Origin: Pontixanthobacter rizhaonensis
Lineage (GTDB): Bacteria; Pseudomonadota; Alphaproteobacteria; Sphingomonadales; Sphingomonadaceae
NCBI RefSeq assembly: GCF_012972675.1
Contig: NZ_JABCRE010000002.1
Location: forward strand, 1,291,001-1,355,000
Direction of reading: 5' to 3'
Length of the DNA: 64,000 nt
A program made the position numbers and the translations under genes. Under the pieces are notes generated by a model. It saw only the letters and a list, made by a program, of their open reading frames with translations. It searched no databases and had not been told where the DNA came from. Shown here piece by piece: positions 1 through 64,000 of this stretch (its first letter is position 1; each line of letters starts with the position of its first letter).

Positions 1-34
1 GCAGCAGCGTAGCGCGTTCGATAGTGGCCTTCAT
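1..34 (-). CDS. dnaN: DNA polymerase III beta clamp, N-terminal fragment (cut by window edge)
   Basis: Only the first 11 codons lie in the window. They begin with ATG at 34-32 and read MKATIERATLL, which matches the usual start of alphaproteobacterial DnaN, the sliding clamp that tethers DNA polymerase III. An AAGGGA ribosome-binding site lies about 11 bases upstream of the ATG. The gene continues leftwards out of the window. The identification rests on 11 residues from memory of the family, so it is tentative. Confidence 0.55.
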   Translation of the reverse strand, partial: MKATIERATLL

Positions 35-217
35 CGCGTTTCAATTCCCTTTTGCGCGCAGAGTGGCGGAAAATAGCCAGCCACCAGCGCCGGTAAAGTC
101 CATAAGACCTTAGCGGCGCAGGGCGGTGCGGCAAAGGTTCACCGCCCCCATTGGGGTGCTTTCAGACCGATTCCTTGGGGATAAACCCTCTCCAGAACCG
201 GCTGACGGCCCCAATTG

Positions 218-970
218 TCACCCCAGCATGGCCATACCGCCATTTACGTGTAGCGTTTGCCCCGTGACATAGGATGCCTCATCCGACGCCAAATAGGCGA
301 CAGCAGCGCCAATATCGTCGCCCTCTCCCATCCGGCCCATCGGGATACGCCCGTTAAGCGCTTCTTTCTGGGCATCGGGCAATTCGTCGGTCATTGCGGT
401 GCGGATAAAACCCGGCGCGATGCAATTGGCGGTGACGCCGCGACTGGCGAGTTCCTGCGCGAGGCTTTTGGTTGCGCCAACCAGCCCGGCTTTCGCTGCT
501 GCATAGTTCATTTGTCCCGGATTGCCGGTGGCACCGACCACGCTGGTGATCGAGATAATCCGGCCGTGTTTGGCTTTCATCATCGGGCGGGCGCTGGCGC
601 GCATCAGGCGGAAGGCAGCCTCCAGATTGACTTTCATCACCTGGTCCCACTCTTCATCCTTCATCCGCATCGCGAGATTATCCCGCGTGATACCGGCATT
701 ATTGACGAGGATATCCATTTTCCCCAGCGTATCGACGGTCGCCGGAACCAGTTTCTCAACATCATCCGCGTCAGACAGATTGCAGGTAATCTCCACATGA
801 TCACCGCCCAGTTCATCATTCAGCTGTTCGCGAAAAATCCGCAATTTTTCTCCGTTGGAACCGGATACAGCCAAGCGTGCCCCCTGTTTGGCAAGCGCAT
901 AAGCAATCGCAGAACCGATCCCGCCGCTGGCACCGGTTACGAGAGCTGTTTTTCCAGAGAGATCAAACAT
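218..970 (-). CDS. fabG: 3-oxoacyl-ACP reductase FabG
   Basis: This 250-residue short-chain dehydrogenase reduces 3-oxoacyl-ACP to 3-hydroxyacyl-ACP with NADPH in fatty-acid elongation in the cytoplasm. The N-terminal Rossmann motif TGASGGIG (residues about 13-20), the NNAG motif near 90, and the catalytic Ser/Tyr/Lys set (S near 140, YAAAK near 153-157) are all visible. The C-terminus GQTLHVNGGMAMLG is typical of FabG. The start has an AGGAG site seven bases upstream. It is the last gene of a minus-strand run fabD - secreted protein - fabG; no acpP or fabF lies nearby in this window. Function is confident from motifs and from the neighbouring fabD. Confidence 0.96.
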   Translation of the reverse strand: MFDLSGKTALVTGASGGIGSAIAYALAKQGARLAVSGSNGEKLRIFREQLNDELGGDHVEITCNLSDADDVEKLVPATVDTLGKMDILVNNAGITRDNLAMRMKDEEWDQVMKVNLEAAFRLMRASARPMMKAKHGRIISITSVVGATGNPGQMNYAAAKAGLVGATKSLAQELASRGVTANCIAPGFIRTAMTDELPDAQKEALNGRIPMGRMGEGDDIGAAVAYLASDEASYVTGQTLHVNGGMAMLG

Positions 971-980
971 TCATTGGCTC

Positions 981-1550
981 CTAAAGTTCTGAGAATGTAG
1001 CTTCGGTATGGCGCAGCAAGGCCTCCATACCGATCAGTGAACCGACTATATTCTGTTCGTCTTCGCTAATGCCGGGCGAGAAGCGCAGGATTGTCGTACC
1101 GATGAACATAAAGTCGGCGTTGGTGGGCTGAAATTCTGTACCGGCCGCACCTGTTGCGGACGTCATGATCGACCAAAACCGCTCCCGTTCTGCATCGGGC
1201 AGTTCGGTGTCTATCTTATCGAGCACAACCTTCGCCTCTGGGTGCTTCTGCGCGATAGAATCGGCGGTAAGATCGCTGAACTGGTACAGGCCGGCAGCCT
1301 CGGATGCTTCTTCAGACCAGCCATATTCCGATGCACATTCCAGCGCTCGCTCGTCAATGATCGCAAGCACTTCAAGCGGGCGGTCTTTGATATCCATATC
1401 GGATATTTCAAATGCGGCGACATAGGCATCAAGCACCGCCTTCTGTTCTGCGCTATAACCGGTTGCAATACAGTCCAGCTGATCCGCGACTTGCGCCGAG
1501 GCAGGCAATGCTGACCCGGCCAATGCGAGCGAAGCCCAAAAATATTTCAT
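981..1550 (-). CDS. Secreted protein of unknown function between fabD and fabG
   Basis: I do not recognise this 189-residue protein. It begins with a clear signal peptide (MKYFWASLALAGSALPASA, cleavage expected after residue 19), so the mature part is periplasmic or secreted. The mature region is acidic and mostly helical, with no catalytic motif I can name; two cysteines lie near residues 27 and 92. Its ATG overlaps the fabD stop by four bases (ATGA), and it ends ten bases before the fabG start. It is therefore translated as the middle gene of a fab operon. A periplasmic product between two cytoplasmic fatty-acid enzymes is unexpected, and I infer no role. Confidence 0.85.
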   Translation of the reverse strand: MKYFWASLALAGSALPASAQVADQLDCIATGYSAEQKAVLDAYVAAFEISDMDIKDRPLEVLAIIDERALECASEYGWSEEASEAAGLYQFSDLTADSIAQKHPEAKVVLDKIDTELPDAERERFWSIMTSATGAAGTEFQPTNADFMFIGTTILRFSPGISEDEQNIVGSLIGMEALLRHTEATFSEL

Positions 1551-2485
1551 GACAGTGATTTCGCCAATTCTTCGATTTGCTCCATCGTCACCACGCTGGA
1601 AACCTGGGCTTCCTTATCGATCCGGCCAATCATCGGGCCAAGGACTTTCCCGCCCAGTTCAACAAACTGCTGGGTACCCGCAGCACGCATAGCGATGACA
1701 CTTTCCCGCCAGCGGACGCGCCGGGTCACTTGCTGAACCAATAAATCGCGTTCTTCGGCGGGATCAGCCACCAATGACGCGGTTACATTGGCATAGATCG
1801 GCAGCGCCATGCTGTCGGGTGAGGTCTCGGCCAACGCCTCTGCCATTGCATCGGCGGCTGGCTGCATCAGCGAGCAATGGAACGGCGCAGAAACCGGCAG
1901 CGGAACGCCCCGTTTGATGCCATGATCCTTAACCATCGCAACCGCCCGTTCAATCGCGCCAGCATGGCCCGACAAGACAACTTGCGTGGGGTCATTATCG
2001 TTCGCGAGTTCGCAGATTTCCCCTTCTGCCGCGGCGGCGGCGAGTGCGAGCGCCTTGTCCACATCCGCGCCCAGCAAAGCGCACATCGCGCCAACGCCAA
2101 CCGGCACTGCCGCTTGCATCGCTTCGCCCCGTAATTTGAGCAATCGGGCGGTGTCCGCGAGGGAAAACGCATCCACCGCACACAGCGCCGTATATTCGCC
2201 CAGCGAATGGCCCGCTACGCAGTGGCCTGCCTCTGCCAAAGAGACGCCAAAATCCTGTTCCAAAACCCGCAAGGTGGCGATGGCATTCGCCATGATTGCG
2301 GGTTGTGCGTTTGCTGTCAGAGTAAGTTCTTCTTCCGGACCATCACGCATGATGGTCGACAGGTTTTGCGATAGAGCATCGTCTACTTCTTCAAAAACGG
2401 TCCGTGCCGCCTTGCTTGCATCGGCCAATTCAGACCCCATGCCGACTTTCTGGCTGCCTTGTCCTGGAAAAACAAACGCTCTCAT
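1547..2485 (-). CDS. fabD: Malonyl-CoA:ACP transacylase FabD
   Basis: This 312-residue enzyme transfers malonyl groups from CoA to acyl carrier protein, supplying extender units for fatty-acid synthesis. Visible features are the N-terminal FPGQGSQKVGMG motif, the nucleophile elbow GHSLGEY (serine near residue 94), and the late histidine in APFHCSLM (near 203). The GGKVLGPMI segment near the C-terminus is also typical. The length matches the family. The start has AGGAG seven bases upstream. It leads the minus-strand fab gene run, and its stop overlaps the next gene's ATG. Confidence 0.96.
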   Translation of the reverse strand: MRAFVFPGQGSQKVGMGSELADASKAARTVFEEVDDALSQNLSTIMRDGPEEELTLTANAQPAIMANAIATLRVLEQDFGVSLAEAGHCVAGHSLGEYTALCAVDAFSLADTARLLKLRGEAMQAAVPVGVGAMCALLGADVDKALALAAAAAEGEICELANDNDPTQVVLSGHAGAIERAVAMVKDHGIKRGVPLPVSAPFHCSLMQPAADAMAEALAETSPDSMALPIYANVTASLVADPAEERDLLVQQVTRRVRWRESVIAMRAAGTQQFVELGGKVLGPMIGRIDKEAQVSSVVTMEQIEELAKSLS

Positions 2486-2552
2486 CTATGTGCTCCTGAT
2501 GCAGCGCGTTATTATCGCGCCTGCCGATATGCTCTTAATATTCACGTGCCGC

Positions 2553-3377
2553 CTATGCGTGCAGCGGCGTTCTCGCAAGCCCGAATGGGACGATTTTGTT
2601 CGCGGCATCATGGCCGATATCGGCGAAACCAAGATACGGGATATCGCATTTTTCGCACCAATACCGGGCAATCTCCTCCGGACTGGAACCAAACGGCCGA
2701 TCATTTTCGGGTACGGCAGACACTCTGCCCAGCCGCAAGCCCGCAATCCCTTTCAAATGCTGGGTCGCATGGAATAACAGCCGGTCGACTGCATATAAAT
2801 GCTCTGCCACTTCCTCCACCATCACCACATGTCCGGTGAGGTCGGGCATCAAATCTGTTCCGGCAATCATTGCCAGCGTTGTGAGATTGAAGGCCACCGT
2901 CGGCGTACCCGCTAAAGTCGGCTCCAGCCCTTCTTCGCTGCCGCCTATCCAGCCAAGCACACGGTCAATCGCATCTGCCCCATTATCGCGGTAAACATCG
3001 CCCACCAGCGGCGCATGGACCGCTTGCCCAATGCCGTGACGGTACATCGCGGCGAGCAAATACCCATTGTCGGAATAGCCGAGATACGGTTTTTCGCGCG
3101 CTTCCTTGCCGCATTGCGCAACAAAATCGGCCGCAATCCTGTTCGCGCCATATCCGCCCATAGCGAACCATACCGCGTCAACCTCCGGATCATTGGCGCA
3201 TTCCAGCAAAGCTGCCAGCCGCACGCTATCATCCCCTGCAAAATGGCCGTGGCGCGCGAAACACTGCTTGTGAAAAAACAGCTCAACATCAGATCTGGCA
3301 GATACGAGATCCTGCACTGCATCAGCGCGTGCGCGCTCCAGCCGTTTTCCCGGTGCACAAATGGCAATTCGTTTCAT
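2553..3377 (-). CDS. LD-carboxypeptidase-like protein (peptidase family S66)
   Basis: This 274-residue protein resembles LdcA, which removes the terminal D-alanine from murein tetrapeptides during peptidoglycan recycling. The N-terminus (MKRIAICAPG) gives the expected first beta strand. FAMGGYGANRI near residue 93 matches the S66 'GG.G..R' region around the active site, and VMVEEV near 190 matches the region of the catalytic glutamate. A longer reading frame extends upstream to 3653, but that part lacks family similarity, so I place the start at the ATG at 3377. It is divergent from the Mur-ligase gene at 3431, with only 53 bases between the starts. That suggests a shared control region and a joint recycling role. 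Confidence 0.83.
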   Translation of the reverse strand: MKRIAICAPGKRLERARADAVQDLVSARSDVELFFHKQCFARHGHFAGDDSVRLAALLECANDPEVDAVWFAMGGYGANRIAADFVAQCGKEAREKPYLGYSDNGYLLAAMYRHGIGQAVHAPLVGDVYRDNGADAIDRVLGWIGGSEEGLEPTLAGTPTVAFNLTTLAMIAGTDLMPDLTGHVVMVEEVAEHLYAVDRLLFHATQHLKGIAGLRLGRVSAVPENDRPFGSSPEEIARYWCEKCDIPYLGFADIGHDAANKIVPFGLARTPLHA

Positions 3378-3430
3378 TTGTCTATGTAGCCATCTTGCAA
3401 GGCCGCGCACAACTGCATACCGCACAGCGC

Positions 3431-4855
3431 ATGAGCGAATTCCCCACTTATGAAGAACTTCTGTCCCGGCCATTCTTTTTCTGCGGCATTGGCGGGTCCG
3501 GTATGCTGCCGCTGGCGCAGATCCTGAAAGGGCGCGGCGCCAGTGTCGCCGGATCAGATCGCAGCCGCGATCAAGGCCGCACGCCGGAAAAATTTGCTGC
3601 GTTGGAGACACAAGGGTTCGCCTTGTTCCCGCAAGACGGCAGCGGAATGACATCTGCTGACCAAATTCTGGTCGCCTCCGCCGCTGTTGAAGACACTGTG
3701 CCGGAAGTCATCCGCGCCAATGAACTTGGCTGTCTGCGGATGACACGTGCGGAATTGCTGTCGATCCTGTTCAACACATCCGGGGCCGGCATCGGCATTG
3801 CAGGAACCAGCGGCAAATCCACCGTGACCGGAATGCTTGGCTGGATCCTGTTTGCTGCCAAAAACGATCCGACTGTCATGAACGGCGCGGTGATGAAAAA
3901 CTTCGTCAGCAAAGAACGCCCTTTTGCCAGCGCAATCGTCGGCGGTGCCGGGCCGTTTGTCAGCGAAGTGGATGAAAGCGACGGTTCAATCGCTCTCTAC
4001 CGCCCATCGGTCGGGGTGCTGTTAAATGTCAGCCTCGATCATAAAAGCATGGAAGAATTGCGGGTTCTGTTCGGTGATTTTCTGGAACGCAGCGGTGTTG
4101 CCGTGATCAATGCCGATGATACTGAGGCGCTGGCTTTGCTTCCGCGCGCGCAGAAGGCGATCACGTTCGGGATTGATCAAGACAAAGCGCAGATCGGCGT
4201 CGTAGCCGGGAGTATTGCCGACGGGCCAGTGCGTCAGGCCGCAACCATTATCGACCGCCATGATGGCAGCGAGCACCCCCTTATTCTGAATATGCCGGGC
4301 CGCCACAATCTGTCGAATGCTTTGGCGGCCATCGCTGGCGCAGTGGCAGCCGGAGTTCCAACCGCCGCCGCCGTCGCCGCTCTGGCCGGGTTTGAAGGCC
4401 TGTCCCGCCGCTTCAACATTATCGGCACCAGCGATAGCGGCATCACGGTGATTGATGATTTCGGGCATAATCCGGAAAAATGCGGTGCGACTTTGCGCAC
4501 ACTGAAAAGCCATCCGGGGCGCGTTATCGCCTTCTTCCAGCCACATGGATATGGCCCGCTGCGCCAGATGGGTCACGAATTGGCTGAGACATTTGCCCAT
4601 GAATTGGGGCCGGATGATATCACCATCTTGTGCGATCCGGTCTATTTCGGCGGCACGGTGGATCGCAGCATCGGCAGCGAACGCATTATCGAATTGATCG
4701 AAGAAGCGGGCGGACTGGCTGACCACGTCGCGGCGCGCGATGATTGCGGCAAGCTGATTGCTTCAATGGCAAAATCGGGCGACCGAATTGTGGTTATGGG
4801 CGCGCGTGATGACACGCTGACAGAGTTTGCAAAACAGCTGCTCGCGAAACTCTAG
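3431..4855 (+). CDS. Mur ligase family protein, probable UDP-MurNAc tripeptide ligase (Mpl-like)
   Basis: This 474-residue three-domain Mur ligase has the MurC/Mpl N-terminal fold (FCGIGGSGMLPLAQIL near residue 16). Its P-loop GIAGTSGKSTVTGML near 120 differs from the usual GTHGKTTT at the histidine. It also has the EVDESDGS acidic segment, the SLDHKSM metal/carbamate region, and a C-terminal RRFNIIG...DDFGHNPEK domain. MurC uses L-alanine, whereas Mpl ligates recycled murein tripeptide to UDP-MurNAc. The divergent LD-carboxypeptidase, which makes tripeptide, favours Mpl, but the sequence is diverged and MurC-type activity is not excluded. The frame is open back to 3329; I chose the ATG at 3431 (MSEFPTYEELL) because the fold begins just after it. 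Its TAG stop shares a CTAG palindrome with the stop of the convergent next gene. Confidence 0.8.
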   Translation: MSEFPTYEELLSRPFFFCGIGGSGMLPLAQILKGRGASVAGSDRSRDQGRTPEKFAALETQGFALFPQDGSGMTSADQILVASAAVEDTVPEVIRANELGCLRMTRAELLSILFNTSGAGIGIAGTSGKSTVTGMLGWILFAAKNDPTVMNGAVMKNFVSKERPFASAIVGGAGPFVSEVDESDGSIALYRPSVGVLLNVSLDHKSMEELRVLFGDFLERSGVAVINADDTEALALLPRAQKAITFGIDQDKAQIGVVAGSIADGPVRQAATIIDRHDGSEHPLILNMPGRHNLSNALAAIAGAVAAGVPTAAAVAALAGFEGLSRRFNIIGTSDSGITVIDDFGHNPEKCGATLRTLKSHPGRVIAFFQPHGYGPLRQMGHELAETFAHELGPDDITILCDPVYFGGTVDRSIGSERIIELIEEAGGLADHVAARDDCGKLIASMAKSGDRIVVMGARDDTLTEFAKQLLAKL

Positions 4856-5496
4856 ATCACGGAAGGTTCAGCGCCTTCCATCGCTATCGCAGCCTTAAAC
4901 CCGTCCCGTTCCGTCAAGCGGTCGAGATAGGCGTTCAGTGGCGGCGTCAGATACTCCGCCAAGCCGATCCGGCGCGCGAGATACAATGCATAGCCAACGC
5001 AGATGTCGGCAACGGTAAAACGGTCGCCGCATAAAAATTCGCGCCCTTCCAGGCGGCGTTCGACTTTAATCAGCCGTTTTCCGAACCACTTTGCATAGGC
5101 TTCTCCTGCTTCTGCAAAGCCCTTGTCCTTTTCAAACTTGGCAAACCGCAGAAATACGGTTTGCGGAAACGTGATCGTCGCATCAGCGTGATAGGTGAAA
5201 TCGAGATACTCTGCGTAATCTGCTTCATCGGGGCCAATAACCAAGGACACTGCCCCACCCTTCACCGCCAGATAATGGGCGATCGCGCAGCTTTCGGTCA
5301 TGGACGCATCACCATCGACCAGCATCGGAACTGTACCAAGCGGGTTCACGTCCAAATAGTCTGGCGATTGGAAGCGAGGCGGAAATGGCAACATCCGCAG
5401 GTCGAGATTGACCTGTGCTTCCGCTGCGGCCCATGTTGCCCGCAACCCTCGCGATCCGGCGCAGGTGTACAGAGTGGGTTGCCAGCTTTCAGTCAT
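4852..5496 (-). CDS. Glutathione S-transferase family protein
   Basis: This 214-residue protein has GST architecture. An N-terminal thioredoxin-like domain begins LYTCAGSRGLRATWAA and holds NPLGTVPMLVDGD near residue 52 and the glutathione-binding TESCAIAHYL near 67. An all-helical C-terminal domain carries FTVADICVGYALY near 165, the conserved N-capping box. It would act in the cytoplasm, conjugating or reducing substrates with glutathione; the substrate cannot be read from sequence. It converges on the Mur ligase gene, and the two stop codons share a single CTAG. Confidence 0.9.
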   Translation of the reverse strand: MTESWQPTLYTCAGSRGLRATWAAAEAQVNLDLRMLPFPPRFQSPDYLDVNPLGTVPMLVDGDASMTESCAIAHYLAVKGGAVSLVIGPDEADYAEYLDFTYHADATITFPQTVFLRFAKFEKDKGFAEAGEAYAKWFGKRLIKVERRLEGREFLCGDRFTVADICVGYALYLARRIGLAEYLTPPLNAYLDRLTERDGFKAAIAMEGAEPSVI

Positions 5497-5512
5497 CCCG
5501 CCCCCTCGATCT

Positions 5513-6463
5513 TCAATGCGCTTCTTCGCCGTGACCGACTTTCAAGACCTTGTGCAACACGAACACGATAATCGCCCCGACGACCAGCGCCAGCACAGCA
5601 GACAGCGCCGCATAGGTAAGCCAGCCCAGCAGTCCGCCAAATGATCCGGTGGTTGATTGCACCGCCGATTCCAAACCATGCGTGGCATCATACAGGGCAT
5701 GAAACCCAAGCTCATGCGTTCCGTGCAGCAATATGCCGCCGCCAACCCACAGCATTGCAATGGTCCCGATAAAACTCAAAGCCGTCAGCAAGTGCGGGAC
5801 AAATGCCACCAGACCGCGCCCGAAACTGCGTGCGATTTGCGAGCGCTTCTTGGTTAGATACAGCCCGATATCATCCATCTTTACGATGATCGCGACTGCG
5901 CCGTACACCGCAACGGTCACCATGATGGCAACCAACGCCAAAGCCAATCCGCGTTCCCACCAAAGGTCCAACTCAATTTCATTGAGCGTGATGGCCATAA
6001 TTTCGGCTGACAGGATCAGATCGGTCCGGATGGCGCCAGCTATGCGTTGCTTCTCAAACTCTTCCGGATTGTCGATCGGATCATCAAGCGTCTTGCCATG
6101 TTTGGCGCCGCCGAGTTTCTCGATGACTTTCTCTGCCCCTTCATAGGCCAGATAGCCGCCGCCGAGCATCAGGATAAATATGATCGCACCGGGCAGGAAT
6201 TCGCTGAGCAGAATCGCGCCAGGCAGCAATATCAGCAGCTTATTCTTGAAACTGCCTTTCGTTATGCTCCAGATAATCGGCAATTCACGCGCCGGGGACA
6301 GGCCCGTGACATAGCTCGGCGTCACGGCGGCGTCATCAATCACGACACCTGCGGTTTTGGCACCGGCGCGGCTGGCGGCCACAGTGATGTCATCAACCGA
6401 TGCAGCTGCCGTTTTCGCTATGATCGAAATGTCGTCTAATAATGCAACCAATCCGCCGGGCAC
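5513..6463 (-). CDS. DUF808 (YedI-type) inner-membrane protein
   Basis: This 316-residue multi-spanning membrane protein has the hallmark DUF808 start GGLVALLDDISIIAKTAAAS, followed by AGVVIDDAAVTPSYV and PIIWSITKGSFKNKLLIL. About six hydrophobic segments follow, with a histidine-rich C-terminus (LHKVLKVGHGEEAH). Function of the family is unknown. I place the start at the GTG at 6463 because GGAGGAG sits exactly six bases upstream. An upstream GTG at 6481 in the same frame would add six residues and lacks as good a site. It lies just downstream of, and in the same direction as, the patatin gene, after a 100-base gap. Confidence 0.85.
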   Translation of the reverse strand: MPGGLVALLDDISIIAKTAAASVDDITVAASRAGAKTAGVVIDDAAVTPSYVTGLSPARELPIIWSITKGSFKNKLLILLPGAILLSEFLPGAIIFILMLGGGYLAYEGAEKVIEKLGGAKHGKTLDDPIDNPEEFEKQRIAGAIRTDLILSAEIMAITLNEIELDLWWERGLALALVAIMVTVAVYGAVAIIVKMDDIGLYLTKKRSQIARSFGRGLVAFVPHLLTALSFIGTIAMLWVGGGILLHGTHELGFHALYDATHGLESAVQSTTGSFGGLLGWLTYAALSAVLALVVGAIIVFVLHKVLKVGHGEEAH

Positions 6464-6563
6464 GCTGTTCTCCTCCGCCACCTTGATCAGGCATAGACCT
6501 TAATCAGGCCAAAACCTCAAGAGGGCGGCAGATTTATGCAGACATTGCTTTCATGGCGCGTGC

Positions 6564-7715
6564 TTACAGACCAAACATCTGGCTGAGGCGGCTTTTAGGC
6601 GGAATGGGGCGTTCTGCGGTCGCTACGTCAGTCCGTTCATCAGGCTTTGTCCAAGCAGCCTGGATTGCGCGTGATTGGGCGGCCCACTCTTCGCTGGCCA
6701 CATGATCAGCCACCCTTTTGGTAATGGGCCCAATCGCCGAGCTATCACAATCACGCGCAGGTTCGTCCAGATCAAAATCAGCGCGAATATAGCGGTCTTT
6801 CAAGATCATGCCCGCATAGCGTTCCGACATTTGTGCCGAAGCAGAGCTGGTGGCATTAATTAGCGGAACAGCGGGTATCGATTTACCTTCACAAGCATAG
6901 GGCTTCATCCACTGCCATGCCCCCCAGCACTCTGCGCGACCCAGTTCACCGCTATCGATACCGCCGTTGGACCTACCTGTGCCGAAAGACACCATCTCCA
7001 CATCATGATGATCGGCCCGGCAATATTGGTCGGCGTATTCGATAGCCGCCATCGAGGGGTTCGCAGCGAACAGGCCGCCATCCGCAAAATATCCGCAGTC
7101 TCCCGCCATCGGCAGCGATGGCTTAAATGGCGCGAATAATGTCGGGGTCGCCATAGAAGCCATCGCTGCGTCGGCCAGGAGCATTTCAGACAGCGGATCT
7201 TTACGGCTGCTGCCAATGAGAACAGGTTTCCATTGCGCAGCTGAACCGCGCGTTACTGCGCCCATTTGCAACGCCGCGACTGCTACTTGCGGGCCGGAGC
7301 GCGGCAATTCACTGAGGCGGGCGTTGCCGAACAAGCCGATCAATGCGTCTCGTAAATTTCGGGACAGGTATTTGGTTTGAAAGACCGATTTAATCGTCTC
7401 TCCATTGGCTGCCTTGTCGTATGTGGGCACGGTATCCAATGCGATTTGCTGTTCAAAGGAGAAAGGATTGCCCTCATTCCAATCGGTATCGGCCGGCTCG
7501 TAAATTTTGGCAGCATTGTTCGCAAAAAAATCTGCAATCGCGCCCGCTCTGATACCATAGGCCAGCGCCAAGGCGACTATTGCACCCGACGACGTTCCAA
7601 CAAACAGATCAGTCTTCTGTGCAAGATGGCCTTTTGGATCAGCATCTTTCAGAAGCAGCGCAGACACCAGGCTGCGCACGCCGCCGCTATCAAAAGACAT
7701 CACTCTAAATGGCAT
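6564..7715 (-). CDS. Patatin-like phospholipase family protein
   Basis: This 383-residue protein carries the patatin catalytic fold. It has the oxyanion-hole segment FDSGGVRS near residue 8 (usually DGGGxRG), the nucleophile elbow GTSSGAI near 40, and the aspartate of the Ser-Asp dyad in FADGGLFAANPS near 210. Such proteins hydrolyse acyl esters of phospholipids. No signal peptide is visible, so it is probably cytoplasmic or membrane-associated. The C-terminal third is poorly conserved. No nucleotide-cyclase or ubiquitin-like gene lies nearby, so there is no sign of a CBASS anti-phage unit; it may act in lipid storage or turnover. Confidence 0.88.
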   Translation of the reverse strand: MPFRVMSFDSGGVRSLVSALLLKDADPKGHLAQKTDLFVGTSSGAIVALALAYGIRAGAIADFFANNAAKIYEPADTDWNEGNPFSFEQQIALDTVPTYDKAANGETIKSVFQTKYLSRNLRDALIGLFGNARLSELPRSGPQVAVAALQMGAVTRGSAAQWKPVLIGSSRKDPLSEMLLADAAMASMATPTLFAPFKPSLPMAGDCGYFADGGLFAANPSMAAIEYADQYCRADHHDVEMVSFGTGRSNGGIDSGELGRAECWGAWQWMKPYACEGKSIPAVPLINATSSASAQMSERYAGMILKDRYIRADFDLDEPARDCDSSAIGPITKRVADHVASEEWAAQSRAIQAAWTKPDERTDVATAERPIPPKSRLSQMFGL

Positions 7716-7929
7716 TGCTCATATTCCCGTGATCAAAATTGATATGCCCAGCCTAATGCACCATCCGGTTTTCTACTTATTGTATCAAACGGACATAGAG
7801 GTCTGAATTTGTTAACTTTTGGCCAAGTGAAGGGTCGTTAAGCGATAGGCTTCTACCTTTTTCCTTGCCATTTCCCCCTTTGCCGCTATGTGCCCGCTGT
7901 CGCGGTCTACGGGCTGTGACATCAAGAAA

Positions 7930-7972
7930 GCCGGAGGGGCCCCGCAATCCCGCGGATCAGCCAGCGATCGGC
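7930..7972 (+). promoter_or_regulatory. Candidate structured leader of the rpsF-rpsR-rplI operon
   Basis: Just upstream of rpsF the plus strand can fold with an outer GCCG/CGGC pairing (7930-7933 with 7969-7972) and an inner hairpin CCGC-AATCCC-GCGG (7942-7955). Many bacteria carry an S6:S18-binding hairpin at this position for autogenous control. Whether this one fits that consensus needs a covariance-model search, so I give it only as a candidate. Confidence 0.3.
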
Positions 7973-7995
7973 ATTACAATGTGAAGGAAGCGAAG

Positions 7996-8361
7996 ATGGC
8001 TCATTACGAGCATGTCTTTCTCGCACGTCAAGATTTGAGCCAGGCTCAAGTAGACGCGCTGGCTGCATCAGCCACAGAGATTATCGAAGCAAATAACGGT
8101 AAAGTCACCAAGACCGAAACTTGGGGCCTGAAAAATCTTGCCTACAAGATCGACCGTAACCGCAAGGCACATTTCGTACTTCTCAACATCGACGGCCCCG
8201 GCTCCGTTGTTGCAGAACTCGAACGCCAAACCCGCATCAACGAAGACGTGATCCGTTATATGACGATCCGTATGGAAGAGCCTGAGGAAGGCCCGTCTGT
8301 CATGATGCGCAAGAATGACCGCGACCGGAAAAAACGGTCTGACCGTGAGGAGCGCAGCTAA
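7996..8361 (+). CDS. rpsF: 30S ribosomal protein S6
   Basis: This 121-residue S6 protein pairs with S18 in the platform of the 30S subunit. [15 protein letters not shown] and the [18 protein letters not shown] segment near residue 47 are diagnostic. The frame is open back to 7888, but homology starts at the ATG at 7996, preceded by a GAAGG purine-rich stretch. The C-terminus is strongly charged and basic ([13 protein letters not shown]) instead of ending in glutamates. That matters because a RimK-type ligase, whose classic target is the S6 C-terminus, lies at 11.9 kb. The stop overlaps the rpsR ATG by one base. Confidence 0.97.
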
Positions 8362-8585
8362 TGGCACGTCCTTTCTTCCGCCGCCGCAAATCTTGCCCGT
8401 TCTCGGGTAAGAATTCACCTGTAATCGACTATAAAGACGTACGTCTGCTGCAGGGCTTCATGTCCGAGCGTGGCAAAATCGTCCCTAGCCGTATTACTGC
8501 CGTATCCGCCAAGAAGCAGCGCGAGCTGGCCAAGGCAATCAAGCGCGCACGCCACATCGGCCTGCTGCCATACATCGTTAAGTAA
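8361..8585 (+). CDS. rpsR: 30S ribosomal protein S18
   Basis: This 74-residue S18 binds S6 and 16S rRNA in the small-subunit platform. The sequence [16 protein letters not shown], the [19 protein letters not shown] segment and the ending [12 protein letters not shown] are typical of the family. Its ATG overlaps the rpsF stop (TAATG), giving translational coupling that suits the 1:1 S6-S18 complex. The basic N-terminus with a single cysteine is standard. Confidence 0.97.
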
Positions 8586-8597
8586 GGGAGAAGACAC

Positions 8598-9233
8598 ATG
8601 GATATCATTCTCCTCGAACGGATCGAGAAGCTCGGCACAATCGGTGACATCGTCACTGTGAAGGACGGCTATGCCCGTAACTTCCTGCTGCCAAACAAAA
8701 AAGCTCTGCGTGCCAACTCGGCCAACAAAGCTGTTTTTGAAGCCAACCGCGAACGTCTTGAAAAAGAAAACGCTGAAAAGGCTGCCGAAGCAACAACCGC
8801 TGGCGAGAAAATCGCTGGTGCAGAAGTTGTTCTGATCCGTGCATCGTCAAACTCTGGCCAACTGTATGGTTCGGTCACAGTGCGCGACATCGTTGAAGGG
8901 CTTACTGCTCAAGGCCACGAAGTGACCAAAAAGCAAGTTATCCTTGGCGCACCGATCAAGACCATCGGCATGTTCGACGTCAATGTACGTCTGCACGCTG
9001 AAGTGGACGTGATTGTTAAAGCCAACGTCGCCCGCAGTGACGACGAAGCTGAATTGCAACGCCAAGGTGTGGACGTTCTGGCCGCGATCTTCGAAGAAGA
9101 GCAAAGCGAGAAAGTCGGCTTCACCGAAGCTGTTGACCCATCGCTTGAGCCCGGCGAAATTCCAGCAGACATGCTGGAAGACGGCGCTGAAGAAGACGCA
9201 TCTGAAGCAGGCGAAGAGCCAGCTGCAGAGTAA
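8598..9233 (+). CDS. rplI: 50S ribosomal protein L9 with long acidic tail
   Basis: L9 bridges the large-subunit L1 stalk region and influences frame maintenance. The N-terminal domain ([19 protein letters not shown], then [16 protein letters not shown]) and the connecting helix are canonical. The protein is 211 residues against about 150 in most bacteria. The extra C-terminal part (from about residue 165) is rich in Glu, Asp and Ala and ends PAAE. Similar tails are common in this bacterial group as far as I recall. The start has a GGGAGAAG site (8587-8594). It is the last gene of the operon before the terminator at 9268-9308. Confidence 0.96.
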
Positions 9234-9267
9234 TCACTTCGCAGCCCGCCCCGTTCGGGCAGCAATC

Positions 9268-9308
9268 AAAAAAAGGCGCGGTTCCCAGTGGGGACCGCGC
9301 CTTTTTTG
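9268..9308 (+). terminator. Rho-independent terminator of rpsF-rpsR-rplI
   Basis: A 12-bp stem (GGCGCGGTTCCC at 9275-9286 with 9290-9301, one G-T pair) closes a three-base loop and is followed by a run of six T. It is flanked by A on the other side, so it could also work in reverse. It sits 35 bases after the rplI stop. Confidence 0.93.
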
Positions 9309-9388
9309 CAAGAGCCACCGGTAACAGGCGCCCTTTTAATTTTGGGGCAGACTTTGAATTGTAAGAGAGAAGGCGCTATCTGCCCAAG

Positions 9389-10828
9389 ATGAAAACAGTA
9401 GAAACGATAATTGGCGGACTGGATCGCCTATACAATATTTCCGTCGAACGCCTGCGGGCTGACGTGATTGCCTTTGGCCGCGATGGCACTTTGCCATCCA
9501 AAACACGGCGCAGCGATGGCAGCTATGCCTACCCCGAACTTGTTCTGCGTTTTAAAGGCGGTGATCAGCCTGAAGATCGCAGCCGCGCCTTTGGCCGGCT
9601 GAACGAACCTGGCACGTATGCAACCACAGTGACGCGCCCGTCCATGTTCGCAGATTACCTGCGCGACCAACTGGAACTGATTGGCAGCGATTACGATATC
9701 GAATTGGAAGCGCGGGTTTCCGCTCAGGAAATCCCCTTCCCCTATGTGCTCGACGGGGAAACAGCGGCAGAACTCGCAGGGATAAGCCCGCAAGACATTG
9801 CACGACATTTCCCCTCCACCGAACTGGCAGATATCGGAGACGAACTGGCGGACGGGATCGAGATTGATGATAGCGGCGAATCCATCCCGCTATCGCTGTT
9901 TGACGGTTTGCGCACTGATTTCAGCCTGGCGCGTCTGGCGCATTATACCGGCACCGCGACTGACCATTTCCAACGCTTTATCCTGTTCACCAACTATCAC
10001 CGCTATGTCGATGAATTCGTTGATTGGGCGGGCCAGCAAATCGGTAAGGACGGATACACCGCCCTGGCCGGTGCTGGCGGCCTGTATCTGACTGAGCCAG
10101 CGGACAACGCGTCCAGCCAGCTATCCGATACTGCATGGCGCAAACACCAAATGCCTGCCTATCACTTGGTCGGCAAAGATCGCGGCGGAATTACGCTGGT
10201 CAATATCGGTGTTGGCCCCTCCAACGCGAAAACCATTTGCGATCACTTGGCGGTATTGCGGCCCGAAGCATGGCTGATGATCGGCCATTGCGGCGGCCTG
10301 CGCCCCACGCAGAAGATCGGTGATTACGTCCTTGCTCACGCCTATCTGCGCGATGACCATGTGCTTGACCCGGTTCTGCCGCCGGAGATACCCCTGCCCG
10401 CCATTGCAGAGGTCCAGCAAGCCCTTGCCGGAGCGGCAGAAGAAGTTTCCGGCGAGCATGGCGCTGATCTGAAAAAACGGATGCGGACGGGCACCATCGT
10501 AACGACTGACGACCGCAATTGGGAGCTACGCTATACCACCAGCGCCAAACGGCTGAGCCTCAGCCGCGCGGTCGGCATCGACATGGAAAGCGCCACTATC
10601 GCCGCGCAAGGATACCGCTTCCGCGTCCCCTATGGCACGCTCCTCTGCGTCAGTGACAAACCGCTTCACGGCGAGATCAAGATGCCCGGCCAAGCGAACA
10701 AATTCTACGAAGAAGCCATCGCCGCCCACCTCCAGATCGGTGTGAAAGCGTGCAATTTACTGCGTGAAGAAGGGAACCGGTTGCACTCGCGGAAACTGCG
10801 CGCGTTTAATGAGCCGCCATTTAGGTAA
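9389..10828 (+). CDS. amn: AMP nucleosidase
   Basis: This 479-residue protein matches AMP nucleosidase, which cleaves AMP to adenine and ribose-5-phosphate and so adjusts the adenylate pool. The N-terminal family-specific domain (residues 1-170) carries RPSMFADYLRDQL and HYTGTATDHFQRFILFTNYHRYVDEF (about 185-215). The C-terminal phosphorylase-type domain contains ITLVNIGVGPSNAKTI, MIGHCGGLR, the TTDDRNWEL segment and GIDMESATIAAQGY. The length agrees with the family. It stands alone on the plus strand after the L9 terminator. Confidence 0.94.
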   Translation: MKTVETIIGGLDRLYNISVERLRADVIAFGRDGTLPSKTRRSDGSYAYPELVLRFKGGDQPEDRSRAFGRLNEPGTYATTVTRPSMFADYLRDQLELIGSDYDIELEARVSAQEIPFPYVLDGETAAELAGISPQDIARHFPSTELADIGDELADGIEIDDSGESIPLSLFDGLRTDFSLARLAHYTGTATDHFQRFILFTNYHRYVDEFVDWAGQQIGKDGYTALAGAGGLYLTEPADNASSQLSDTAWRKHQMPAYHLVGKDRGGITLVNIGVGPSNAKTICDHLAVLRPEAWLMIGHCGGLRPTQKIGDYVLAHAYLRDDHVLDPVLPPEIPLPAIAEVQQALAGAAEEVSGEHGADLKKRMRTGTIVTTDDRNWELRYTTSAKRLSLSRAVGIDMESATIAAQGYRFRVPYGTLLCVSDKPLHGEIKMPGQANKFYEEAIAAHLQIGVKACNLLREEGNRLHSRKLRAFNEPPFR

Positions 10829-10859
10829 AGCCGGATATCACGCAGGTTCAGGGTGACAC

Positions 10860-10891
10860 TTGGTTGACACAGTTGACACTGCGTCAACCAA
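10860..10891. repeat. Inverted repeat with TTGACAC motifs downstream of amn
   Basis: TTGGTTGAC (10860-10868) and GTCAACCAA (10883-10891) form a perfect 9-bp inverted repeat around 14 bases. Between and beside the arms the heptamer TTGACAC or a close variant recurs three times. No T-run follows on either side, so it is not a standard terminator. It could be an operator or a repeat marking the edge of the AT-rich insertion; neither is shown. Confidence 0.6.
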
Positions 10892-11015
10892 CTCGAAATT
10901 TCTGATAGTATTGATTTTACTGGTTTTTAAAAAAGATTAGGCGAAATCATATCAGCAGGATGGCCCCGCCCCATACGCCGCGCCTACGTAGCATCGCGCC
11001 GGCAACCGAAGAGAA

Positions 11016-11063
11016 GCATCGGCATCGGCATCGGCATCGGCATCGGCATCGGCATCGGCATCG
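11016..11063. repeat. Perfect tandem hexamer (GCATCG) x 8
   Basis: Eight uninterrupted copies of GCATCG span 48 bases in the gap between amn and the AT-rich gene. As a short tandem repeat it is a likely site of slipped-strand length change. It is in no called gene, and the copy number being a multiple of three bases keeps any frame unchanged. Confidence 0.95.
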
Positions 11064-11174
11064 CACTAGCTGGACTAATGCATTTAGGAAAATGGATTTT
11101 TTGCTAAGAACGCGACAGCCTCCAATTGATATAGCCACTCGCGTTCGACGATCCGTTATACAGGTTAGGCTAAG

Positions 11175-11951
11175 TCAGCTTTCGCGTGGCAACCGACCAA
11201 TGACCAATTTGATTGCCGGGATCGCCTGTTTAACTGAAGCTAGATGAGTCTTCGATTGCAGGATCATGATTGAAATTACCAGCAACGCCAACGCTCGATC
11301 TCGTCTATTACAAATGACTTCTACTGTGGTTTGACTGACTGGAACCGAGCTATCAGATGCGTACAACAGAGTGTTTCTTTGATTGGCTCGCCCTTTTACT
11401 AACTTGGCTATGTTTTGAAACTGAGAGTTTTCAGATAACCTAGATAGAGCCTCAAAAAAAACTTCGTTCTCTGGAACGCCTGCTTGACTATGTAACAAAT
11501 CTAGCGGCTCTACAGGTTGAAATGCAATATCTGCTCCATCCTCAACGCCAAAGTTGGATAACGGAACTTTCAAATCAATTCTGACTTTCGAGAAATCGAA
11601 ATGTAGTTGGAAATGTTCCAGAATAGGTTGCAATTCTCTCCCGATGGCAAGGACGCAAACGATTATAGCATTCTTGTGAATATGGTTGTTCGGTTTAATT
11701 CGACTAACCTCATCGTAGCCCCTAAGTTTGATTGCATGAATAACGCACGAAGCAGCCTCTTCCTCCCCTGTAATAGCGCGAAAAGAAGCCATTTCTAAAT
11801 CATGCTCAACAAGCTTCAATGCGCGTTCAAAATTATCAATGCAGTTTCGCAATCGATACTTCACATGCTGCGGGAGATCATCGCTCAAACGCACTAACGC
11901 GTCGCAAACCCTCAGCTTCTCCTGTTCTACATCGTCACGATTCTCTATCAC
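11175..11951 (-). CDS. Unrecognised AT-rich gene coupled to rimK
   Basis: This 258-residue protein matches no family I can name. It is predicted largely helical in the first 100 residues, with a notable ITGEEEAAS acidic patch near residue 61 and HIHKNAI near 91. There is a beta-rich middle and a hydrophobic helix ([12 protein letters not shown]) near 225. No signal peptide is present. Its start is GTG, and GTGA overlaps the rimK stop by four bases, so it looks translationally coupled as the third gene of rimB-rimK. Yet its base composition is clearly poorer in GC than all neighbours, and its codon choice (many AT-ending codons) differs. That suggests acquisition by transfer. The intergenic repeats lie at its downstream end. 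Confidence 0.75.
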
Positions 11952-12853
11952 CCCTTACCCTTAGTCTTGGTATTCCCCGTTTTCGCATTCGCTGCGATGA
12001 AGTCGATAATCTGGCCCGCAATGTCTTTGCCGGTCGCGTTCTCGATGCCTTCAAGTCCTGGGGATGAGTTCACTTCCATAATCACCGGACCGTGATTGCT
12101 GCGCAGCAAATCGACGCCGCATACATTCAGGCCCATCACTTTTGCCGCGCGGACTGCGGTGCTGCGTTCTTCAGGAGTGATTTTGACCAATTGCGCGCTG
12201 CCGCCGCGGTGCAGATTGCTGCGAAATTCGCCTTCCGCCCCTTGGCGTTTCATCGCGGCGACGACTTTGCCGCCCACAACCAGACAACGGATATCCGATC
12301 CGCCCGCTTCCTTGATAAATTCCTGCACCATGATCGCGATATTCGCCCCGCGGAACGCCTCAATAATCGATGCGCCGCCTTTCAGCGTTTCTGCCAGAAC
12401 CACGCCGATACCCTGCGTCCCCTCCAGCAGTTTGATCACCACCGGCGGGCCATTGACCGCTTTGATCAGATCTTCTGCCTGTTTCGGGTCATTGGCATAG
12501 GCGGTCAGCGGCAGGCCCAGCCCGTGTTTCGCCATAATCTGGGTGGAGCGCAATTTATCGCGGCTGCGGCCAATGGCCACGCTCTCATTCAGCGGCCAGA
12601 CACCGCCCATTTCAAACTGGCGTAATACTGCAAGGCCGTATGCCGTGATCGAGGCACCGATGCGCGGAATTACCGCCTCGTATCCTTTCAACGTTTCGCC
12701 CTTATACATTACTGTCGGGCGGTGGCTCGCGATATTCACTGTGCAGCGGGTGGTGTTGAGAATATCCAGCGTATGGCCGCGCTGTTCCGCCGCCTTCACC
12801 AGCCGCTTATGTGAATAGAGGTTGGGGTTACGCGCAAGCATTGCGATCTTCAT
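11948..12853 (-). CDS. rimK: RimK-family alpha-L-glutamate ligase
   Basis: This 301-residue ATP-grasp ligase adds glutamate residues to protein C-termini; in E. coli the known target is ribosomal protein S6. [35 protein letters not shown] near residue 73, the ATP-grasp segment [18 protein letters not shown] near 145, and [14 protein letters not shown] near 260 are characteristic. Its start overlaps the rimB stop (ATGA), and its own stop overlaps the following unknown gene. The S6 gene is about 3.6 kb away but lacks a glutamate-ending tail, so the substrate here is uncertain. Confidence 0.94.
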
Positions 12854-13296
12854 AAGAACTCTTCCTTCGCGTCGTCCCGGTTGGAAATCAGGTAAGATCG
12901 CCCGGGATTGACGAGGAACCTGCTTTTTAATGCTGTGCGCCCGATCAACATGGGAAAGACCATGTCCGACCGGTCTGCCAGGCTGAATTCTGCGCGGAAA
13001 TCGTGCCCGCCCATGGATAGAACGGTCTTCACGATCAGTCGTTCCTCGGCCGTACCATTGGAACTGGTGATTGTACGGTGCGCAACCCGCACCGCTTCGC
13101 AGTGGCGATAGGCCTGCCCGCGCCCGAAATCGAGATCGAAACGGGCCATCTCCTCCCCGTCTCGGTCAAACAGATCAATGTTCACCGCATGGAGAGATGA
13201 GGTCCGCGCGCCAGTATCAATCTTGGCGGGAATGCCGATAATGCCTAGTTCGGGTAAGGCCACCACCTCACGCCAACCGACAACCTGCTTCTCCAT
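12850..13296 (-). CDS. rimB: RimB-like retropepsin-type protease (DUF615/Zn_protease family)
   Basis: This 148-residue protein carries the aspartic-protease-like motif [14 protein letters not shown] near residue 25 and a flap-like region, then [17 protein letters not shown] near 116. The family is widely labelled 'ATP-dependent zinc protease'. In pseudomonads the homologue RimB is a small protease acting with RimK. The gene order rimB-rimK with a four-base overlap supports that pairing. No RimA-like gene is evident; a different, AT-rich gene occupies the third position. Confidence 0.88.
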
Positions 13297-13347
13297 GGCG
13301 ATGATACGCTTCCCTGCACTTGCTCTTAGGGTTGATAGTAGCCGCGA

Positions 13348-13860
13348 TTACCGGCTCTGGATACGCTCAATAATAAGCGCCGCGATTATACCGATGAACG
13401 TCCCGATCCACACGGCCATTTTGATTGGCCGCAATGTTGAGGCAAAGTTGGCCAAACTGTCGGAGCCTTCGCCATTCGTCAGTTGAATAAATTGCGCGAT
13501 TGTCTCTCCGTAATCGGTCAGCAGAAAGACCACTCCGCAAATCAGAACAAAGGTGCCGATATGGCGCACGATACCCGTTCCAACGGCGCGAAAATACAGG
13601 CCGCCCAGCACGCAGCCGATACCGTAAATACCAATGAAGATCAGATCGCCGATCATGGCGATTTTCGCATCGCCGATCACACCCGCTTCTGCCCAGGCAG
13701 ACTGGATGGCATTGACAGTCGCAGCATCCGGAGCGGCCTGGTGTTCCCCGATGCCGCCCGGCACCGCATCAGTTATCAGCGGGAAATGGAGGAACAGGAC
13801 AATTGCAAAGGACAGCAATCCGCCGCCCCACCACACCAGAAACTTCTTGCGCTCCGTCAT
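13348..13860 (-). CDS. Predicted inner-membrane protein, unknown function
   Basis: This 170-residue protein has four hydrophobic segments: FLVWWGGGLLSFAIVLFLHF at the N-terminus, then segments near residues 75, 102 and 150. A hydrophilic loop follows the first segment. I recognise no family. I take the start as the ATG at 13860, with AGGGG eight bases upstream, and not the GTG at 13869. It lies between rimB and an alpha/beta hydrolase on the same strand, with short spacing on both sides. Confidence 0.78.
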   Translation of the reverse strand: MTERKKFLVWWGGGLLSFAIVLFLHFPLITDAVPGGIGEHQAAPDAATVNAIQSAWAEAGVIGDAKIAMIGDLIFIGIYGIGCVLGGLYFRAVGTGIVRHIGTFVLICGVVFLLTDYGETIAQFIQLTNGEGSDSLANFASTLRPIKMAVWIGTFIGIIAALIIERIQSR

Positions 13861-13880
13861 CTCTCTCACCCCTAAAAAAA

Positions 13881-14636
13881 CTAGGCCCCCAAAAACTCCA
13901 CCAGAGCATCCCCCAAGGCACCCTCTGTCACAGAACCCATATGCGTGCCCGGAATCTCCACATAATGCGCATCGGGCAACGTCTCTGTCAGCCGGGTTGC
14001 AGAGCCATTATCATTGTCCTGATCGCCGCACAGAACCATCGTCGGCATGGTCAGGGCCGCCAGTTCATCGGGCCGGGTATCCGCGACCGATTGCAGCAAC
14101 AGCCGCCCCGCGACCAAATCGACCTTCATGGTTTTCATAAAAGCGACTGTCATAAAGGCCGGATCGCCGCGCTTGATGTCATCAAACCGGTCAATCGCAT
14201 CGATGAAAAAGGCGGCGCGATTGTTCCAGCCCGATAGCCCCTCCAGCCCCATGCCAGACAGGACAAGTTTACTTGGACGCAATCCGCCTATGACTGCCCG
14301 CGCCGCAGTACGTGCCCCCAGCGAAAAGCCGACCAGATCGAAATCGGTCAGGTCCAGCGCCTCCACCACCGCGGCCACATCCTTGGCCAGAACATCATCG
14401 GGATAAGCGGCGGGATCATGCGGCGCAGCGCTATCCCCATGCGCGCGCAGATCGGGCATAATAACCTCGCACCCCGCATCGACCAGCTTCTGCGCATGGC
14501 CGAATTTGATCCAGTTCATCTGCGCATTGGAGAACAGGCCATGCACCATCAGGACAGGCCGCCCTGCCCCCATCCGGTGGACGGCAAGTTCGGTTCCATC
14601 AAAAGATCGGACGGCTTCTTGCTGAGATGAAGTCAC
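13881..14636 (-). CDS. Alpha/beta hydrolase
   Basis: This is a 251-residue alpha/beta-fold hydrolase with the oxyanion segment VLMVHGLFSNAQMNW, the nucleophile elbow VGFSLGARTA (serine near residue 98) and a late histidine in IPGTHMGSV. The acidic member is probably in LCGDQDND. No substrate can be read from sequence. I choose the GTG at 14636 because GTGA overlaps the stop of the upstream isomerase gene by four bases. An ATG at 14669 would add eleven residues of doubtful character and overlap by 37 bases. Confidence 0.85.
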   Translation of the reverse strand: MTSSQQEAVRSFDGTELAVHRMGAGRPVLMVHGLFSNAQMNWIKFGHAQKLVDAGCEVIMPDLRAHGDSAAPHDPAAYPDDVLAKDVAAVVEALDLTDFDLVGFSLGARTAARAVIGGLRPSKLVLSGMGLEGLSGWNNRAAFFIDAIDRFDDIKRGDPAFMTVAFMKTMKVDLVAGRLLLQSVADTRPDELAALTMPTMVLCGDQDNDNGSATRLTETLPDAHYVEIPGTHMGSVTEGALGDALVEFLGA

Positions 14637-15283
14637 CGTTCCGTCAGACCTTTCTCGTTCATCCGCCACAGCGCCATTTCAATGCGGTCTTGGCCGAAGA
14701 AAGGTTCACCATCGAACACCAATGTCGGCACGCCCCAATGGCCAGCGGCTTCAAGAGCACCCTGATTGGCGGCGATTTCTGCGTCCAATGCCTCTGCGTC
14801 GGATTCGGCTTCTGCTTCCAGTTCCGCAAAGTCCAGCCCCGCTCTGGCCGCGGCACCGGCCAAGTGATCGCCCTCGTGCCAATTATCGACTTTGCCGCTA
14901 AAGATCAGTTTTGATGCCTCATCAGCAAATACGATCCCTTTGCCGCGCCGGCTTGCTGCCTGTCCCAACCGGCACATCCGGTGAATATAGGGTTGGTCGG
15001 CGGCAATCTCGCGCGTTGCGAAATCCTGCACCACAGGGTCAGGCTGCGGCCAGCGGTATGGAATATCCAGCATCTGCGCCGTGCGGAACGCGTCCATCAT
15101 GATGTACCGCCCGACATTGGGATTGCCGGTGAACAATATATCCGGATCGCGGATAGCGATCGGCCACACAACCCGCAGGTCAATCTCCACATCGAAAATC
15201 TCTGTCAGGGCGCGGTACCGGCCAATCGCCAGATAGCTGTAAGGAGAGCGGAAACTGAAATAGAGGTCGGCTTTTAAGGTCAT
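14633..15283 (-). CDS. 2-hydroxychromene-2-carboxylate isomerase-like protein (DsbA fold)
   Basis: This 216-residue protein starts with ADLYFSFRSPYSYLAIGRY, the signature of HCCA isomerase / kappa-class glutathione transferases, where the serine after SFR binds glutathione. The C-terminal GHWGVPTLVFDGEPFFGQDRIE completes the thioredoxin-like fold. Related enzymes isomerise aromatic degradation intermediates with glutathione, but no naphthalene-type pathway is next to it, so the substrate is open. It is coupled to the downstream hydrolase by a four-base overlap. Confidence 0.87.
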   Translation of the reverse strand: MTLKADLYFSFRSPYSYLAIGRYRALTEIFDVEIDLRVVWPIAIRDPDILFTGNPNVGRYIMMDAFRTAQMLDIPYRWPQPDPVVQDFATREIAADQPYIHRMCRLGQAASRRGKGIVFADEASKLIFSGKVDNWHEGDHLAGAAARAGLDFAELEAEAESDAEALDAEIAANQGALEAAGHWGVPTLVFDGEPFFGQDRIEMALWRMNEKGLTER

Positions 15284-15314
15284 ATCATTCCTATACTAAA
15301 TTAATCACCTCAAC

Positions 15315-15998
15315 TTATGTCACAATGATCGGCGGGCTTGGAACCTGTTTGCAATCGATGGTGCCATCAGCCATCGCGGCGTTGCCTTCATCCACCGCTT
15401 GAACCACCAGCTGATCGGCACGCTGAAACAACCCCTCAGGCACATCCAAAGATATAACTGAATTGCTAATGTGATTGTTGTTCGCAGTGTCGGAGGTGAT
15501 TTTCTGCACTCTCACCAGCAGCTTGTCAGCTCGCCCTTCAAGATCGCGTAAAATCGGCCAAAATCCCGATGCGTAATAGGTGTTATTATCACTGCGCTGG
15601 CTGGTCGCACCAAAAGTCATACCCCAATGGTTATACCGGTAGGCCCAGGGGTGAATTTCAACCCTAGCGAGTTTTGGGCCACGCTTTTTGGGGGTGATAA
15701 ATATATTGAATTGTGCCTGCTCGCTAAAAGACTGGAGATAGTTACCGCTCTGCCACCAACCACGCAAAACGACAGTGCCCTGATCATTGGTCAGGCGATG
15801 TTCCCACGCAACATAAATGGGCTTTTTGTGGCCTTCATCAGGCCAATAGGTGATTTTGGCAGTACCAGCCGCGCTCTGTACCTCATACTCACACGCCGTC
15901 ATCGTGGGGACAGTGTCCTCCTCGGCATAGGCTGGAACACCAGCCAACACCGGAAGCAACCCAGCCAGTATGAGGCGCGTTTTTCTTAGTCCCTGCAT
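15315..15998 (-). CDS. Secreted protein, unknown function
   Basis: This 227-residue protein begins with a classical signal peptide (MQGLRKTRLILAGLLPVLAG..AYA), so the mature chain is periplasmic. It is rich in aromatic residues (WWQSGNYLQ, HPWAYRYNHWGM) and has one cysteine near each end of the mature chain, which could form a disulfide. I recognise no family. The ATG at 15998 is preceded by AGGAGAG about six bases away, which decides the start over an upstream in-frame codon at 16031. Confidence 0.82.
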   Translation of the reverse strand: MQGLRKTRLILAGLLPVLAGVPAYAEEDTVPTMTACEYEVQSAAGTAKITYWPDEGHKKPIYVAWEHRLTNDQGTVVLRGWWQSGNYLQSFSEQAQFNIFITPKKRGPKLARVEIHPWAYRYNHWGMTFGATSQRSDNNTYYASGFWPILRDLEGRADKLLVRVQKITSDTANNNHISNSVISLDVPEGLFQRADQLVVQAVDEGNAAMADGTIDCKQVPSPPIIVT

Positions 15999-16086
15999 CA
16001 CCGCTCTCCTCTCAACCAAGTCAAGCAACAATGGGCACTAAACACAAGAGCGGAGCTGCCTTCGATTGATGCGATGAGCCCGCAGC

Positions 16087-17112
16087 TTACCCCTTTTTCA
16101 GATGCGTACGCCCCAACAGTTCGGCAATTTGCACGGCATTCAGTGCCGCGCCTTTGCGCAGATTATCCGATACGCACCACAGGACCAGTCCGTTATCAAC
16201 GGTCGGGTCTTCGCGCACGCGGCTGATATAGGTCGCGCCATCACCGGCACATTCCACCGGTGTGACATAGCCGCCATCTTCGCGCTTATCGACCAGCATG
16301 ATGCCCGGTGCCTCGCGCAATATCTCTTGCGCTTCCTTGGCCGAAATCTCGTTTTCAAATTCGATATTCATCGCTTCGGAATGGCCGACAAATACGGGCA
16401 CACGGACACAGGTGGCAGACAGTTTGATTTTGGGATCAAGGATCTTCTTGGTTTCGGCGACCATCTTCCATTCTTCTTTGGTCGACCCGTCGTCCAAAAA
16501 CACGTCGATATGCGGAATCACGTTAAATGCGATCTGCTTGGTGAACGTGGCAGGCTCCGGCTTATCGCCGACAAAGATAGCGCGGCTTTGTTCAAACAAT
16601 TCGTCCATGCCCGATTTACCCGCGCCCGATACCGATTGATAGGTGGACACGACCACGCGCTTGATTTTCGCCGCATCGTGCAGCGGTTTCAAAGCGACGA
16701 CCATTTGCGCAGTCGAGCAATTGGGGTTCGCGATGATGTTCCGCTTGGCATAGCCATCAATCGCGTCCGGGTTCACTTCCGGCACGATCAGCGGCACATC
16801 CGGATCCATCCGGTAAAGCGAGCTGTTATCAATCACCACGCAGCCCGCCGCGGCCGCTTTAGGCGCGTATTCCTTGGCCACAGAAGAACCTGCGGAGAAC
16901 AGCGCAATATCCCAGCCTGCCCAGTCAAAATGCTCGATATTCTTACATTTGAGCATCTTGCCGGTTTCACCGAATTCCACTTCGCTGCCTTGCGAACGTG
17001 AACTGGCAACCGCCGCGATTTCCTCAATCGGAAATTCTCGCTCTGCCAAAACCGCCATCATTTCGCGTCCGACATTACCCGTCGCACCAACGACCGCTAC
17101 CCGATAACCCAA
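16087..17112 (-). CDS. asd: Aspartate-semialdehyde dehydrogenase (TTG start)
   Basis: This 341-residue enzyme makes aspartate-4-semialdehyde for lysine, diaminopimelate, threonine and methionine synthesis. The NADP-binding YRVAVVGATGNVGREM, the SRSQG segment, the catalytic cysteine in IANPNCSTAQMV (near residue 131) and SVSGAGKSGM are all present. I set the start at TTG (17112) because AGGAGA lies six bases upstream and the protein then begins directly with the dinucleotide-binding strand. The frame is open to 17157, but that extension has no family character. A short intergenic gap separates it from the upstream-lying S9 peptidase. Confidence 0.96.
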   Translation of the reverse strand: MGYRVAVVGATGNVGREMMAVLAEREFPIEEIAAVASSRSQGSEVEFGETGKMLKCKNIEHFDWAGWDIALFSAGSSVAKEYAPKAAAAGCVVIDNSSLYRMDPDVPLIVPEVNPDAIDGYAKRNIIANPNCSTAQMVVALKPLHDAAKIKRVVVSTYQSVSGAGKSGMDELFEQSRAIFVGDKPEPATFTKQIAFNVIPHIDVFLDDGSTKEEWKMVAETKKILDPKIKLSATCVRVPVFVGHSEAMNIEFENEISAKEAQEILREAPGIMLVDKREDGGYVTPVECAGDGATYISRVREDPTVDNGLVLWCVSDNLRKGAALNAVQIAELLGRTHLKKG

Positions 17113-17284
17113 CTTCGTTCTCCTGAACCGTATAGTGCCGCACAATCTGCGGCACACTTGCTTAGTTATGTGGGGCCTCTAGCATCAATTTTCGGCAGCG
17201 AAAGCAAGCAAAGCTATGCACGGCTGCTGCCAAAGGTTTTTGGGGCAGTCAGCCGCGCAGGATGGCTGATCAAATTTGCCTGTC

Positions 17285-19537
17285 TTATTCGGGCGGCGTG
17301 ACACCGTTCCGCTTCAAAAACGCAAACATCGTATTCCATAGATGGGGGCTGATATTCTCGCCCGCGACGCGGTGCGTATATCCGGGATACAGCATCATCT
17401 CGAACGGGACATTGGCTTCCTGCAAAACAGAGATCAGCTCGGATGAGTTTTCAAACACGACATTATCATCCGCCATCCCGTGGATCAGCAGCAACGGATC
17501 GGTCATTTTGGTGGCATCGGGAATGGCGCTGGCTTTCTCGTAAGCCTCCGGCACTATGCGCGGATCACCCATGAAGCGTTCGGTATAGTGCGTATCATAC
17601 AGGCCCCAGCGGGTAACTGGCGCGCCTGAGATACCGGCGGCATATAGCCCCGGATCGGCCTGCATTTGCTTAAGCGTCATATAGCCGCCATAGGACCAGC
17701 CATAGAGCGCGATCTTATCCGGATCGACAAAGTCGAGCGTCTTGAGATATTCCGCGCCCTCGCGTTGATCATCCACTTCGACCCCGCCCATCGCGCGGTA
17801 AAGCGGCTTTTCAAACGCTACGCCGCGATTGGCAGAGCCGCGATTATCGAGCTCAAACCAGATATACCCGGCATCTACCACTGCTTGCTGTAATGCACCA
17901 TCCCAACCGTTTGTGACTATTTGCGGACCGGGGCCGCTATAGTGGTAATAGAACACGGGGTATTGCTTGCCCGCTTCCATTTCAGGCGTGACCATCTTCC
18001 AATGCAGATCGGTTGTACCATCGGCGGCTTTGATTTTGCCAAACTCTGCCGGACGATGGCTGGCGAGATGCGGCGCGTAGGGATGGTCTGCGTCCAGGGC
18101 GTTTTCTTCCACCCATGCCAGCCGGTTACCTTCGCTATCGGCGAGATAGGTTTGCGTGGGTTGGTTGTGATTGGACCGCGAAATAAGCAGCGTCTTGCCG
18201 TCTTTATCCATGCTGGCCGAATGGGTGTAGCCGCGCTCCGTCAAACGGATCGGGGTAAGCTCCCCATCTTTCACGCCCAACCGGTAGACATGTTGTTCCC
18301 GCACATCATCATGTGTGCCGACGAAGAACATTTCACTATATTCTGCTTTTGCACTCAGCAGCTTGGTGACCACCCAATCACCTTGGGTATTGCGATACCA
18401 TTCGCCATCTTTGAATGTGTAGAGATGGCCAAATCCGTCGCGCTCGCTCCACCAGACTAACGACCCATCGTCGAGGAATTTGTAATTGTCGGACAGGTTG
18501 ATCCAATAATCATCCACCGCCGCTTTTTCAGTAAACAATATCTCGCTGGAACCGGTGACCGGATCGACTTTTAACATATCCAGCACCGTCTGTTCGCGGT
18601 TTTGCCGCTGGACATAGAGGAAATCATCAGGCCCCCAATCCGCGCGGGCGAGATAAATATCGGTTTCCTCGCCAAGATCGACTTCGATCGTGTTACCGCC
18701 ATCGGGATCCATCACGAACAGCTGGACTATCGCATTGTCGCTGCCGGCCACGGGGTATCGCTGATCGAACACTTTGGTGCCGGTTGCGCCAATTGCGGCG
18801 CGCGTCACAATGCCCACAGGGCTTTCATCAGTCCGCTGCACGGCAATGCGTGTGTCGTTCTGGTTCCACCAATAGCCGGTCAGGCGGCTCATTTCTTCCT
18901 GAGCAACAAATTCCGCCTCGCCCCAGCGGATCGTATCATCTTCCTTGGGAGTTATTGGCTTTGCATCCGCCCCCACTTCACCGACCCATAATTGCCGGTC
19001 CCGCACGAAGGACACATATTTGCTGGTCGAGCTAAGCGCCGGATTAAGCTCGCTTTCCTCAGTATCGGTCAGGCGCGAAACCGTGCCGTCCAGCTTGGCG
19101 AGATACAGATCGCCATCCAGCGGCACCAGAATGCCGGTGCCATCGGCGGTCCATTGATAGTTGATAATACCGCGCAAATTGCCGACCCGCGCCCGTTCGC
19201 GCTGCATCTTCTCGTCTTCGGACAGTTCCCGACCGGTGCCCAGCTTCTCGCTATCTACCAGCATCGTCCACTCGCTGGCTTCACGGTCATAGGCCCACAG
19301 ATCATACCGCTCCCGCTCGTCATCACGGTTGCGCAGCAATGTGAGATAGCGACCATCGGGCGAGAGTTTCGCCTGACGCGGGCTTGCGCCATCGAGAGAC
19401 GGGCTGGCAAAAACGCGCTCAAAAGTAAGATCGGCTGTTTCTATCATTTCGCTGCTCTCCGCATGGTCATCGGCAAAGGCCGGGCTGGTAAAGGCAGTGG
19501 TGGACATAAGGGCAGCAGCCGCAAGCAATAGGCGCAT
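17285..19537 (-). CDS. Secreted prolyl oligopeptidase-family (S9, DPP IV-like) peptidase
   Basis: This 750-residue protein starts with a signal peptide (MRLLLAAAALMSTTAFTSPAFA), placing it in the periplasm. A long N-terminal beta-propeller domain (about residues 40-480) is followed by the alpha/beta hydrolase domain. That domain has the nucleophile motif GWSYGGYM near 615, LLLIHGMADDNV with the acidic residue, and the histidine in YPGYTHRVAG near 725. Family members release N-terminal dipeptides, often X-Pro. It is a single gene between asd and rplS, consistent with a peptide-scavenging lifestyle. Confidence 0.93.
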   Translation of the reverse strand: MRLLLAAAALMSTTAFTSPAFADDHAESSEMIETADLTFERVFASPSLDGASPRQAKLSPDGRYLTLLRNRDDERERYDLWAYDREASEWTMLVDSEKLGTGRELSEDEKMQRERARVGNLRGIINYQWTADGTGILVPLDGDLYLAKLDGTVSRLTDTEESELNPALSSTSKYVSFVRDRQLWVGEVGADAKPITPKEDDTIRWGEAEFVAQEEMSRLTGYWWNQNDTRIAVQRTDESPVGIVTRAAIGATGTKVFDQRYPVAGSDNAIVQLFVMDPDGGNTIEVDLGEETDIYLARADWGPDDFLYVQRQNREQTVLDMLKVDPVTGSSEILFTEKAAVDDYWINLSDNYKFLDDGSLVWWSERDGFGHLYTFKDGEWYRNTQGDWVVTKLLSAKAEYSEMFFVGTHDDVREQHVYRLGVKDGELTPIRLTERGYTHSASMDKDGKTLLISRSNHNQPTQTYLADSEGNRLAWVEENALDADHPYAPHLASHRPAEFGKIKAADGTTDLHWKMVTPEMEAGKQYPVFYYHYSGPGPQIVTNGWDGALQQAVVDAGYIWFELDNRGSANRGVAFEKPLYRAMGGVEVDDQREGAEYLKTLDFVDPDKIALYGWSYGGYMTLKQMQADPGLYAAGISGAPVTRWGLYDTHYTERFMGDPRIVPEAYEKASAIPDATKMTDPLLLIHGMADDNVVFENSSELISVLQEANVPFEMMLYPGYTHRVAGENISPHLWNTMFAFLKRNGVTPPE

Positions 19538-19614
19538 AGCAATGGATTACCTCTCAACATATGTTGCGCGGAACCTAGCGAGCAAACCATCAGCCGCCAA
19601 GGCGGCGGCCATAG

Positions 19615-19651
19615 AAAAAAGGGCGCTCCGGTCTAACCGAAACGCCCTTCT
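19615..19651 (-). terminator. Rho-independent terminator after rplS
   Basis: Read on the minus strand, AAGGGCG-T-TTCGGT pairs with ACCGGA-G-CGCCCTT around a TAG loop, followed by a run of T. It lies 21 bases past the rplS stop and closes the ffh-to-rplS gene series. Confidence 0.9.
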
Positions 19652-19671
19652 CTAATCCGTTGATCCGAGAA

Positions 19672-20040
19672 TTACTTCTTCGGAGCGTTAACCCGGCGTT
19701 CCGCGATACGCGCACGCTTACCAGTGCGGCCACGCAGATAGTACAGCTTCGCACGGCGTACGATACCGCGGCGAACGACAGTGATGCTGTCGACTGTTGG
19801 TGAGTAGAGCGGGAACACACGTTCCACACCTTCACCGAAGCTCATTTTACGGACAGTGAAGTTACTGCCCATTTTGCGGTTGCTGCGGGCAATACACACG
19901 CCTTCAAAGTTCTGGACACGCTCACGTGTACCTTCAACAACTTTCACACCAACGCGCACGGTATCACCCGCACGAAACTCTGGAATTTCTTTCGTGACCT
20001 TGCTGATTTCTTCAGCTTCGATCTGTTGGATAAGGTTCAT
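19672..20040 (-). CDS. rplS: 50S ribosomal protein L19
   Basis: This 122-residue L19 sits at the 30S-50S interface. [16 protein letters not shown] near residue 23, [23 protein letters not shown] and [10 protein letters not shown] are diagnostic, and the basic C-terminus is typical. It follows trmD, as in most proteobacteria, and ends at the terminator 19615-19651. Confidence 0.97.
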
Positions 20041-20082
20041 TGACCTTGTTCCTTCTTCTTCTCGCCGCGCGCCAGAGGCAGG

Positions 20083-20874
20083 TCAGTCCCGATCACCGAT
20101 ATGGCGATCCCAAAGGTCTGGCCTGCGTAACCGAGTATGATCTTCTGACATTGACTTGCGCCATGCAGCGATCTTCGCATGATCCCCCGATCGCAGCACT
20201 TCGGGGATCGTGCGCCCTTCCCATTCCTGAGGTCGGGTATATTGAGGGTATTCCAGCAGTCCTTCCTCGAAAGACTCCTCGGTACCACTCGAAGCCGCGC
20301 CCATTACGCCGGGAAGCAGCCGAATGCAAGCATCAAGAATCATCAAAGCCGCTGGCTCTCCGCCCGACAAAACAATGTCGCCAACGCTAACTTCCTCGAT
20401 CTCGCGGCCCTCGAATATCCGCTCGTCAAATCCCTCGAACCGGCCGCACAAAATTGTGACACCCGGCCCTTCGGACAATTCACGAATACGCGCCTGAGTA
20501 ATCGGCTTTCCGCGCGGCGTCATGGCAAGGATGGGAATTGTGCACTTCCCGTTCGTGTCGAGCGAAGTCGAGACACCCTTGCCCCCAGCTCCGCCGTCTC
20601 TCGACTGCGCTCGAGACGAACGGAGATGTTGCTCGTTCATCTTGGCAGCATGATCGACCGCGCCCGCCAGCACATCGACTTTCAGGACCATCCCAGCCCC
20701 GCCGCCCGCAGGCGTGCCATCGACATTATTGTGCTTGTCAGTCGCAAAATCGCGGATCTGGATAGTGTCGAGCGACCACTTCTGCTCCTCCAGCGCCCGT
20801 CCCGCGAGCGACAGCCGCAGAGGCCCGGGAAACATCTCTGGGTAGAGAGTAAGGATGGTAGCGGCGAAGGTCAT
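20083..20874 (-). CDS. trmD: tRNA (guanine37-N1)-methyltransferase TrmD carrying a repeat-derived insertion
   Basis: TrmD methylates G37 beside the anticodon with S-adenosylmethionine and prevents frameshifting. The 263-residue protein has [28 protein letters not shown] near residue 63, the knot motifs [11 protein letters not shown] and [10 protein letters not shown], and the C-terminal helix with RRPDLWDRH. Between the GGGAGM helix and the AMTPRG strand it carries about 25 extra residues (about 84-109: RSSRAQSRD through DTNG). These are encoded exactly by a 75-base palindromic element (20549-20623), inserted in frame. The start ATG overlaps the stop of the preceding membrane-protein gene by four bases. 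The insertion lies in a loop and probably leaves the enzyme active, since the gene is essential and otherwise intact. Confidence 0.94.
20549..20623. repeat. 75-bp palindromic repeat inserted in frame in trmD
   Basis: Two 28-base arms (20549-20576 and 20596-20623) are inverted copies matching at 25 of 28 positions, separated by 19 bases. Each arm contains a smaller hairpin of the form GTCTCGA-GCGAAG-TCGAGAC or nearly so. The 75-base total is a multiple of three, so the trmD frame stays open. The CGTTCGTGTCGAGCGAAGTC-type arm resembles dispersed repeats I recall in sphingomonad genomes. Only one copy is in this window. Confidence 0.88.
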
Positions 20875-21377
20875 TTTCTTTTGAAGAAACCCCAAACCGC
20901 TTTCCAGAACCGTGCTTCTAAAATCATCAATTTTGCAATCCATTCGGGCATTGCAAATTCGCGTTCGAGTGTTTTGGCGTCAACGTTGCGTTTATAAACC
21001 GCCGTGACCACTTTGTAGAGTACCCACCCTTCAAACACGAGCACAAAGGCCAGAACAAAATTACGCACATATGCAAGTTCAGCTATCACAAACTGATTGG
21101 CCTCGGGTACAATAAGCCGTGCGGAAAACAATCCTAAGCCAGCAACTCCCAACGTGCGGATCAAACGCGGCCTAGTTTCAAGCGACTTGGAGAAAAACAT
21201 AAAATAACCAAGTGGCACGAACAAGCATAGATCAACCAGAGCGACCCACTCGCTACGAGGGTAATCCTCCCAGTTCAATGACGCCGCAAATGCCCACTCA
21301 CACGCAATGGCAAGTGGCAGAACAAATAAGAAAAAATATCGCTCGCGAAATTGAAAACGGCCTTTGATGTTTGTCAT
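20871..21377 (-). CDS. Small predicted membrane protein upstream of trmD
   Basis: This 168-residue protein has four hydrophobic segments ([18 protein letters not shown], then around residues 40, 75 and 105) and a basic C-terminus ending FFKRK. I recognise no family. The ATG at 21377 has GGAGG eight bases upstream, which decides it over an in-frame codon at 21407. It overlaps the trmD start by four bases. It is one of three genes that interrupt the usual rimM-trmD neighbourhood. Confidence 0.8.
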
Positions 21378-21416
21378 GATTTCTTCCTCCATCTGATGAC
21401 GCGCCAAAACTTCGTC

Positions 21417-22370
21417 TTAGCTCCAACTCACCCCACCCTTCGCGCGTGTATCGACGCTTAGCTCGAACACATCAGGCCGCGAATAGTGACCGTCGGTGTC
21501 GAGTGAGGTCAAGTTCGCGCCGATTTCGGACAGGTCGAGGTCAGCGTAGAGGATTTCTTCGCCCTCGCCAGCTTGTGCCAATACTCGCGAGTCCGGTGCC
21601 GCGATCAGGCTTTTGCCTTTGTTAAGGACATCGCCTTCAATGGCTTCGATCAGTTCCTTTGCTTCAGCATCGCCGCCAACCCGCTCCAGGCCGTCGAACA
21701 GATCATCCTTGGTCTGCACCAGCCCTGCGGCCAGCACGAAACACCGCCCTTCAAACGCATAGTGCCGTGAATTAAGCGCATATTCCTCGCGCACGGTCGG
21801 CCAAGCCGCCACATGCACCGCCTCACCCAGATTGTGCATCGCGGCGCGGGCCAGCGGCATCCAGTGTTCCCAGCAAATCAGATTGCCGACTTTGCCCCAT
21901 TCTGCCTGATGCACGCCCAAGGTCGAGCCATCACCGCGCATCCAGATAAGGCGCTCGCCATGCGTCGGCACCAGCTTGCGATGCGGCAGTGGATCTTCGC
22001 CCGGCCGCAGCATCAATTGATTGTTATATAGGCTGGAGCGAACTCGCTCATGCGCGCCGATGGAAATGCAGGCGTCATGCGTATCGCACAGTTCCTGCAA
22101 AGGCAGCAGCCGCTCGTCATTGGCAACCACTGCATTGTCGAGCATGATCCGGTGCATCGCCCGCGTGCCGGGATGATCCCACAGCGCCGCCCCGGGTGCT
22201 TCATCCAACCATAGCGGATAGCCGCCGAGAAACGTCTCCCCAAAGGCCACCAGTTTTGCGCCTTGTTTGATCGCCTCGCCAGCAAGTTCGACGGCTTTGG
22301 TGATCCCATCGCTGATCGCGAGCGGAATCGGCGCGGCTTGAACAATGGCGACAGGGAGAGTTTGGGTCAT
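21417..22370 (-). CDS. Nitrilase / carbon-nitrogen hydrolase family protein
   Basis: This 317-residue enzyme carries the Glu-Lys-Cys triad: GETFLGGYP (Glu near residue 45), HRKLVPTHGERLIW (Lys near 131) and NLICWEHWMP (Cys near 165). The cysteine motif CWEHWMP and the length are typical of true nitrilases, which convert nitriles to acids and ammonia, rather than amidases. The exact substrate is not readable. It sits within the ffh-rpsP-rimM-trmD-rplS cluster, an unusual place for such an enzyme. Confidence 0.92.
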   Translation of the reverse strand: MTQTLPVAIVQAAPIPLAISDGITKAVELAGEAIKQGAKLVAFGETFLGGYPLWLDEAPGAALWDHPGTRAMHRIMLDNAVVANDERLLPLQELCDTHDACISIGAHERVRSSLYNNQLMLRPGEDPLPHRKLVPTHGERLIWMRGDGSTLGVHQAEWGKVGNLICWEHWMPLARAAMHNLGEAVHVAAWPTVREEYALNSRHYAFEGRCFVLAAGLVQTKDDLFDGLERVGGDAEAKELIEAIEGDVLNKGKSLIAAPDSRVLAQAGEGEEILYADLDLSEIGANLTSLDTDGHYSRPDVFELSVDTRAKGGVSWS

Positions 22371-22381
22371 AGCAACGCCCC

Positions 22382-22717
22382 CTAGTCAAATATCTTGGGT
22401 TCGGATGCCGCATCTCTGTTTTGTTCGCGCCGACGGGTGAAGAAATACGCCGCGGGAAATCCGACCAGAACCGTCATCAACCCAATGCCAACAATCAAAG
22501 GCAGCAAGAGAATAACCAGATTGCCATCACCTGACGCGGTGCTGAGTATCGTTCCGATTGGTACCATCATCGGAACCGCCGTTGCCACAAAACCCGCGAT
22601 CAGGGATCGTTTCTTCCACCCTACTGAGCGAAGAGTTACATCGAGCAAAAAAGCGACCCCGATCGCCAAAACCGCGATCATGACCACACCGAACAAAATT
22701 CCGAAAACACTTATCAT
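22382..22717 (-). CDS. Small predicted membrane protein upstream of nitrilase
   Basis: This 111-residue protein has three hydrophobic segments (residues about 3-28, 40-58, 70-93) and a charged tail (RRREQNRDAASEPKIFD). It has no recognised family. A GAAGG-like site precedes the ATG at 22717. It follows rimM by nine bases on the same strand and precedes the nitrilase by eleven, so the three genes are probably co-transcribed. Confidence 0.75.
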   Translation of the reverse strand: MISVFGILFGVVMIAVLAIGVAFLLDVTLRSVGWKKRSLIAGFVATAVPMMVPIGTILSTASGDGNLVILLLPLIVGIGLMTVLVGFPAAYFFTRRREQNRDAASEPKIFD

Positions 22718-22726
22718 AGAGGCCTT

Positions 22727-23233
22727 CTAACCCTCTGCGAAGGCTTCCGCCACCACCAAACGGTTCGCATCCCATTCAGGTACCGCAGCCACTGTCATCG
22801 GGATCATGAACTTCTTGCCCGGCTTGCCATCCACTGATGGGCGCTCAATTTCGATCACATCCTGCGCGCCGAAATTTTCAACCGCGCAAATGGTGCCGAG
22901 CGGTTCGCCTGTGTCAGACACAGCGGGAAGCCCCAGCAGATCGGCGTGGTAATATTCACCCTCGCCCAGCTCAGGCAGAGTGTCGCGGGGGATAGTCAGA
23001 ACGGTACTGCGCAAGGCCTCTGCCGCGTTGCGGTCCGTAATTTCTTCAAAACGGGCAACCGCGCCGCCTTTATTGTCGCTACGGATTTTTTTGAGTGTCA
23101 AAGCGCCATCATTGAAGCGTTTATGCTGCTTCAATTCGGGCAACCCTGCACCGAATAGTTTCAGGCGAACTTCGCCCGTCACACCAACGGCGCCGGAAAC
23201 GGCGGCAAGCGTAACTGCATTATCTTCAGACAC
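22727..23233 (-). CDS. rimM: 16S rRNA processing protein RimM (GTG start)
   Basis: RimM helps 30S head assembly through binding of S19. The 168-residue protein has the N-terminal AAVSGAVGVTGEVRLKLFG barrel and the PRC-barrel segment GEYYHADLLGLPAVSDTGEPLG near residue 90. It ends with FMIPMTVAAVPEWD. The start is GTG (23233-23231). Its ribosome-binding site, GGAGGGG about six bases upstream, is supplied by the outer arm of the palindromic element that fills the rpsP-rimM gap. Confidence 0.94.
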   Translation of the reverse strand: MSEDNAVTLAAVSGAVGVTGEVRLKLFGAGLPELKQHKRFNDGALTLKKIRSDNKGGAVARFEEITDRNAAEALRSTVLTIPRDTLPELGEGEYYHADLLGLPAVSDTGEPLGTICAVENFGAQDVIEIERPSVDGKPGKKFMIPMTVAAVPEWDANRLVVAEAFAEG

Positions 23234-23238
23234 TCAGT

Positions 23239-23336
23239 TCCCCTCCCGTTCACGGTAGGGGTTAGGGGTGGGCCCGGCCGGGCGCGTGGTTTGAACACGC
23301 GCCCACCCCCGGCCCCTCCCGCAAGCGGGAGGGGGG
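23239..23336. repeat. Large palindromic element between rpsP and rimM
   Basis: The outer arms CCCTCCCGTTCACGGTAGGG... (from 23239) and ...CCCTCCCGCAAGCGGGAGGG (to 23336) pair as imperfect inverted copies. Each arm can itself fold (CCCTCCCG-CAAG-CGGGAGGG on the right). A central hairpin GCGCGTG-GTTTGAA-CACGCGC sits at the middle. It fills the gap between the two genes and supplies the purine-rich ribosome-binding site of rimM. Confidence 0.85.
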
Positions 23337-23343
23337 AAGAGCA

Positions 23344-23850
23344 TCAGCCTTCAGCCTTGTCTTCAGAAGCTTCCTCTGCAGGTGCTTCTTCAGCGGCCAC
23401 TTCAGGCGCAGCTTCTGCTTCTGGAGCGGCTTCTTCTGCTGCTGGTTCTTCTGCAGGTGCAGCAGCTGCTGCTTTTGCTTCTTCTTCAGCGGCCTTCTTG
23501 GCTTCGTCAGCCGCAGCTGCTTTTTCAGCTTTTTCTTCAGCACGCTCGGTTGCTTTTTCACCCGGCTTCGCTTTGTTCGGGTTGTTGCGGGCTGCACGCT
23601 CACGGATGCCGGCAGCATCAAGGAAACGCGCGACACGGTCAGAAGGCTGTGCGCCCACGCCGAGCCAGTAACGAACGCGGTCTTCGATCAAAGTCACACG
23701 CTTTTCATCGTCTTTGGCAAGAAGCGGATTGTATGTGCCGATCTGCTCCAGATACTTACCATCACGCGGCTTGCGGCTGTCTGCAGCCACGATGCGGTAG
23801 TAAGGACGCTTTTTCGCGCCACCGCGCGACAACCGTAGTGAAATTGCCAT
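23344..23850 (-). CDS. rpsP: 30S ribosomal protein S16 with Ala/Glu-rich extension
   Basis: S16 is an early 30S assembly protein. The first 85 residues are canonical ([20 protein letters not shown], then YNPLL near residue 42 and [20 protein letters not shown] near 58). The protein then continues to 168 residues with a low-complexity Ala/Glu/Lys tail (from about residue 95), roughly doubling the usual 80-90 length. The tail has coiled, acidic character and resembles the extended L9 tail in the same window. It follows ffh and precedes rimM on the minus strand. Confidence 0.95.
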
Positions 23851-23904
23851 TGTAGATTACCTTTCGAGTATAAATTCTTGAATTACTTAATATGTTTGAT
23901 CGGG

Positions 23905-25353
23905 TTATTTCTTTTTGGGGCCGCCTAAACCGGGAAGTCCGGGGGGTAAGCCGCCCATTCCGCCGCCCATACCTCCGGGCCCGCCCAATCCGGGCATCGC
24001 GGCATCCATACCGCCCTTCCCGAACATAGCGCCGAGCCCTTTCAGGCCGCCCATCTTCTTAATCTGTTTCATCGCGCGGGACATTTCCTGATACATTTTC
24101 AGCAAACGGTTCACGTCCTGAACTTGCATCCCTGCCCCTGCTGCGATGCGCTTCTTGCGTTTCGCATTCAGCAGCGCAGGATTGCCGCGCTCTTTTGGCG
24201 TCATGGAACCAATGATCGCGTCCATATGGACCAAAACCTTGTCATCCATCCCGCTATTGGCGAGTGCCGCCTTGGCTTTCTTCATGCCCGGCATCATGCC
24301 AGCGAGCATTCCAAGACCGCCCATATTGTTCATTTGTTGAAGCTGGGTGCGCAGATCATTCAGGTCAAACTGACCCTTGGCCATGCGCTTGGCCATGGCT
24401 TCCGCGTCTTCTTCCTTGATCGTCGCAGCGGCTTTCTCAACCAGAGAGACGACATCGCCCATGCCCAGAATGCGGTCCGCAACGCGTTTGGGGTGGAATG
24501 CCTCCAGCGCGTCCAGCTTCTCGCCCGTACCGGCAAATTTGATCGGCTTACCCGTGACATGGCGCATAGATAGCGCCGCACCGCCGCGCGCATCGCCGTC
24601 CATCCGGGTCAGGATCACGCCGGTTAGCGGAACCTCCTCGGTAAAGCTTTTCGCAACGTTGACCGCATCTTGGCCGGTCAAGCTATCGACAACCAGCAGC
24701 ACCTCTGTTGGCGCGGAAATACTGGAAACGGCCTTCATTTCGGCCATCAGCGCTTCGTCTACGTGCAGACGGCCAGCCGTATCGAGCAGCAAAACATCGG
24801 CGGCTTGCAATTTGGCCGATTCCATTGCGCGGCGGGCAATATCGACCGGCTGCTGGCCAGCCACGATCGGCAAGGTCGCGCATTCGATTTGCTCACCCAG
24901 CACCGCAAGCTGTTCTTGCGCGGCCGGACGGTTCACGTCGAGCGACGCCATCAGCGCCTTCTTGCCGTGCTTCTCGCGAATGAATTTCGCGAGTTTGGCG
25001 GTCGAAGTCGTTTTACCAGAGCCTTGCAAACCGACCATCATGATGACGACCGGCGGTTTCGCTTCCAGTTCAAGACCGACAGTTTCTTCACCGCCGAGCA
25101 TTTCGACCAGCTCGTCACTAACAATTTTGACGACTTGCTGGCCTGGCGTGACCGATTTCAGAACATCGGCGCCAATCGCCTTTTCCGTAACCGCATCAAT
25201 GAAGCGGCGAACAACCGGCAGGGCAACATCGGCTTCGAGCAGAGCAATGCGGACTTCGCGCATCGCATCGCGCACATCCTGTTCTTTCAGCGCACCACGG
25301 CCGCGCAGGCCGTCAAAGACGCCGCCTAACCGGTCTGACAAACTGTCGAACAT
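23905..25353 (-). CDS. ffh: Signal recognition particle protein Ffh (SRP54)
   Basis: Ffh binds 4.5S RNA and signal sequences of nascent membrane proteins and docks with FtsY. The 482-residue protein shows the N domain, then the GTPase G1 GLQGSGKTTSTAKLA near residue 107, DTAGRLHVDE near 190, TRMDGDARGGAALS near 250 and GTGEKLDALEAF near 275. The M domain is Met-rich, ending in a Gly/Met-rich tail (GGPGGMGGGMGGLPPGLPG). The start has AGGAG eight bases upstream. It leads the ffh-rpsP-rimM series. Confidence 0.97.
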   Translation of the reverse strand: MFDSLSDRLGGVFDGLRGRGALKEQDVRDAMREVRIALLEADVALPVVRRFIDAVTEKAIGADVLKSVTPGQQVVKIVSDELVEMLGGEETVGLELEAKPPVVIMMVGLQGSGKTTSTAKLAKFIREKHGKKALMASLDVNRPAAQEQLAVLGEQIECATLPIVAGQQPVDIARRAMESAKLQAADVLLLDTAGRLHVDEALMAEMKAVSSISAPTEVLLVVDSLTGQDAVNVAKSFTEEVPLTGVILTRMDGDARGGAALSMRHVTGKPIKFAGTGEKLDALEAFHPKRVADRILGMGDVVSLVEKAAATIKEEDAEAMAKRMAKGQFDLNDLRTQLQQMNNMGGLGMLAGMMPGMKKAKAALANSGMDDKVLVHMDAIIGSMTPKERGNPALLNAKRKKRIAAGAGMQVQDVNRLLKMYQEMSRAMKQIKKMGGLKGLGAMFGKGGMDAAMPGLGGPGGMGGGMGGLPPGLPGLGGPKKK

Positions 25354-25486
25354 ATGTTCTACTCCTATGTTGTTCTCCTAAAAATATAGGAAGACCAACG
25401 CCAAATGCCAAAAACGCCGGCGAACGAAACCTCGTTGGCCAGCGTGCGGAGTTCTCAATAGAAAACCGACTTGAACGTAATTTCGA

Positions 25487-25562
25487 TGGTGGAGCCTAGC
25501 GGGATCGAACCGCTGACCTCAACACTGCCAGTGTTGCGCTCTCCCAGCTGAGCTAAGGCCCC
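25487..25562 (-). tRNA. tRNA-Ala (anticodon GGC)
   Basis: On the minus strand a complete 76-base cloverleaf with encoded CCA is visible. The acceptor GGGGCCT pairs with AGGCTCC and includes the G3-U70 pair that is the alanine identity element. The D arm (GCTC...GAGC), anticodon stem CAACA/TGTTG with loop CTGGCAG (anticodon GGC), and T arm AGCGG-TTCGATC-CCGCT are intact. Confidence 0.97.
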
Positions 25563-25663
25563 ATTGCCATCGATGTGATCTACACCTTGGTGCAGAGCGC
25601 CGCCCTCTATTGATGAGGGCGGCGTATTGCAAGACTTTTTACAGCCGCGCGATTAATTGCAGC

Positions 25664-25984
25664 TTAGCTTTCAGGTGCTTCGTCGTCACCCTTGCCTTTG
25701 GATACCGCCATATCTTCGTTGTCATCACCAAGATCGACATCAGCGTCCGGACGGTTTTCTTCCTCGTCCACATCGCTCAATTCGTCATCAGCCAGATCAC
25801 TATCGGCTTCGCCGCCCTTCTTCCCGTCATCAAACGGAATCGGCTGCTTGGTCTTAAGAACCGGCTCCGGCTCCCACTCTTCACCGCATTCGATGCAAGT
25901 GGCAGGCGAATCTTTGCCCAAATCGTAAAAGCGGGTGCCGCATTTCGGGCAAGTACGCTTTGTACCCCATTCTGGCTTAACCAT
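25664..25984 (-). CDS. TIGR02300 family protein (FYDLN acid domain)
   Basis: This 106-residue protein begins MVKPEWGTKRTCPKCGTRFYDLGKD and has a second CxxC pair (CIECGEEW near residue 32), giving a four-cysteine zinc ribbon. After it come about 60 acidic residues. The family is confined to Alphaproteobacteria as far as I recall and has no established function. I place the start at the ATG at 25984, six bases after AAGGA; the frame is open to 26035. It is divergent from aroA, as in related genomes. Confidence 0.88.
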   Translation of the reverse strand: MVKPEWGTKRTCPKCGTRFYDLGKDSPATCIECGEEWEPEPVLKTKQPIPFDDGKKGGEADSDLADDELSDVDEEENRPDADVDLGDDNEDMAVSKGKGDDEAPES

Positions 25985-26029
25985 TGTCATTCCTTGATTG
26001 CTGTCCCCACCATCAGCGAGGAGCGATAA

Positions 26030-27778
<1,749 letters not shown>

Positions 27779-27782
<4 letters not shown>

Positions 27783-28399
27783 TTATCGCTATCGATGGAC
27801 CAACCGCTTCAGGCAAAGGCACCTTATCCAAAAAACTCGCCGCTCATTTCGGTCTGCCGCATTTGGACACAGGCCTGCTATACCGCGCAGTCGGGCGGCA
27901 AGTAATCGTAAATGGCGGCGACCCCGACCATCCGGAGCAGGCATTGGAAGCAGTCGCATTCCCTGATGCGTTGCTGGATGATCCGGTCCTTCGCAACGAG
28001 GCCACCGGCAGCCTGGCAAGCCGGGCGTCGGTCCATCCTGCGGTGCGTCAGGCTTTATTTGAACGGCAACGCGCCTTCGCGCTGCAAGATGGCGGCGCAG
28101 TGCTGGACGGGCGCGATATCGGCACGGTAATTGCACCCGACGCGGACGTGAAATTGTTCATCACTGCCAGCGTTGCCTCACGCGCAGTCCGGCGCTTCAA
28201 AGAGATGGAAGCCAAAGGCGTGTCGATCACTCTTGCTGAAATCGAGGCCGATCTTGAACGCCGCGATGCCCGCGACACTGGCCGCAAAGACGCACCATTG
28301 ATGGCCGCACCTGACGCCGTCACAATCGACACGTCCGAGCTGGGCATTGAAGACGCTTTCGCTGCGGCACTGGCGGCGGTGGAAGCGGCCACGGGTTAG
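27779..28399 (+). CDS. cmk: Cytidylate kinase
   Basis: Cmk phosphorylates CMP and dCMP. The 206-residue protein begins MIIAIDGPTASGKGTLSKKL (P-loop GPTASGKGT), followed by HLDTGLLYRAVG near residue 33. DGRDIGTVIAPDADVKLFI near 107 and RRDARDTGRKDAPL near 160 are the nucleotide-binding and lid motifs. I place the start at 27779, where ATGA overlaps the preceding stop; a longer frame from 27737 lacks homology. rpsA follows after 256 bases. Confidence 0.96.
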
Positions 28400-28637
28400 A
28401 GCCGCCTTCCGCTGCAGTTCAAGTTCCAGCGCCAGCGCATTACCGGCCCATTTCGCTTGCTTTTTGCGTCCCCCTCCCCTAGGCGCGCGTCCGTCTGAAG
28501 GGTGCGTGCATCCGGAGGGCCTCTATCGCGGCATTCGGCACGATGGAGAGTTTCGGCCCTCTTGGCCCGCAATGGCAATCCCGCCAACGCGGAGAAAAGA
28601 CCCCGGGAAACAACTCGGCGGCCGGTAAAATTACATA

Positions 28638-28652
28638 TTAGGATACTCCTAA
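28638..28652 (+). promoter_or_regulatory. Hairpin sequestering the rpsA ribosome-binding site
   Basis: Directly upstream of the rpsA ATG (28656) lies TTAGGA-TAC-TCCTAA, a perfect 6-bp inverted repeat. It contains the only AGGA Shine-Dalgarno-like core before the gene. Folding would hide the site. rpsA is known to be feedback-regulated at translation initiation in E. coli; a similar role here is inference. Confidence 0.5.
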
Positions 28653-28655
28653 CTT

Positions 28656-30362
28656 ATGGCAACTTCAGCCAACCCTACGCGCTCGGATTTTGAAGCGCTT
28701 CTCAATGAACAACTTGGCGGTGCAGAAGATGGCGGTTTTGAAGGCCGCGTCGTTAAAGGCACTGTTACAGCAATCGAAAACGGTAAAGCCGTTGTCGACG
28801 TCGGCCTCAAAAGCGAAGGCCGCATTGATCTTAAAGAATTTGCACGTGGCGATGAAGGCCACGGCCTGACAGTCGGCGACGAAGTCGAAGTCTATGTTGA
28901 TCGCGTTGAAAACTCCGATGGCGAAGCCATGCTGTCCCGCGACCGCGCACGCCGCGAAGCTGCTTGGGACAAGCTCGAAAACGAATTCGGCGAAAGCGCC
29001 CGCGTCAATGGCCGTATCTTCGGCCGCGTCAAAGGCGGCTTCACTGTCGACCTCGACGGCGCTGTGGCCTTCCTGCCCGGTTCGCAAGTCGACATTCGCC
29101 CTGTGCGCGACATTACACCGTTGATGGATATCGAACAGCCGTTCCAGATCCTGAAAATGGATCGCCGCCGCGGCAATATCGTTGTTTCGCGTCGTTCGAT
29201 CCTTGAAGAAACACGCGCTGAACAACGCAGTGAACTGATCGGTGAACTGGCTGAAGGTCAAGTCATCGAAGGCGTCGTTAAGAACATCACCGATTACGGT
29301 GCGTTCGTTGATCTGGGCGGCATTGACGGCCTGCTCCACGTCACCGACATGAGCTACAAGCGGGTTAACCACCCAAGCGAAATCATCGAAATCGGCCAGT
29401 CTGTGAAAGTACAGATCGTTCGCATTAACGGTGAAACACAGCGCATCAGCCTTGGTATGAAGCAGCTGGAAAGCGATCCATGGGATGGTGTTGGCGCGAA
29501 ATACCCAATCGGTGCGAAACTGAGCGGTACTGTCACCAACATCACTGAATACGGCGCATTTGTTGAACTGGAAGCTGGCATCGAAGGCCTCGTCCACGTT
29601 TCTGAAATGAGCTGGACCAAGAAAAACGTTCACCCTGGCAAAATCGTTTCGACAAGCCAAGAAGTCGACGTTCTGGTTCTCGAAGTGGATTCGGAAAAGC
29701 GCCGCATCTCGCTCGGTCTCAAGCAAGCTCAAGGCAATCCTTGGGAAGAATTCGCTGATAAGAACCCAGTTGGCACCACTGTCACTGGCGAAGTCAAGAA
29801 CGCGACCGAATTCGGTCTGTTCATCGGCCTCGAAGGCGACGTGGACGGCATGGTTCACATGTCCGACATCGCTTGGGGTATCTCCGGCGAAGACGCGCTG
29901 GCGCTGCACCGCAAGGGTGAAGAAGTCCAAGCCGTTGTTCTTGATGTCGACACCGATAAAGAGCGCATTAGCCTTGGTATGAAGCAACTTGAAAAAGGTG
30001 CTCCATCAGCAGAAGGCGCCGCTGGCGGCGGTTTGAAGCGTGGCGACGTGGTGACGGTAACTGTGCTCGAAGTTCGCGATGGCGGCCTCGAAGTGCAGGC
30101 TGGCGAAGACGGTGCTACCGGCTTCATCAAGCGTTCGGATCTCGGTCGTGACCGTGACGAGCAGCGTCCAGACCGTTTCCAAACCGGCAACAAGTTCGAC
30201 GCAATGGTTACTGGTTTCGACCGGTCCAAAAAGCCGAACTTCTCGATCAAAGCCCGTCAGATTTCGGAAGAGAAAGAAGCAGTGGAACAGTTCGGTTCAT
30301 CCGATTCCGGTGCATCACTCGGCGATATTCTCGGCGAAGCTCTGAAAGGCAAAGAAGACTAA
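28656..30362 (+). CDS. rpsA: 30S ribosomal protein S1
   Basis: S1 brings mRNA to the 30S subunit. The 568-residue protein contains six S1 (OB-fold) repeats, recognisable by G.V..I..YGAFV and ISLG.KQL segments. Examples are GVVKNITDYGAFVDLGGIDG near residue 207, GTVTNITEYGAFVELEAG near 295 and GEVKNATEFGLFIGLEGD near 380. The first two repeats are diverged, as usual for the ribosome-binding part. It follows cmk, the common proteobacterial order. Codon use here is more biased than in its neighbours, as expected for a highly expressed gene. A terminator lies at 30469-30507. Confidence 0.97.
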   Translation: MATSANPTRSDFEALLNEQLGGAEDGGFEGRVVKGTVTAIENGKAVVDVGLKSEGRIDLKEFARGDEGHGLTVGDEVEVYVDRVENSDGEAMLSRDRARREAAWDKLENEFGESARVNGRIFGRVKGGFTVDLDGAVAFLPGSQVDIRPVRDITPLMDIEQPFQILKMDRRRGNIVVSRRSILEETRAEQRSELIGELAEGQVIEGVVKNITDYGAFVDLGGIDGLLHVTDMSYKRVNHPSEIIEIGQSVKVQIVRINGETQRISLGMKQLESDPWDGVGAKYPIGAKLSGTVTNITEYGAFVELEAGIEGLVHVSEMSWTKKNVHPGKIVSTSQEVDVLVLEVDSEKRRISLGLKQAQGNPWEEFADKNPVGTTVTGEVKNATEFGLFIGLEGDVDGMVHMSDIAWGISGEDALALHRKGEEVQAVVLDVDTDKERISLGMKQLEKGAPSAEGAAGGGLKRGDVVTVTVLEVRDGGLEVQAGEDGATGFIKRSDLGRDRDEQRPDRFQTGNKFDAMVTGFDRSKKPNFSIKARQISEEKEAVEQFGSSDSGASLGDILGEALKGKED

Positions 30363-30373
30363 ACAACCCATGC

Positions 30374-30454
30374 CGTCATTCCCGCGAAAGCGGGAAACTA
30401 GGGTGGCTAGGTAATCACCTAAAACTCTGGGTCCCCGCTTTCGCGGGGATGACG
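30374..30454. repeat. REP-like inverted repeat between rpsA and its terminator
   Basis: CGTCATTCCCGCGAAAGCGG (from 30374) and CCGCTTTCGCGGGGATGACG (to 30454) are near-perfect inverted copies around about 40 bases. Each arm also contains its own CCGC-GAAA-GCGG hairpin. CGTCAT-CCCGCGAAAGCGGG repeats occur widely in proteobacterial intergenic DNA as I recall. Confidence 0.85.
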
Positions 30455-30468
30455 AGAGTTTGAATAGG

Positions 30469-30507
30469 AGGCCCGCTTGCTCAAATGAGTAAGCGGGCCT
30501 TTCTTCC
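30469..30507 (+). terminator. Rho-independent terminator after rpsA
   Basis: AGGCCCGCTT (30469-30478) pairs perfectly with AAGCGGGCCT (30491-30500) around a 12-base loop, followed by TTCTT. It lies about 107 bases beyond the rpsA stop, after the REP-like repeat. Confidence 0.88.
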
Positions 30508-30534
30508 TTTGGGGGACTGTCCTACACTGGCTGG

Positions 30535-31290
30535 ATGATAGAGATTCACCAATTCCCCTGCCTGTCCGACAATTACGGATTCCTTGTTCACGACCCTGCC
30601 AGCGGTCAGACCACCTGCATCGATACTCCCGATGCTGATGTTTATCTGGCGCAGGCAAAAGCCAAAGGGTGGAAGATCACCCATATTTGGAACACCCATT
30701 GGCACCCTGATCATGCTGGCGGGAACGACGCGATTAAAGCAGCGACGGGATGCACCGTCATCGCACCTGCGGAAGTGAAGCAGATTACCCAACCCGATCA
30801 GGTCGTGGCGCATGGTGACACCGTGTCTTTGGGTGCATTCATAGCAAACGTCATCGATGTGAGCGGCCATACAAATGGGCATATAGCCTTCCACATTCCG
30901 GAAGCTGGCGTCGCCTTTGTCGGTGATGCGGTGTTCGCGCTGGGCTGTGGCCGTATGTTTGAAGGCACGCCTGAACAGTTTTGGGGCAGTCTGGAGCGGA
31001 TTAAAGCTCTTCCCCCTCAGACCATCCTCTATTGCGCGCATGAATACACACAGGCCAACGCGAAGTTTGCGGTTCACGCTGATCCAGACAATGCGGCCCT
31101 TGCCGAATATGTGGCTGAGATCGAACGCAAACGGGCTGAGGATACGCCCACCGTGCCAACCGACCTTGCACGCGAATTGGCGACCAATCCGTTCCTGCGG
31201 GCCGATGACCCGGCGCTCATGGCAAAATGGGGCGGCGCAACACCGGTAGAAACCTTTGCCGCGCTGCGTGCGGGTAAGGATAATTTCTGA
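30535..31290 (+). CDS. gloB: Hydroxyacylglutathione hydrolase (glyoxalase II)
   Basis: GloB hydrolyses S-lactoylglutathione to lactate and glutathione in methylglyoxal detoxification. The 251-residue metallo-beta-lactamase-fold protein begins MIEIHQFPCLSDNYGFLVHD and has the metal motif THWHPDHAGGN near residue 53. Further ligands lie in HTNGHIAF near 110 and GDAVFALGCGRMFEG near 128. Its C-terminal domain includes ANPFLRADDP-like NPFLRADDP, which is typical. It is followed three to five bases later by a quinone oxidoreductase gene on the same strand. Confidence 0.95.
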   Translation: MIEIHQFPCLSDNYGFLVHDPASGQTTCIDTPDADVYLAQAKAKGWKITHIWNTHWHPDHAGGNDAIKAATGCTVIAPAEVKQITQPDQVVAHGDTVSLGAFIANVIDVSGHTNGHIAFHIPEAGVAFVGDAVFALGCGRMFEGTPEQFWGSLERIKALPPQTILYCAHEYTQANAKFAVHADPDNAALAEYVAEIERKRAEDTPTVPTDLARELATNPFLRADDPALMAKWGGATPVETFAALRAGKDNF

Positions 31291-31295
31291 CCTTG

Positions 31296-32276
31296 ATGAA
31301 GGCCCTACAAGTCAGCTCGCTTTCATCTGATCTTTCGGGATGCGGTCTGGTGGATGTTCCAATTCCCCAACGCAAAGACGGGGAAGTCCTCGTCCGCATC
31401 CATGCGGCTTCGCTGAACTTCCCTGATCTCCTCATGACGCGCGGAGAGTACCAATTTAAGCCGGAACCGCCGTTTATCGCCGGAATGGAGCTGGCTGGTG
31501 AAGTGATCGAGGCGGACGCGGATAGCGGTTTCTCGGTCGGGCAACGCGTAACGGGCGGCGCGAAAACCGGCGGGATGGCTGAATATGCAAGTGTTCCTGT
31601 GCGGAACCTGCGCCCTGCCCCTGACGCACTCACTTACGCCCAAGCCGCTGCGCTCGGGGCTGCCTACACCACTGCCTATACTGCGCTGGTCGAACTGGGT
31701 GATCTAAAGGCCGGGCAATCTGTGCTGGTTCACGGCGCCAGCGGCGGAGTCTCGTTGGCGGCCATCGATCTGGCGAAACACATGGGTGCAGTGGTTATTG
31801 CGGCAACCGGTTCACCAAACAAAATGGAGCGGATCACAGCGCTCTATAACCCTGATCATACTATTGAAAGCAACGGGCGTTTCCGCGAGCAGATCAACGA
31901 TCTTACACACGGGAAGCTCTGCGATCTTGTGCTCGATACTGTCGGCGGCGATGTGTTTGACGAAAGCACCCGCTGCGTGACCTTTGGCGGCAAATTGCTC
32001 GTGGTTGGCTTTGCCGGTGGCCGGATCGCAGAAATCGCAACCAACATCCCGTTGATCAAAGGATTTTCTGTCGTTGGAGTACGCGCGGGGGAATATGCGC
32101 GCCAATTCCCGGAACGCGGAAAACGGATTGCAGCGGCTGTCTCGGCCCTAGCCGAAGAAGGCGCTATCAACCCTGCAATCGACCGCACCATACCACTGTC
32201 CCAGTGGCGCGATGCATTTACGGCAATGGACCACCGGGAGCTGGTGGGCAAAGTCATCCTCACCCCCGGAAGCTAA
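31296..32276 (+). CDS. NADPH:quinone oxidoreductase family protein
   Basis: This 326-residue medium-chain reductase lacks the structural-zinc cysteine cluster, so it belongs to the quinone-reductase-like branch. FPDLLMTRGEYQFKPEPPFI near residue 43, the NADPH site VLVHGASGGVSLAAIDLAK near 143 and GGDVFDESTRCV near 225 are visible. It likely reduces quinones or enones with NADPH. The ATG at 31296 is preferred over the TTG just before it. It is closely spaced after gloB and ends at a two-way terminator. Confidence 0.9.
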   Translation: MKALQVSSLSSDLSGCGLVDVPIPQRKDGEVLVRIHAASLNFPDLLMTRGEYQFKPEPPFIAGMELAGEVIEADADSGFSVGQRVTGGAKTGGMAEYASVPVRNLRPAPDALTYAQAAALGAAYTTAYTALVELGDLKAGQSVLVHGASGGVSLAAIDLAKHMGAVVIAATGSPNKMERITALYNPDHTIESNGRFREQINDLTHGKLCDLVLDTVGGDVFDESTRCVTFGGKLLVVGFAGGRIAEIATNIPLIKGFSVVGVRAGEYARQFPERGKRIAAAVSALAEEGAINPAIDRTIPLSQWRDAFTAMDHRELVGKVILTPGS

Positions 32277-32312
32277 GTTCAGCTCAGCCAAGCAAGCACT
32301 CTGCCAAAACGC

Positions 32313-32341
32313 AAAAGGGCGACCCTATGGCCGCCCTTTAT
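32313..32341. terminator. Bidirectional terminator between quinone reductase and atpF
   Basis: AAAGGGCG (32314-32321) pairs with CGCCCTTT (32332-32339), with A-rich and T-rich flanks on the two sides. It lies between converging genes and can end transcription from both the quinone-reductase and the ATP synthase sides. Confidence 0.82.
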
Positions 32342-32362
32342 GCTTGTTCAAATTGTGAAGGC

Positions 32363-32896
32363 TTAGATGCCGGCAATCACCTGATCAGCCAGCTTGCCAT
32401 CAGCGCTCGCGTCATGCTTCTTAGCAATCAGCTCTTGTGCGGCAATCGTAGCGGCCGATGCCGCAGCAGCACGAACTTCGTCAACAGCATCGCGTTCAGC
32501 GGCAGCGATTTTATCTTCCGCCATTTGTTTGCGGCGCGCGACCATCACTTTGCTGTCTTCTTCCGCTTTCACGACAATCGCGTCAGCTTCTTTTTGAGCG
32601 TTATCGAGCATTGCACTCGCGTCTTTTTCAGCATTCGCAATTTTGGCGGCATATTCATTGCGCAAAGCTTCTGCCTCTGCGCGCAGCTTTTTGGCTTCGT
32701 CCAATTGCTCGCGAATGGCAGCGATTTTGGCATCGAGGCCGCCTGTGATCATGCCCGGAACTTTCTTCCACAGCATCACCAAAATCAGCACCAGCATCGC
32801 CACAGAGACAACCTGATACGGCTCCATACCCCACAGGGTCGGACCTACGGCCTCTCCGTCTGCCCCAGAAGCGAGGATCAATAGCGTGTTATGCAT
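32363..32896 (-). CDS. atpF: ATP synthase Fo subunit b
   Basis: This 177-residue subunit forms part of the peripheral stalk that holds F1 against the rotor. One N-terminal membrane helix (YQVVSVAMLVLILVMLW) is followed by a long charged, Ala/Glu/Lys-rich helix. It is the last gene of the Fo operon; its start overlaps the end of the b' gene by eight bases. Split b/b' subunits are usual in Alphaproteobacteria. F1 genes are not in this window. Confidence 0.93.
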   Translation of the reverse strand: MHNTLLILASGADGEAVGPTLWGMEPYQVVSVAMLVLILVMLWKKVPGMITGGLDAKIAAIREQLDEAKKLRAEAEALRNEYAAKIANAEKDASAMLDNAQKEADAIVVKAEEDSKVMVARRKQMAEDKIAAAERDAVDEVRAAAASAATIAAQELIAKKHDASADGKLADQVIAGI

Positions 32897-33383
32897 TGGT
32901 CATAGCTTTCTTTACAGCAGTCTTCGCCACGGCTGCGGTTACTTTGACACCTGCCAATTGCTTGACGATATCCTGTGCAGCCTCAGCAGCAACGCCTTCA
33001 ACCTCTGCCAGTGCAGCCGTGCGGGCTTCTGCAATCTCGGTAGCGGCTGTTTCCAGCTTGGTATCGAGACGCTTTTGCGCCGAAGCGAGTTTCTTTTCAC
33101 TCTTGGCGGCAGCATCAGCCTTAGCCTTAGCCACCAACGCCTGTGCAGCAGCGCGATTTTCATTCTCGCGCTTGCGCCAAGCCTCTTCTTCATCGTCTGC
33201 TTGAGCGCGTGCCGCTTCGGCGGCAGCCAGATCGCTAGCGATCTGATTGTCGCGCTCGGCAACAGTATCCATGACCCGCGGAACCATACCGCGGCCCACA
33301 ACAAAGAAGACAAACCCAAAGGTCACCAGCAACCAGAATATCTGGCTGGAATAGGTTTCCATTATCTGAGCTATCTGAGGCAT
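32889..33383 (-). CDS. ATP synthase Fo subunit b'
   Basis: This 164-residue second stalk subunit begins MPQIAQIMETYSSQIFWLLV, with the membrane helix continuing to FGFVFFVVGRGMVPRV, then a long Ala-rich coiled coil. It pairs with b as a heterodimer, as in photosynthetic and many other alphaproteobacteria. It lies between atpE and atpF on the minus strand. A GC-rich hairpin at 33421-33450 separates it from atpE. Confidence 0.92.
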   Translation of the reverse strand: MPQIAQIMETYSSQIFWLLVTFGFVFFVVGRGMVPRVMDTVAERDNQIASDLAAAEAARAQADDEEEAWRKRENENRAAAQALVAKAKADAAAKSEKKLASAQKRLDTKLETAATEIAEARTAALAEVEGVAAEAAQDIVKQLAGVKVTAAVAKTAVKKAMTNA

Positions 33384-33420
33384 AGGATCGGATCCCGGCG
33401 TTTAAGCGGACAAAGAATAT

Positions 33421-33450
33421 GTAGCGGGGCCAGAAAACCGGCCCCGCTGC
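33421..33450 (-). other. GC-rich hairpin between atpE and the b' gene
   Basis: AGCGGGGCC (33423-33431) pairs perfectly with GGCCCCGCT (33440-33448) around an eight-base loop, directly downstream of the atpE stop. In the direction of transcription the T-run precedes the stem, so it is not a standard terminator. It could protect the 3' end of an atpE-rich processed transcript. Confidence 0.75.
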
Positions 33451-33457
33451 AAAAAAA

Positions 33458-33685
33458 TTAGGCTACGAAGATCAGGATCATCGCAACAACGAATGACAGC
33501 AGGCCGAGAAGCTCAGCAGCCGCGAAGCCGATGAACAAACGTCCTTGCTGACCATCAGCTGCGCCTGGGTTGCGAAGTGCGCTCTCAAGGAACGAACCAA
33601 ATACGTTACCCACACCGATAGCGGCCATACCAGCACCGATAGCTGCCAGACCCGCGCCGATGAGCTTTGCTGCTTCTGCGTCCAT
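33458..33685 (-). CDS. atpE: ATP synthase Fo subunit c
   Basis: The 75-residue c subunit forms the rotor ring. Two membrane helices flank the polar loop [16 protein letters not shown]. The proton-binding carboxylate is the glutamate in [13 protein letters not shown] near residue 57. The Gly/Ala-rich first helix ([17 protein letters not shown]) is canonical. There is no sodium-type ligand pattern, so proton coupling is likely. It is the third gene of the operon. Confidence 0.97.
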
Positions 33686-33727
33686 TGTAATAACTCCTTA
33701 CGAAAATTCTAAATGTTGATCAGTAAC

Positions 33728-34516
33728 TTAGTGAAGATTCTCAGCATCGTTGATGTACAAGGACGTCAACAAAGCAAAAACATAGGCCTGAATGCCGGCG
33801 ACCAAGATTTCCAAGGCGCTAATGCCGATCATCAAGATGAAACTGGGGATGCCGACGAGAGCAGCAAACTCTGGCCCGGCATTGGTGCCGTCGATAACGA
33901 AGCTCGACAGGACTTTCAACAGCACGTGGCCCGCCATCATCGCGACAAACAAACGCAGCGCAAGACTGAATGGGCGCACCAAGAACGAAATCAATTCGAT
34001 CGGGAAGATGATCGGAATCATCGGCAGCGGCGTACCGTGCGGCACGAACAGGCTGAAAAAGTGGAAACCATGCTTCCAAAAGCCAACAATCAGAACAATC
34101 GCGAAGCTGATAATCGCGAGAACGCCGGTGACTGTGAAGTGGCTTGTAAAGGTGAATGGGTGAAGACCCACAATTCCGATGGGCAGCAGGCCCAACAGGT
34201 TGGCGAACAGGATGAACATGAACAGGCTAAAGATGTAGGGTACATATTTGCGCCCCTCTTTGCCAATATTTGCTTCCAGCATATCGTCGATGAAGCCGGT
34301 TGCGGATTCAACCATCATTTGCCAGCGGCCAGGCACGAGCTCTCGCTTCATGCCGCCTGCGACAAATAACGTCAGCAAAACGGTTGTAATTGCCATCCAC
34401 AACGCGCTGTTCGTAAACGCGATGTTGAATCCTGCGAGTTCCCAACCACCAGAACCCATCAAGGGTTCAATGGTGAACTGGTGCATCGGATCGACTTTGC
34501 CTTCTTCGGCTGCCAC
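33728..34516 (-). CDS. atpB: ATP synthase Fo subunit a (GTG start)
   Basis: Subunit a (262 residues) provides the proton half-channels. The essential arginine is in SLALRLFVAMMAGH near residue 190, and five to six membrane helices are visible. The motif DPMHQFTIEPLMG near the N-terminus is typical of Alphaproteobacteria. I place the start at the GTG at 34516, with an AGGGA site about ten bases upstream. The frame is open to 34546, but that part has no family character. It follows the AtpI/AtpZ gene and precedes atpE. Confidence 0.94.
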   Translation of the reverse strand: MAAEEGKVDPMHQFTIEPLMGSGGWELAGFNIAFTNSALWMAITTVLLTLFVAGGMKRELVPGRWQMMVESATGFIDDMLEANIGKEGRKYVPYIFSLFMFILFANLLGLLPIGIVGLHPFTFTSHFTVTGVLAIISFAIVLIVGFWKHGFHFFSLFVPHGTPLPMIPIIFPIELISFLVRPFSLALRLFVAMMAGHVLLKVLSSFVIDGTNAGPEFAALVGIPSFILMIGISALEILVAGIQAYVFALLTSLYINDAENLH

Positions 34517-34557
34517 GTCTGAAACGTCCCTGCGCGTAAAGAACAATCGCCTTCGGT

Positions 34558-34893
34558 TTATTCACCTTGCGGTGGATCACCCGACTGCGTGTTCGCCATT
34601 CGGAAAATGTTCCTGAAAGCCACGCCTATTCCGAGGAACAGACCGACCAACAGACCCCAGGGTGATGTACCGGCAAAGTAATCAATCGTTCCGCCAATAA
34701 CCGTTCCACCGAGAAGCCCACCAAGTAAATCCGCCAATACCCTGTTTCCGCTGCGATAATTCGCATCAGTCCCAGATACTTGCGGCCGGTTGCGTACTTC
34801 TTCACGCTCTCGTGCAGCTTTAAGCCGCGCTTCGAGCGCATCAATGCGCGCATCCTCGGCGATGGGTTCCCGTGCGGGCTTCTCGTCGCTCAT
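34558..34893 (-). CDS. AtpZ/AtpI-type F0F1 ATPase accessory protein
   Basis: This 111-residue protein has a charged, helical N-terminal half (IDALEARLKAAREREE) and two membrane helices (LADLLGGLLGGTVIGGTIDY and WGLLVGLFLGIGVAFRNI). The family precedes atpB in many operons and is linked to c-ring assembly or cation supply. The ATG at 34893 has GGAGG eight bases upstream. An ATG five codons earlier (34908) also has AGGAG seven bases upstream, so the choice of start is close. Confidence 0.86.
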   Translation of the reverse strand: MSDEKPAREPIAEDARIDALEARLKAAREREEVRNRPQVSGTDANYRSGNRVLADLLGGLLGGTVIGGTIDYFAGTSPWGLLVGLFLGIGVAFRNIFRMANTQSGDPPQGE

Positions 34894-35065
34894 GCCGTTT
34901 TCCTCCATCAGGGTGCTCCTTAATAGGGGTCAGCGGCACGGGCAAATAAGCTGCCCGCCGAGGGCGAGGCCCCTTTAGGCAGGGGGCGTTTTCAAGTCAA
35001 CTAGTGTGATGCTGCAACTGCGAAATTATCAGCAATTTTTGTAAGCATTCAATGGCGAAGACGCG

Positions 35066-35455
35066 TTACACGCCTGCACAACGGCCGTCGCGCAGCGGCG
35101 GAGAGCTTGTCCGCGTTTGCCAGCTACCGTCGGGCGCTTGATATTTTTCACCAGGTACAGTTCGCGAAATCGCGATACAACCAGAGGTGAAGGCGTATTC
35201 TTCAACGGTGGCACCCTCGGCACTCGCGCGCTGGGTATAAACAGCCCGGCGTTTGATATTGATCTGCTTCACCAAGCGATCGAGATTCGCGTTGGACGCT
35301 CCGACCACGGCGAGATAGCCATCCATCTTCTCGCCAACTTGGCCCGCAGACCGCGCCGCAGCATAGGCCGGGTCACGCTGCGCATAGGCAGTCCCAGCAA
35401 TACCAGTCAGCGCCAGAGCGGCAGCGGTTGCAATCAAAATTGGCTTCTTCATCAT
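35066..35455 (-). CDS. ydbL: YdbL family (DUF1318) periplasmic protein
   Basis: This 129-residue protein begins with a signal peptide (MMKKPILIATAAALALTG..AYA). The mature domain carries AGQVGEKMDGYLAVVGA and VKQINIKRRAVYTQRAS, characteristic of YdbL/DUF1318. In E. coli ydbL lies downstream of ydbH and ynbE and is thought to assist that envelope bridge. The same gene order holds here. AAGGA precedes the ATG at 35455; an upstream GTG at 35470 is less likely. Confidence 0.86.
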   Translation of the reverse strand: MMKKPILIATAAALALTGIAGTAYAQRDPAYAAARSAGQVGEKMDGYLAVVGASNANLDRLVKQINIKRRAVYTQRASAEGATVEEYAFTSGCIAISRTVPGEKYQAPDGSWQTRTSSPPLRDGRCAGV

Positions 35456-35478
35456 TACGTCCTTTTTCACAAATATCT

Positions 35479-35670
35479 TCAGAAGATATCTGCGTTCTCA
35501 TCAATCGTATTGCCCGCATCCTCTGCGAGCCGGTAAATCACTTCCTGCGTAATATTGATGTTCAATTCGATAACGATGGGTTCGCTGGGTGCATTCACAT
35601 TGATACACCCGCCCAGCGCGCTCAAACCGGCAACCAATGCCGTCGCAGTAGCGATCTTCCTATAGTCCAT
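35479..35670 (-). CDS. ynbE: YnbE-like outer-membrane lipoprotein
   Basis: This 63-residue lipoprotein has a short lipoprotein signal ending in the lipobox LGGC near residue 20, so the mature protein is lipid-anchored. The mature segment PIVIELNINITQEVIYRL is typical of YnbE, which in E. coli pairs with YdbH to span the periplasm for phospholipid transport. I place the start at 35670, with AGGGG-like purines upstream. An alternative ATG at 35739 overlaps the ydbH stop (ATGA), but would put 23 residues before the signal sequence. Confidence 0.82.
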   Translation of the reverse strand: MDYRKIATATALVAGLSALGGCINVNAPSEPIVIELNINITQEVIYRLAEDAGNTIDENADIF

Positions 35671-35735
35671 GCGGCCTGCCCCTATCATTGCGATTCTTGT
35701 CGCATCCGGTTTGGCATAGGTCAATCTGGTACCCC

Positions 35736-38700
35736 TCATGGCATTATCTCACTGTCTGAAGTCTGAATGGACGGTTCACTGGGCCGTACAGCATTGGTTT
35801 GGTCGATGATGTCGGGTGAAGACGGGATGTTGGGATTAGATGGATCGGCCGGCGCCGGTTCTTGCGGCGCAGCAATCGGGTTACCGTCTGGGCCGACCAG
35901 CCCCAGATCGCGCGGGTCGCGCTGGGTCGATGGATCATAAATCGACTGATACGTGCCCAACAATTTATAAAATGGCGCCCGAATGTTCACATTGAGCCGA
36001 ATCGGCAAGTCAGCAATCTGCCGGGTAATAAAGTTCTGCTCAGTGCCCTTACCTTGTTTCACACCATCAAAACGCACGCGCGTAACAATGTCGCCCGTCA
36101 GTGCACCTTCCATACCGATCTGCATGGTTTCGTAATCGAGGCTGCGCAGCGTCTTAAACGCGTAGTTCGCAATCGGCGATAGATCCTCATAGGTCAGCTC
36201 GCCAACATAAGAGACCGTGCCGCCAGGCGCCCGCGATTGCAGAACACCGCTTTCAATCTTGCCGAAGCCCAGCTCGTCAAACACGATTTGGAGCGAGCCG
36301 TCGAAAATACCGGTCGCCGACAAATTCCCAAGCTCCAGATCCTCGACAAACAATGCAGCATCGAGCGCGTCGACTTCCAAAATATAGCGGCGCTCTTCCG
36401 CGGCCGCCAAATTCAGCTGTGTGGGCCTCAATTTCAGCGTGCCGCCCATAAAGGGCCATGACCCGCCGGTGACTCCCAGAAACTGGCCATCATTCAAAGA
36501 AAACCCGATGATACCGTCTCGTGCTTCAATACCCGGATTGATCGATGCAATAAAAATTTGCTGATTGGGCGCTGTTGTCAGACTGAGCAAATCAGTGAAC
36601 TCGACCTCTCCTCGAGCGCCCTTAACCGGGCCAAAAACCGCTGCAAAATCAAGCGCGTCGGAGAAAAACCTGCCAAAGCTCGACACATCTTCGGGATTCC
36701 AATCGATGCGCCCCTTCCCGGCCACTGCGCCGCTGACATTTGCGACAACACCCAATGCCAGATCTGTCAGTTGATCGGGTTGCAGCCCTTCGTCGAACTG
36801 CAAACGATCGACGTTGATGTTCGCAAACCCCACTGCTGATCCCAGATCATGCCGGATATCAACCCTGCTGATTTCCCGCTGGCTGGCGGGATGGCGCAGG
36901 GTAGCGTCAGCGTTTATCATATTATCAAATAGTGTGAGCGACCCTCCTTGCACCGACAGAGGTTCAAAGCGGGCAAATTCATTCCGGTCAGTTATCGTGA
37001 AAGCTGCGTCAGAAATTGTCAGAACATCATCGGCATAGGCCCACTCCCCCGCCGTCTCGCTAATATCGAGCGGGACAGCGAATAGCTGGATATCTGCATC
37101 TGTGAAACTGCCCGAGATGGTATCCCTAAAGTTCGCCGTTAGATCGGTCACAGCGAACCGGTTTGCTTCAGCTGCTGGACCCAGAACAACTTCGACAGCC
37201 TTGGCCTTGGCAATTCCGGGATAGGCGATACCAACCGGTCCACTCGACATCGCAATATCGGTATCGGCCAGTTTGCCATTAAGGACCAGCGATGATGTTC
37301 CGGCCGCAATCCGCAATCCCTGCGCATCTTGCCTCACGATAGCACCGCCGGGCGGAGGGCACAGCGTCAGGCCTCGGCTGGCTAAGTCCAAACTGGCGAA
37401 ACTGAGCGAATCGAATGACACCGAAGTGCAGGATCGCCAGAGGCTTAACCCATTGGCATATGCCCAACTGCCTTGCAGCGGCACGGTTAAATTGCGCGCC
37501 GCCCCGCCCGGTAGAATGCCATTGGCCAATATCGCGCCATCAAAGCGCACAGCACCTTTGCTTTGTTCAACCAGAAGTTCGGGCAACTCGATCCAGTTTT
37601 CACCGGCGGCGTAACGCTGCATTTTTAAACGGAAGATCGAGCTATCGCTGCCGTGCTGTTCCATCCGGCCAGCGATAGCGGGCAAGCCGCCACCGCCCAT
37701 CCGGAAATTGCCAGATACGCGTGCCTCGCGGCCAGACGCTTGGCGATATTCGATTCTGGAGAGGGAGAGCACGTCGCCCCCGCGATCATTGCGCACAGCC
37801 CCCTGCGGCATCACCAGACTGAGGCCGCCTTGATCATTTCGTGCATTCAGCAGACCGGTGAAACTGGCACCGCGCAATTGGGCGCGCTGCGCGGTATCGA
37901 ACTTTGCCAATAGCGGTTCAAGCAATGTACCGGCCACTGGCGCAGAATAGCCCCCCAAAAGGCCAGAGATCGCAGGCCCAACATCAATAGCTGCGGCGGC
38001 CAGGTTCGCTTCGACTTCTGCGCTGCGATACCCGTCGCGCAACCGGGCCGTACCATCGACCGCGAAACTCCCGATGCGCGCTTGCCGAACGCTGAGCCGG
38101 GCCGCTTGCAAATCAAACGATGCAGTCATCGTTTCAGAACTTGCGGTCAACTTTACCGGGCCAGCAATAGAATCGCCCAATGCGTCTGCTACGGAAAAAG
38201 CGCCGGTCTCAAGCGATGCCGCCAATTCGACCTGCGCAAAAGTCGGATCGACCGTCAGATCAATCGACGCGTCTGCTGTATCGGCCCGAACACCCGCATC
38301 GCGGCAATTAAGTTCCCGAAGCCTGACAGGACCATCCAGTGATAGCGCACCGTCTGCTGTCGATAATTGCCCGTAAAGAGTGGCAGTCCCTGCAGAACAA
38401 CCAGAGATTTGGACTTCTGGCGCAGTCACCGCTGCTATACCTGCAAAGCCATCATCCAGCCCACCAGCCCCGTCAACTTTCCAGCCGATCCGGCCAAAAT
38501 CGGTATCCAGCAGGCCGCGTCCATCAATCACTGTCGCATCAAGATCCGGCAAGCCGGGCGGTGCGTCGCTCTCCGCAAATAGAACAGGGTCAAGGCTGCC
38601 AAAGCTCATCTGACCGTCGGAGTAGGTTCCGTAAAGCCGGGGCTTTGTGAGAACGATCTTACCCAGTTCAGGCGCCCCAAACCCATAGACAAGCTCGACC

Positions 38701-38993
38701 TCGACCTTTTCAATTGTCAAATCCGGATCGGATGGATCGCCAACCACGATATTGGTCAAAACCTGGCGGTCAGCAGAAATTTGTTCGACATCGTAGGAAG
38801 CGGGAAGATCGAGCTTCGCCAGTTCATCACCAATCAGATCGCGGGCTATGTCCTCGCGAGTGAACCACCCCAGCAAGGCGGCGCCAATCACGAAGCCGAG
38901 CAGCAGAAATGCCAATCGCCGCAGCAACTTGCGCTTTTTCGGGCGCACGCTTTCTGTTGCGATATCGCCGTCAATGTCGGATGAAGCTGGCAT
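35736..38993 (-). CDS. ydbH: YdbH-type AsmA-like intermembrane bridge protein
   Basis: This 1085-residue protein has one N-terminal membrane anchor (LLRRLAFLLLGFVIGAALLGWF near residue 25) and a very long beta-rich periplasmic part, as in the TamB/YhdP/YdbH group. The C-terminal domain (VSYVGELTYEDLSPIANYAF, then LNVNIRAPFYKLLGTY near 1020) matches YdbH. A Pro/Ser-rich tail follows. Such proteins form a hydrophobic groove carrying phospholipids to the outer membrane. ynbE and ydbL follow on the same strand, so the whole three-gene unit is conserved. Confidence 0.88.
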   Translation of the reverse strand: MPASSDIDGDIATESVRPKKRKLLRRLAFLLLGFVIGAALLGWFTREDIARDLIGDELAKLDLPASYDVEQISADRQVLTNIVVGDPSDPDLTIEKVEVELVYGFGAPELGKIVLTKPRLYGTYSDGQMSFGSLDPVLFAESDAPPGLPDLDATVIDGRGLLDTDFGRIGWKVDGAGGLDDGFAGIAAVTAPEVQISGCSAGTATLYGQLSTADGALSLDGPVRLRELNCRDAGVRADTADASIDLTVDPTFAQVELAASLETGAFSVADALGDSIAGPVKLTASSETMTASFDLQAARLSVRQARIGSFAVDGTARLRDGYRSAEVEANLAAAAIDVGPAISGLLGGYSAPVAGTLLEPLLAKFDTAQRAQLRGASFTGLLNARNDQGGLSLVMPQGAVRNDRGGDVLSLSRIEYRQASGREARVSGNFRMGGGGLPAIAGRMEQHGSDSSIFRLKMQRYAAGENWIELPELLVEQSKGAVRFDGAILANGILPGGAARNLTVPLQGSWAYANGLSLWRSCTSVSFDSLSFASLDLASRGLTLCPPPGGAIVRQDAQGLRIAAGTSSLVLNGKLADTDIAMSSGPVGIAYPGIAKAKAVEVVLGPAAEANRFAVTDLTANFRDTISGSFTDADIQLFAVPLDISETAGEWAYADDVLTISDAAFTITDRNEFARFEPLSVQGGSLTLFDNMINADATLRHPASQREISRVDIRHDLGSAVGFANINVDRLQFDEGLQPDQLTDLALGVVANVSGAVAGKGRIDWNPEDVSSFGRFFSDALDFAAVFGPVKGARGEVEFTDLLSLTTAPNQQIFIASINPGIEARDGIIGFSLNDGQFLGVTGGSWPFMGGTLKLRPTQLNLAAAEERRYILEVDALDAALFVEDLELGNLSATGIFDGSLQIVFDELGFGKIESGVLQSRAPGGTVSYVGELTYEDLSPIANYAFKTLRSLDYETMQIGMEGALTGDIVTRVRFDGVKQGKGTEQNFITRQIADLPIRLNVNIRAPFYKLLGTYQSIYDPSTQRDPRDLGLVGPDGNPIAAPQEPAPADPSNPNIPSSPDIIDQTNAVRPSEPSIQTSDSEIMP

Positions 38994-39059
38994 TGCGGCT
39001 TATTTGCGCGGTACAGCCAATAAAGGCAATGCGTGGTCGCTGCCCAAACAGGATAAATT

Positions 39060-39758
39060 GTGCCCGAGACACGTGAAACAGCAACGAAACATAGCGGGAC
39101 AGGCCACCGGTCCCGTTTGCGCACACGATTGCTCGACGGCGGGGCAGAGGCGCTGGCTGATTATGAAGTGCTGGAATATCTTCTGTTCGCCGCAATAAAA
39201 CAGGGCGATACGAAGCCGGTGGCAAAGGCGTTGATTGACCGGTTTGGATCTTTAGCAGCAGTGCTAAATGCGGATGCTAAAGCGCTCCAGAGCGTGAAAG
39301 GTGTTGGCGAGACGAGCGCGGCGGCGCTCAAAAGCGTCGCCTTGGCCGCACGGCGTATGGCGCGCGGTGAGATCAATCAAAAGCCGGTTTTGGGAAGCTG
39401 GCAAGCGCTGCTCGATTACCTAACCATCGACATGGCCCATCTAACGGTCGAGCGTGTTCGGGTTCTGTATCTCAACACCCAAAACAAGCTGATCCTGGAC
39501 CATCACGTTGGCGACGGTTCGATCGACGAGGCAGCAATCCACCCGCGCGAAGTCATCCGGCAAGGATTGGATATAGGAGCCACAGCGCTGATCCTCGTCC
39601 ACAACCATCCCAGCGGCAATCCGGAGCCCAGCCGCGCTGATATTCAGATCACGAACCGCATTGCAGAAGCCGGCAGGCTTCTGGGGATCGTGGTCCATGA
39701 TCATGTTATCATCGGGCGCGACGGCCATGTGTCTTTGCGAGCGAAAGGCCTGATTTAA
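39060..39758 (+). CDS. radC: RadC family JAB-domain protein (GTG start)
   Basis: This 232-residue protein contains an N-terminal helix-hairpin-helix region (LQSVKGVGETSAAALKSV near residue 80) and a C-terminal JAMM metalloprotease-like domain with HNHPSGNPEPSRAD near 180. RadC has no settled role; the old DNA-repair label is doubtful. The start is GTG, with AGGA six bases upstream. It is divergent from ydbH and converges on the transglutaminase-like gene. Confidence 0.94.
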   Translation: MPETRETATKHSGTGHRSRLRTRLLDGGAEALADYEVLEYLLFAAIKQGDTKPVAKALIDRFGSLAAVLNADAKALQSVKGVGETSAAALKSVALAARRMARGEINQKPVLGSWQALLDYLTIDMAHLTVERVRVLYLNTQNKLILDHHVGDGSIDEAAIHPREVIRQGLDIGATALILVHNHPSGNPEPSRADIQITNRIAEAGRLLGIVVHDHVIIGRDGHVSLRAKGLI

Positions 39759-39779
39759 ACGGCTCTGGCCGTGCGACTG

Positions 39780-42569
39780 TCAAAGGTCCGGATTTATCCC
39801 AAAATTGGTATAGTATCGTTGCAATTGCGGCGACTGGCGCAGCGCCGATTCTACCAATTTTCGCCCTTCTTTGTCCCCGCGTTCCATCAAGATAACGCCT
39901 CGTAAATAGCGCGAGGCCGACATCCCCGGTGCGAGCTTTAGCGCAGATTCCAAATCAACGAGCGCAGCATCATAATCGCCTTTGGCGTAATGAACCATCG
40001 CGCGGCTATCCAACAAAGATGCTGGATATTGGGTTCTTTCAAGCGCCCGATTGCAATGCGACATGGCATCATCCAAACCCGTTCTAAAGATGCCCCTGTA
40101 CCAGCAACTGGCGTTGAGCAGGATTGAGCTTTCGGGTTTCTCAATCAGCCGCTCTTCCAGCATCGCCAAGCCCATATCCAAATCACCAGCGAGCCCCAGA
40201 ACAAAGGATTGGGCGTCCACAAACCCGTTACGTTCATCTTCCGAAACAGGCAGCAATTCCAGCAATTCTAACGCCCCGTCACTATCCCCGTTGCGGGCCA
40301 TTATTTCTGCTTGGAAATAGGCCGTGTCATTCGTTGGGGAAAGTTCATAGGCCGATTGGATATTCGCAATCGCTCCGCTGAGATCGTCCAGAGCAATCAG
40401 GACATTAGCACGGGACAGGAACAAGTTCGCTGTCGGTTTTTCTTCAATAATCTGGTCCAGGTCACGAAGCGCATTGTCATAATCGAACACCACGCGGAAA
40501 AAATTTGCGCGCGATTTTAATGCCGAAAAATCATCCTCATCTGCTTTCTCGACGGCAACAGTATAGGCATCTTGTGCCGCCTTGGTTCTTTTCCGAAGAT
40601 CTGCTGTGCTCAAATCCCACCGCCAAACGGCATCATCCGGCGCGTTGAGCGTCAGATCCGATTTGGAAATCCGCAAGGCTGCACGGCGGTGTACAGCCAA
40701 GTCTCCCACCGCAATTTCACCCAATTGCCGAATAGTTTGTTCTTCGACCCTGATCTCACCGTCCAACAAGTTGGCGTTGCGCAACAACCGAGTGGTCGCA
40801 AAACTGTCATTGAATTGCTCGACACCGGAAAAGGTGAAACCTTGGCCGTTCTGGGGCAAAAGAACACGAGTGTTGCTATGCTCCCGGTACGAACCATCGG
40901 TCGCCACCGGTATCCCACGCCATTTGCGTTGAACCCTGTTGGGCGCGAACGATACGTCATCCGCAGATGCGACATCCAATGTCATCTCGCCGCGTTCAAA
41001 CTCGAACATCGAACTTGATACACCTTTGACAATGATGGTGCCGACAGCCTCCTCTTCATCATACGACAAAGAAACCGACGTCACTTGTGCGCCCAATTCG
41101 CTGCTCTCGCCGAAGCTTTCTCCGATCCCTTTAATGACTTCCGGATCACCTTCATCGACAGCGGCCTGAATGCCAGTACCCTGAGCGCCTGATATACTGA
41201 TTGCCATGCTGAACAGCGCCGGCAGGTCGATACCAGCGGTGTGATCAAAGACTACATCGGCGGACATATCCGGGAATGCACGGGGACGCTGCTCCATCTT
41301 CGCCAGATCAGCACCTTCTGGACTGAGCGTCAGCGCATAATGAAACGGCGGAACATTGGCTAAATTGTTCAGACGCGTGGCGGTACTTGTCCCGTCGAGC
41401 CAATAATCGACCCCGTCGATGCTCGCTTTGACAATCATGTGATCGAAATTGGCGGGCATAGGCAATAAATCAGGCAGCGCATCACCGCCTTCGGAGGCGA
41501 CGAGCACAACATCCGCCTCGACCCCCAATTGGCGAAGGACAGCCATCAGAAGAACCGATTTGGCTTTGCAATCACCATACCGTTTTTCCCATGTTTCCTC
41601 CGTCGTTTGGGGAAGATAGTTTCCGCCATCCAATCCGTTGAGAAGATAACTGACCTGGTCCTGCACCAGCCGAACAGCCAAAGCCGTCCGTTCAAGCGGA
41701 TCGTCGGTCGCGGCAGCGATCGTGGCCGCTTCTGCTGACAATTTGCCACCCGGCACTATAGTGGCTGCTTGGGTAAAATGCGGCTCCATAACCATTGAAA
41801 GCTCTTGCCAGCTTTCAAAGCTGCCTGCGCGCAGCACATAGGGCCGGCTGAACCGGGATGGTGCATCGCCGGGCATATCATCCCGTTCGGCCAGCGGTAG
41901 TTCAACATTCAGAAAATTGTAGCCATCCCGCACGACGGGATCGGGCAGAATAACGGCCGCCTCCGCCCGAAACGCGATGTCGGATCCCACCGGCCAGCTC
42001 ATAATCGCGCGGGCCTGCCCCACCCTCCACGGTTCTGAGGGCAAATATTGCAGGGCCTGGACTTCTTCGCCCAAAGCTTGGTCCGACAAAGTAATGCTGT
42101 GGGCGACGCGCAACACGTCTCCTTCCTGCAGACCGGGCACAGCCACTGTCGCAGTTAACCTGCCATCGAGCAGCCTGCTCTCCAGCCCTTTTTCCCGCCG
42201 GATGATATCAAATTCTACCCCTTGGGCAGCAAGATCGATAATTTCGCCTTCCCGCAAAATTTCAAAGCGGTGGATGAAAAGGTCCCCTTTGTCCGGAGCC
42301 CAAGTGTATTGAAGAGTGCCCTCGTCACGCAAAGAAGTCGGATTATCAATCCGCACAACACGATCACCATATTCATGGACCATGCCGCCATCCAACCGGT
42401 GTTGCCAATCATACAAAATGTCAGACGGGCCGCTATCAATTGTTGCGGGATCAATAGTAGCTTCTACCACCCAGTCCGGCGTAGCTTCATATTGGACTTC
42501 CTCGCCCGCATATGCCGGGGCAGAAATTGCTACCAGTGCAAAGGCACTGATACCGCTGAATTTATACAT
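39780..42569 (-). CDS. Secreted DUF3857/transglutaminase-like protein with TPR region
   Basis: This 929-residue protein has a signal peptide (MYKFSGISAFALVAISAPAYA). A DUF3857 domain (about residues 45-210) precedes a transglutaminase-like domain with catalytic cysteine in RYGDCKAKSVLLMAVL near 330, followed by DHMIV and YWLDGTS for the His/Asp. From about residue 650 the chain is helical, with tetratricopeptide repeats (ANVLIALDDLSGAIANIQSA, YAKGDYDAALVDLESAL). Periplasmic location is likely; the substrate is unknown. AGGGA precedes the ATG at 42569; the frame is open to 42626. Confidence 0.87.
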   Translation of the reverse strand: MYKFSGISAFALVAISAPAYAGEEVQYEATPDWVVEATIDPATIDSGPSDILYDWQHRLDGGMVHEYGDRVVRIDNPTSLRDEGTLQYTWAPDKGDLFIHRFEILREGEIIDLAAQGVEFDIIRREKGLESRLLDGRLTATVAVPGLQEGDVLRVAHSITLSDQALGEEVQALQYLPSEPWRVGQARAIMSWPVGSDIAFRAEAAVILPDPVVRDGYNFLNVELPLAERDDMPGDAPSRFSRPYVLRAGSFESWQELSMVMEPHFTQAATIVPGGKLSAEAATIAAATDDPLERTALAVRLVQDQVSYLLNGLDGGNYLPQTTEETWEKRYGDCKAKSVLLMAVLRQLGVEADVVLVASEGGDALPDLLPMPANFDHMIVKASIDGVDYWLDGTSTATRLNNLANVPPFHYALTLSPEGADLAKMEQRPRAFPDMSADVVFDHTAGIDLPALFSMAISISGAQGTGIQAAVDEGDPEVIKGIGESFGESSELGAQVTSVSLSYDEEEAVGTIIVKGVSSSMFEFERGEMTLDVASADDVSFAPNRVQRKWRGIPVATDGSYREHSNTRVLLPQNGQGFTFSGVEQFNDSFATTRLLRNANLLDGEIRVEEQTIRQLGEIAVGDLAVHRRAALRISKSDLTLNAPDDAVWRWDLSTADLRKRTKAAQDAYTVAVEKADEDDFSALKSRANFFRVVFDYDNALRDLDQIIEEKPTANLFLSRANVLIALDDLSGAIANIQSAYELSPTNDTAYFQAEIMARNGDSDGALELLELLPVSEDERNGFVDAQSFVLGLAGDLDMGLAMLEERLIEKPESSILLNASCWYRGIFRTGLDDAMSHCNRALERTQYPASLLDSRAMVHYAKGDYDAALVDLESALKLAPGMSASRYLRGVILMERGDKEGRKLVESALRQSPQLQRYYTNFGINPDL

Positions 42570-42784
42570 AAAAGTCCCTGTTTGAATGGCGTATGGGTAG
42601 CGTACAGATTGGCACGGCCAATGCAATCGGAACCACCCGCTATTCTTTCTGCTGACACGCTATGAAAATCGTGGCTGACAAACGCTTTACCCGATAGTCT
42701 TGGCGCGCCACTTGCCAACACACCGTTGCCCGCTTAGCCGCTGCCCCAGCACATCCTCTAAGATTCGCCTGTTACGGAGTTACT

Positions 42785-44095
42785 ATGGTCCCGCGTTATG
42801 CCCGCCCCGCAATGTCCGCCATTTGGGAACCGGAGGCACGCTTTCGCATCTGGTTTGAAATCGAAGCCCATGCGACAGAAAAACTGGGCGAACTGGGTGT
42901 AGTGCCGAAAAGCGCTGCCAAGGCTTTGTGGGACTGGTGGGCGACAGAGCCCGAAATTGATGTTCCGGCAATCGATGCCATTGAAGCAGTCACTAAACAT
43001 GATGTGATCGCGTTTCTGACTTGGGTTGCAGAGCAAGTCGGTGACGAGGCCCGCTTTATGCACCAGGGCATGACGAGTTCAGATGTGCTCGATACAACTC
43101 TGGCGGTTCAGCTCGCCCGATCTGCGGATATTCTGCTGGAAGATTTGGATCTATTGCTAGCCGCGATCAAAAGGCGTGCGGAAGAACACAAATACACCCC
43201 GACAATCGGGCGTAGTCACGGTATCCACGCAGAGCCTGTGACGTTCGGCCTCAAACTCGCACAAGCCTATGCCGAATTTGACCGTTGCAAGACGCGCCTG
43301 ATCGCGGCCCGCAAAGAAATCGCAACCTGTGCAATTTCAGGTGCAGTCGGAACTTTCGCCAATATCGACCCCAGCGTTGAGGCCCATGTGGCCGACAAGC
43401 TCGGTTTGGAAATCGAGCCAATCTCTACTCAAGTCATTCCGCGTGACCGGCACGCCATGTTCTTCTCTGTCCTAGCAGTAATCGCTGGTTCTATTGAACG
43501 GGTTGCGGTCGAAGTTCGGCATTTGCAGCGTACTGAAGTGCTGGAAGCTGAAGAATATTTCTCGCCCGGTCAAAAAGGGTCGAGCGCGATGCCGCATAAG
43601 CGCAATCCGATCCTGACTGAAAACCTGACCGGCCAGGCGCGGATGATCCGCGGATATGCGATGCCAGCGCTTGAAAACGTGGCTTTGTGGCATGAGCGGG
43701 ATATTTCCCACTCATCGGTAGAGCGCTTCATTGGGCCAGATGCGACCATTACGCTCGACTTTGCGCTGGGCCGGTTGACAGGCGTGATCGATAAACTGCT
43801 GATCTATCCAGAGCGGATGCAGAGGAATATGGACCGCATGGGCGGCCTGATCCATTCGCAGCGCGTGCTGTTGGCACTGACTCAAGCAGGCGTGAGCCGC
43901 GAAGATGCATATCGTTTGGTACAGCGCAACGCGATGAAAGTGTGGGAATCGGATGGCGCCATGTCGCTGCTCGATCTGCTGAAAGCCGATAGCGAAGTCA
44001 CAGCGGCGCTTTCCGATGCAGAAATCGAAGCAAAGTTCGATCTCGATTATCATTACAAGCAGGTCGATCACATTTTTGACCGGGTATTTGGTTGA
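42785..44095 (+). CDS. purB: Adenylosuccinate lyase
   Basis: PurB cleaves SAICAR and adenylosuccinate in purine synthesis. The 436-residue protein shows the fumarase/aspartase fold with TSSDVLDTTLAVQL near residue 95, GRSHGIHAEPVTFG near 143 and the signature GQKGSSAMPHKRNPIL near 262. The start MVPRYARPAMSAIW is family-like, and CGGAG lies five bases upstream. It stands alone on the plus strand. Confidence 0.97.
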   Translation: MVPRYARPAMSAIWEPEARFRIWFEIEAHATEKLGELGVVPKSAAKALWDWWATEPEIDVPAIDAIEAVTKHDVIAFLTWVAEQVGDEARFMHQGMTSSDVLDTTLAVQLARSADILLEDLDLLLAAIKRRAEEHKYTPTIGRSHGIHAEPVTFGLKLAQAYAEFDRCKTRLIAARKEIATCAISGAVGTFANIDPSVEAHVADKLGLEIEPISTQVIPRDRHAMFFSVLAVIAGSIERVAVEVRHLQRTEVLEAEEYFSPGQKGSSAMPHKRNPILTENLTGQARMIRGYAMPALENVALWHERDISHSSVERFIGPDATITLDFALGRLTGVIDKLLIYPERMQRNMDRMGGLIHSQRVLLALTQAGVSREDAYRLVQRNAMKVWESDGAMSLLDLLKADSEVTAALSDAEIEAKFDLDYHYKQVDHIFDRVFG

Positions 44096-44215
44096 GGTCA
44101 TACCGGCCTAAGGTGGCAAGGGGGGCAGCGAGTTCCCCAGCCGCTCGTTTGGTCCAGCCCTTCACTTTGCCCGGCAAGCGGCGTAGAACCCTAGATCAGT
44201 TTTCGGAGTAGCATA

Positions 44216-44566
44216 ATGCAGGTTATCCGCACCATCTTCTGGGTTTTGTTGTTCGTCTGCCTATTGGCATTTTCGTTCTTCAACTGGACACCAGTGGAAG
44301 TTACCATTTGGGACAATTTGATCGTCGAGACGAAGGTTCCGGCGCTGGTGATTATCGCCTTTCTGTTCGGCATGGTACCAACATGGCTGCTGCATCGCGG
44401 TACAAAATGGCGCTTGAACCGGCGGATCAAGACACTGGAAAACGCGGCTAAAGCAGCAGCAATAACTCCATCAGCCAGTGCCGCCGGTGTCGTCAGTTCC
44501 AAACCAGTGCCCACGCCTGCCGGTGATCTGTCATCAGTCAAACAATCCGAGCCCAAAACACTATGA
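44216..44566 (+). CDS. LapA-domain (DUF1049) membrane protein
   Basis: This 116-residue protein has two hydrophobic helices (IFWVLLFVCLLAFSFFNW and LVIIAFLFGMVPTWLLHR) around the short periplasmic loop TPVEVTIWDNLIVETKVP, the LapA/DUF1049 pattern. A cytoplasmic helix and low-complexity tail follow. In E. coli LapA works with LapB in lipopolysaccharide regulation; no LapB gene is adjacent here. Its stop overlaps the pyrF ATG (ATGA), so it leads the pyrF-bla-trp operon. Confidence 0.85.
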   Translation: MQVIRTIFWVLLFVCLLAFSFFNWTPVEVTIWDNLIVETKVPALVIIAFLFGMVPTWLLHRGTKWRLNRRIKTLENAAKAAAITPSASAAGVVSSKPVPTPAGDLSSVKQSEPKTL

Positions 44567-45237
44567 GCAACCCAGTCTATCTCGCGTTAGATGTGCCGCA
44601 ATTGGATGCCGCGAAAGCATTGGCCGAGAAAGTCAAAGGCCATGTGGGCGGGTTGAAATTGGGTCTCGAATTTTTCTGCGCCCACGGTTCGCATGGCGTT
44701 CATGAAATAGCCCAAGTTGGCTTGCCCATTTTCCTCGATCTGAAACTGCATGATATCCCGAACACGGTCGCTGGCGCGATGCAGGCGATCCATGTTCTGG
44801 AACCGGCTATTGTGACAGTGCACGCCAGCGGCGGCCGGGCCATGCTGGAAGATGCCAAAGCAGCGGCGGGGGAACACACCAAAGTCGTGGCAGTCACCAT
44901 GCTCACCAGCCTTGATGAGCGTGACCTTGCCAAACAAGGTATCGGCGGCACCCCGCATGATCACGTTATGCGCCTTACCGAATTGGCCCATGCATCCGGC
45001 ATCGATGGAATTGTCTGCTCTGGCCAAGAAGTCGGCGCGGCACACAAACAATGGAAAGACGGCTTCTTCGTGGTGCCCGGCCTGCGTCCCGCGGGTAGCG
45101 CAGTCGGAGATCAAAAGCGGGTGGTAACGCCGCGCAAAGCGCGTGATGATGGGGCCAGCGTGCTGGTAATCGGGCGGCCTATCAGCCGCGCCAGCGATCC
45201 AGCTCAAGCAGCCCGGGACATCGAAGCGACATTATGA
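44563..45237 (+). CDS. pyrF: Orotidine 5'-phosphate decarboxylase
   Basis: PyrF makes UMP from OMP. The 224-residue TIM-barrel enzyme has YLALDVPQLDAAKAL, the Lys-Asp catalytic network in FLDLKLHDIPNTVAGAM near residue 60, VTVHASGG, and VVTPRKARDDGASVLVIGRPI near the C-terminus. Its start overlaps the LapA-domain gene and its stop overlaps the beta-lactamase ATG by four bases. pyrF next to trpF is known in related bacteria; here a beta-lactamase lies between them. Confidence 0.96.
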   Translation: MSNPVYLALDVPQLDAAKALAEKVKGHVGGLKLGLEFFCAHGSHGVHEIAQVGLPIFLDLKLHDIPNTVAGAMQAIHVLEPAIVTVHASGGRAMLEDAKAAAGEHTKVVAVTMLTSLDERDLAKQGIGGTPHDHVMRLTELAHASGIDGIVCSGQEVGAAHKQWKDGFFVVPGLRPAGSAVGDQKRVVTPRKARDDGASVLVIGRPISRASDPAQAARDIEATL

Positions 45238-46034
45238 TGGCGCGTGTACTTCGGATTGGCGCAGCCGCGCTGGTGATGGCAGGCTGCGCGTCGTGCACGT
45301 ATAAAGAAATCCGCCCCTCTATCGCGCAGCAGGAAAGCGAGCGAACCAGCGCCCAGCAATTCGGGCCAGCATCTTTTGAAGAGCTTGCCCCCGGCGTGTG
45401 GCAGCACACAGCCTATCTTGATGTGCCTGGTTTTGGCGCGGTGCCCAGCAACGGACTGATTGTGGTGAATGGCGACACATCATTGCTGGTCGATACCGCA
45501 TGGACCAACCAGCAAACCGAAGCGATCATTGAATGGTCGCGCGCGGTACTCAACAAACCGATCAAAGCCGCTGTGGTGACGCATGCGCATCAGGACAAAA
45601 TGGGCGGTGTGGACGCGCTCCACGCGGCCGGCATAGACACCTTTGCGCTGGCGCTCAGTAATGAAATTGCACCCAGCAAAGGACTTACGCCTGCAAAAAA
45701 CGCCTTCAGTCTTAATGCAGGAGAATGGCATAGCGGAGCTGCCGCATCAGCGTTGGCCCCGCTGAAAATCTATTACCCGGGCGGCGGCCACACAATCGAC
45801 AATATTACCGTGGGTATAGCAGGTACGGACATCGCTTTTGGCGGCTGTCTGATAAAGGCATCGAGTGCCAAAACGCTGGGTAATCTCGCAGAAGCTGACC
45901 TTGATAATTACGCTTCTTCCGTCAGGAAATTTGCCAACGCCTTTCCAAACGCGACCAACATCGTCATGAGCCATTCCCAGCCCGAGGGGCGGGAGGCCAT
46001 CGCCAGGTCTTTGAAACTCGCTAAAGAGCTGTAA
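45234..46034 (+). CDS. NDM-like subclass B1 metallo-beta-lactamase
   Basis: This 266-residue protein aligns along its whole length, from memory, with NDM-1. B1 enzymes hydrolyse penicillins, cephalosporins and carbapenems with two zinc ions. All ligands are present: H117, H119 and D121 in VVTHAHQDKMGG, H186 in GGGHTIDN, C205 in FGGCLIK and H247 in VMSHSQP. The NDM-style loop YLDVPGFGAVPSNG, K208 and N217 (LGNL) also agree, as does EIRPSIAQQ near the N-terminus. A lipobox-like VMAGC (Cys18) suggests a lipoprotein, as NDM-1 is. The gene overlaps pyrF by four bases and trpF by one, with base composition like its neighbours. That points to a resident chromosomal gene. An alternative ATG at 45237 is one codon later. 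Confidence 0.95.
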   Translation: MMARVLRIGAAALVMAGCASCTYKEIRPSIAQQESERTSAQQFGPASFEELAPGVWQHTAYLDVPGFGAVPSNGLIVVNGDTSLLVDTAWTNQQTEAIIEWSRAVLNKPIKAAVVTHAHQDKMGGVDALHAAGIDTFALALSNEIAPSKGLTPAKNAFSLNAGEWHSGAAASALAPLKIYYPGGGHTIDNITVGIAGTDIAFGGCLIKASSAKTLGNLAEADLDNYASSVRKFANAFPNATNIVMSHSQPEGREAIARSLKLAKEL

Positions 46035-46678
46035 TGGCTTCCCCGATGACCACCCAGATCAAAATTTGCGGGATTTCGACCGCTGAAACGATGGCCGCTG
46101 CATTGGATGCGGGCGCGACTCATGTCGGCCTGGTCCATTTTGAACCCAGCCCGCGCCATGTCTCCTTGGCGGATGCGTCGCGATTGCGGGCGCTGGCCCG
46201 CGGTAGAGCGAAAGTCGTGCTGCTGCTGGTGAATGCAGAGATCGAACTGACTTCTGCCGCGATTGAAGCGATCAAGCCTGAAGTTATCCAGTTTCACGGG
46301 TCAGAAACGCCCGAATGGACAGGCTTGGTACGCGATAAGCTGAACATGGAAGTGTGGAAGGCGTTGGGCGTCAAAGATAAACCGACATTGGCCAAGTCAG
46401 AACGCTTTTTGGGGAAAGTCGATCGCTTGCTTTTCGATGCGCCTGCGACTGCCCTGCCCGGCGGGAATGGTACCAGTTTCGATTGGAGCCTGATGGCAGA
46501 TCATGAACACCAGATGCCGTGGGGACTTGCCGGCGGGCTAACACCCGACAATGTCGCCGATGCGATCCGCCAAACCGGCGCCCCTCTGGTCGATACATCC
46601 AGCGGCGTGGAAAGCGCGCCCGGTGTGAAAGATATTGGAAAGATTGCGGCTTTCTGTAATGCGGCCCGCAACGCCTGA
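46034..46678 (+). CDS. trpF: Phosphoribosylanthranilate isomerase
   Basis: TrpF catalyses the third step of tryptophan synthesis. The 214-residue TIM-barrel protein begins with IKICGISTAETMAAALDAGA. It shows VGLVHFEPSPRHVS, VIQFHGSETPEW near residue 83 and WGLAGGLTPDNVADAIRQ near 155, with SSGVESAPGVKD as the phosphate site. Its ATG shares one base with the stop of the beta-lactamase (TAATG). trpB follows after nine bases. Mobile NDM regions also contain a trpF downstream of the beta-lactamase, which makes this adjacency notable. Confidence 0.96.
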   Translation: MASPMTTQIKICGISTAETMAAALDAGATHVGLVHFEPSPRHVSLADASRLRALARGRAKVVLLLVNAEIELTSAAIEAIKPEVIQFHGSETPEWTGLVRDKLNMEVWKALGVKDKPTLAKSERFLGKVDRLLFDAPATALPGGNGTSFDWSLMADHEHQMPWGLAGGLTPDNVADAIRQTGAPLVDTSSGVESAPGVKDIGKIAAFCNAARNA

Positions 46679-46687
46679 GGATTATCG

Positions 46688-47905
46688 ATGAACAAGCCTT
46701 CCCCTAATTCCTTTAGAACCCAGCCCGATGAACGCGGCCATTTTGGTGATTATGGTGGCCGTTACGTTGCCGAAACACTGATGCCGCTGATCCTCGATCT
46801 GGAGAAAGAGTACCGCGCGGCGCAAGCTGATCCGGCTTACAAAGCGGAATTCGACGACCTGCTTGAGCATTATGTAGGCCGCCCTTCGCCGCTCTATCAT
46901 GCAGAACGCCTGACCGAAGCAGTCGGTGGCGCGCAAATCTGGTTCAAGCGGGACGAGCTCAACCATACCGGCGCGCATAAGATCAACAATTGCATCGGGC
47001 AGATTTTGCTCGCGATCCGCATGGGCAAAACGCGGATTATCGCGGAAACCGGTGCGGGCCAGCACGGCGTCGCCACTGCCACCGTATGCGCCCGATTTGG
47101 CCTGCCCTGCGTAATCTATATGGGCGCGACCGATGTTGCCCGGCAGCAGCCCAACGTGTTCCGCATGAAATTGCTCGGCGCAGAAGTTGTCCCCGTGACC
47201 AGCGGCGGCGCAACGCTGAAGGACGCGATGAATGAAGGCCTGCGCGATTGGGTCGCGAATGTGCATGACACATTCTACATCATCGGCACCGCGGCTGGCC
47301 CGCACCCCTACCCGGAAATGGTGCGCGATTTCCAAAGCGTGATCGGCACCGAAGCCCGCGCGCAAATGCTGGACCGCACGGGCCGTTTGCCCGATCTGCT
47401 GGTCGCTTGCATTGGCGGTGGTTCCAACGCGCTCGGCCTGTTCCACCCGTTTCTCGATGATGCCGATGTGAAAATGCTCGGCGTGGAAGCAGCGGGCCAC
47501 GGGCTGGACGGAGACGAACACGCCGCCAGCCTGACCGGCGGCGCACCCGGCGTTCTGCATGGCAACAAGACCTATCTGCTGCAAGATGAAGACGGCCAGA
47601 TTACCGATGGCCACTCGATCAGCGCAGGCCTGGATTATCCCGGCATCGGCCCCGAACACGCATGGCTGAAAGAAAGCGGCCGGGTGGACTATACTTCGGT
47701 TACCGATGACGAAGCACTGGAAGGCTTCCAACTCCTCTGCCGCACTGAAGGGATTATTCCTGCTTTGGAGCCCAGTCACGCGATCGCCGCTGTGGCAAAA
47801 GTCGCGAAGGAAATGCCCGATGATGCGATCATCTTGGCCAATTTGTGCGGGCGCGGTGACAAAGACATCTTCACTGTGGCTGAAGCGCTTGGGGTGGATA
47901 TCTAG
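46688..47905 (+). CDS. trpB: Tryptophan synthase beta chain
   Basis: TrpB condenses indole with serine using pyridoxal phosphate. The 405-residue protein has the PLP lysine in [14 protein letters not shown] near residue 95, the [13 protein letters not shown] segment and the phosphate-binding [11 protein letters not shown] near 240. GRGDKD near the end is also typical. Length and gene order trpF-trpB-trpA are standard. Confidence 0.97.
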
Positions 47906-47908
47906 AAT

Positions 47909-48682
47909 ATGACCCGTATCTCCAACGCCTTTTCCAAACCCGCTCTCGTCTGCTTCGTTACAGCTGGTGACGGGGACACGGCGGCCAATCTTGACGCTCT
48001 GATAGAGGGCGGCGCGGATGTTATTGAGCTCGGAATGCCCTTCACCGATCCGATGGCCGATGGCCCGGCTATTCAGGAGGCAAACCTGCGCGCGCTAGCC
48101 AAACGGACCACCACGGCTGATATTTTCGCTCTCGCTGCGCAATTCCGTCTGCGGCATCCCGATGTTCCGCTGATCCTGATGGGCTATGCCAATCCGATGA
48201 TCCGGCGCGGGCCGGAATGGTTTGCCGATGAATGCGCGAAAGCCGGTGTCGACGGCGTTATCTGCGTCGATATTCCGCCAGAGGAAGATCAAGCGCTCGG
48301 CCCTGCTCTGCGCGCCAAGGGCGTTGCGCCGATCCGGCTTGCCACGCCCACCACCGATGCCAAGCGCCTGCCGCAGGTTTTGGAAGGCTCGGACGGTTTC
48401 GTCTATTATGTCTCGGTCGCCGGAATTACCGGCAAGCAGCAAGCCGCCACCGCCTCTATCGAAGACGCCGTGGCCAAGCTGAAAGCCTCTACCGATCTGC
48501 CCATCGCGGTTGGCTTTGGTGTGCGCACGCCCGAACAGGCCAGCGCCATTGCCAAAGTGGCTGACGGTGTGGTGGTCGGATCCGCTCTTGTCGAATTGGT
48601 CGGCAAGCATGGCGCAAATGCTCCATCTGCGTTAAAGGAACTGACTTCGGCTCTCGCAAACGCGGTTCATTCCGCGCGCTAA
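47909..48682 (+). CDS. trpA: Tryptophan synthase alpha chain
   Basis: TrpA cleaves indole-3-glycerol phosphate and channels indole to TrpB. The 257-residue protein has the [19 protein letters not shown] motif near residue 35 (catalytic Glu and Asp), LMGYANPMI near 92, [11 protein letters not shown] and [12 protein letters not shown] near 200. It starts three bases after the trpB stop. The rest of the trp pathway (trpE, trpD, trpC) is not in the window. Confidence 0.97.
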
Positions 48683-48692
48683 GGACACAACA

Positions 48693-49553
48693 ATGAACTG
48701 GCTTACCCGCGTCCGCAATTCGCTTCCCTTTGGTGACAAGCGTGAAACCAATGACAATCTGTGGGTCAAATGCCCGCATTGTCAGGAAATGCTGTTCGCC
48801 AAGGAATTTGAAGAAAACCAGCAAATTTGCCCGCGCTGCGATTATCACGGGCGGATTGGCGCGGATGAGCGGCTGAACCAATTGCTCGACATCGGATATG
48901 ATCTGCTGGAACAGCCAGAGGTCAAGGAAGACCCGCTTAAATTCCGCGATTCCAAAAAATATACCGACCGGCTCAAAGAAGCCCGCGCGAAAAACCCACA
49001 CCGCGATGCCTATTCAGTGGGTTCAGGCCAGATCGAAGGCCATGATGCGGTTGTTGGCGTGCAGGACTTCAAATTTATGGGCGGATCGATGGGCATGGCT
49101 GTCGGCACCGCTTTTTGCCAAGGGGCGGAGCGCGCTCTGGCCCGTAAATGCGCCTATATCGTCGTAACCGCTGCTGGCGGCGCGCGGATGCAGGAAGGCA
49201 TTCTCAGCCTGATGCAAATGCCCAAAGCGACCGTGATGACTCGCCGCCTGAAAGAGGCCGGTCTGCCCTATATCGTCGTGCTGACTGATCCGACCACCGG
49301 CGGCGTTACTGCCAGCTATGCGATGCTGGGCGATATCCACATTGCCGAACCGGGCGCATTGATCGGTTTCGCCGGACAGCGCGTTATTCAGGATACTATC
49401 CGGGAAAAATTGCCCGAAGGCTTCCAGCGCGCAGAATATCTGAAGAAGCACGGGATGGTCGATATGGTGGTTCACCGCCATAAATTGCGCGAGACACTGG
49501 CCGGACTGCTCGATTATTTGCAGGGTTCAACAAAGGGCACAAAAGCGGCCTGA
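48693..49553 (+). CDS. accD: Acetyl-CoA carboxylase carboxyltransferase beta subunit
   Basis: AccD, with AccA, transfers carboxyl from biotin to acetyl-CoA for fatty-acid synthesis. The 286-residue protein has the N-terminal four-cysteine zinc ribbon (CPHCQEML and CPRCDYHG, residues about 26-50). The crotonase-fold core carries [29 protein letters not shown] near 160 and [14 protein letters not shown] near 200. AAGGA lies before the ATG. It joins the trp genes to folC, an order common in proteobacteria. Confidence 0.97.
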
Positions 49554-49558
49554 CGCCG

Positions 49559-50929
49559 GTGGCAGACTTCGGTACGTCCGATCATCCGGCGGTCCGGCAG
49601 CAGCTTGACCGATTGGCGAAACTGTCCTTGCCGCAAGGGCGATTTGGCCTTGATACCATGCGCGCGATGATGGCGCGGCTGGATAATCCGCACCGGAAAC
49701 TTCCTCCGGTTTTCCATGTTGCCGGAACCAATGGCAAAGGCTCTAGCTGCGCCTTTCTGCGCGCGATGCTGGAGGCTGATGGCAAGCGCGTCCACGTCAC
49801 CTCCAGCCCGCATCTGGTTCGGTACAATGAGCGGATCCGCATTGCCGGAACGCTGATCGAGGATGACTATCTGGCGGAGTTATTGGCAGAAGTTCTGGAT
49901 AGCTGTGAGGGTCTTGGGCCCAGCTTTTTTGAAGTTACCATTGCTGCCAGCTTCCTCGCTTTTTCCCGCAACGCCGCCGACGCCTGCGTGATCGAAGTCG
50001 GTCTGGGCGGGCGGTTCGATGCGACGAATGTTATCGAACAGCCAGCCGTTTGCGGGATCGCTGCACTGGGCATTGATCACGAACAATTCCTGCTGGCACC
50101 AGAGGAAGGCACGCCGGACATTCCCATCGCGCGGATCGCATTTGAGAAAGCGGGCATTGCAAAGGCCGGGGCTGCGCTGGTCACGCAAAGCTACGCCGCC
50201 GAGGCTGCATTAGAAATAGAAAAAGCCGCCACCAAGCATGGCGTGCCGTTGGTGATGCGCGGAAACGCTTGGAATATCACGGCAACGGACAGGCTGCATT
50301 ATAGCGATGATTTCGGTGATCTGGACCTACCCTTGCCGTCATTATTCGGCGCGCACCAGGCCGAAAATGCTGGCCTCGCCATCGCCATGCTGCGCCATCA
50401 AAGGCAAGTGCCGGTTAGCGAGGATGCAATAAAAACTGGTGCGGGCACAGCCCAATGGCCCGCAAGAATGCAGCGGCTGAAAGATGGGCGGCTACATGAT
50501 ATCGATCATTGTTTCGATATCTGGGTCGATGGCGGCCACAATGCGAATGCAGCAGAGGCCATCAGGGAGACACTGTCAAAAGACCCAAGGGCGGTCATTA
50601 ACTTCACCGAAAATGGGCCTAAAATCAATGTGATATTGGGAATGCTTAGTAATAAGAACGCCCAGCAGTTCATTCAGACAATCGCCCCCGTCACCGACGT
50701 GTTAGTCGGCGTTCCTATACCTGGACACGACTGTCACAGCCCCGGCGCATTGCGTGCTATGGCCAAGGCTGCGGGCATTGCCGGGCACGGCGCTGCCGAC
50801 GATGTCGAAAGCGCATTGCATATGCTCAACAGGGGTAGACCGAATGATGAATGGCAACCCGTCGCCATCCTCGGCTCACTGTACTTGGCAGGCGAAGTCC
50901 TGAAACTGCATGGCGAACTGCCGGATTAG
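49559..50929 (+). CDS. folC: Folylpolyglutamate / dihydrofolate synthase (GTG start)
   Basis: FolC adds glutamate to dihydropteroate and folates. The 456-residue Mur-ligase-fold protein has the P-loop HVAGTNGKGSSCAFLRAML near residue 52, SSPHLVRYNERIRI near 82, the EVGLGGRFDATNVI segment near 145 and WVDGGHNANAAEA near 325. The start is GTG five bases after the accD stop, with no strong ribosome-binding site, so coupling to accD is likely. It converges on the MFS gene with a three-base overlap. Confidence 0.95.
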   Translation: MADFGTSDHPAVRQQLDRLAKLSLPQGRFGLDTMRAMMARLDNPHRKLPPVFHVAGTNGKGSSCAFLRAMLEADGKRVHVTSSPHLVRYNERIRIAGTLIEDDYLAELLAEVLDSCEGLGPSFFEVTIAASFLAFSRNAADACVIEVGLGGRFDATNVIEQPAVCGIAALGIDHEQFLLAPEEGTPDIPIARIAFEKAGIAKAGAALVTQSYAAEAALEIEKAATKHGVPLVMRGNAWNITATDRLHYSDDFGDLDLPLPSLFGAHQAENAGLAIAMLRHQRQVPVSEDAIKTGAGTAQWPARMQRLKDGRLHDIDHCFDIWVDGGHNANAAEAIRETLSKDPRAVINFTENGPKINVILGMLSNKNAQQFIQTIAPVTDVLVGVPIPGHDCHSPGALRAMAKAAGIAGHGAADDVESALHMLNRGRPNDEWQPVAILGSLYLAGEVLKLHGELPD

Positions 50930-52638
50930 GCGTTTTTGAGCGCGACCTCATCCATCCCGCTATCTTTGCCCAGCCGGGCAACGCGCACCCATTCGATCAA
51001 GCACAGTGCAACTGCGACGAAGCCGATCAGCGTGGTCAGAATAAACACGTCGTAATAGCTTTGCTCCTCGATCATTTTGCCCAGCGCCCCGCGGCCCAAA
51101 GTGCCGACAAGCATCGTCAATGACGACAGCAGCGCATATTGGACCGCGCTATATCCGCGCGCCACAATGGAGGAGAGCCACGCGACGAAGGCCGCACCCG
51201 CTATCCCGACCGCGAGATTTTCCGCGCCGATAGTGACCATCAGCTTGGCCAGTCTTTGGTCGCCGCCAAACTGTTCAACCGCCCATGTAAAGCCGATGAA
51301 GTCGCTGACTGCCGCCATACGAAAACCGCCAATGGCAAGGTCAGCATATAGCAGATTGGTGAGTGCCGCGAGAAGCGCGCCCAAGGTCAGCGTCATCATC
51401 CGGCCCAGAACGGTGAGCAAATATCCGCCCAAGGCAAGGCCAAACACAACCGCCCCCACGCCGAAGAATTTGGAAGCAATCGCAACTTCATCTTTGGAAT
51501 AGTTGAGTTCGCCCAAATAGAATGGATAGGCAAATGTACCCCACACTGCATCGGTAATGCGGTAGGTGAGTACCAGCGCCAATATCAGCACCAGCGACCA
51601 GCCCATCCGGCCGACAAATTCCACCAATGGCAATACCAATGCGCGGTAGAGGTGATCCCCTGCCCGCTCCAAAGACGAAGCTGCAGGTTTTGGCGCGTTC
51701 AACAAATTGGTGCCGCGCTTTTCCTGCTGCACAATCCATGCGGCGATCAGAGCGGGTATAACCACCGTGGCCACGACCACCAGCGGCCCCATCGTCGATA
51801 TGAACGCCACCGAATCCGGGCGCGCATCAGGGTCATTGGCGAGCGAGCGGACCATGAATACGCCCACAGTAATCAGTGCCCAGCCCCACAATGCGCCGAC
51901 GCCGATCAAAGCAATCATGCGGGTGCGCGGATTAACCTGCCCAGCTTCGCGCAAACCATAAGGGTCTTCCCCCTTGGCATCCTGCGCATCTTTCAAATCT
52001 TTGGCATTCGTATCGGGCGCGAACAGGCCCAAGAAACCGACAAACAGCAATATTGCGCCCATGATCAGATAGACTGTCGGCCAACTTGTCCGCTCTGCCA
52101 AAAACAGTGCCAGCGCGCCGCCAACCAGAGCCGCGATCCGGTAGCCCATTTGATAAACGGTGGAGAGAATATCGATGGTCGCGGTTTCATCCGCAACATC
52201 CACGCGCCATGCATCAATCACCACATCCTGCGTCGCGCTGGCAAAGGCACCGATCCCGGCGAGTAGAGAAAACCAGCCAAGTTGGGAAACCGGATCAAGC
52301 ATCGACAGAATGACAAGGATCGCGCCAAGCAGCAATTGCGCGGTCACCATCCATTGCTTGCGTTTACCGAGCAATTTCAGGCCGGGTATATCGACCCGGT
52401 CAAGCGCCGGGGACCATAGGAATTTGAACGCATATGACAGGCCGATCAGCGAGAATACGCCCATCGTTTCCAGATCGACCTCTGCATCGGACAGCCATGC
52501 GTACAGCGTACCCAGCAGCAATGCATAAGGCAGCCCGGCAGCAAAACCGAACAACAACATATATCCGGTCTTGCGGTGCCTCAACGCGGCCAGAACCTTG
52601 CGCCAACCCGGCTTTTCCTGTGCGGCGGCTTCGCCCAT
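50926..52638 (-). CDS. AmpG-like MFS permease (putative muropeptide transporter)
   Basis: This 570-residue membrane protein has at least twelve hydrophobic segments. Its start HRKTGYMLLFGFAAGLPYALLLGTLYAWL is the AmpG-type first helix, followed by YAFKFLWSPALDRVDIP and FASATQDVVIDAWRVD near residue 140. AmpG imports anhydro-muropeptides for peptidoglycan recycling and feeds beta-lactamase induction in some Gram-negatives. The middle carries a long insertion between helices 6 and 7. I use the ATG at 52638. It converges on folC, close to the NDM-like gene. Confidence 0.83.
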   Translation of the reverse strand: MGEAAAQEKPGWRKVLAALRHRKTGYMLLFGFAAGLPYALLLGTLYAWLSDAEVDLETMGVFSLIGLSYAFKFLWSPALDRVDIPGLKLLGKRKQWMVTAQLLLGAILVILSMLDPVSQLGWFSLLAGIGAFASATQDVVIDAWRVDVADETATIDILSTVYQMGYRIAALVGGALALFLAERTSWPTVYLIMGAILLFVGFLGLFAPDTNAKDLKDAQDAKGEDPYGLREAGQVNPRTRMIALIGVGALWGWALITVGVFMVRSLANDPDARPDSVAFISTMGPLVVVATVVIPALIAAWIVQQEKRGTNLLNAPKPAASSLERAGDHLYRALVLPLVEFVGRMGWSLVLILALVLTYRITDAVWGTFAYPFYLGELNYSKDEVAIASKFFGVGAVVFGLALGGYLLTVLGRMMTLTLGALLAALTNLLYADLAIGGFRMAAVSDFIGFTWAVEQFGGDQRLAKLMVTIGAENLAVGIAGAAFVAWLSSIVARGYSAVQYALLSSLTMLVGTLGRGALGKMIEEQSYYDVFILTTLIGFVAVALCLIEWVRVARLGKDSGMDEVALKNA

Positions 52639-52711
52639 AGTATCCCCGTCCCTTTGAATGCGGCAAATTTCGTGCGACACTAGCGTCTCGGCGCATTTAG
52701 GGAAGAGTGGT

Positions 52712-53872
52712 ATGAACGTGATCGGAACTGAAATCGGGGGATTGCAGCCGACAAGCGGACAATTAGCGCTTGCTCAGGCCATTGCACGCGGCGAAAACCG
52801 AACGGATACAGGCATCACCCATGTCCCGGCGAGTGTGTATACCGATCCAGAGCATTGGCTGGCAGAGAAAGCCGCCTTGTTCGATCGGCTGCCGCAAGTG
52901 ATCGCGCCATCCGCACTGCTACCTGATGCCAATATGGCTGTTCCGCACGATCAGACAGGCAAGCCGCTTCTAATTACCCGCGATGCAGATGGCGCTGCCC
53001 ATGTCTTCCTGAATGTCTGCCGCCACCGCGGAACGCGGCTGATGGAAGGCGAGGATGTGCAATGCGCGAAACGGCTGGTCTGCCCCTATCACGCTTGGAC
53101 CTATAAGCTGGATGGAAAGTTGCTGGCCCTGCCCCGCCCGGAGACTTTCCCCGGCCTCGATAAATCGGATCATGGCCTGATCGAATTGCCCAGCTGCGAA
53201 GCTGGCGGACTTATCTGGTTCGCACCGGAACAGGGCGCAGATTTCTCCGATGCGCGAACACTTGGGGAAGATTTTTCCGCTTTCGGCATGGATGATCTGT
53301 TCCTGTACCGGCGTAAAACGCACGAAGTTGCCGGCAACTGGAAGCTCATCATGGATGCGTTTCTGGAAAGTTACCATGTCACGCGGCTCCACGCGAACAC
53401 CATCGGGCCGTTTTTCAAAGACGGCGTGACAGCGGGGGATATGATCGGGCCACATGCGCGCTCTGCGGTTGGGCGATTGGAGGAAATGGAGACCGTCGAT
53501 CTGACCGATATGGCTGCGATGCGCCGCGTCATCACTTTCGCCTATCAATTATTGCCCGCGACAATCGTGATCCCCAGCCCCGATTATGTGAATGTCATGG
53601 TCTTGATGCCCGATGCGCATAATCACACAGTGGTGGAGGACTTCATGCTAATCCCTGAAAGACCCACAACTGATAAAGCGCGCGACCATTGGGAACGGAG
53701 CTGGAATCTGCTTGATGGCGGGGTATTTGCGAGCGAGGACTTTCGCGCTGCCGAGCTGGGTCAGCAAGGGCTCGAAACCGGCGCTGTTCCCGAATTGACG
53801 TTGGGGTCGCTCGAAACCGGCATTTTGCGCTTTCATGAAACGGTTCAACAGGCGATACGCAGTAAAGCTTGA
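52712..53872 (+). CDS. Rieske non-heme iron oxygenase, alpha subunit type
   Basis: This 386-residue protein has the Rieske 2Fe-2S site CRHRGTRL and CPYHAWTYKLDG (residues about 103-130). A catalytic domain follows with mononuclear-iron ligands in DAFLESYHVTRLHAN near 220-232. Members hydroxylate aromatic or quaternary-amine compounds with electrons from a separate reductase. No beta subunit, ferredoxin or reductase gene is adjacent, so partner and substrate are open. The ATG at 52712 is chosen with GGGAAGAG upstream; the frame is open to 52658. Confidence 0.9.
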   Translation: MNVIGTEIGGLQPTSGQLALAQAIARGENRTDTGITHVPASVYTDPEHWLAEKAALFDRLPQVIAPSALLPDANMAVPHDQTGKPLLITRDADGAAHVFLNVCRHRGTRLMEGEDVQCAKRLVCPYHAWTYKLDGKLLALPRPETFPGLDKSDHGLIELPSCEAGGLIWFAPEQGADFSDARTLGEDFSAFGMDDLFLYRRKTHEVAGNWKLIMDAFLESYHVTRLHANTIGPFFKDGVTAGDMIGPHARSAVGRLEEMETVDLTDMAAMRRVITFAYQLLPATIVIPSPDYVNVMVLMPDAHNHTVVEDFMLIPERPTTDKARDHWERSWNLLDGGVFASEDFRAAELGQQGLETGAVPELTLGSLETGILRFHETVQQAIRSKA

Positions 53873-53903
53873 GTGCGACGGGCCAAGCGCGTAACCGCCC
53901 GCC

Positions 53904-54704
53904 ATGGTCAAAATCACCCCCACTCCTGCCACCCCATCTGAAAAACCAGACAATTCCAAGCCTGAAGGCCACCGGATTGCCAAACTGCTCGCTCGTGCCG
54001 GTGTTGCCAGCCGCCGCGAAGTGGAACGGATGATCGATGATGGCCGCGTGGCTATTGATGGAAAGGTTCTGGAAACTGCGGCTACCATTATTCCTAACCT
54101 CAACGGGGTTACGGTGGATGACAAACCCGTTCGAAAGCCCGAACCGGCGCGGCTATTTTGCTTTAACAAACCGCCGGGCCTGTTGACCGCAGAACGGGAT
54201 TTCAGCGGTCGCGGCACAATTTATGATGCGCTAGAAAACTCAATGCCGAAAGACGCCCCGCGTGTAATGCCGGTGGGCCGGCTGGATTTTAATACCGAGG
54301 GCTTGCTGCTTATGACCAATGATGGCGAGTTGAAGCGCGCGATGGAATTGCCCAGCAGCGGCATTCCGCGCACCTACCGCGCCCGTGCGTTTGGCGATAT
54401 CTCCCAAGCCCAGCTGGAAGATTTGATGGATGGTATCACCATTGAAGGTGTCCGTTACGGCTCGATCAACGCCAATCTGGAACGCCGCACAGGCCGCAAC
54501 CAGTGGATCGAATTGACCCTGACAGAGGGTAAAAACCGCGAAGTCCGGAATGTTCTTGAATATATGGGCTTGGAAGTAAACCGCCTGATGCGGACCGCCT
54601 ATGGTCCGTTTTTGCTGGGTGATATCAAACGCGGAATGGTCAGCGAAATCAAACAAGCTGATGTAGAGCGGTACCGCAAACACTTGCTGACGAGCGGAAA
54701 ATAA
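53904..54704 (+). CDS. rluB: Pseudouridine synthase, RluB/RsuA family
   Basis: RluB-type enzymes make pseudouridine in 23S rRNA. The 266-residue protein has an S4 RNA-binding domain (RIAKLLARAGVASRREVERMI near residue 24). The catalytic core carries CFNKPPGLL near 88 and PVGRLDFNTEGLLLMTNDGEL near 122, with the catalytic aspartate in GRLD. LTEGKNREVRNV near 208 is also typical. Its stop overlaps the rsmD ATG by one base, linking two rRNA-modifying genes. Confidence 0.93.
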   Translation: MVKITPTPATPSEKPDNSKPEGHRIAKLLARAGVASRREVERMIDDGRVAIDGKVLETAATIIPNLNGVTVDDKPVRKPEPARLFCFNKPPGLLTAERDFSGRGTIYDALENSMPKDAPRVMPVGRLDFNTEGLLLMTNDGELKRAMELPSSGIPRTYRARAFGDISQAQLEDLMDGITIEGVRYGSINANLERRTGRNQWIELTLTEGKNREVRNVLEYMGLEVNRLMRTAYGPFLLGDIKRGMVSEIKQADVERYRKHLLTSGK

Positions 54705-63172: not shown

Positions 63173-64000
63173 TTATTCTGCCGCTAACGGCTGTCGACCT
63201 TGCCGGCCCAGCATCGCTACTTGCTCACCTAATTCCCGCACAAGATTGCCAATGAGATCGCCGACAGCCTGCATCCGGGTAGTAGGCTGAGAGAGTGCCT
63301 TATCCAAATAAAGAGAGCGGCAAATCTCGATCTGGATGGCATGGATTTGGCGCCCCTGCTTCGCGTGACGATCCAGCACATACCCGCCTGCATATGGACG
63401 GTTATGTGCAACATTGGCGCCCTCTGCATTGAGTAATTGGATTGCCGATGCCACCAATCGGTCATTGGCTGAACCACCAAAACGATCACCGATCACGAAA
63501 TGCGCTGGTCGGTCGTCTTCATGCGCTTTCTTAAGCGGCGGCATAGAATGAATGTCCAGCAGTAACGCGGCCCCCCAATGATCACGTATACCTTCCAATG
63601 ACCGCGCGACGGCAGAATGGTAGGGTTGGTGAATATGTGCAATCCGCTGGTTCAACTCGTCTGAGGGTAACGATTCCCGCCAAATCTCACCCAGACCAGC
63701 TAGCCTGCGCGGAACAAGGCCAAGCCCGCTGCGTGCCCGTCTGTTTGTGCCAGACTGAGAGTGGCCATCGGGCGCCCCTTCGGCAACCATAGTCCAGTCC
63801 ACATCATCGCTTGCCCGGTTCAAATCTAGCATCGCGCGCGGCGCATGCGCGACCAGCAAATCTGCCCCCGTCATCCGCGCGGCATGTGCAGCCACCCCAT
63901 CGACATAGCGATCTTCCAATCGCACTTGTGAATATTCCGGCCGCCGCATCTTACTGAGCAAAGCCTCGGGATAGTGTCTCCCGGCATGAGGGGCTGCAAT
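63173..64000 (-). CDS. N-formylglutamate amidohydrolase family protein (5' end beyond window)
   Basis: The reading frame runs open to the right edge, and its first visible residues are IAAPHAGRHYPEA, the metal-binding PHAGR.YP motif expected near the N-terminus. So only a short N-terminal part is missing. LEDRYVDGVA, LVAHAPRAMLDLNRASDDVDW, LLLDIHSMPPL and YAGGYVLDRHAKQGRQIHAIQIEICRS-type segments follow in order, all typical. The enzyme hydrolyses N-formyl-L-glutamate at the end of a histidine-degradation branch, but family members occur without hut genes. It is transcribed towards the candidate small RNA. Confidence 0.9.
   Translation of the reverse strand: MAAPHAGRHYPEALLSKMRRPEYSQVRLEDRYVDGVAAHAARMTGADLLVAHAPRAMLDLNRASDDVDWTMVAEGAPDGHSQSGTNRRARSGLGLVPRRLAGLGEIWRESLPSDELNQRIAHIHQPYHSAVARSLEGIRDHWGAALLLDIHSMPPLKKAHEDDRPAHFVIGDRFGGSANDRLVASAIQLLNAEGANVAHNRPYAGGYVLDRHAKQGRQIHAIQIEICRSLYLDKALSQPTTRMQAVGDLIGNLVRELGEQVAMLGRQGRQPLAAE

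Follow-up and report, generated by a model that had tools for sequence, protein, structure and literature searches.

The source of NDM, the worldwide carbapenemase, is not settled in the literature, and the standing hypothesis places it in Xanthomonas (PMC8894482, available to us in part). NDM-1 is carried on Tn125-type plasmids and AFM-1 on ISCR29-type plasmids, and the gene order bla-ble-trpF is found both for NDM on A. lwoffii pNDM-Iz4b and for AFM on P. aeruginosa pPA30_1, the latter with trpF shortened to 186 codons. Excerpts of earlier papers report that the first six residues of NDM match aphA6 (PMC8894482) and that TrpF from the plasmid and TrpF from an Erythrobacter share 65% similarity (PMC3356367). 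Among chromosomal enzymes, ElBla2 of Erythrobacter litoralis HTCC 2594 hydrolyses meropenem and raised the MICs of imipenem and ertapenem for E. coli; the accessible portion of that paper calls its flanking genes conserved, does not name pyrF, trpF or ble, and draws no link to the NDM module (PMC5770381). Related literature, likewise available in part, comprises PMC10189940, PMC9984417, PMC5637372 and PMC5408368.

The window, by which we mean the whole 64,000-nucleotide stretch of Pontixanthobacter rizhaonensis DNA that was analysed, contains a gene for a subclass B1 metallo-beta-lactamase (bla) in the slot between pyrF and trpF (Table 1). Upstream of the slot lies purB, which adjoins it in many relatives too, and trpB, trpA, accD and folC follow downstream. 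The genes are tightly joined: the LapA-like reading frame overlaps pyrF by four bases, the TGA of pyrF, whose product ends in RDIEATL, shares four bases (ATGA) with the bla start codon, and bla overlaps trpF by a single base (TAATG). Both bla overlaps, like an unremarkable base composition, had been claimed from the letters alone and are borne out by the coordinates and by a bla GC content of 56.3%, compared with 58.5% for pyrF, 58.0% for trpF and 55.7% for the whole window. From the ATGA overlap we infer that translation of bla is probably coupled to that of pyrF. The gene is present once in the 2.79-Mb genome, on a contig of 1.64 Mb.

Table 1 Features in and around the pyrF-trpF slot of the window, with profile matches and model cut-offs.
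Gene	Product and place	Position	Strand	Match (cut-off)
purB	adenylosuccinate lyase; slot flank	42785..44095	+	TIGR00928 492.9 bits (326)
LapA-like	small membrane protein, 5' of pyrF	44216..44566	+	Pfam LapA_dom 25.1 bits (28, slightly missed)
pyrF	orotidine-5'-phosphate decarboxylase; left wall of slot	44563..45237	+	NCBIfam PRK00230 239.9 bits (193)
bla	subclass B1 metallo-beta-lactamase, 266 aa; ATG start, TAA stop, frame intact	45234..46034	+	
trpF	phosphoribosylanthranilate isomerase; right wall of slot	46034..46678	+	NCBIfam 254.6 bits (216)
trpB	tryptophan synthase beta	46688..47905	+	TIGR00263 633.8 bits (392)
trpA	tryptophan synthase alpha	47909..48682	+	TIGR00262 239.9 bits (102)

The window protein meets the NCBIfam subclass B1 equivalog NF033088 (216.2 bits, cut-off 200), and alignment with NDM-1 and AFM-1 agrees with the six zinc ligands (H117, H119, H186; D121, C205, H247) and the residues K208 and N217 listed in the sequence-only reading. 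Its by-eye estimate that well over half of the positions are shared with NDM-1 is matched by a measured identity of 58% (148/257). Filing the gene as NDM or as AFM was tried and rejected, the respective NCBIfam exception models giving 325.8 bits (blaNDM, cut-off 580) and 313.4 bits (blaAFM, cut-off 590). Its best solved-structure match is PDB 6v72, 'Beta-lactamase II', which we take to be ElBla2, and NDM entries come next. Residues 1-21 or so form a signal peptide or lipobox-like region, where a lipobox-like VMAGC had been noted; the cysteine of that motif, C18, is not the one that aligns with the cysteine of relatives such as G120, which is C21 (CASC-TYKEIRPS). Both lipoboxes look off consensus, the N-termini having been compared by eye without a predictor. 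The protein would be exported, and lipid anchoring is plausible, though inferred.

Like the window gene, ElBla2 is a chromosomal B1 enzyme with all six ligands and a place in the pyrF-trpF slot, that of G208, whose match coordinates fit the published gene position, from which we infer that ElBla2 is the G208 slot gene; it differs from the window protein in sequence (about 61% identity, via G208). NDM-1 shares with the window gene all ligands and a trpF downstream of bla, and differs in being mobile, in having ble between bla and trpF and in a bla GC content of 61.5%. AFM-1 (53% identity) resembles it in the ATGA overlap and in keeping a 3' end of pyrF type, and differs in mobility, in the presence of ble, in its shortened trpF and in a floR fragment upstream. 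By analogy with meropenem hydrolysis by ElBla2, we expect the window protein, probably a secreted hydrolase dependent on zinc, to cleave beta-lactams with two zinc ions, probably carbapenems included; this activity is inferred, not measured. It probably works like NDM, though it is not filed as one. The window gene is a fresh member of an already known enzyme class, and the point of interest is its address, together with ble and the pyrF scar described below.

Searching 298 genomes of family f1, its own genome included, with the window protein at E <= 1e-20 gave B1 matches in 19, and in 17 of these, spread over five genera, bla lies between pyrF and trpF; the two exceptions (G210 and G083) are remote homologues sited elsewhere. 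The other slot proteins are 49-62% identical to the window protein and 49-57% to NDM. This shared position, with a gene tree that mostly follows the genera, supports the earlier proposal that bla is a resident chromosomal gene. The window gene belongs to the slot group both by sitting between pyrF and trpF and by falling inside the slot-gene clade (19 rows, 100/100). No chromosomal bla more than 58% identical to NDM-1 was found in the family, order and class genome searches, and outside f1 identity to NDM peaked at 43% in the order search and at 35% in the class search.

A pyrF was found in 290 of the 298 genomes. As a census of the slot, 100 stretches 3' of pyrF were read, a non-random set drawn largely from the first pyrF matches listed, with short draft contigs left out and G226, G080, G148 and G260 added as known positives. 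In 99 of them trpF follows, and the remaining one (G240) ends at a contig end. Of the stretches, 17 contain bla in the slot, 13 contain ble (two of them with bla) and 72 contain neither, some of these 72 being empty and others filled with different cargo. The pyrF-trpF interval is a cargo hotspot. Ten proteins of 40 extracted were scanned for other cargo, which includes, in different genomes, GNAT acetyltransferases, a SIMPL protein, a sulfotransferase, an M17 peptidase, an HI0933-like flavoprotein and a GST, as well as a DUF4019-like lipoprotein slightly under its cut-off. The two genomes with both genes read pyrF-bla-ble-(divergent ORF)-trpF (G120, of the window's genus) and pyrF-ble-bla-trpF (G158); an uninterrupted pyrF-bla-ble-trpF was absent from the sampled genomes. 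Within f1, TrpF comes in two types at the same site, with about 50% identity between them, and both are found 3' of bla, which suggests allele replacement at the slot. In G259 the slot bla (L007/L107) has an open frame in which G replaces C205 and N replaces H247, so that the two ligands of the Zn2 site are lost, and a 13-codon 5' stub of ble lies directly 3' of it; this reads as a copy in decay or re-purposed.

The mixed cargo, and the one slot bla without Zn2 ligands, would also be compatible with a B1-fold hydrolase whose native job is something other than antibiotic resistance, in cell-wall or other metabolism. We regard this as unlikely for the window gene, given that its product keeps all zinc ligands as well as K208 and N217, that bleomycin-binding protein relatives share the slot, and that ElBla2 makes E. 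coli resistant to carbapenems (PMC5770381, in the part available).

Ble-MBL, the companion of NDM on plasmids, has matches in 20 of the 298 f1 genomes at 21 places, 14 inside the pyrF-trpF slot and seven elsewhere. Three slot homologues that were scanned reach 167-190 bits on the ble_MBL model, under its cut-off of 250. Outside f1 a match was found in one of 77 genomes (42%), with G120 recovered as positive control. The gene alone does not mark f1, because a published table, in the portion available, lists a relative in Brevundimonas at 64% (PMC3179503), which is absent from our trees, and because Tn5 BLMT stands at 57%. On plasmids, 195 records match Ble-MBL at 60-80%, the single one inspected being a cut-off BLMT beside aph(3')-IIa. 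In three genomes (G104, G103 and G014; L051, L057 and L068) the slot ble has next to it another Ble-like gene, which is only remotely similar (26-32% to Ble-MBL).

What the sequence-only reading had missed is that trpF, next to bla on the downstream side, also belongs to the module carried by NDM plasmids. On the plasmids both ble and trpF lie 3' of bla, so that each corresponds to a gene of the chromosomal slot or of its wall, and the NDM module is packed tightly, with gaps of three and four bases. DNA divergence between NDM and AFM is about 15% for bla as well as for trpF, and 10% for ble, and the break points of the two modules differ. This divergence and these break points fit separate captures from two donors, though one old capture is not excluded. 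The window's own lineage was considered as donor and set aside: the plasmid module genes have a GC content of 61-67%, compared with 55.7% for the window, and the window TrpF is only 49.5% identical to the plasmid TrpF and belongs to the other TrpF clade. On these comparisons the lineage does not look like the donor, and none was found among the sampled genomes.

Directly 5' of bla, the AFM plasmid reads GAG ATT GAG GCG ACA TTA TGA, which encodes E-I-E-A-T-L-stop; between this TGA and the blaAFM ATG there is the four-base overlap also present in the window, whose pyrF closes with GAC ATC GAA GCG ACA TTA TGA (identical at 18 of the 21 bases). An IEATL terminus is found for PyrF in 80 of the 100 f1 stretches and in none of 30 loci from order genomes outside f1 (36 genomes searched; one of the 30 loci has an internal stop). 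A degenerate I-E-A-T-L-TGA pattern matches once in the 14.8-kb AFM plasmid stretch, and none of 200 shuffles contained a match. Upstream, among the 30 floR matches listed of 2255, the similarity ends at position 6970 in 28 (H160-H187, 87-88% identity), and the scar starts at 6972; the last floR row (H188) ends earlier, at the end of its own record. The whole 1831-base stretch bearing the scar is matched at 99.9-100% by at least 24 AFM records. The scar is short, at 21 bases, and was first spotted by eye in the reading frames and then tested; because the pattern and IEATL tests were framed after it had been seen, their statistics are weakened, though position, frame and overlap agree. Searching both plasmid stretches, that of NDM and that of AFM, for pyrF sequence in general returned noise-level matches only. 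No pyrF-type end stands 5' of bla on the NDM plasmid L049, and the scar therefore speaks directly for AFM only.

In the MBL tree NDM and AFM pair (100/100) and lie inside the f1 slot clade (19 rows with them, 100/100), within a 15-row subset that lacks genera g59 and g80 (98/95). The tree groups by genus, except for g54 inside g3, and the five g1 rows group together (97/97). The phylogeny that the sequence-only reading had named as a possible refutation came out in its favour, NDM and AFM lying inside the slot family of the window gene. Its inference of an environmental reservoir closest to NDM holds for the entire f1 slot family and falls short for the window gene, which is not singled out as the nearest kin of NDM: the mobile AFM-1 reaches 84%, and the chromosomal G120 gene, at 57%, is level with the window gene. 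In AU tests on 32 MBL rows (eight of 40, long-branch or remote, having been removed beforehand), a position of NDM and AFM outside f1 was rejected (p-AU 0.021) and one outside the 13 inner f1 bla rows was not (p-AU 0.49). The exact sister is unresolved, and given the latter result it is g59 and g80 that carry the nesting. The protein sequences entered in the trees start up to three codons 5' of the matched start.

TrpF matches occurred in 186 of 196 order genomes, and the 48 best places are all in f1; outside f1 the best-scoring place is 51% identical, and none exceeds 53% among the places listed. In a tree of 43 rows the NDM and AFM TrpF group with five g37 rows (96/86). AU tests on the same 43 of 140 TrpF rows rejected a grouping with the five non-f1 rows (p-AU 0.0085) and did not reject a position outside the f1 type-II rows (p-AU 0.21). 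Among 14 genomes of g37, an NDM-like gene was found in none and ble in one, which tells against a simple account. In the Ble tree NDM and AFM stand nearest the slot ble of G158, of genus g3 (85/85). Their grouping with Tn5 BLMT and the non-f1 row was rejected (p-AU 0.011), as was a separation of all 21 f1 Ble rows from the four others (p-AU 0.012); the tree holds only two non-f1 rows, Tn5 BLMT and one more, and one of the two sits on a very long branch.

From the observed synteny, homology, tree placement and pyrF-like scar, we consider it very probable that the NDM and AFM modules were lifted from a pyrF-[bla-ble]-trpF slot of a related, unsampled family member, the window gene being a resident slot bla. 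In Erythrobacteraceae/Sphingomonadaceae the interval serves as a variable cargo site between pyrF and trpF that holds NDM/ElBla2-like B1 genes, carries ble in relatives and in two genomes bla and ble together. The blaNDM-ble-trpF and blaAFM-ble-trpF segments would have been taken from such a locus, with the AFM plasmids retaining what we interpret as the last codons of the donor pyrF.

The nearest genus differs by module gene, being unresolved for bla, g3 (through G158) for ble and g37 for trpF, and this could mean that bla, ble and trpF were joined separately and that their order is coincidental. Such piecemeal assembly is in our view highly unlikely: bla and ble share one slot of which trpF is the right wall, AFM adds the end of pyrF, the left wall, and the NDM plasmid genes are closely packed, while mixed affinities are to be expected if slot alleles recombine, both TrpF types being found 3' of bla.

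The published alternative, in which ISCR27 mobilised the blaNDM progenitor from Xanthomonas or a relative and the Erythrobacteraceae enzymes are mere cousins, draws on the groEL/groES genes of the NDM transposon, which resemble those of Xanthomonas/Pseudoxanthomonas; a plant-pathogen origin was argued from groEL (PMC3179503) and the hypothesis later restated (PMC8894482), both papers being available to us in part. This argument rests on groEL and not on the genes touching bla, of which bla and trpF, and less decisively ble, group with f1, and AFM keeps an f1-type pyrF end. On the NDM plasmid L049, GC3 is 91.8% in groES/groEL versus 75-78% in bla, ble and trpF, a contrast that gives the transposon a chimeric look, with at least two sources; cutA has 74.5%. 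A single Lysobacterales MAG was found, at 41% to the window protein, without a dedicated Xanthomonadales search and by a contig scan keyed to short peptides identical to those of the window protein, which misses distant kin. With that search lacking, our best reading is that the evidence from the genes touching bla runs contrary to the published hypothesis, and we hold a Xanthomonas source for bla to be most improbable. The reverse direction, in which plasmid NDM/AFM-type genes entered Erythrobacteraceae chromosomes, is in its favour consistent with a patchy slot content (bla in five of seven sampled genomes of the window's genus) but scarcely credible: the slot genes are as divergent from NDM as given above and sort mostly by genus, it is the AFM plasmid that carries a piece of pyrF and not the reverse, and the window bla overlaps both slot walls, which leaves no room for a mobile element.

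Returning to capture from the slot, we think it likely that the NDM and AFM modules had their chromosomal birthplace in the pyrF-trpF slot, that two donors near g37, 10-15% apart in DNA, gave rise to separate pyrF'-bla-ble-trpF captures, and that the NDM scar was lost as its 5' end was replaced; donor identity and capture mechanism are here inferred. Neither a link of the pyrF-trpF slot to NDM or AFM nor a prior statement of this address with ble and the pyrF scar was found in the open literature, among the papers listed and as far as they were accessible, subscription work being outside our scope. The Erythrobacter metallo-beta-lactamases EAM-1 and EVM-1, and BRP-MBL, are reportedly described in subscription papers, where the slot link may be printed. 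With a chromosomal address, a donor family and a scar in the sequence, the origin of NDM becomes a matter of surveying the f1 family for pyrF-bla-ble-trpF, and the slot may show what else stands ready for mobilisation.
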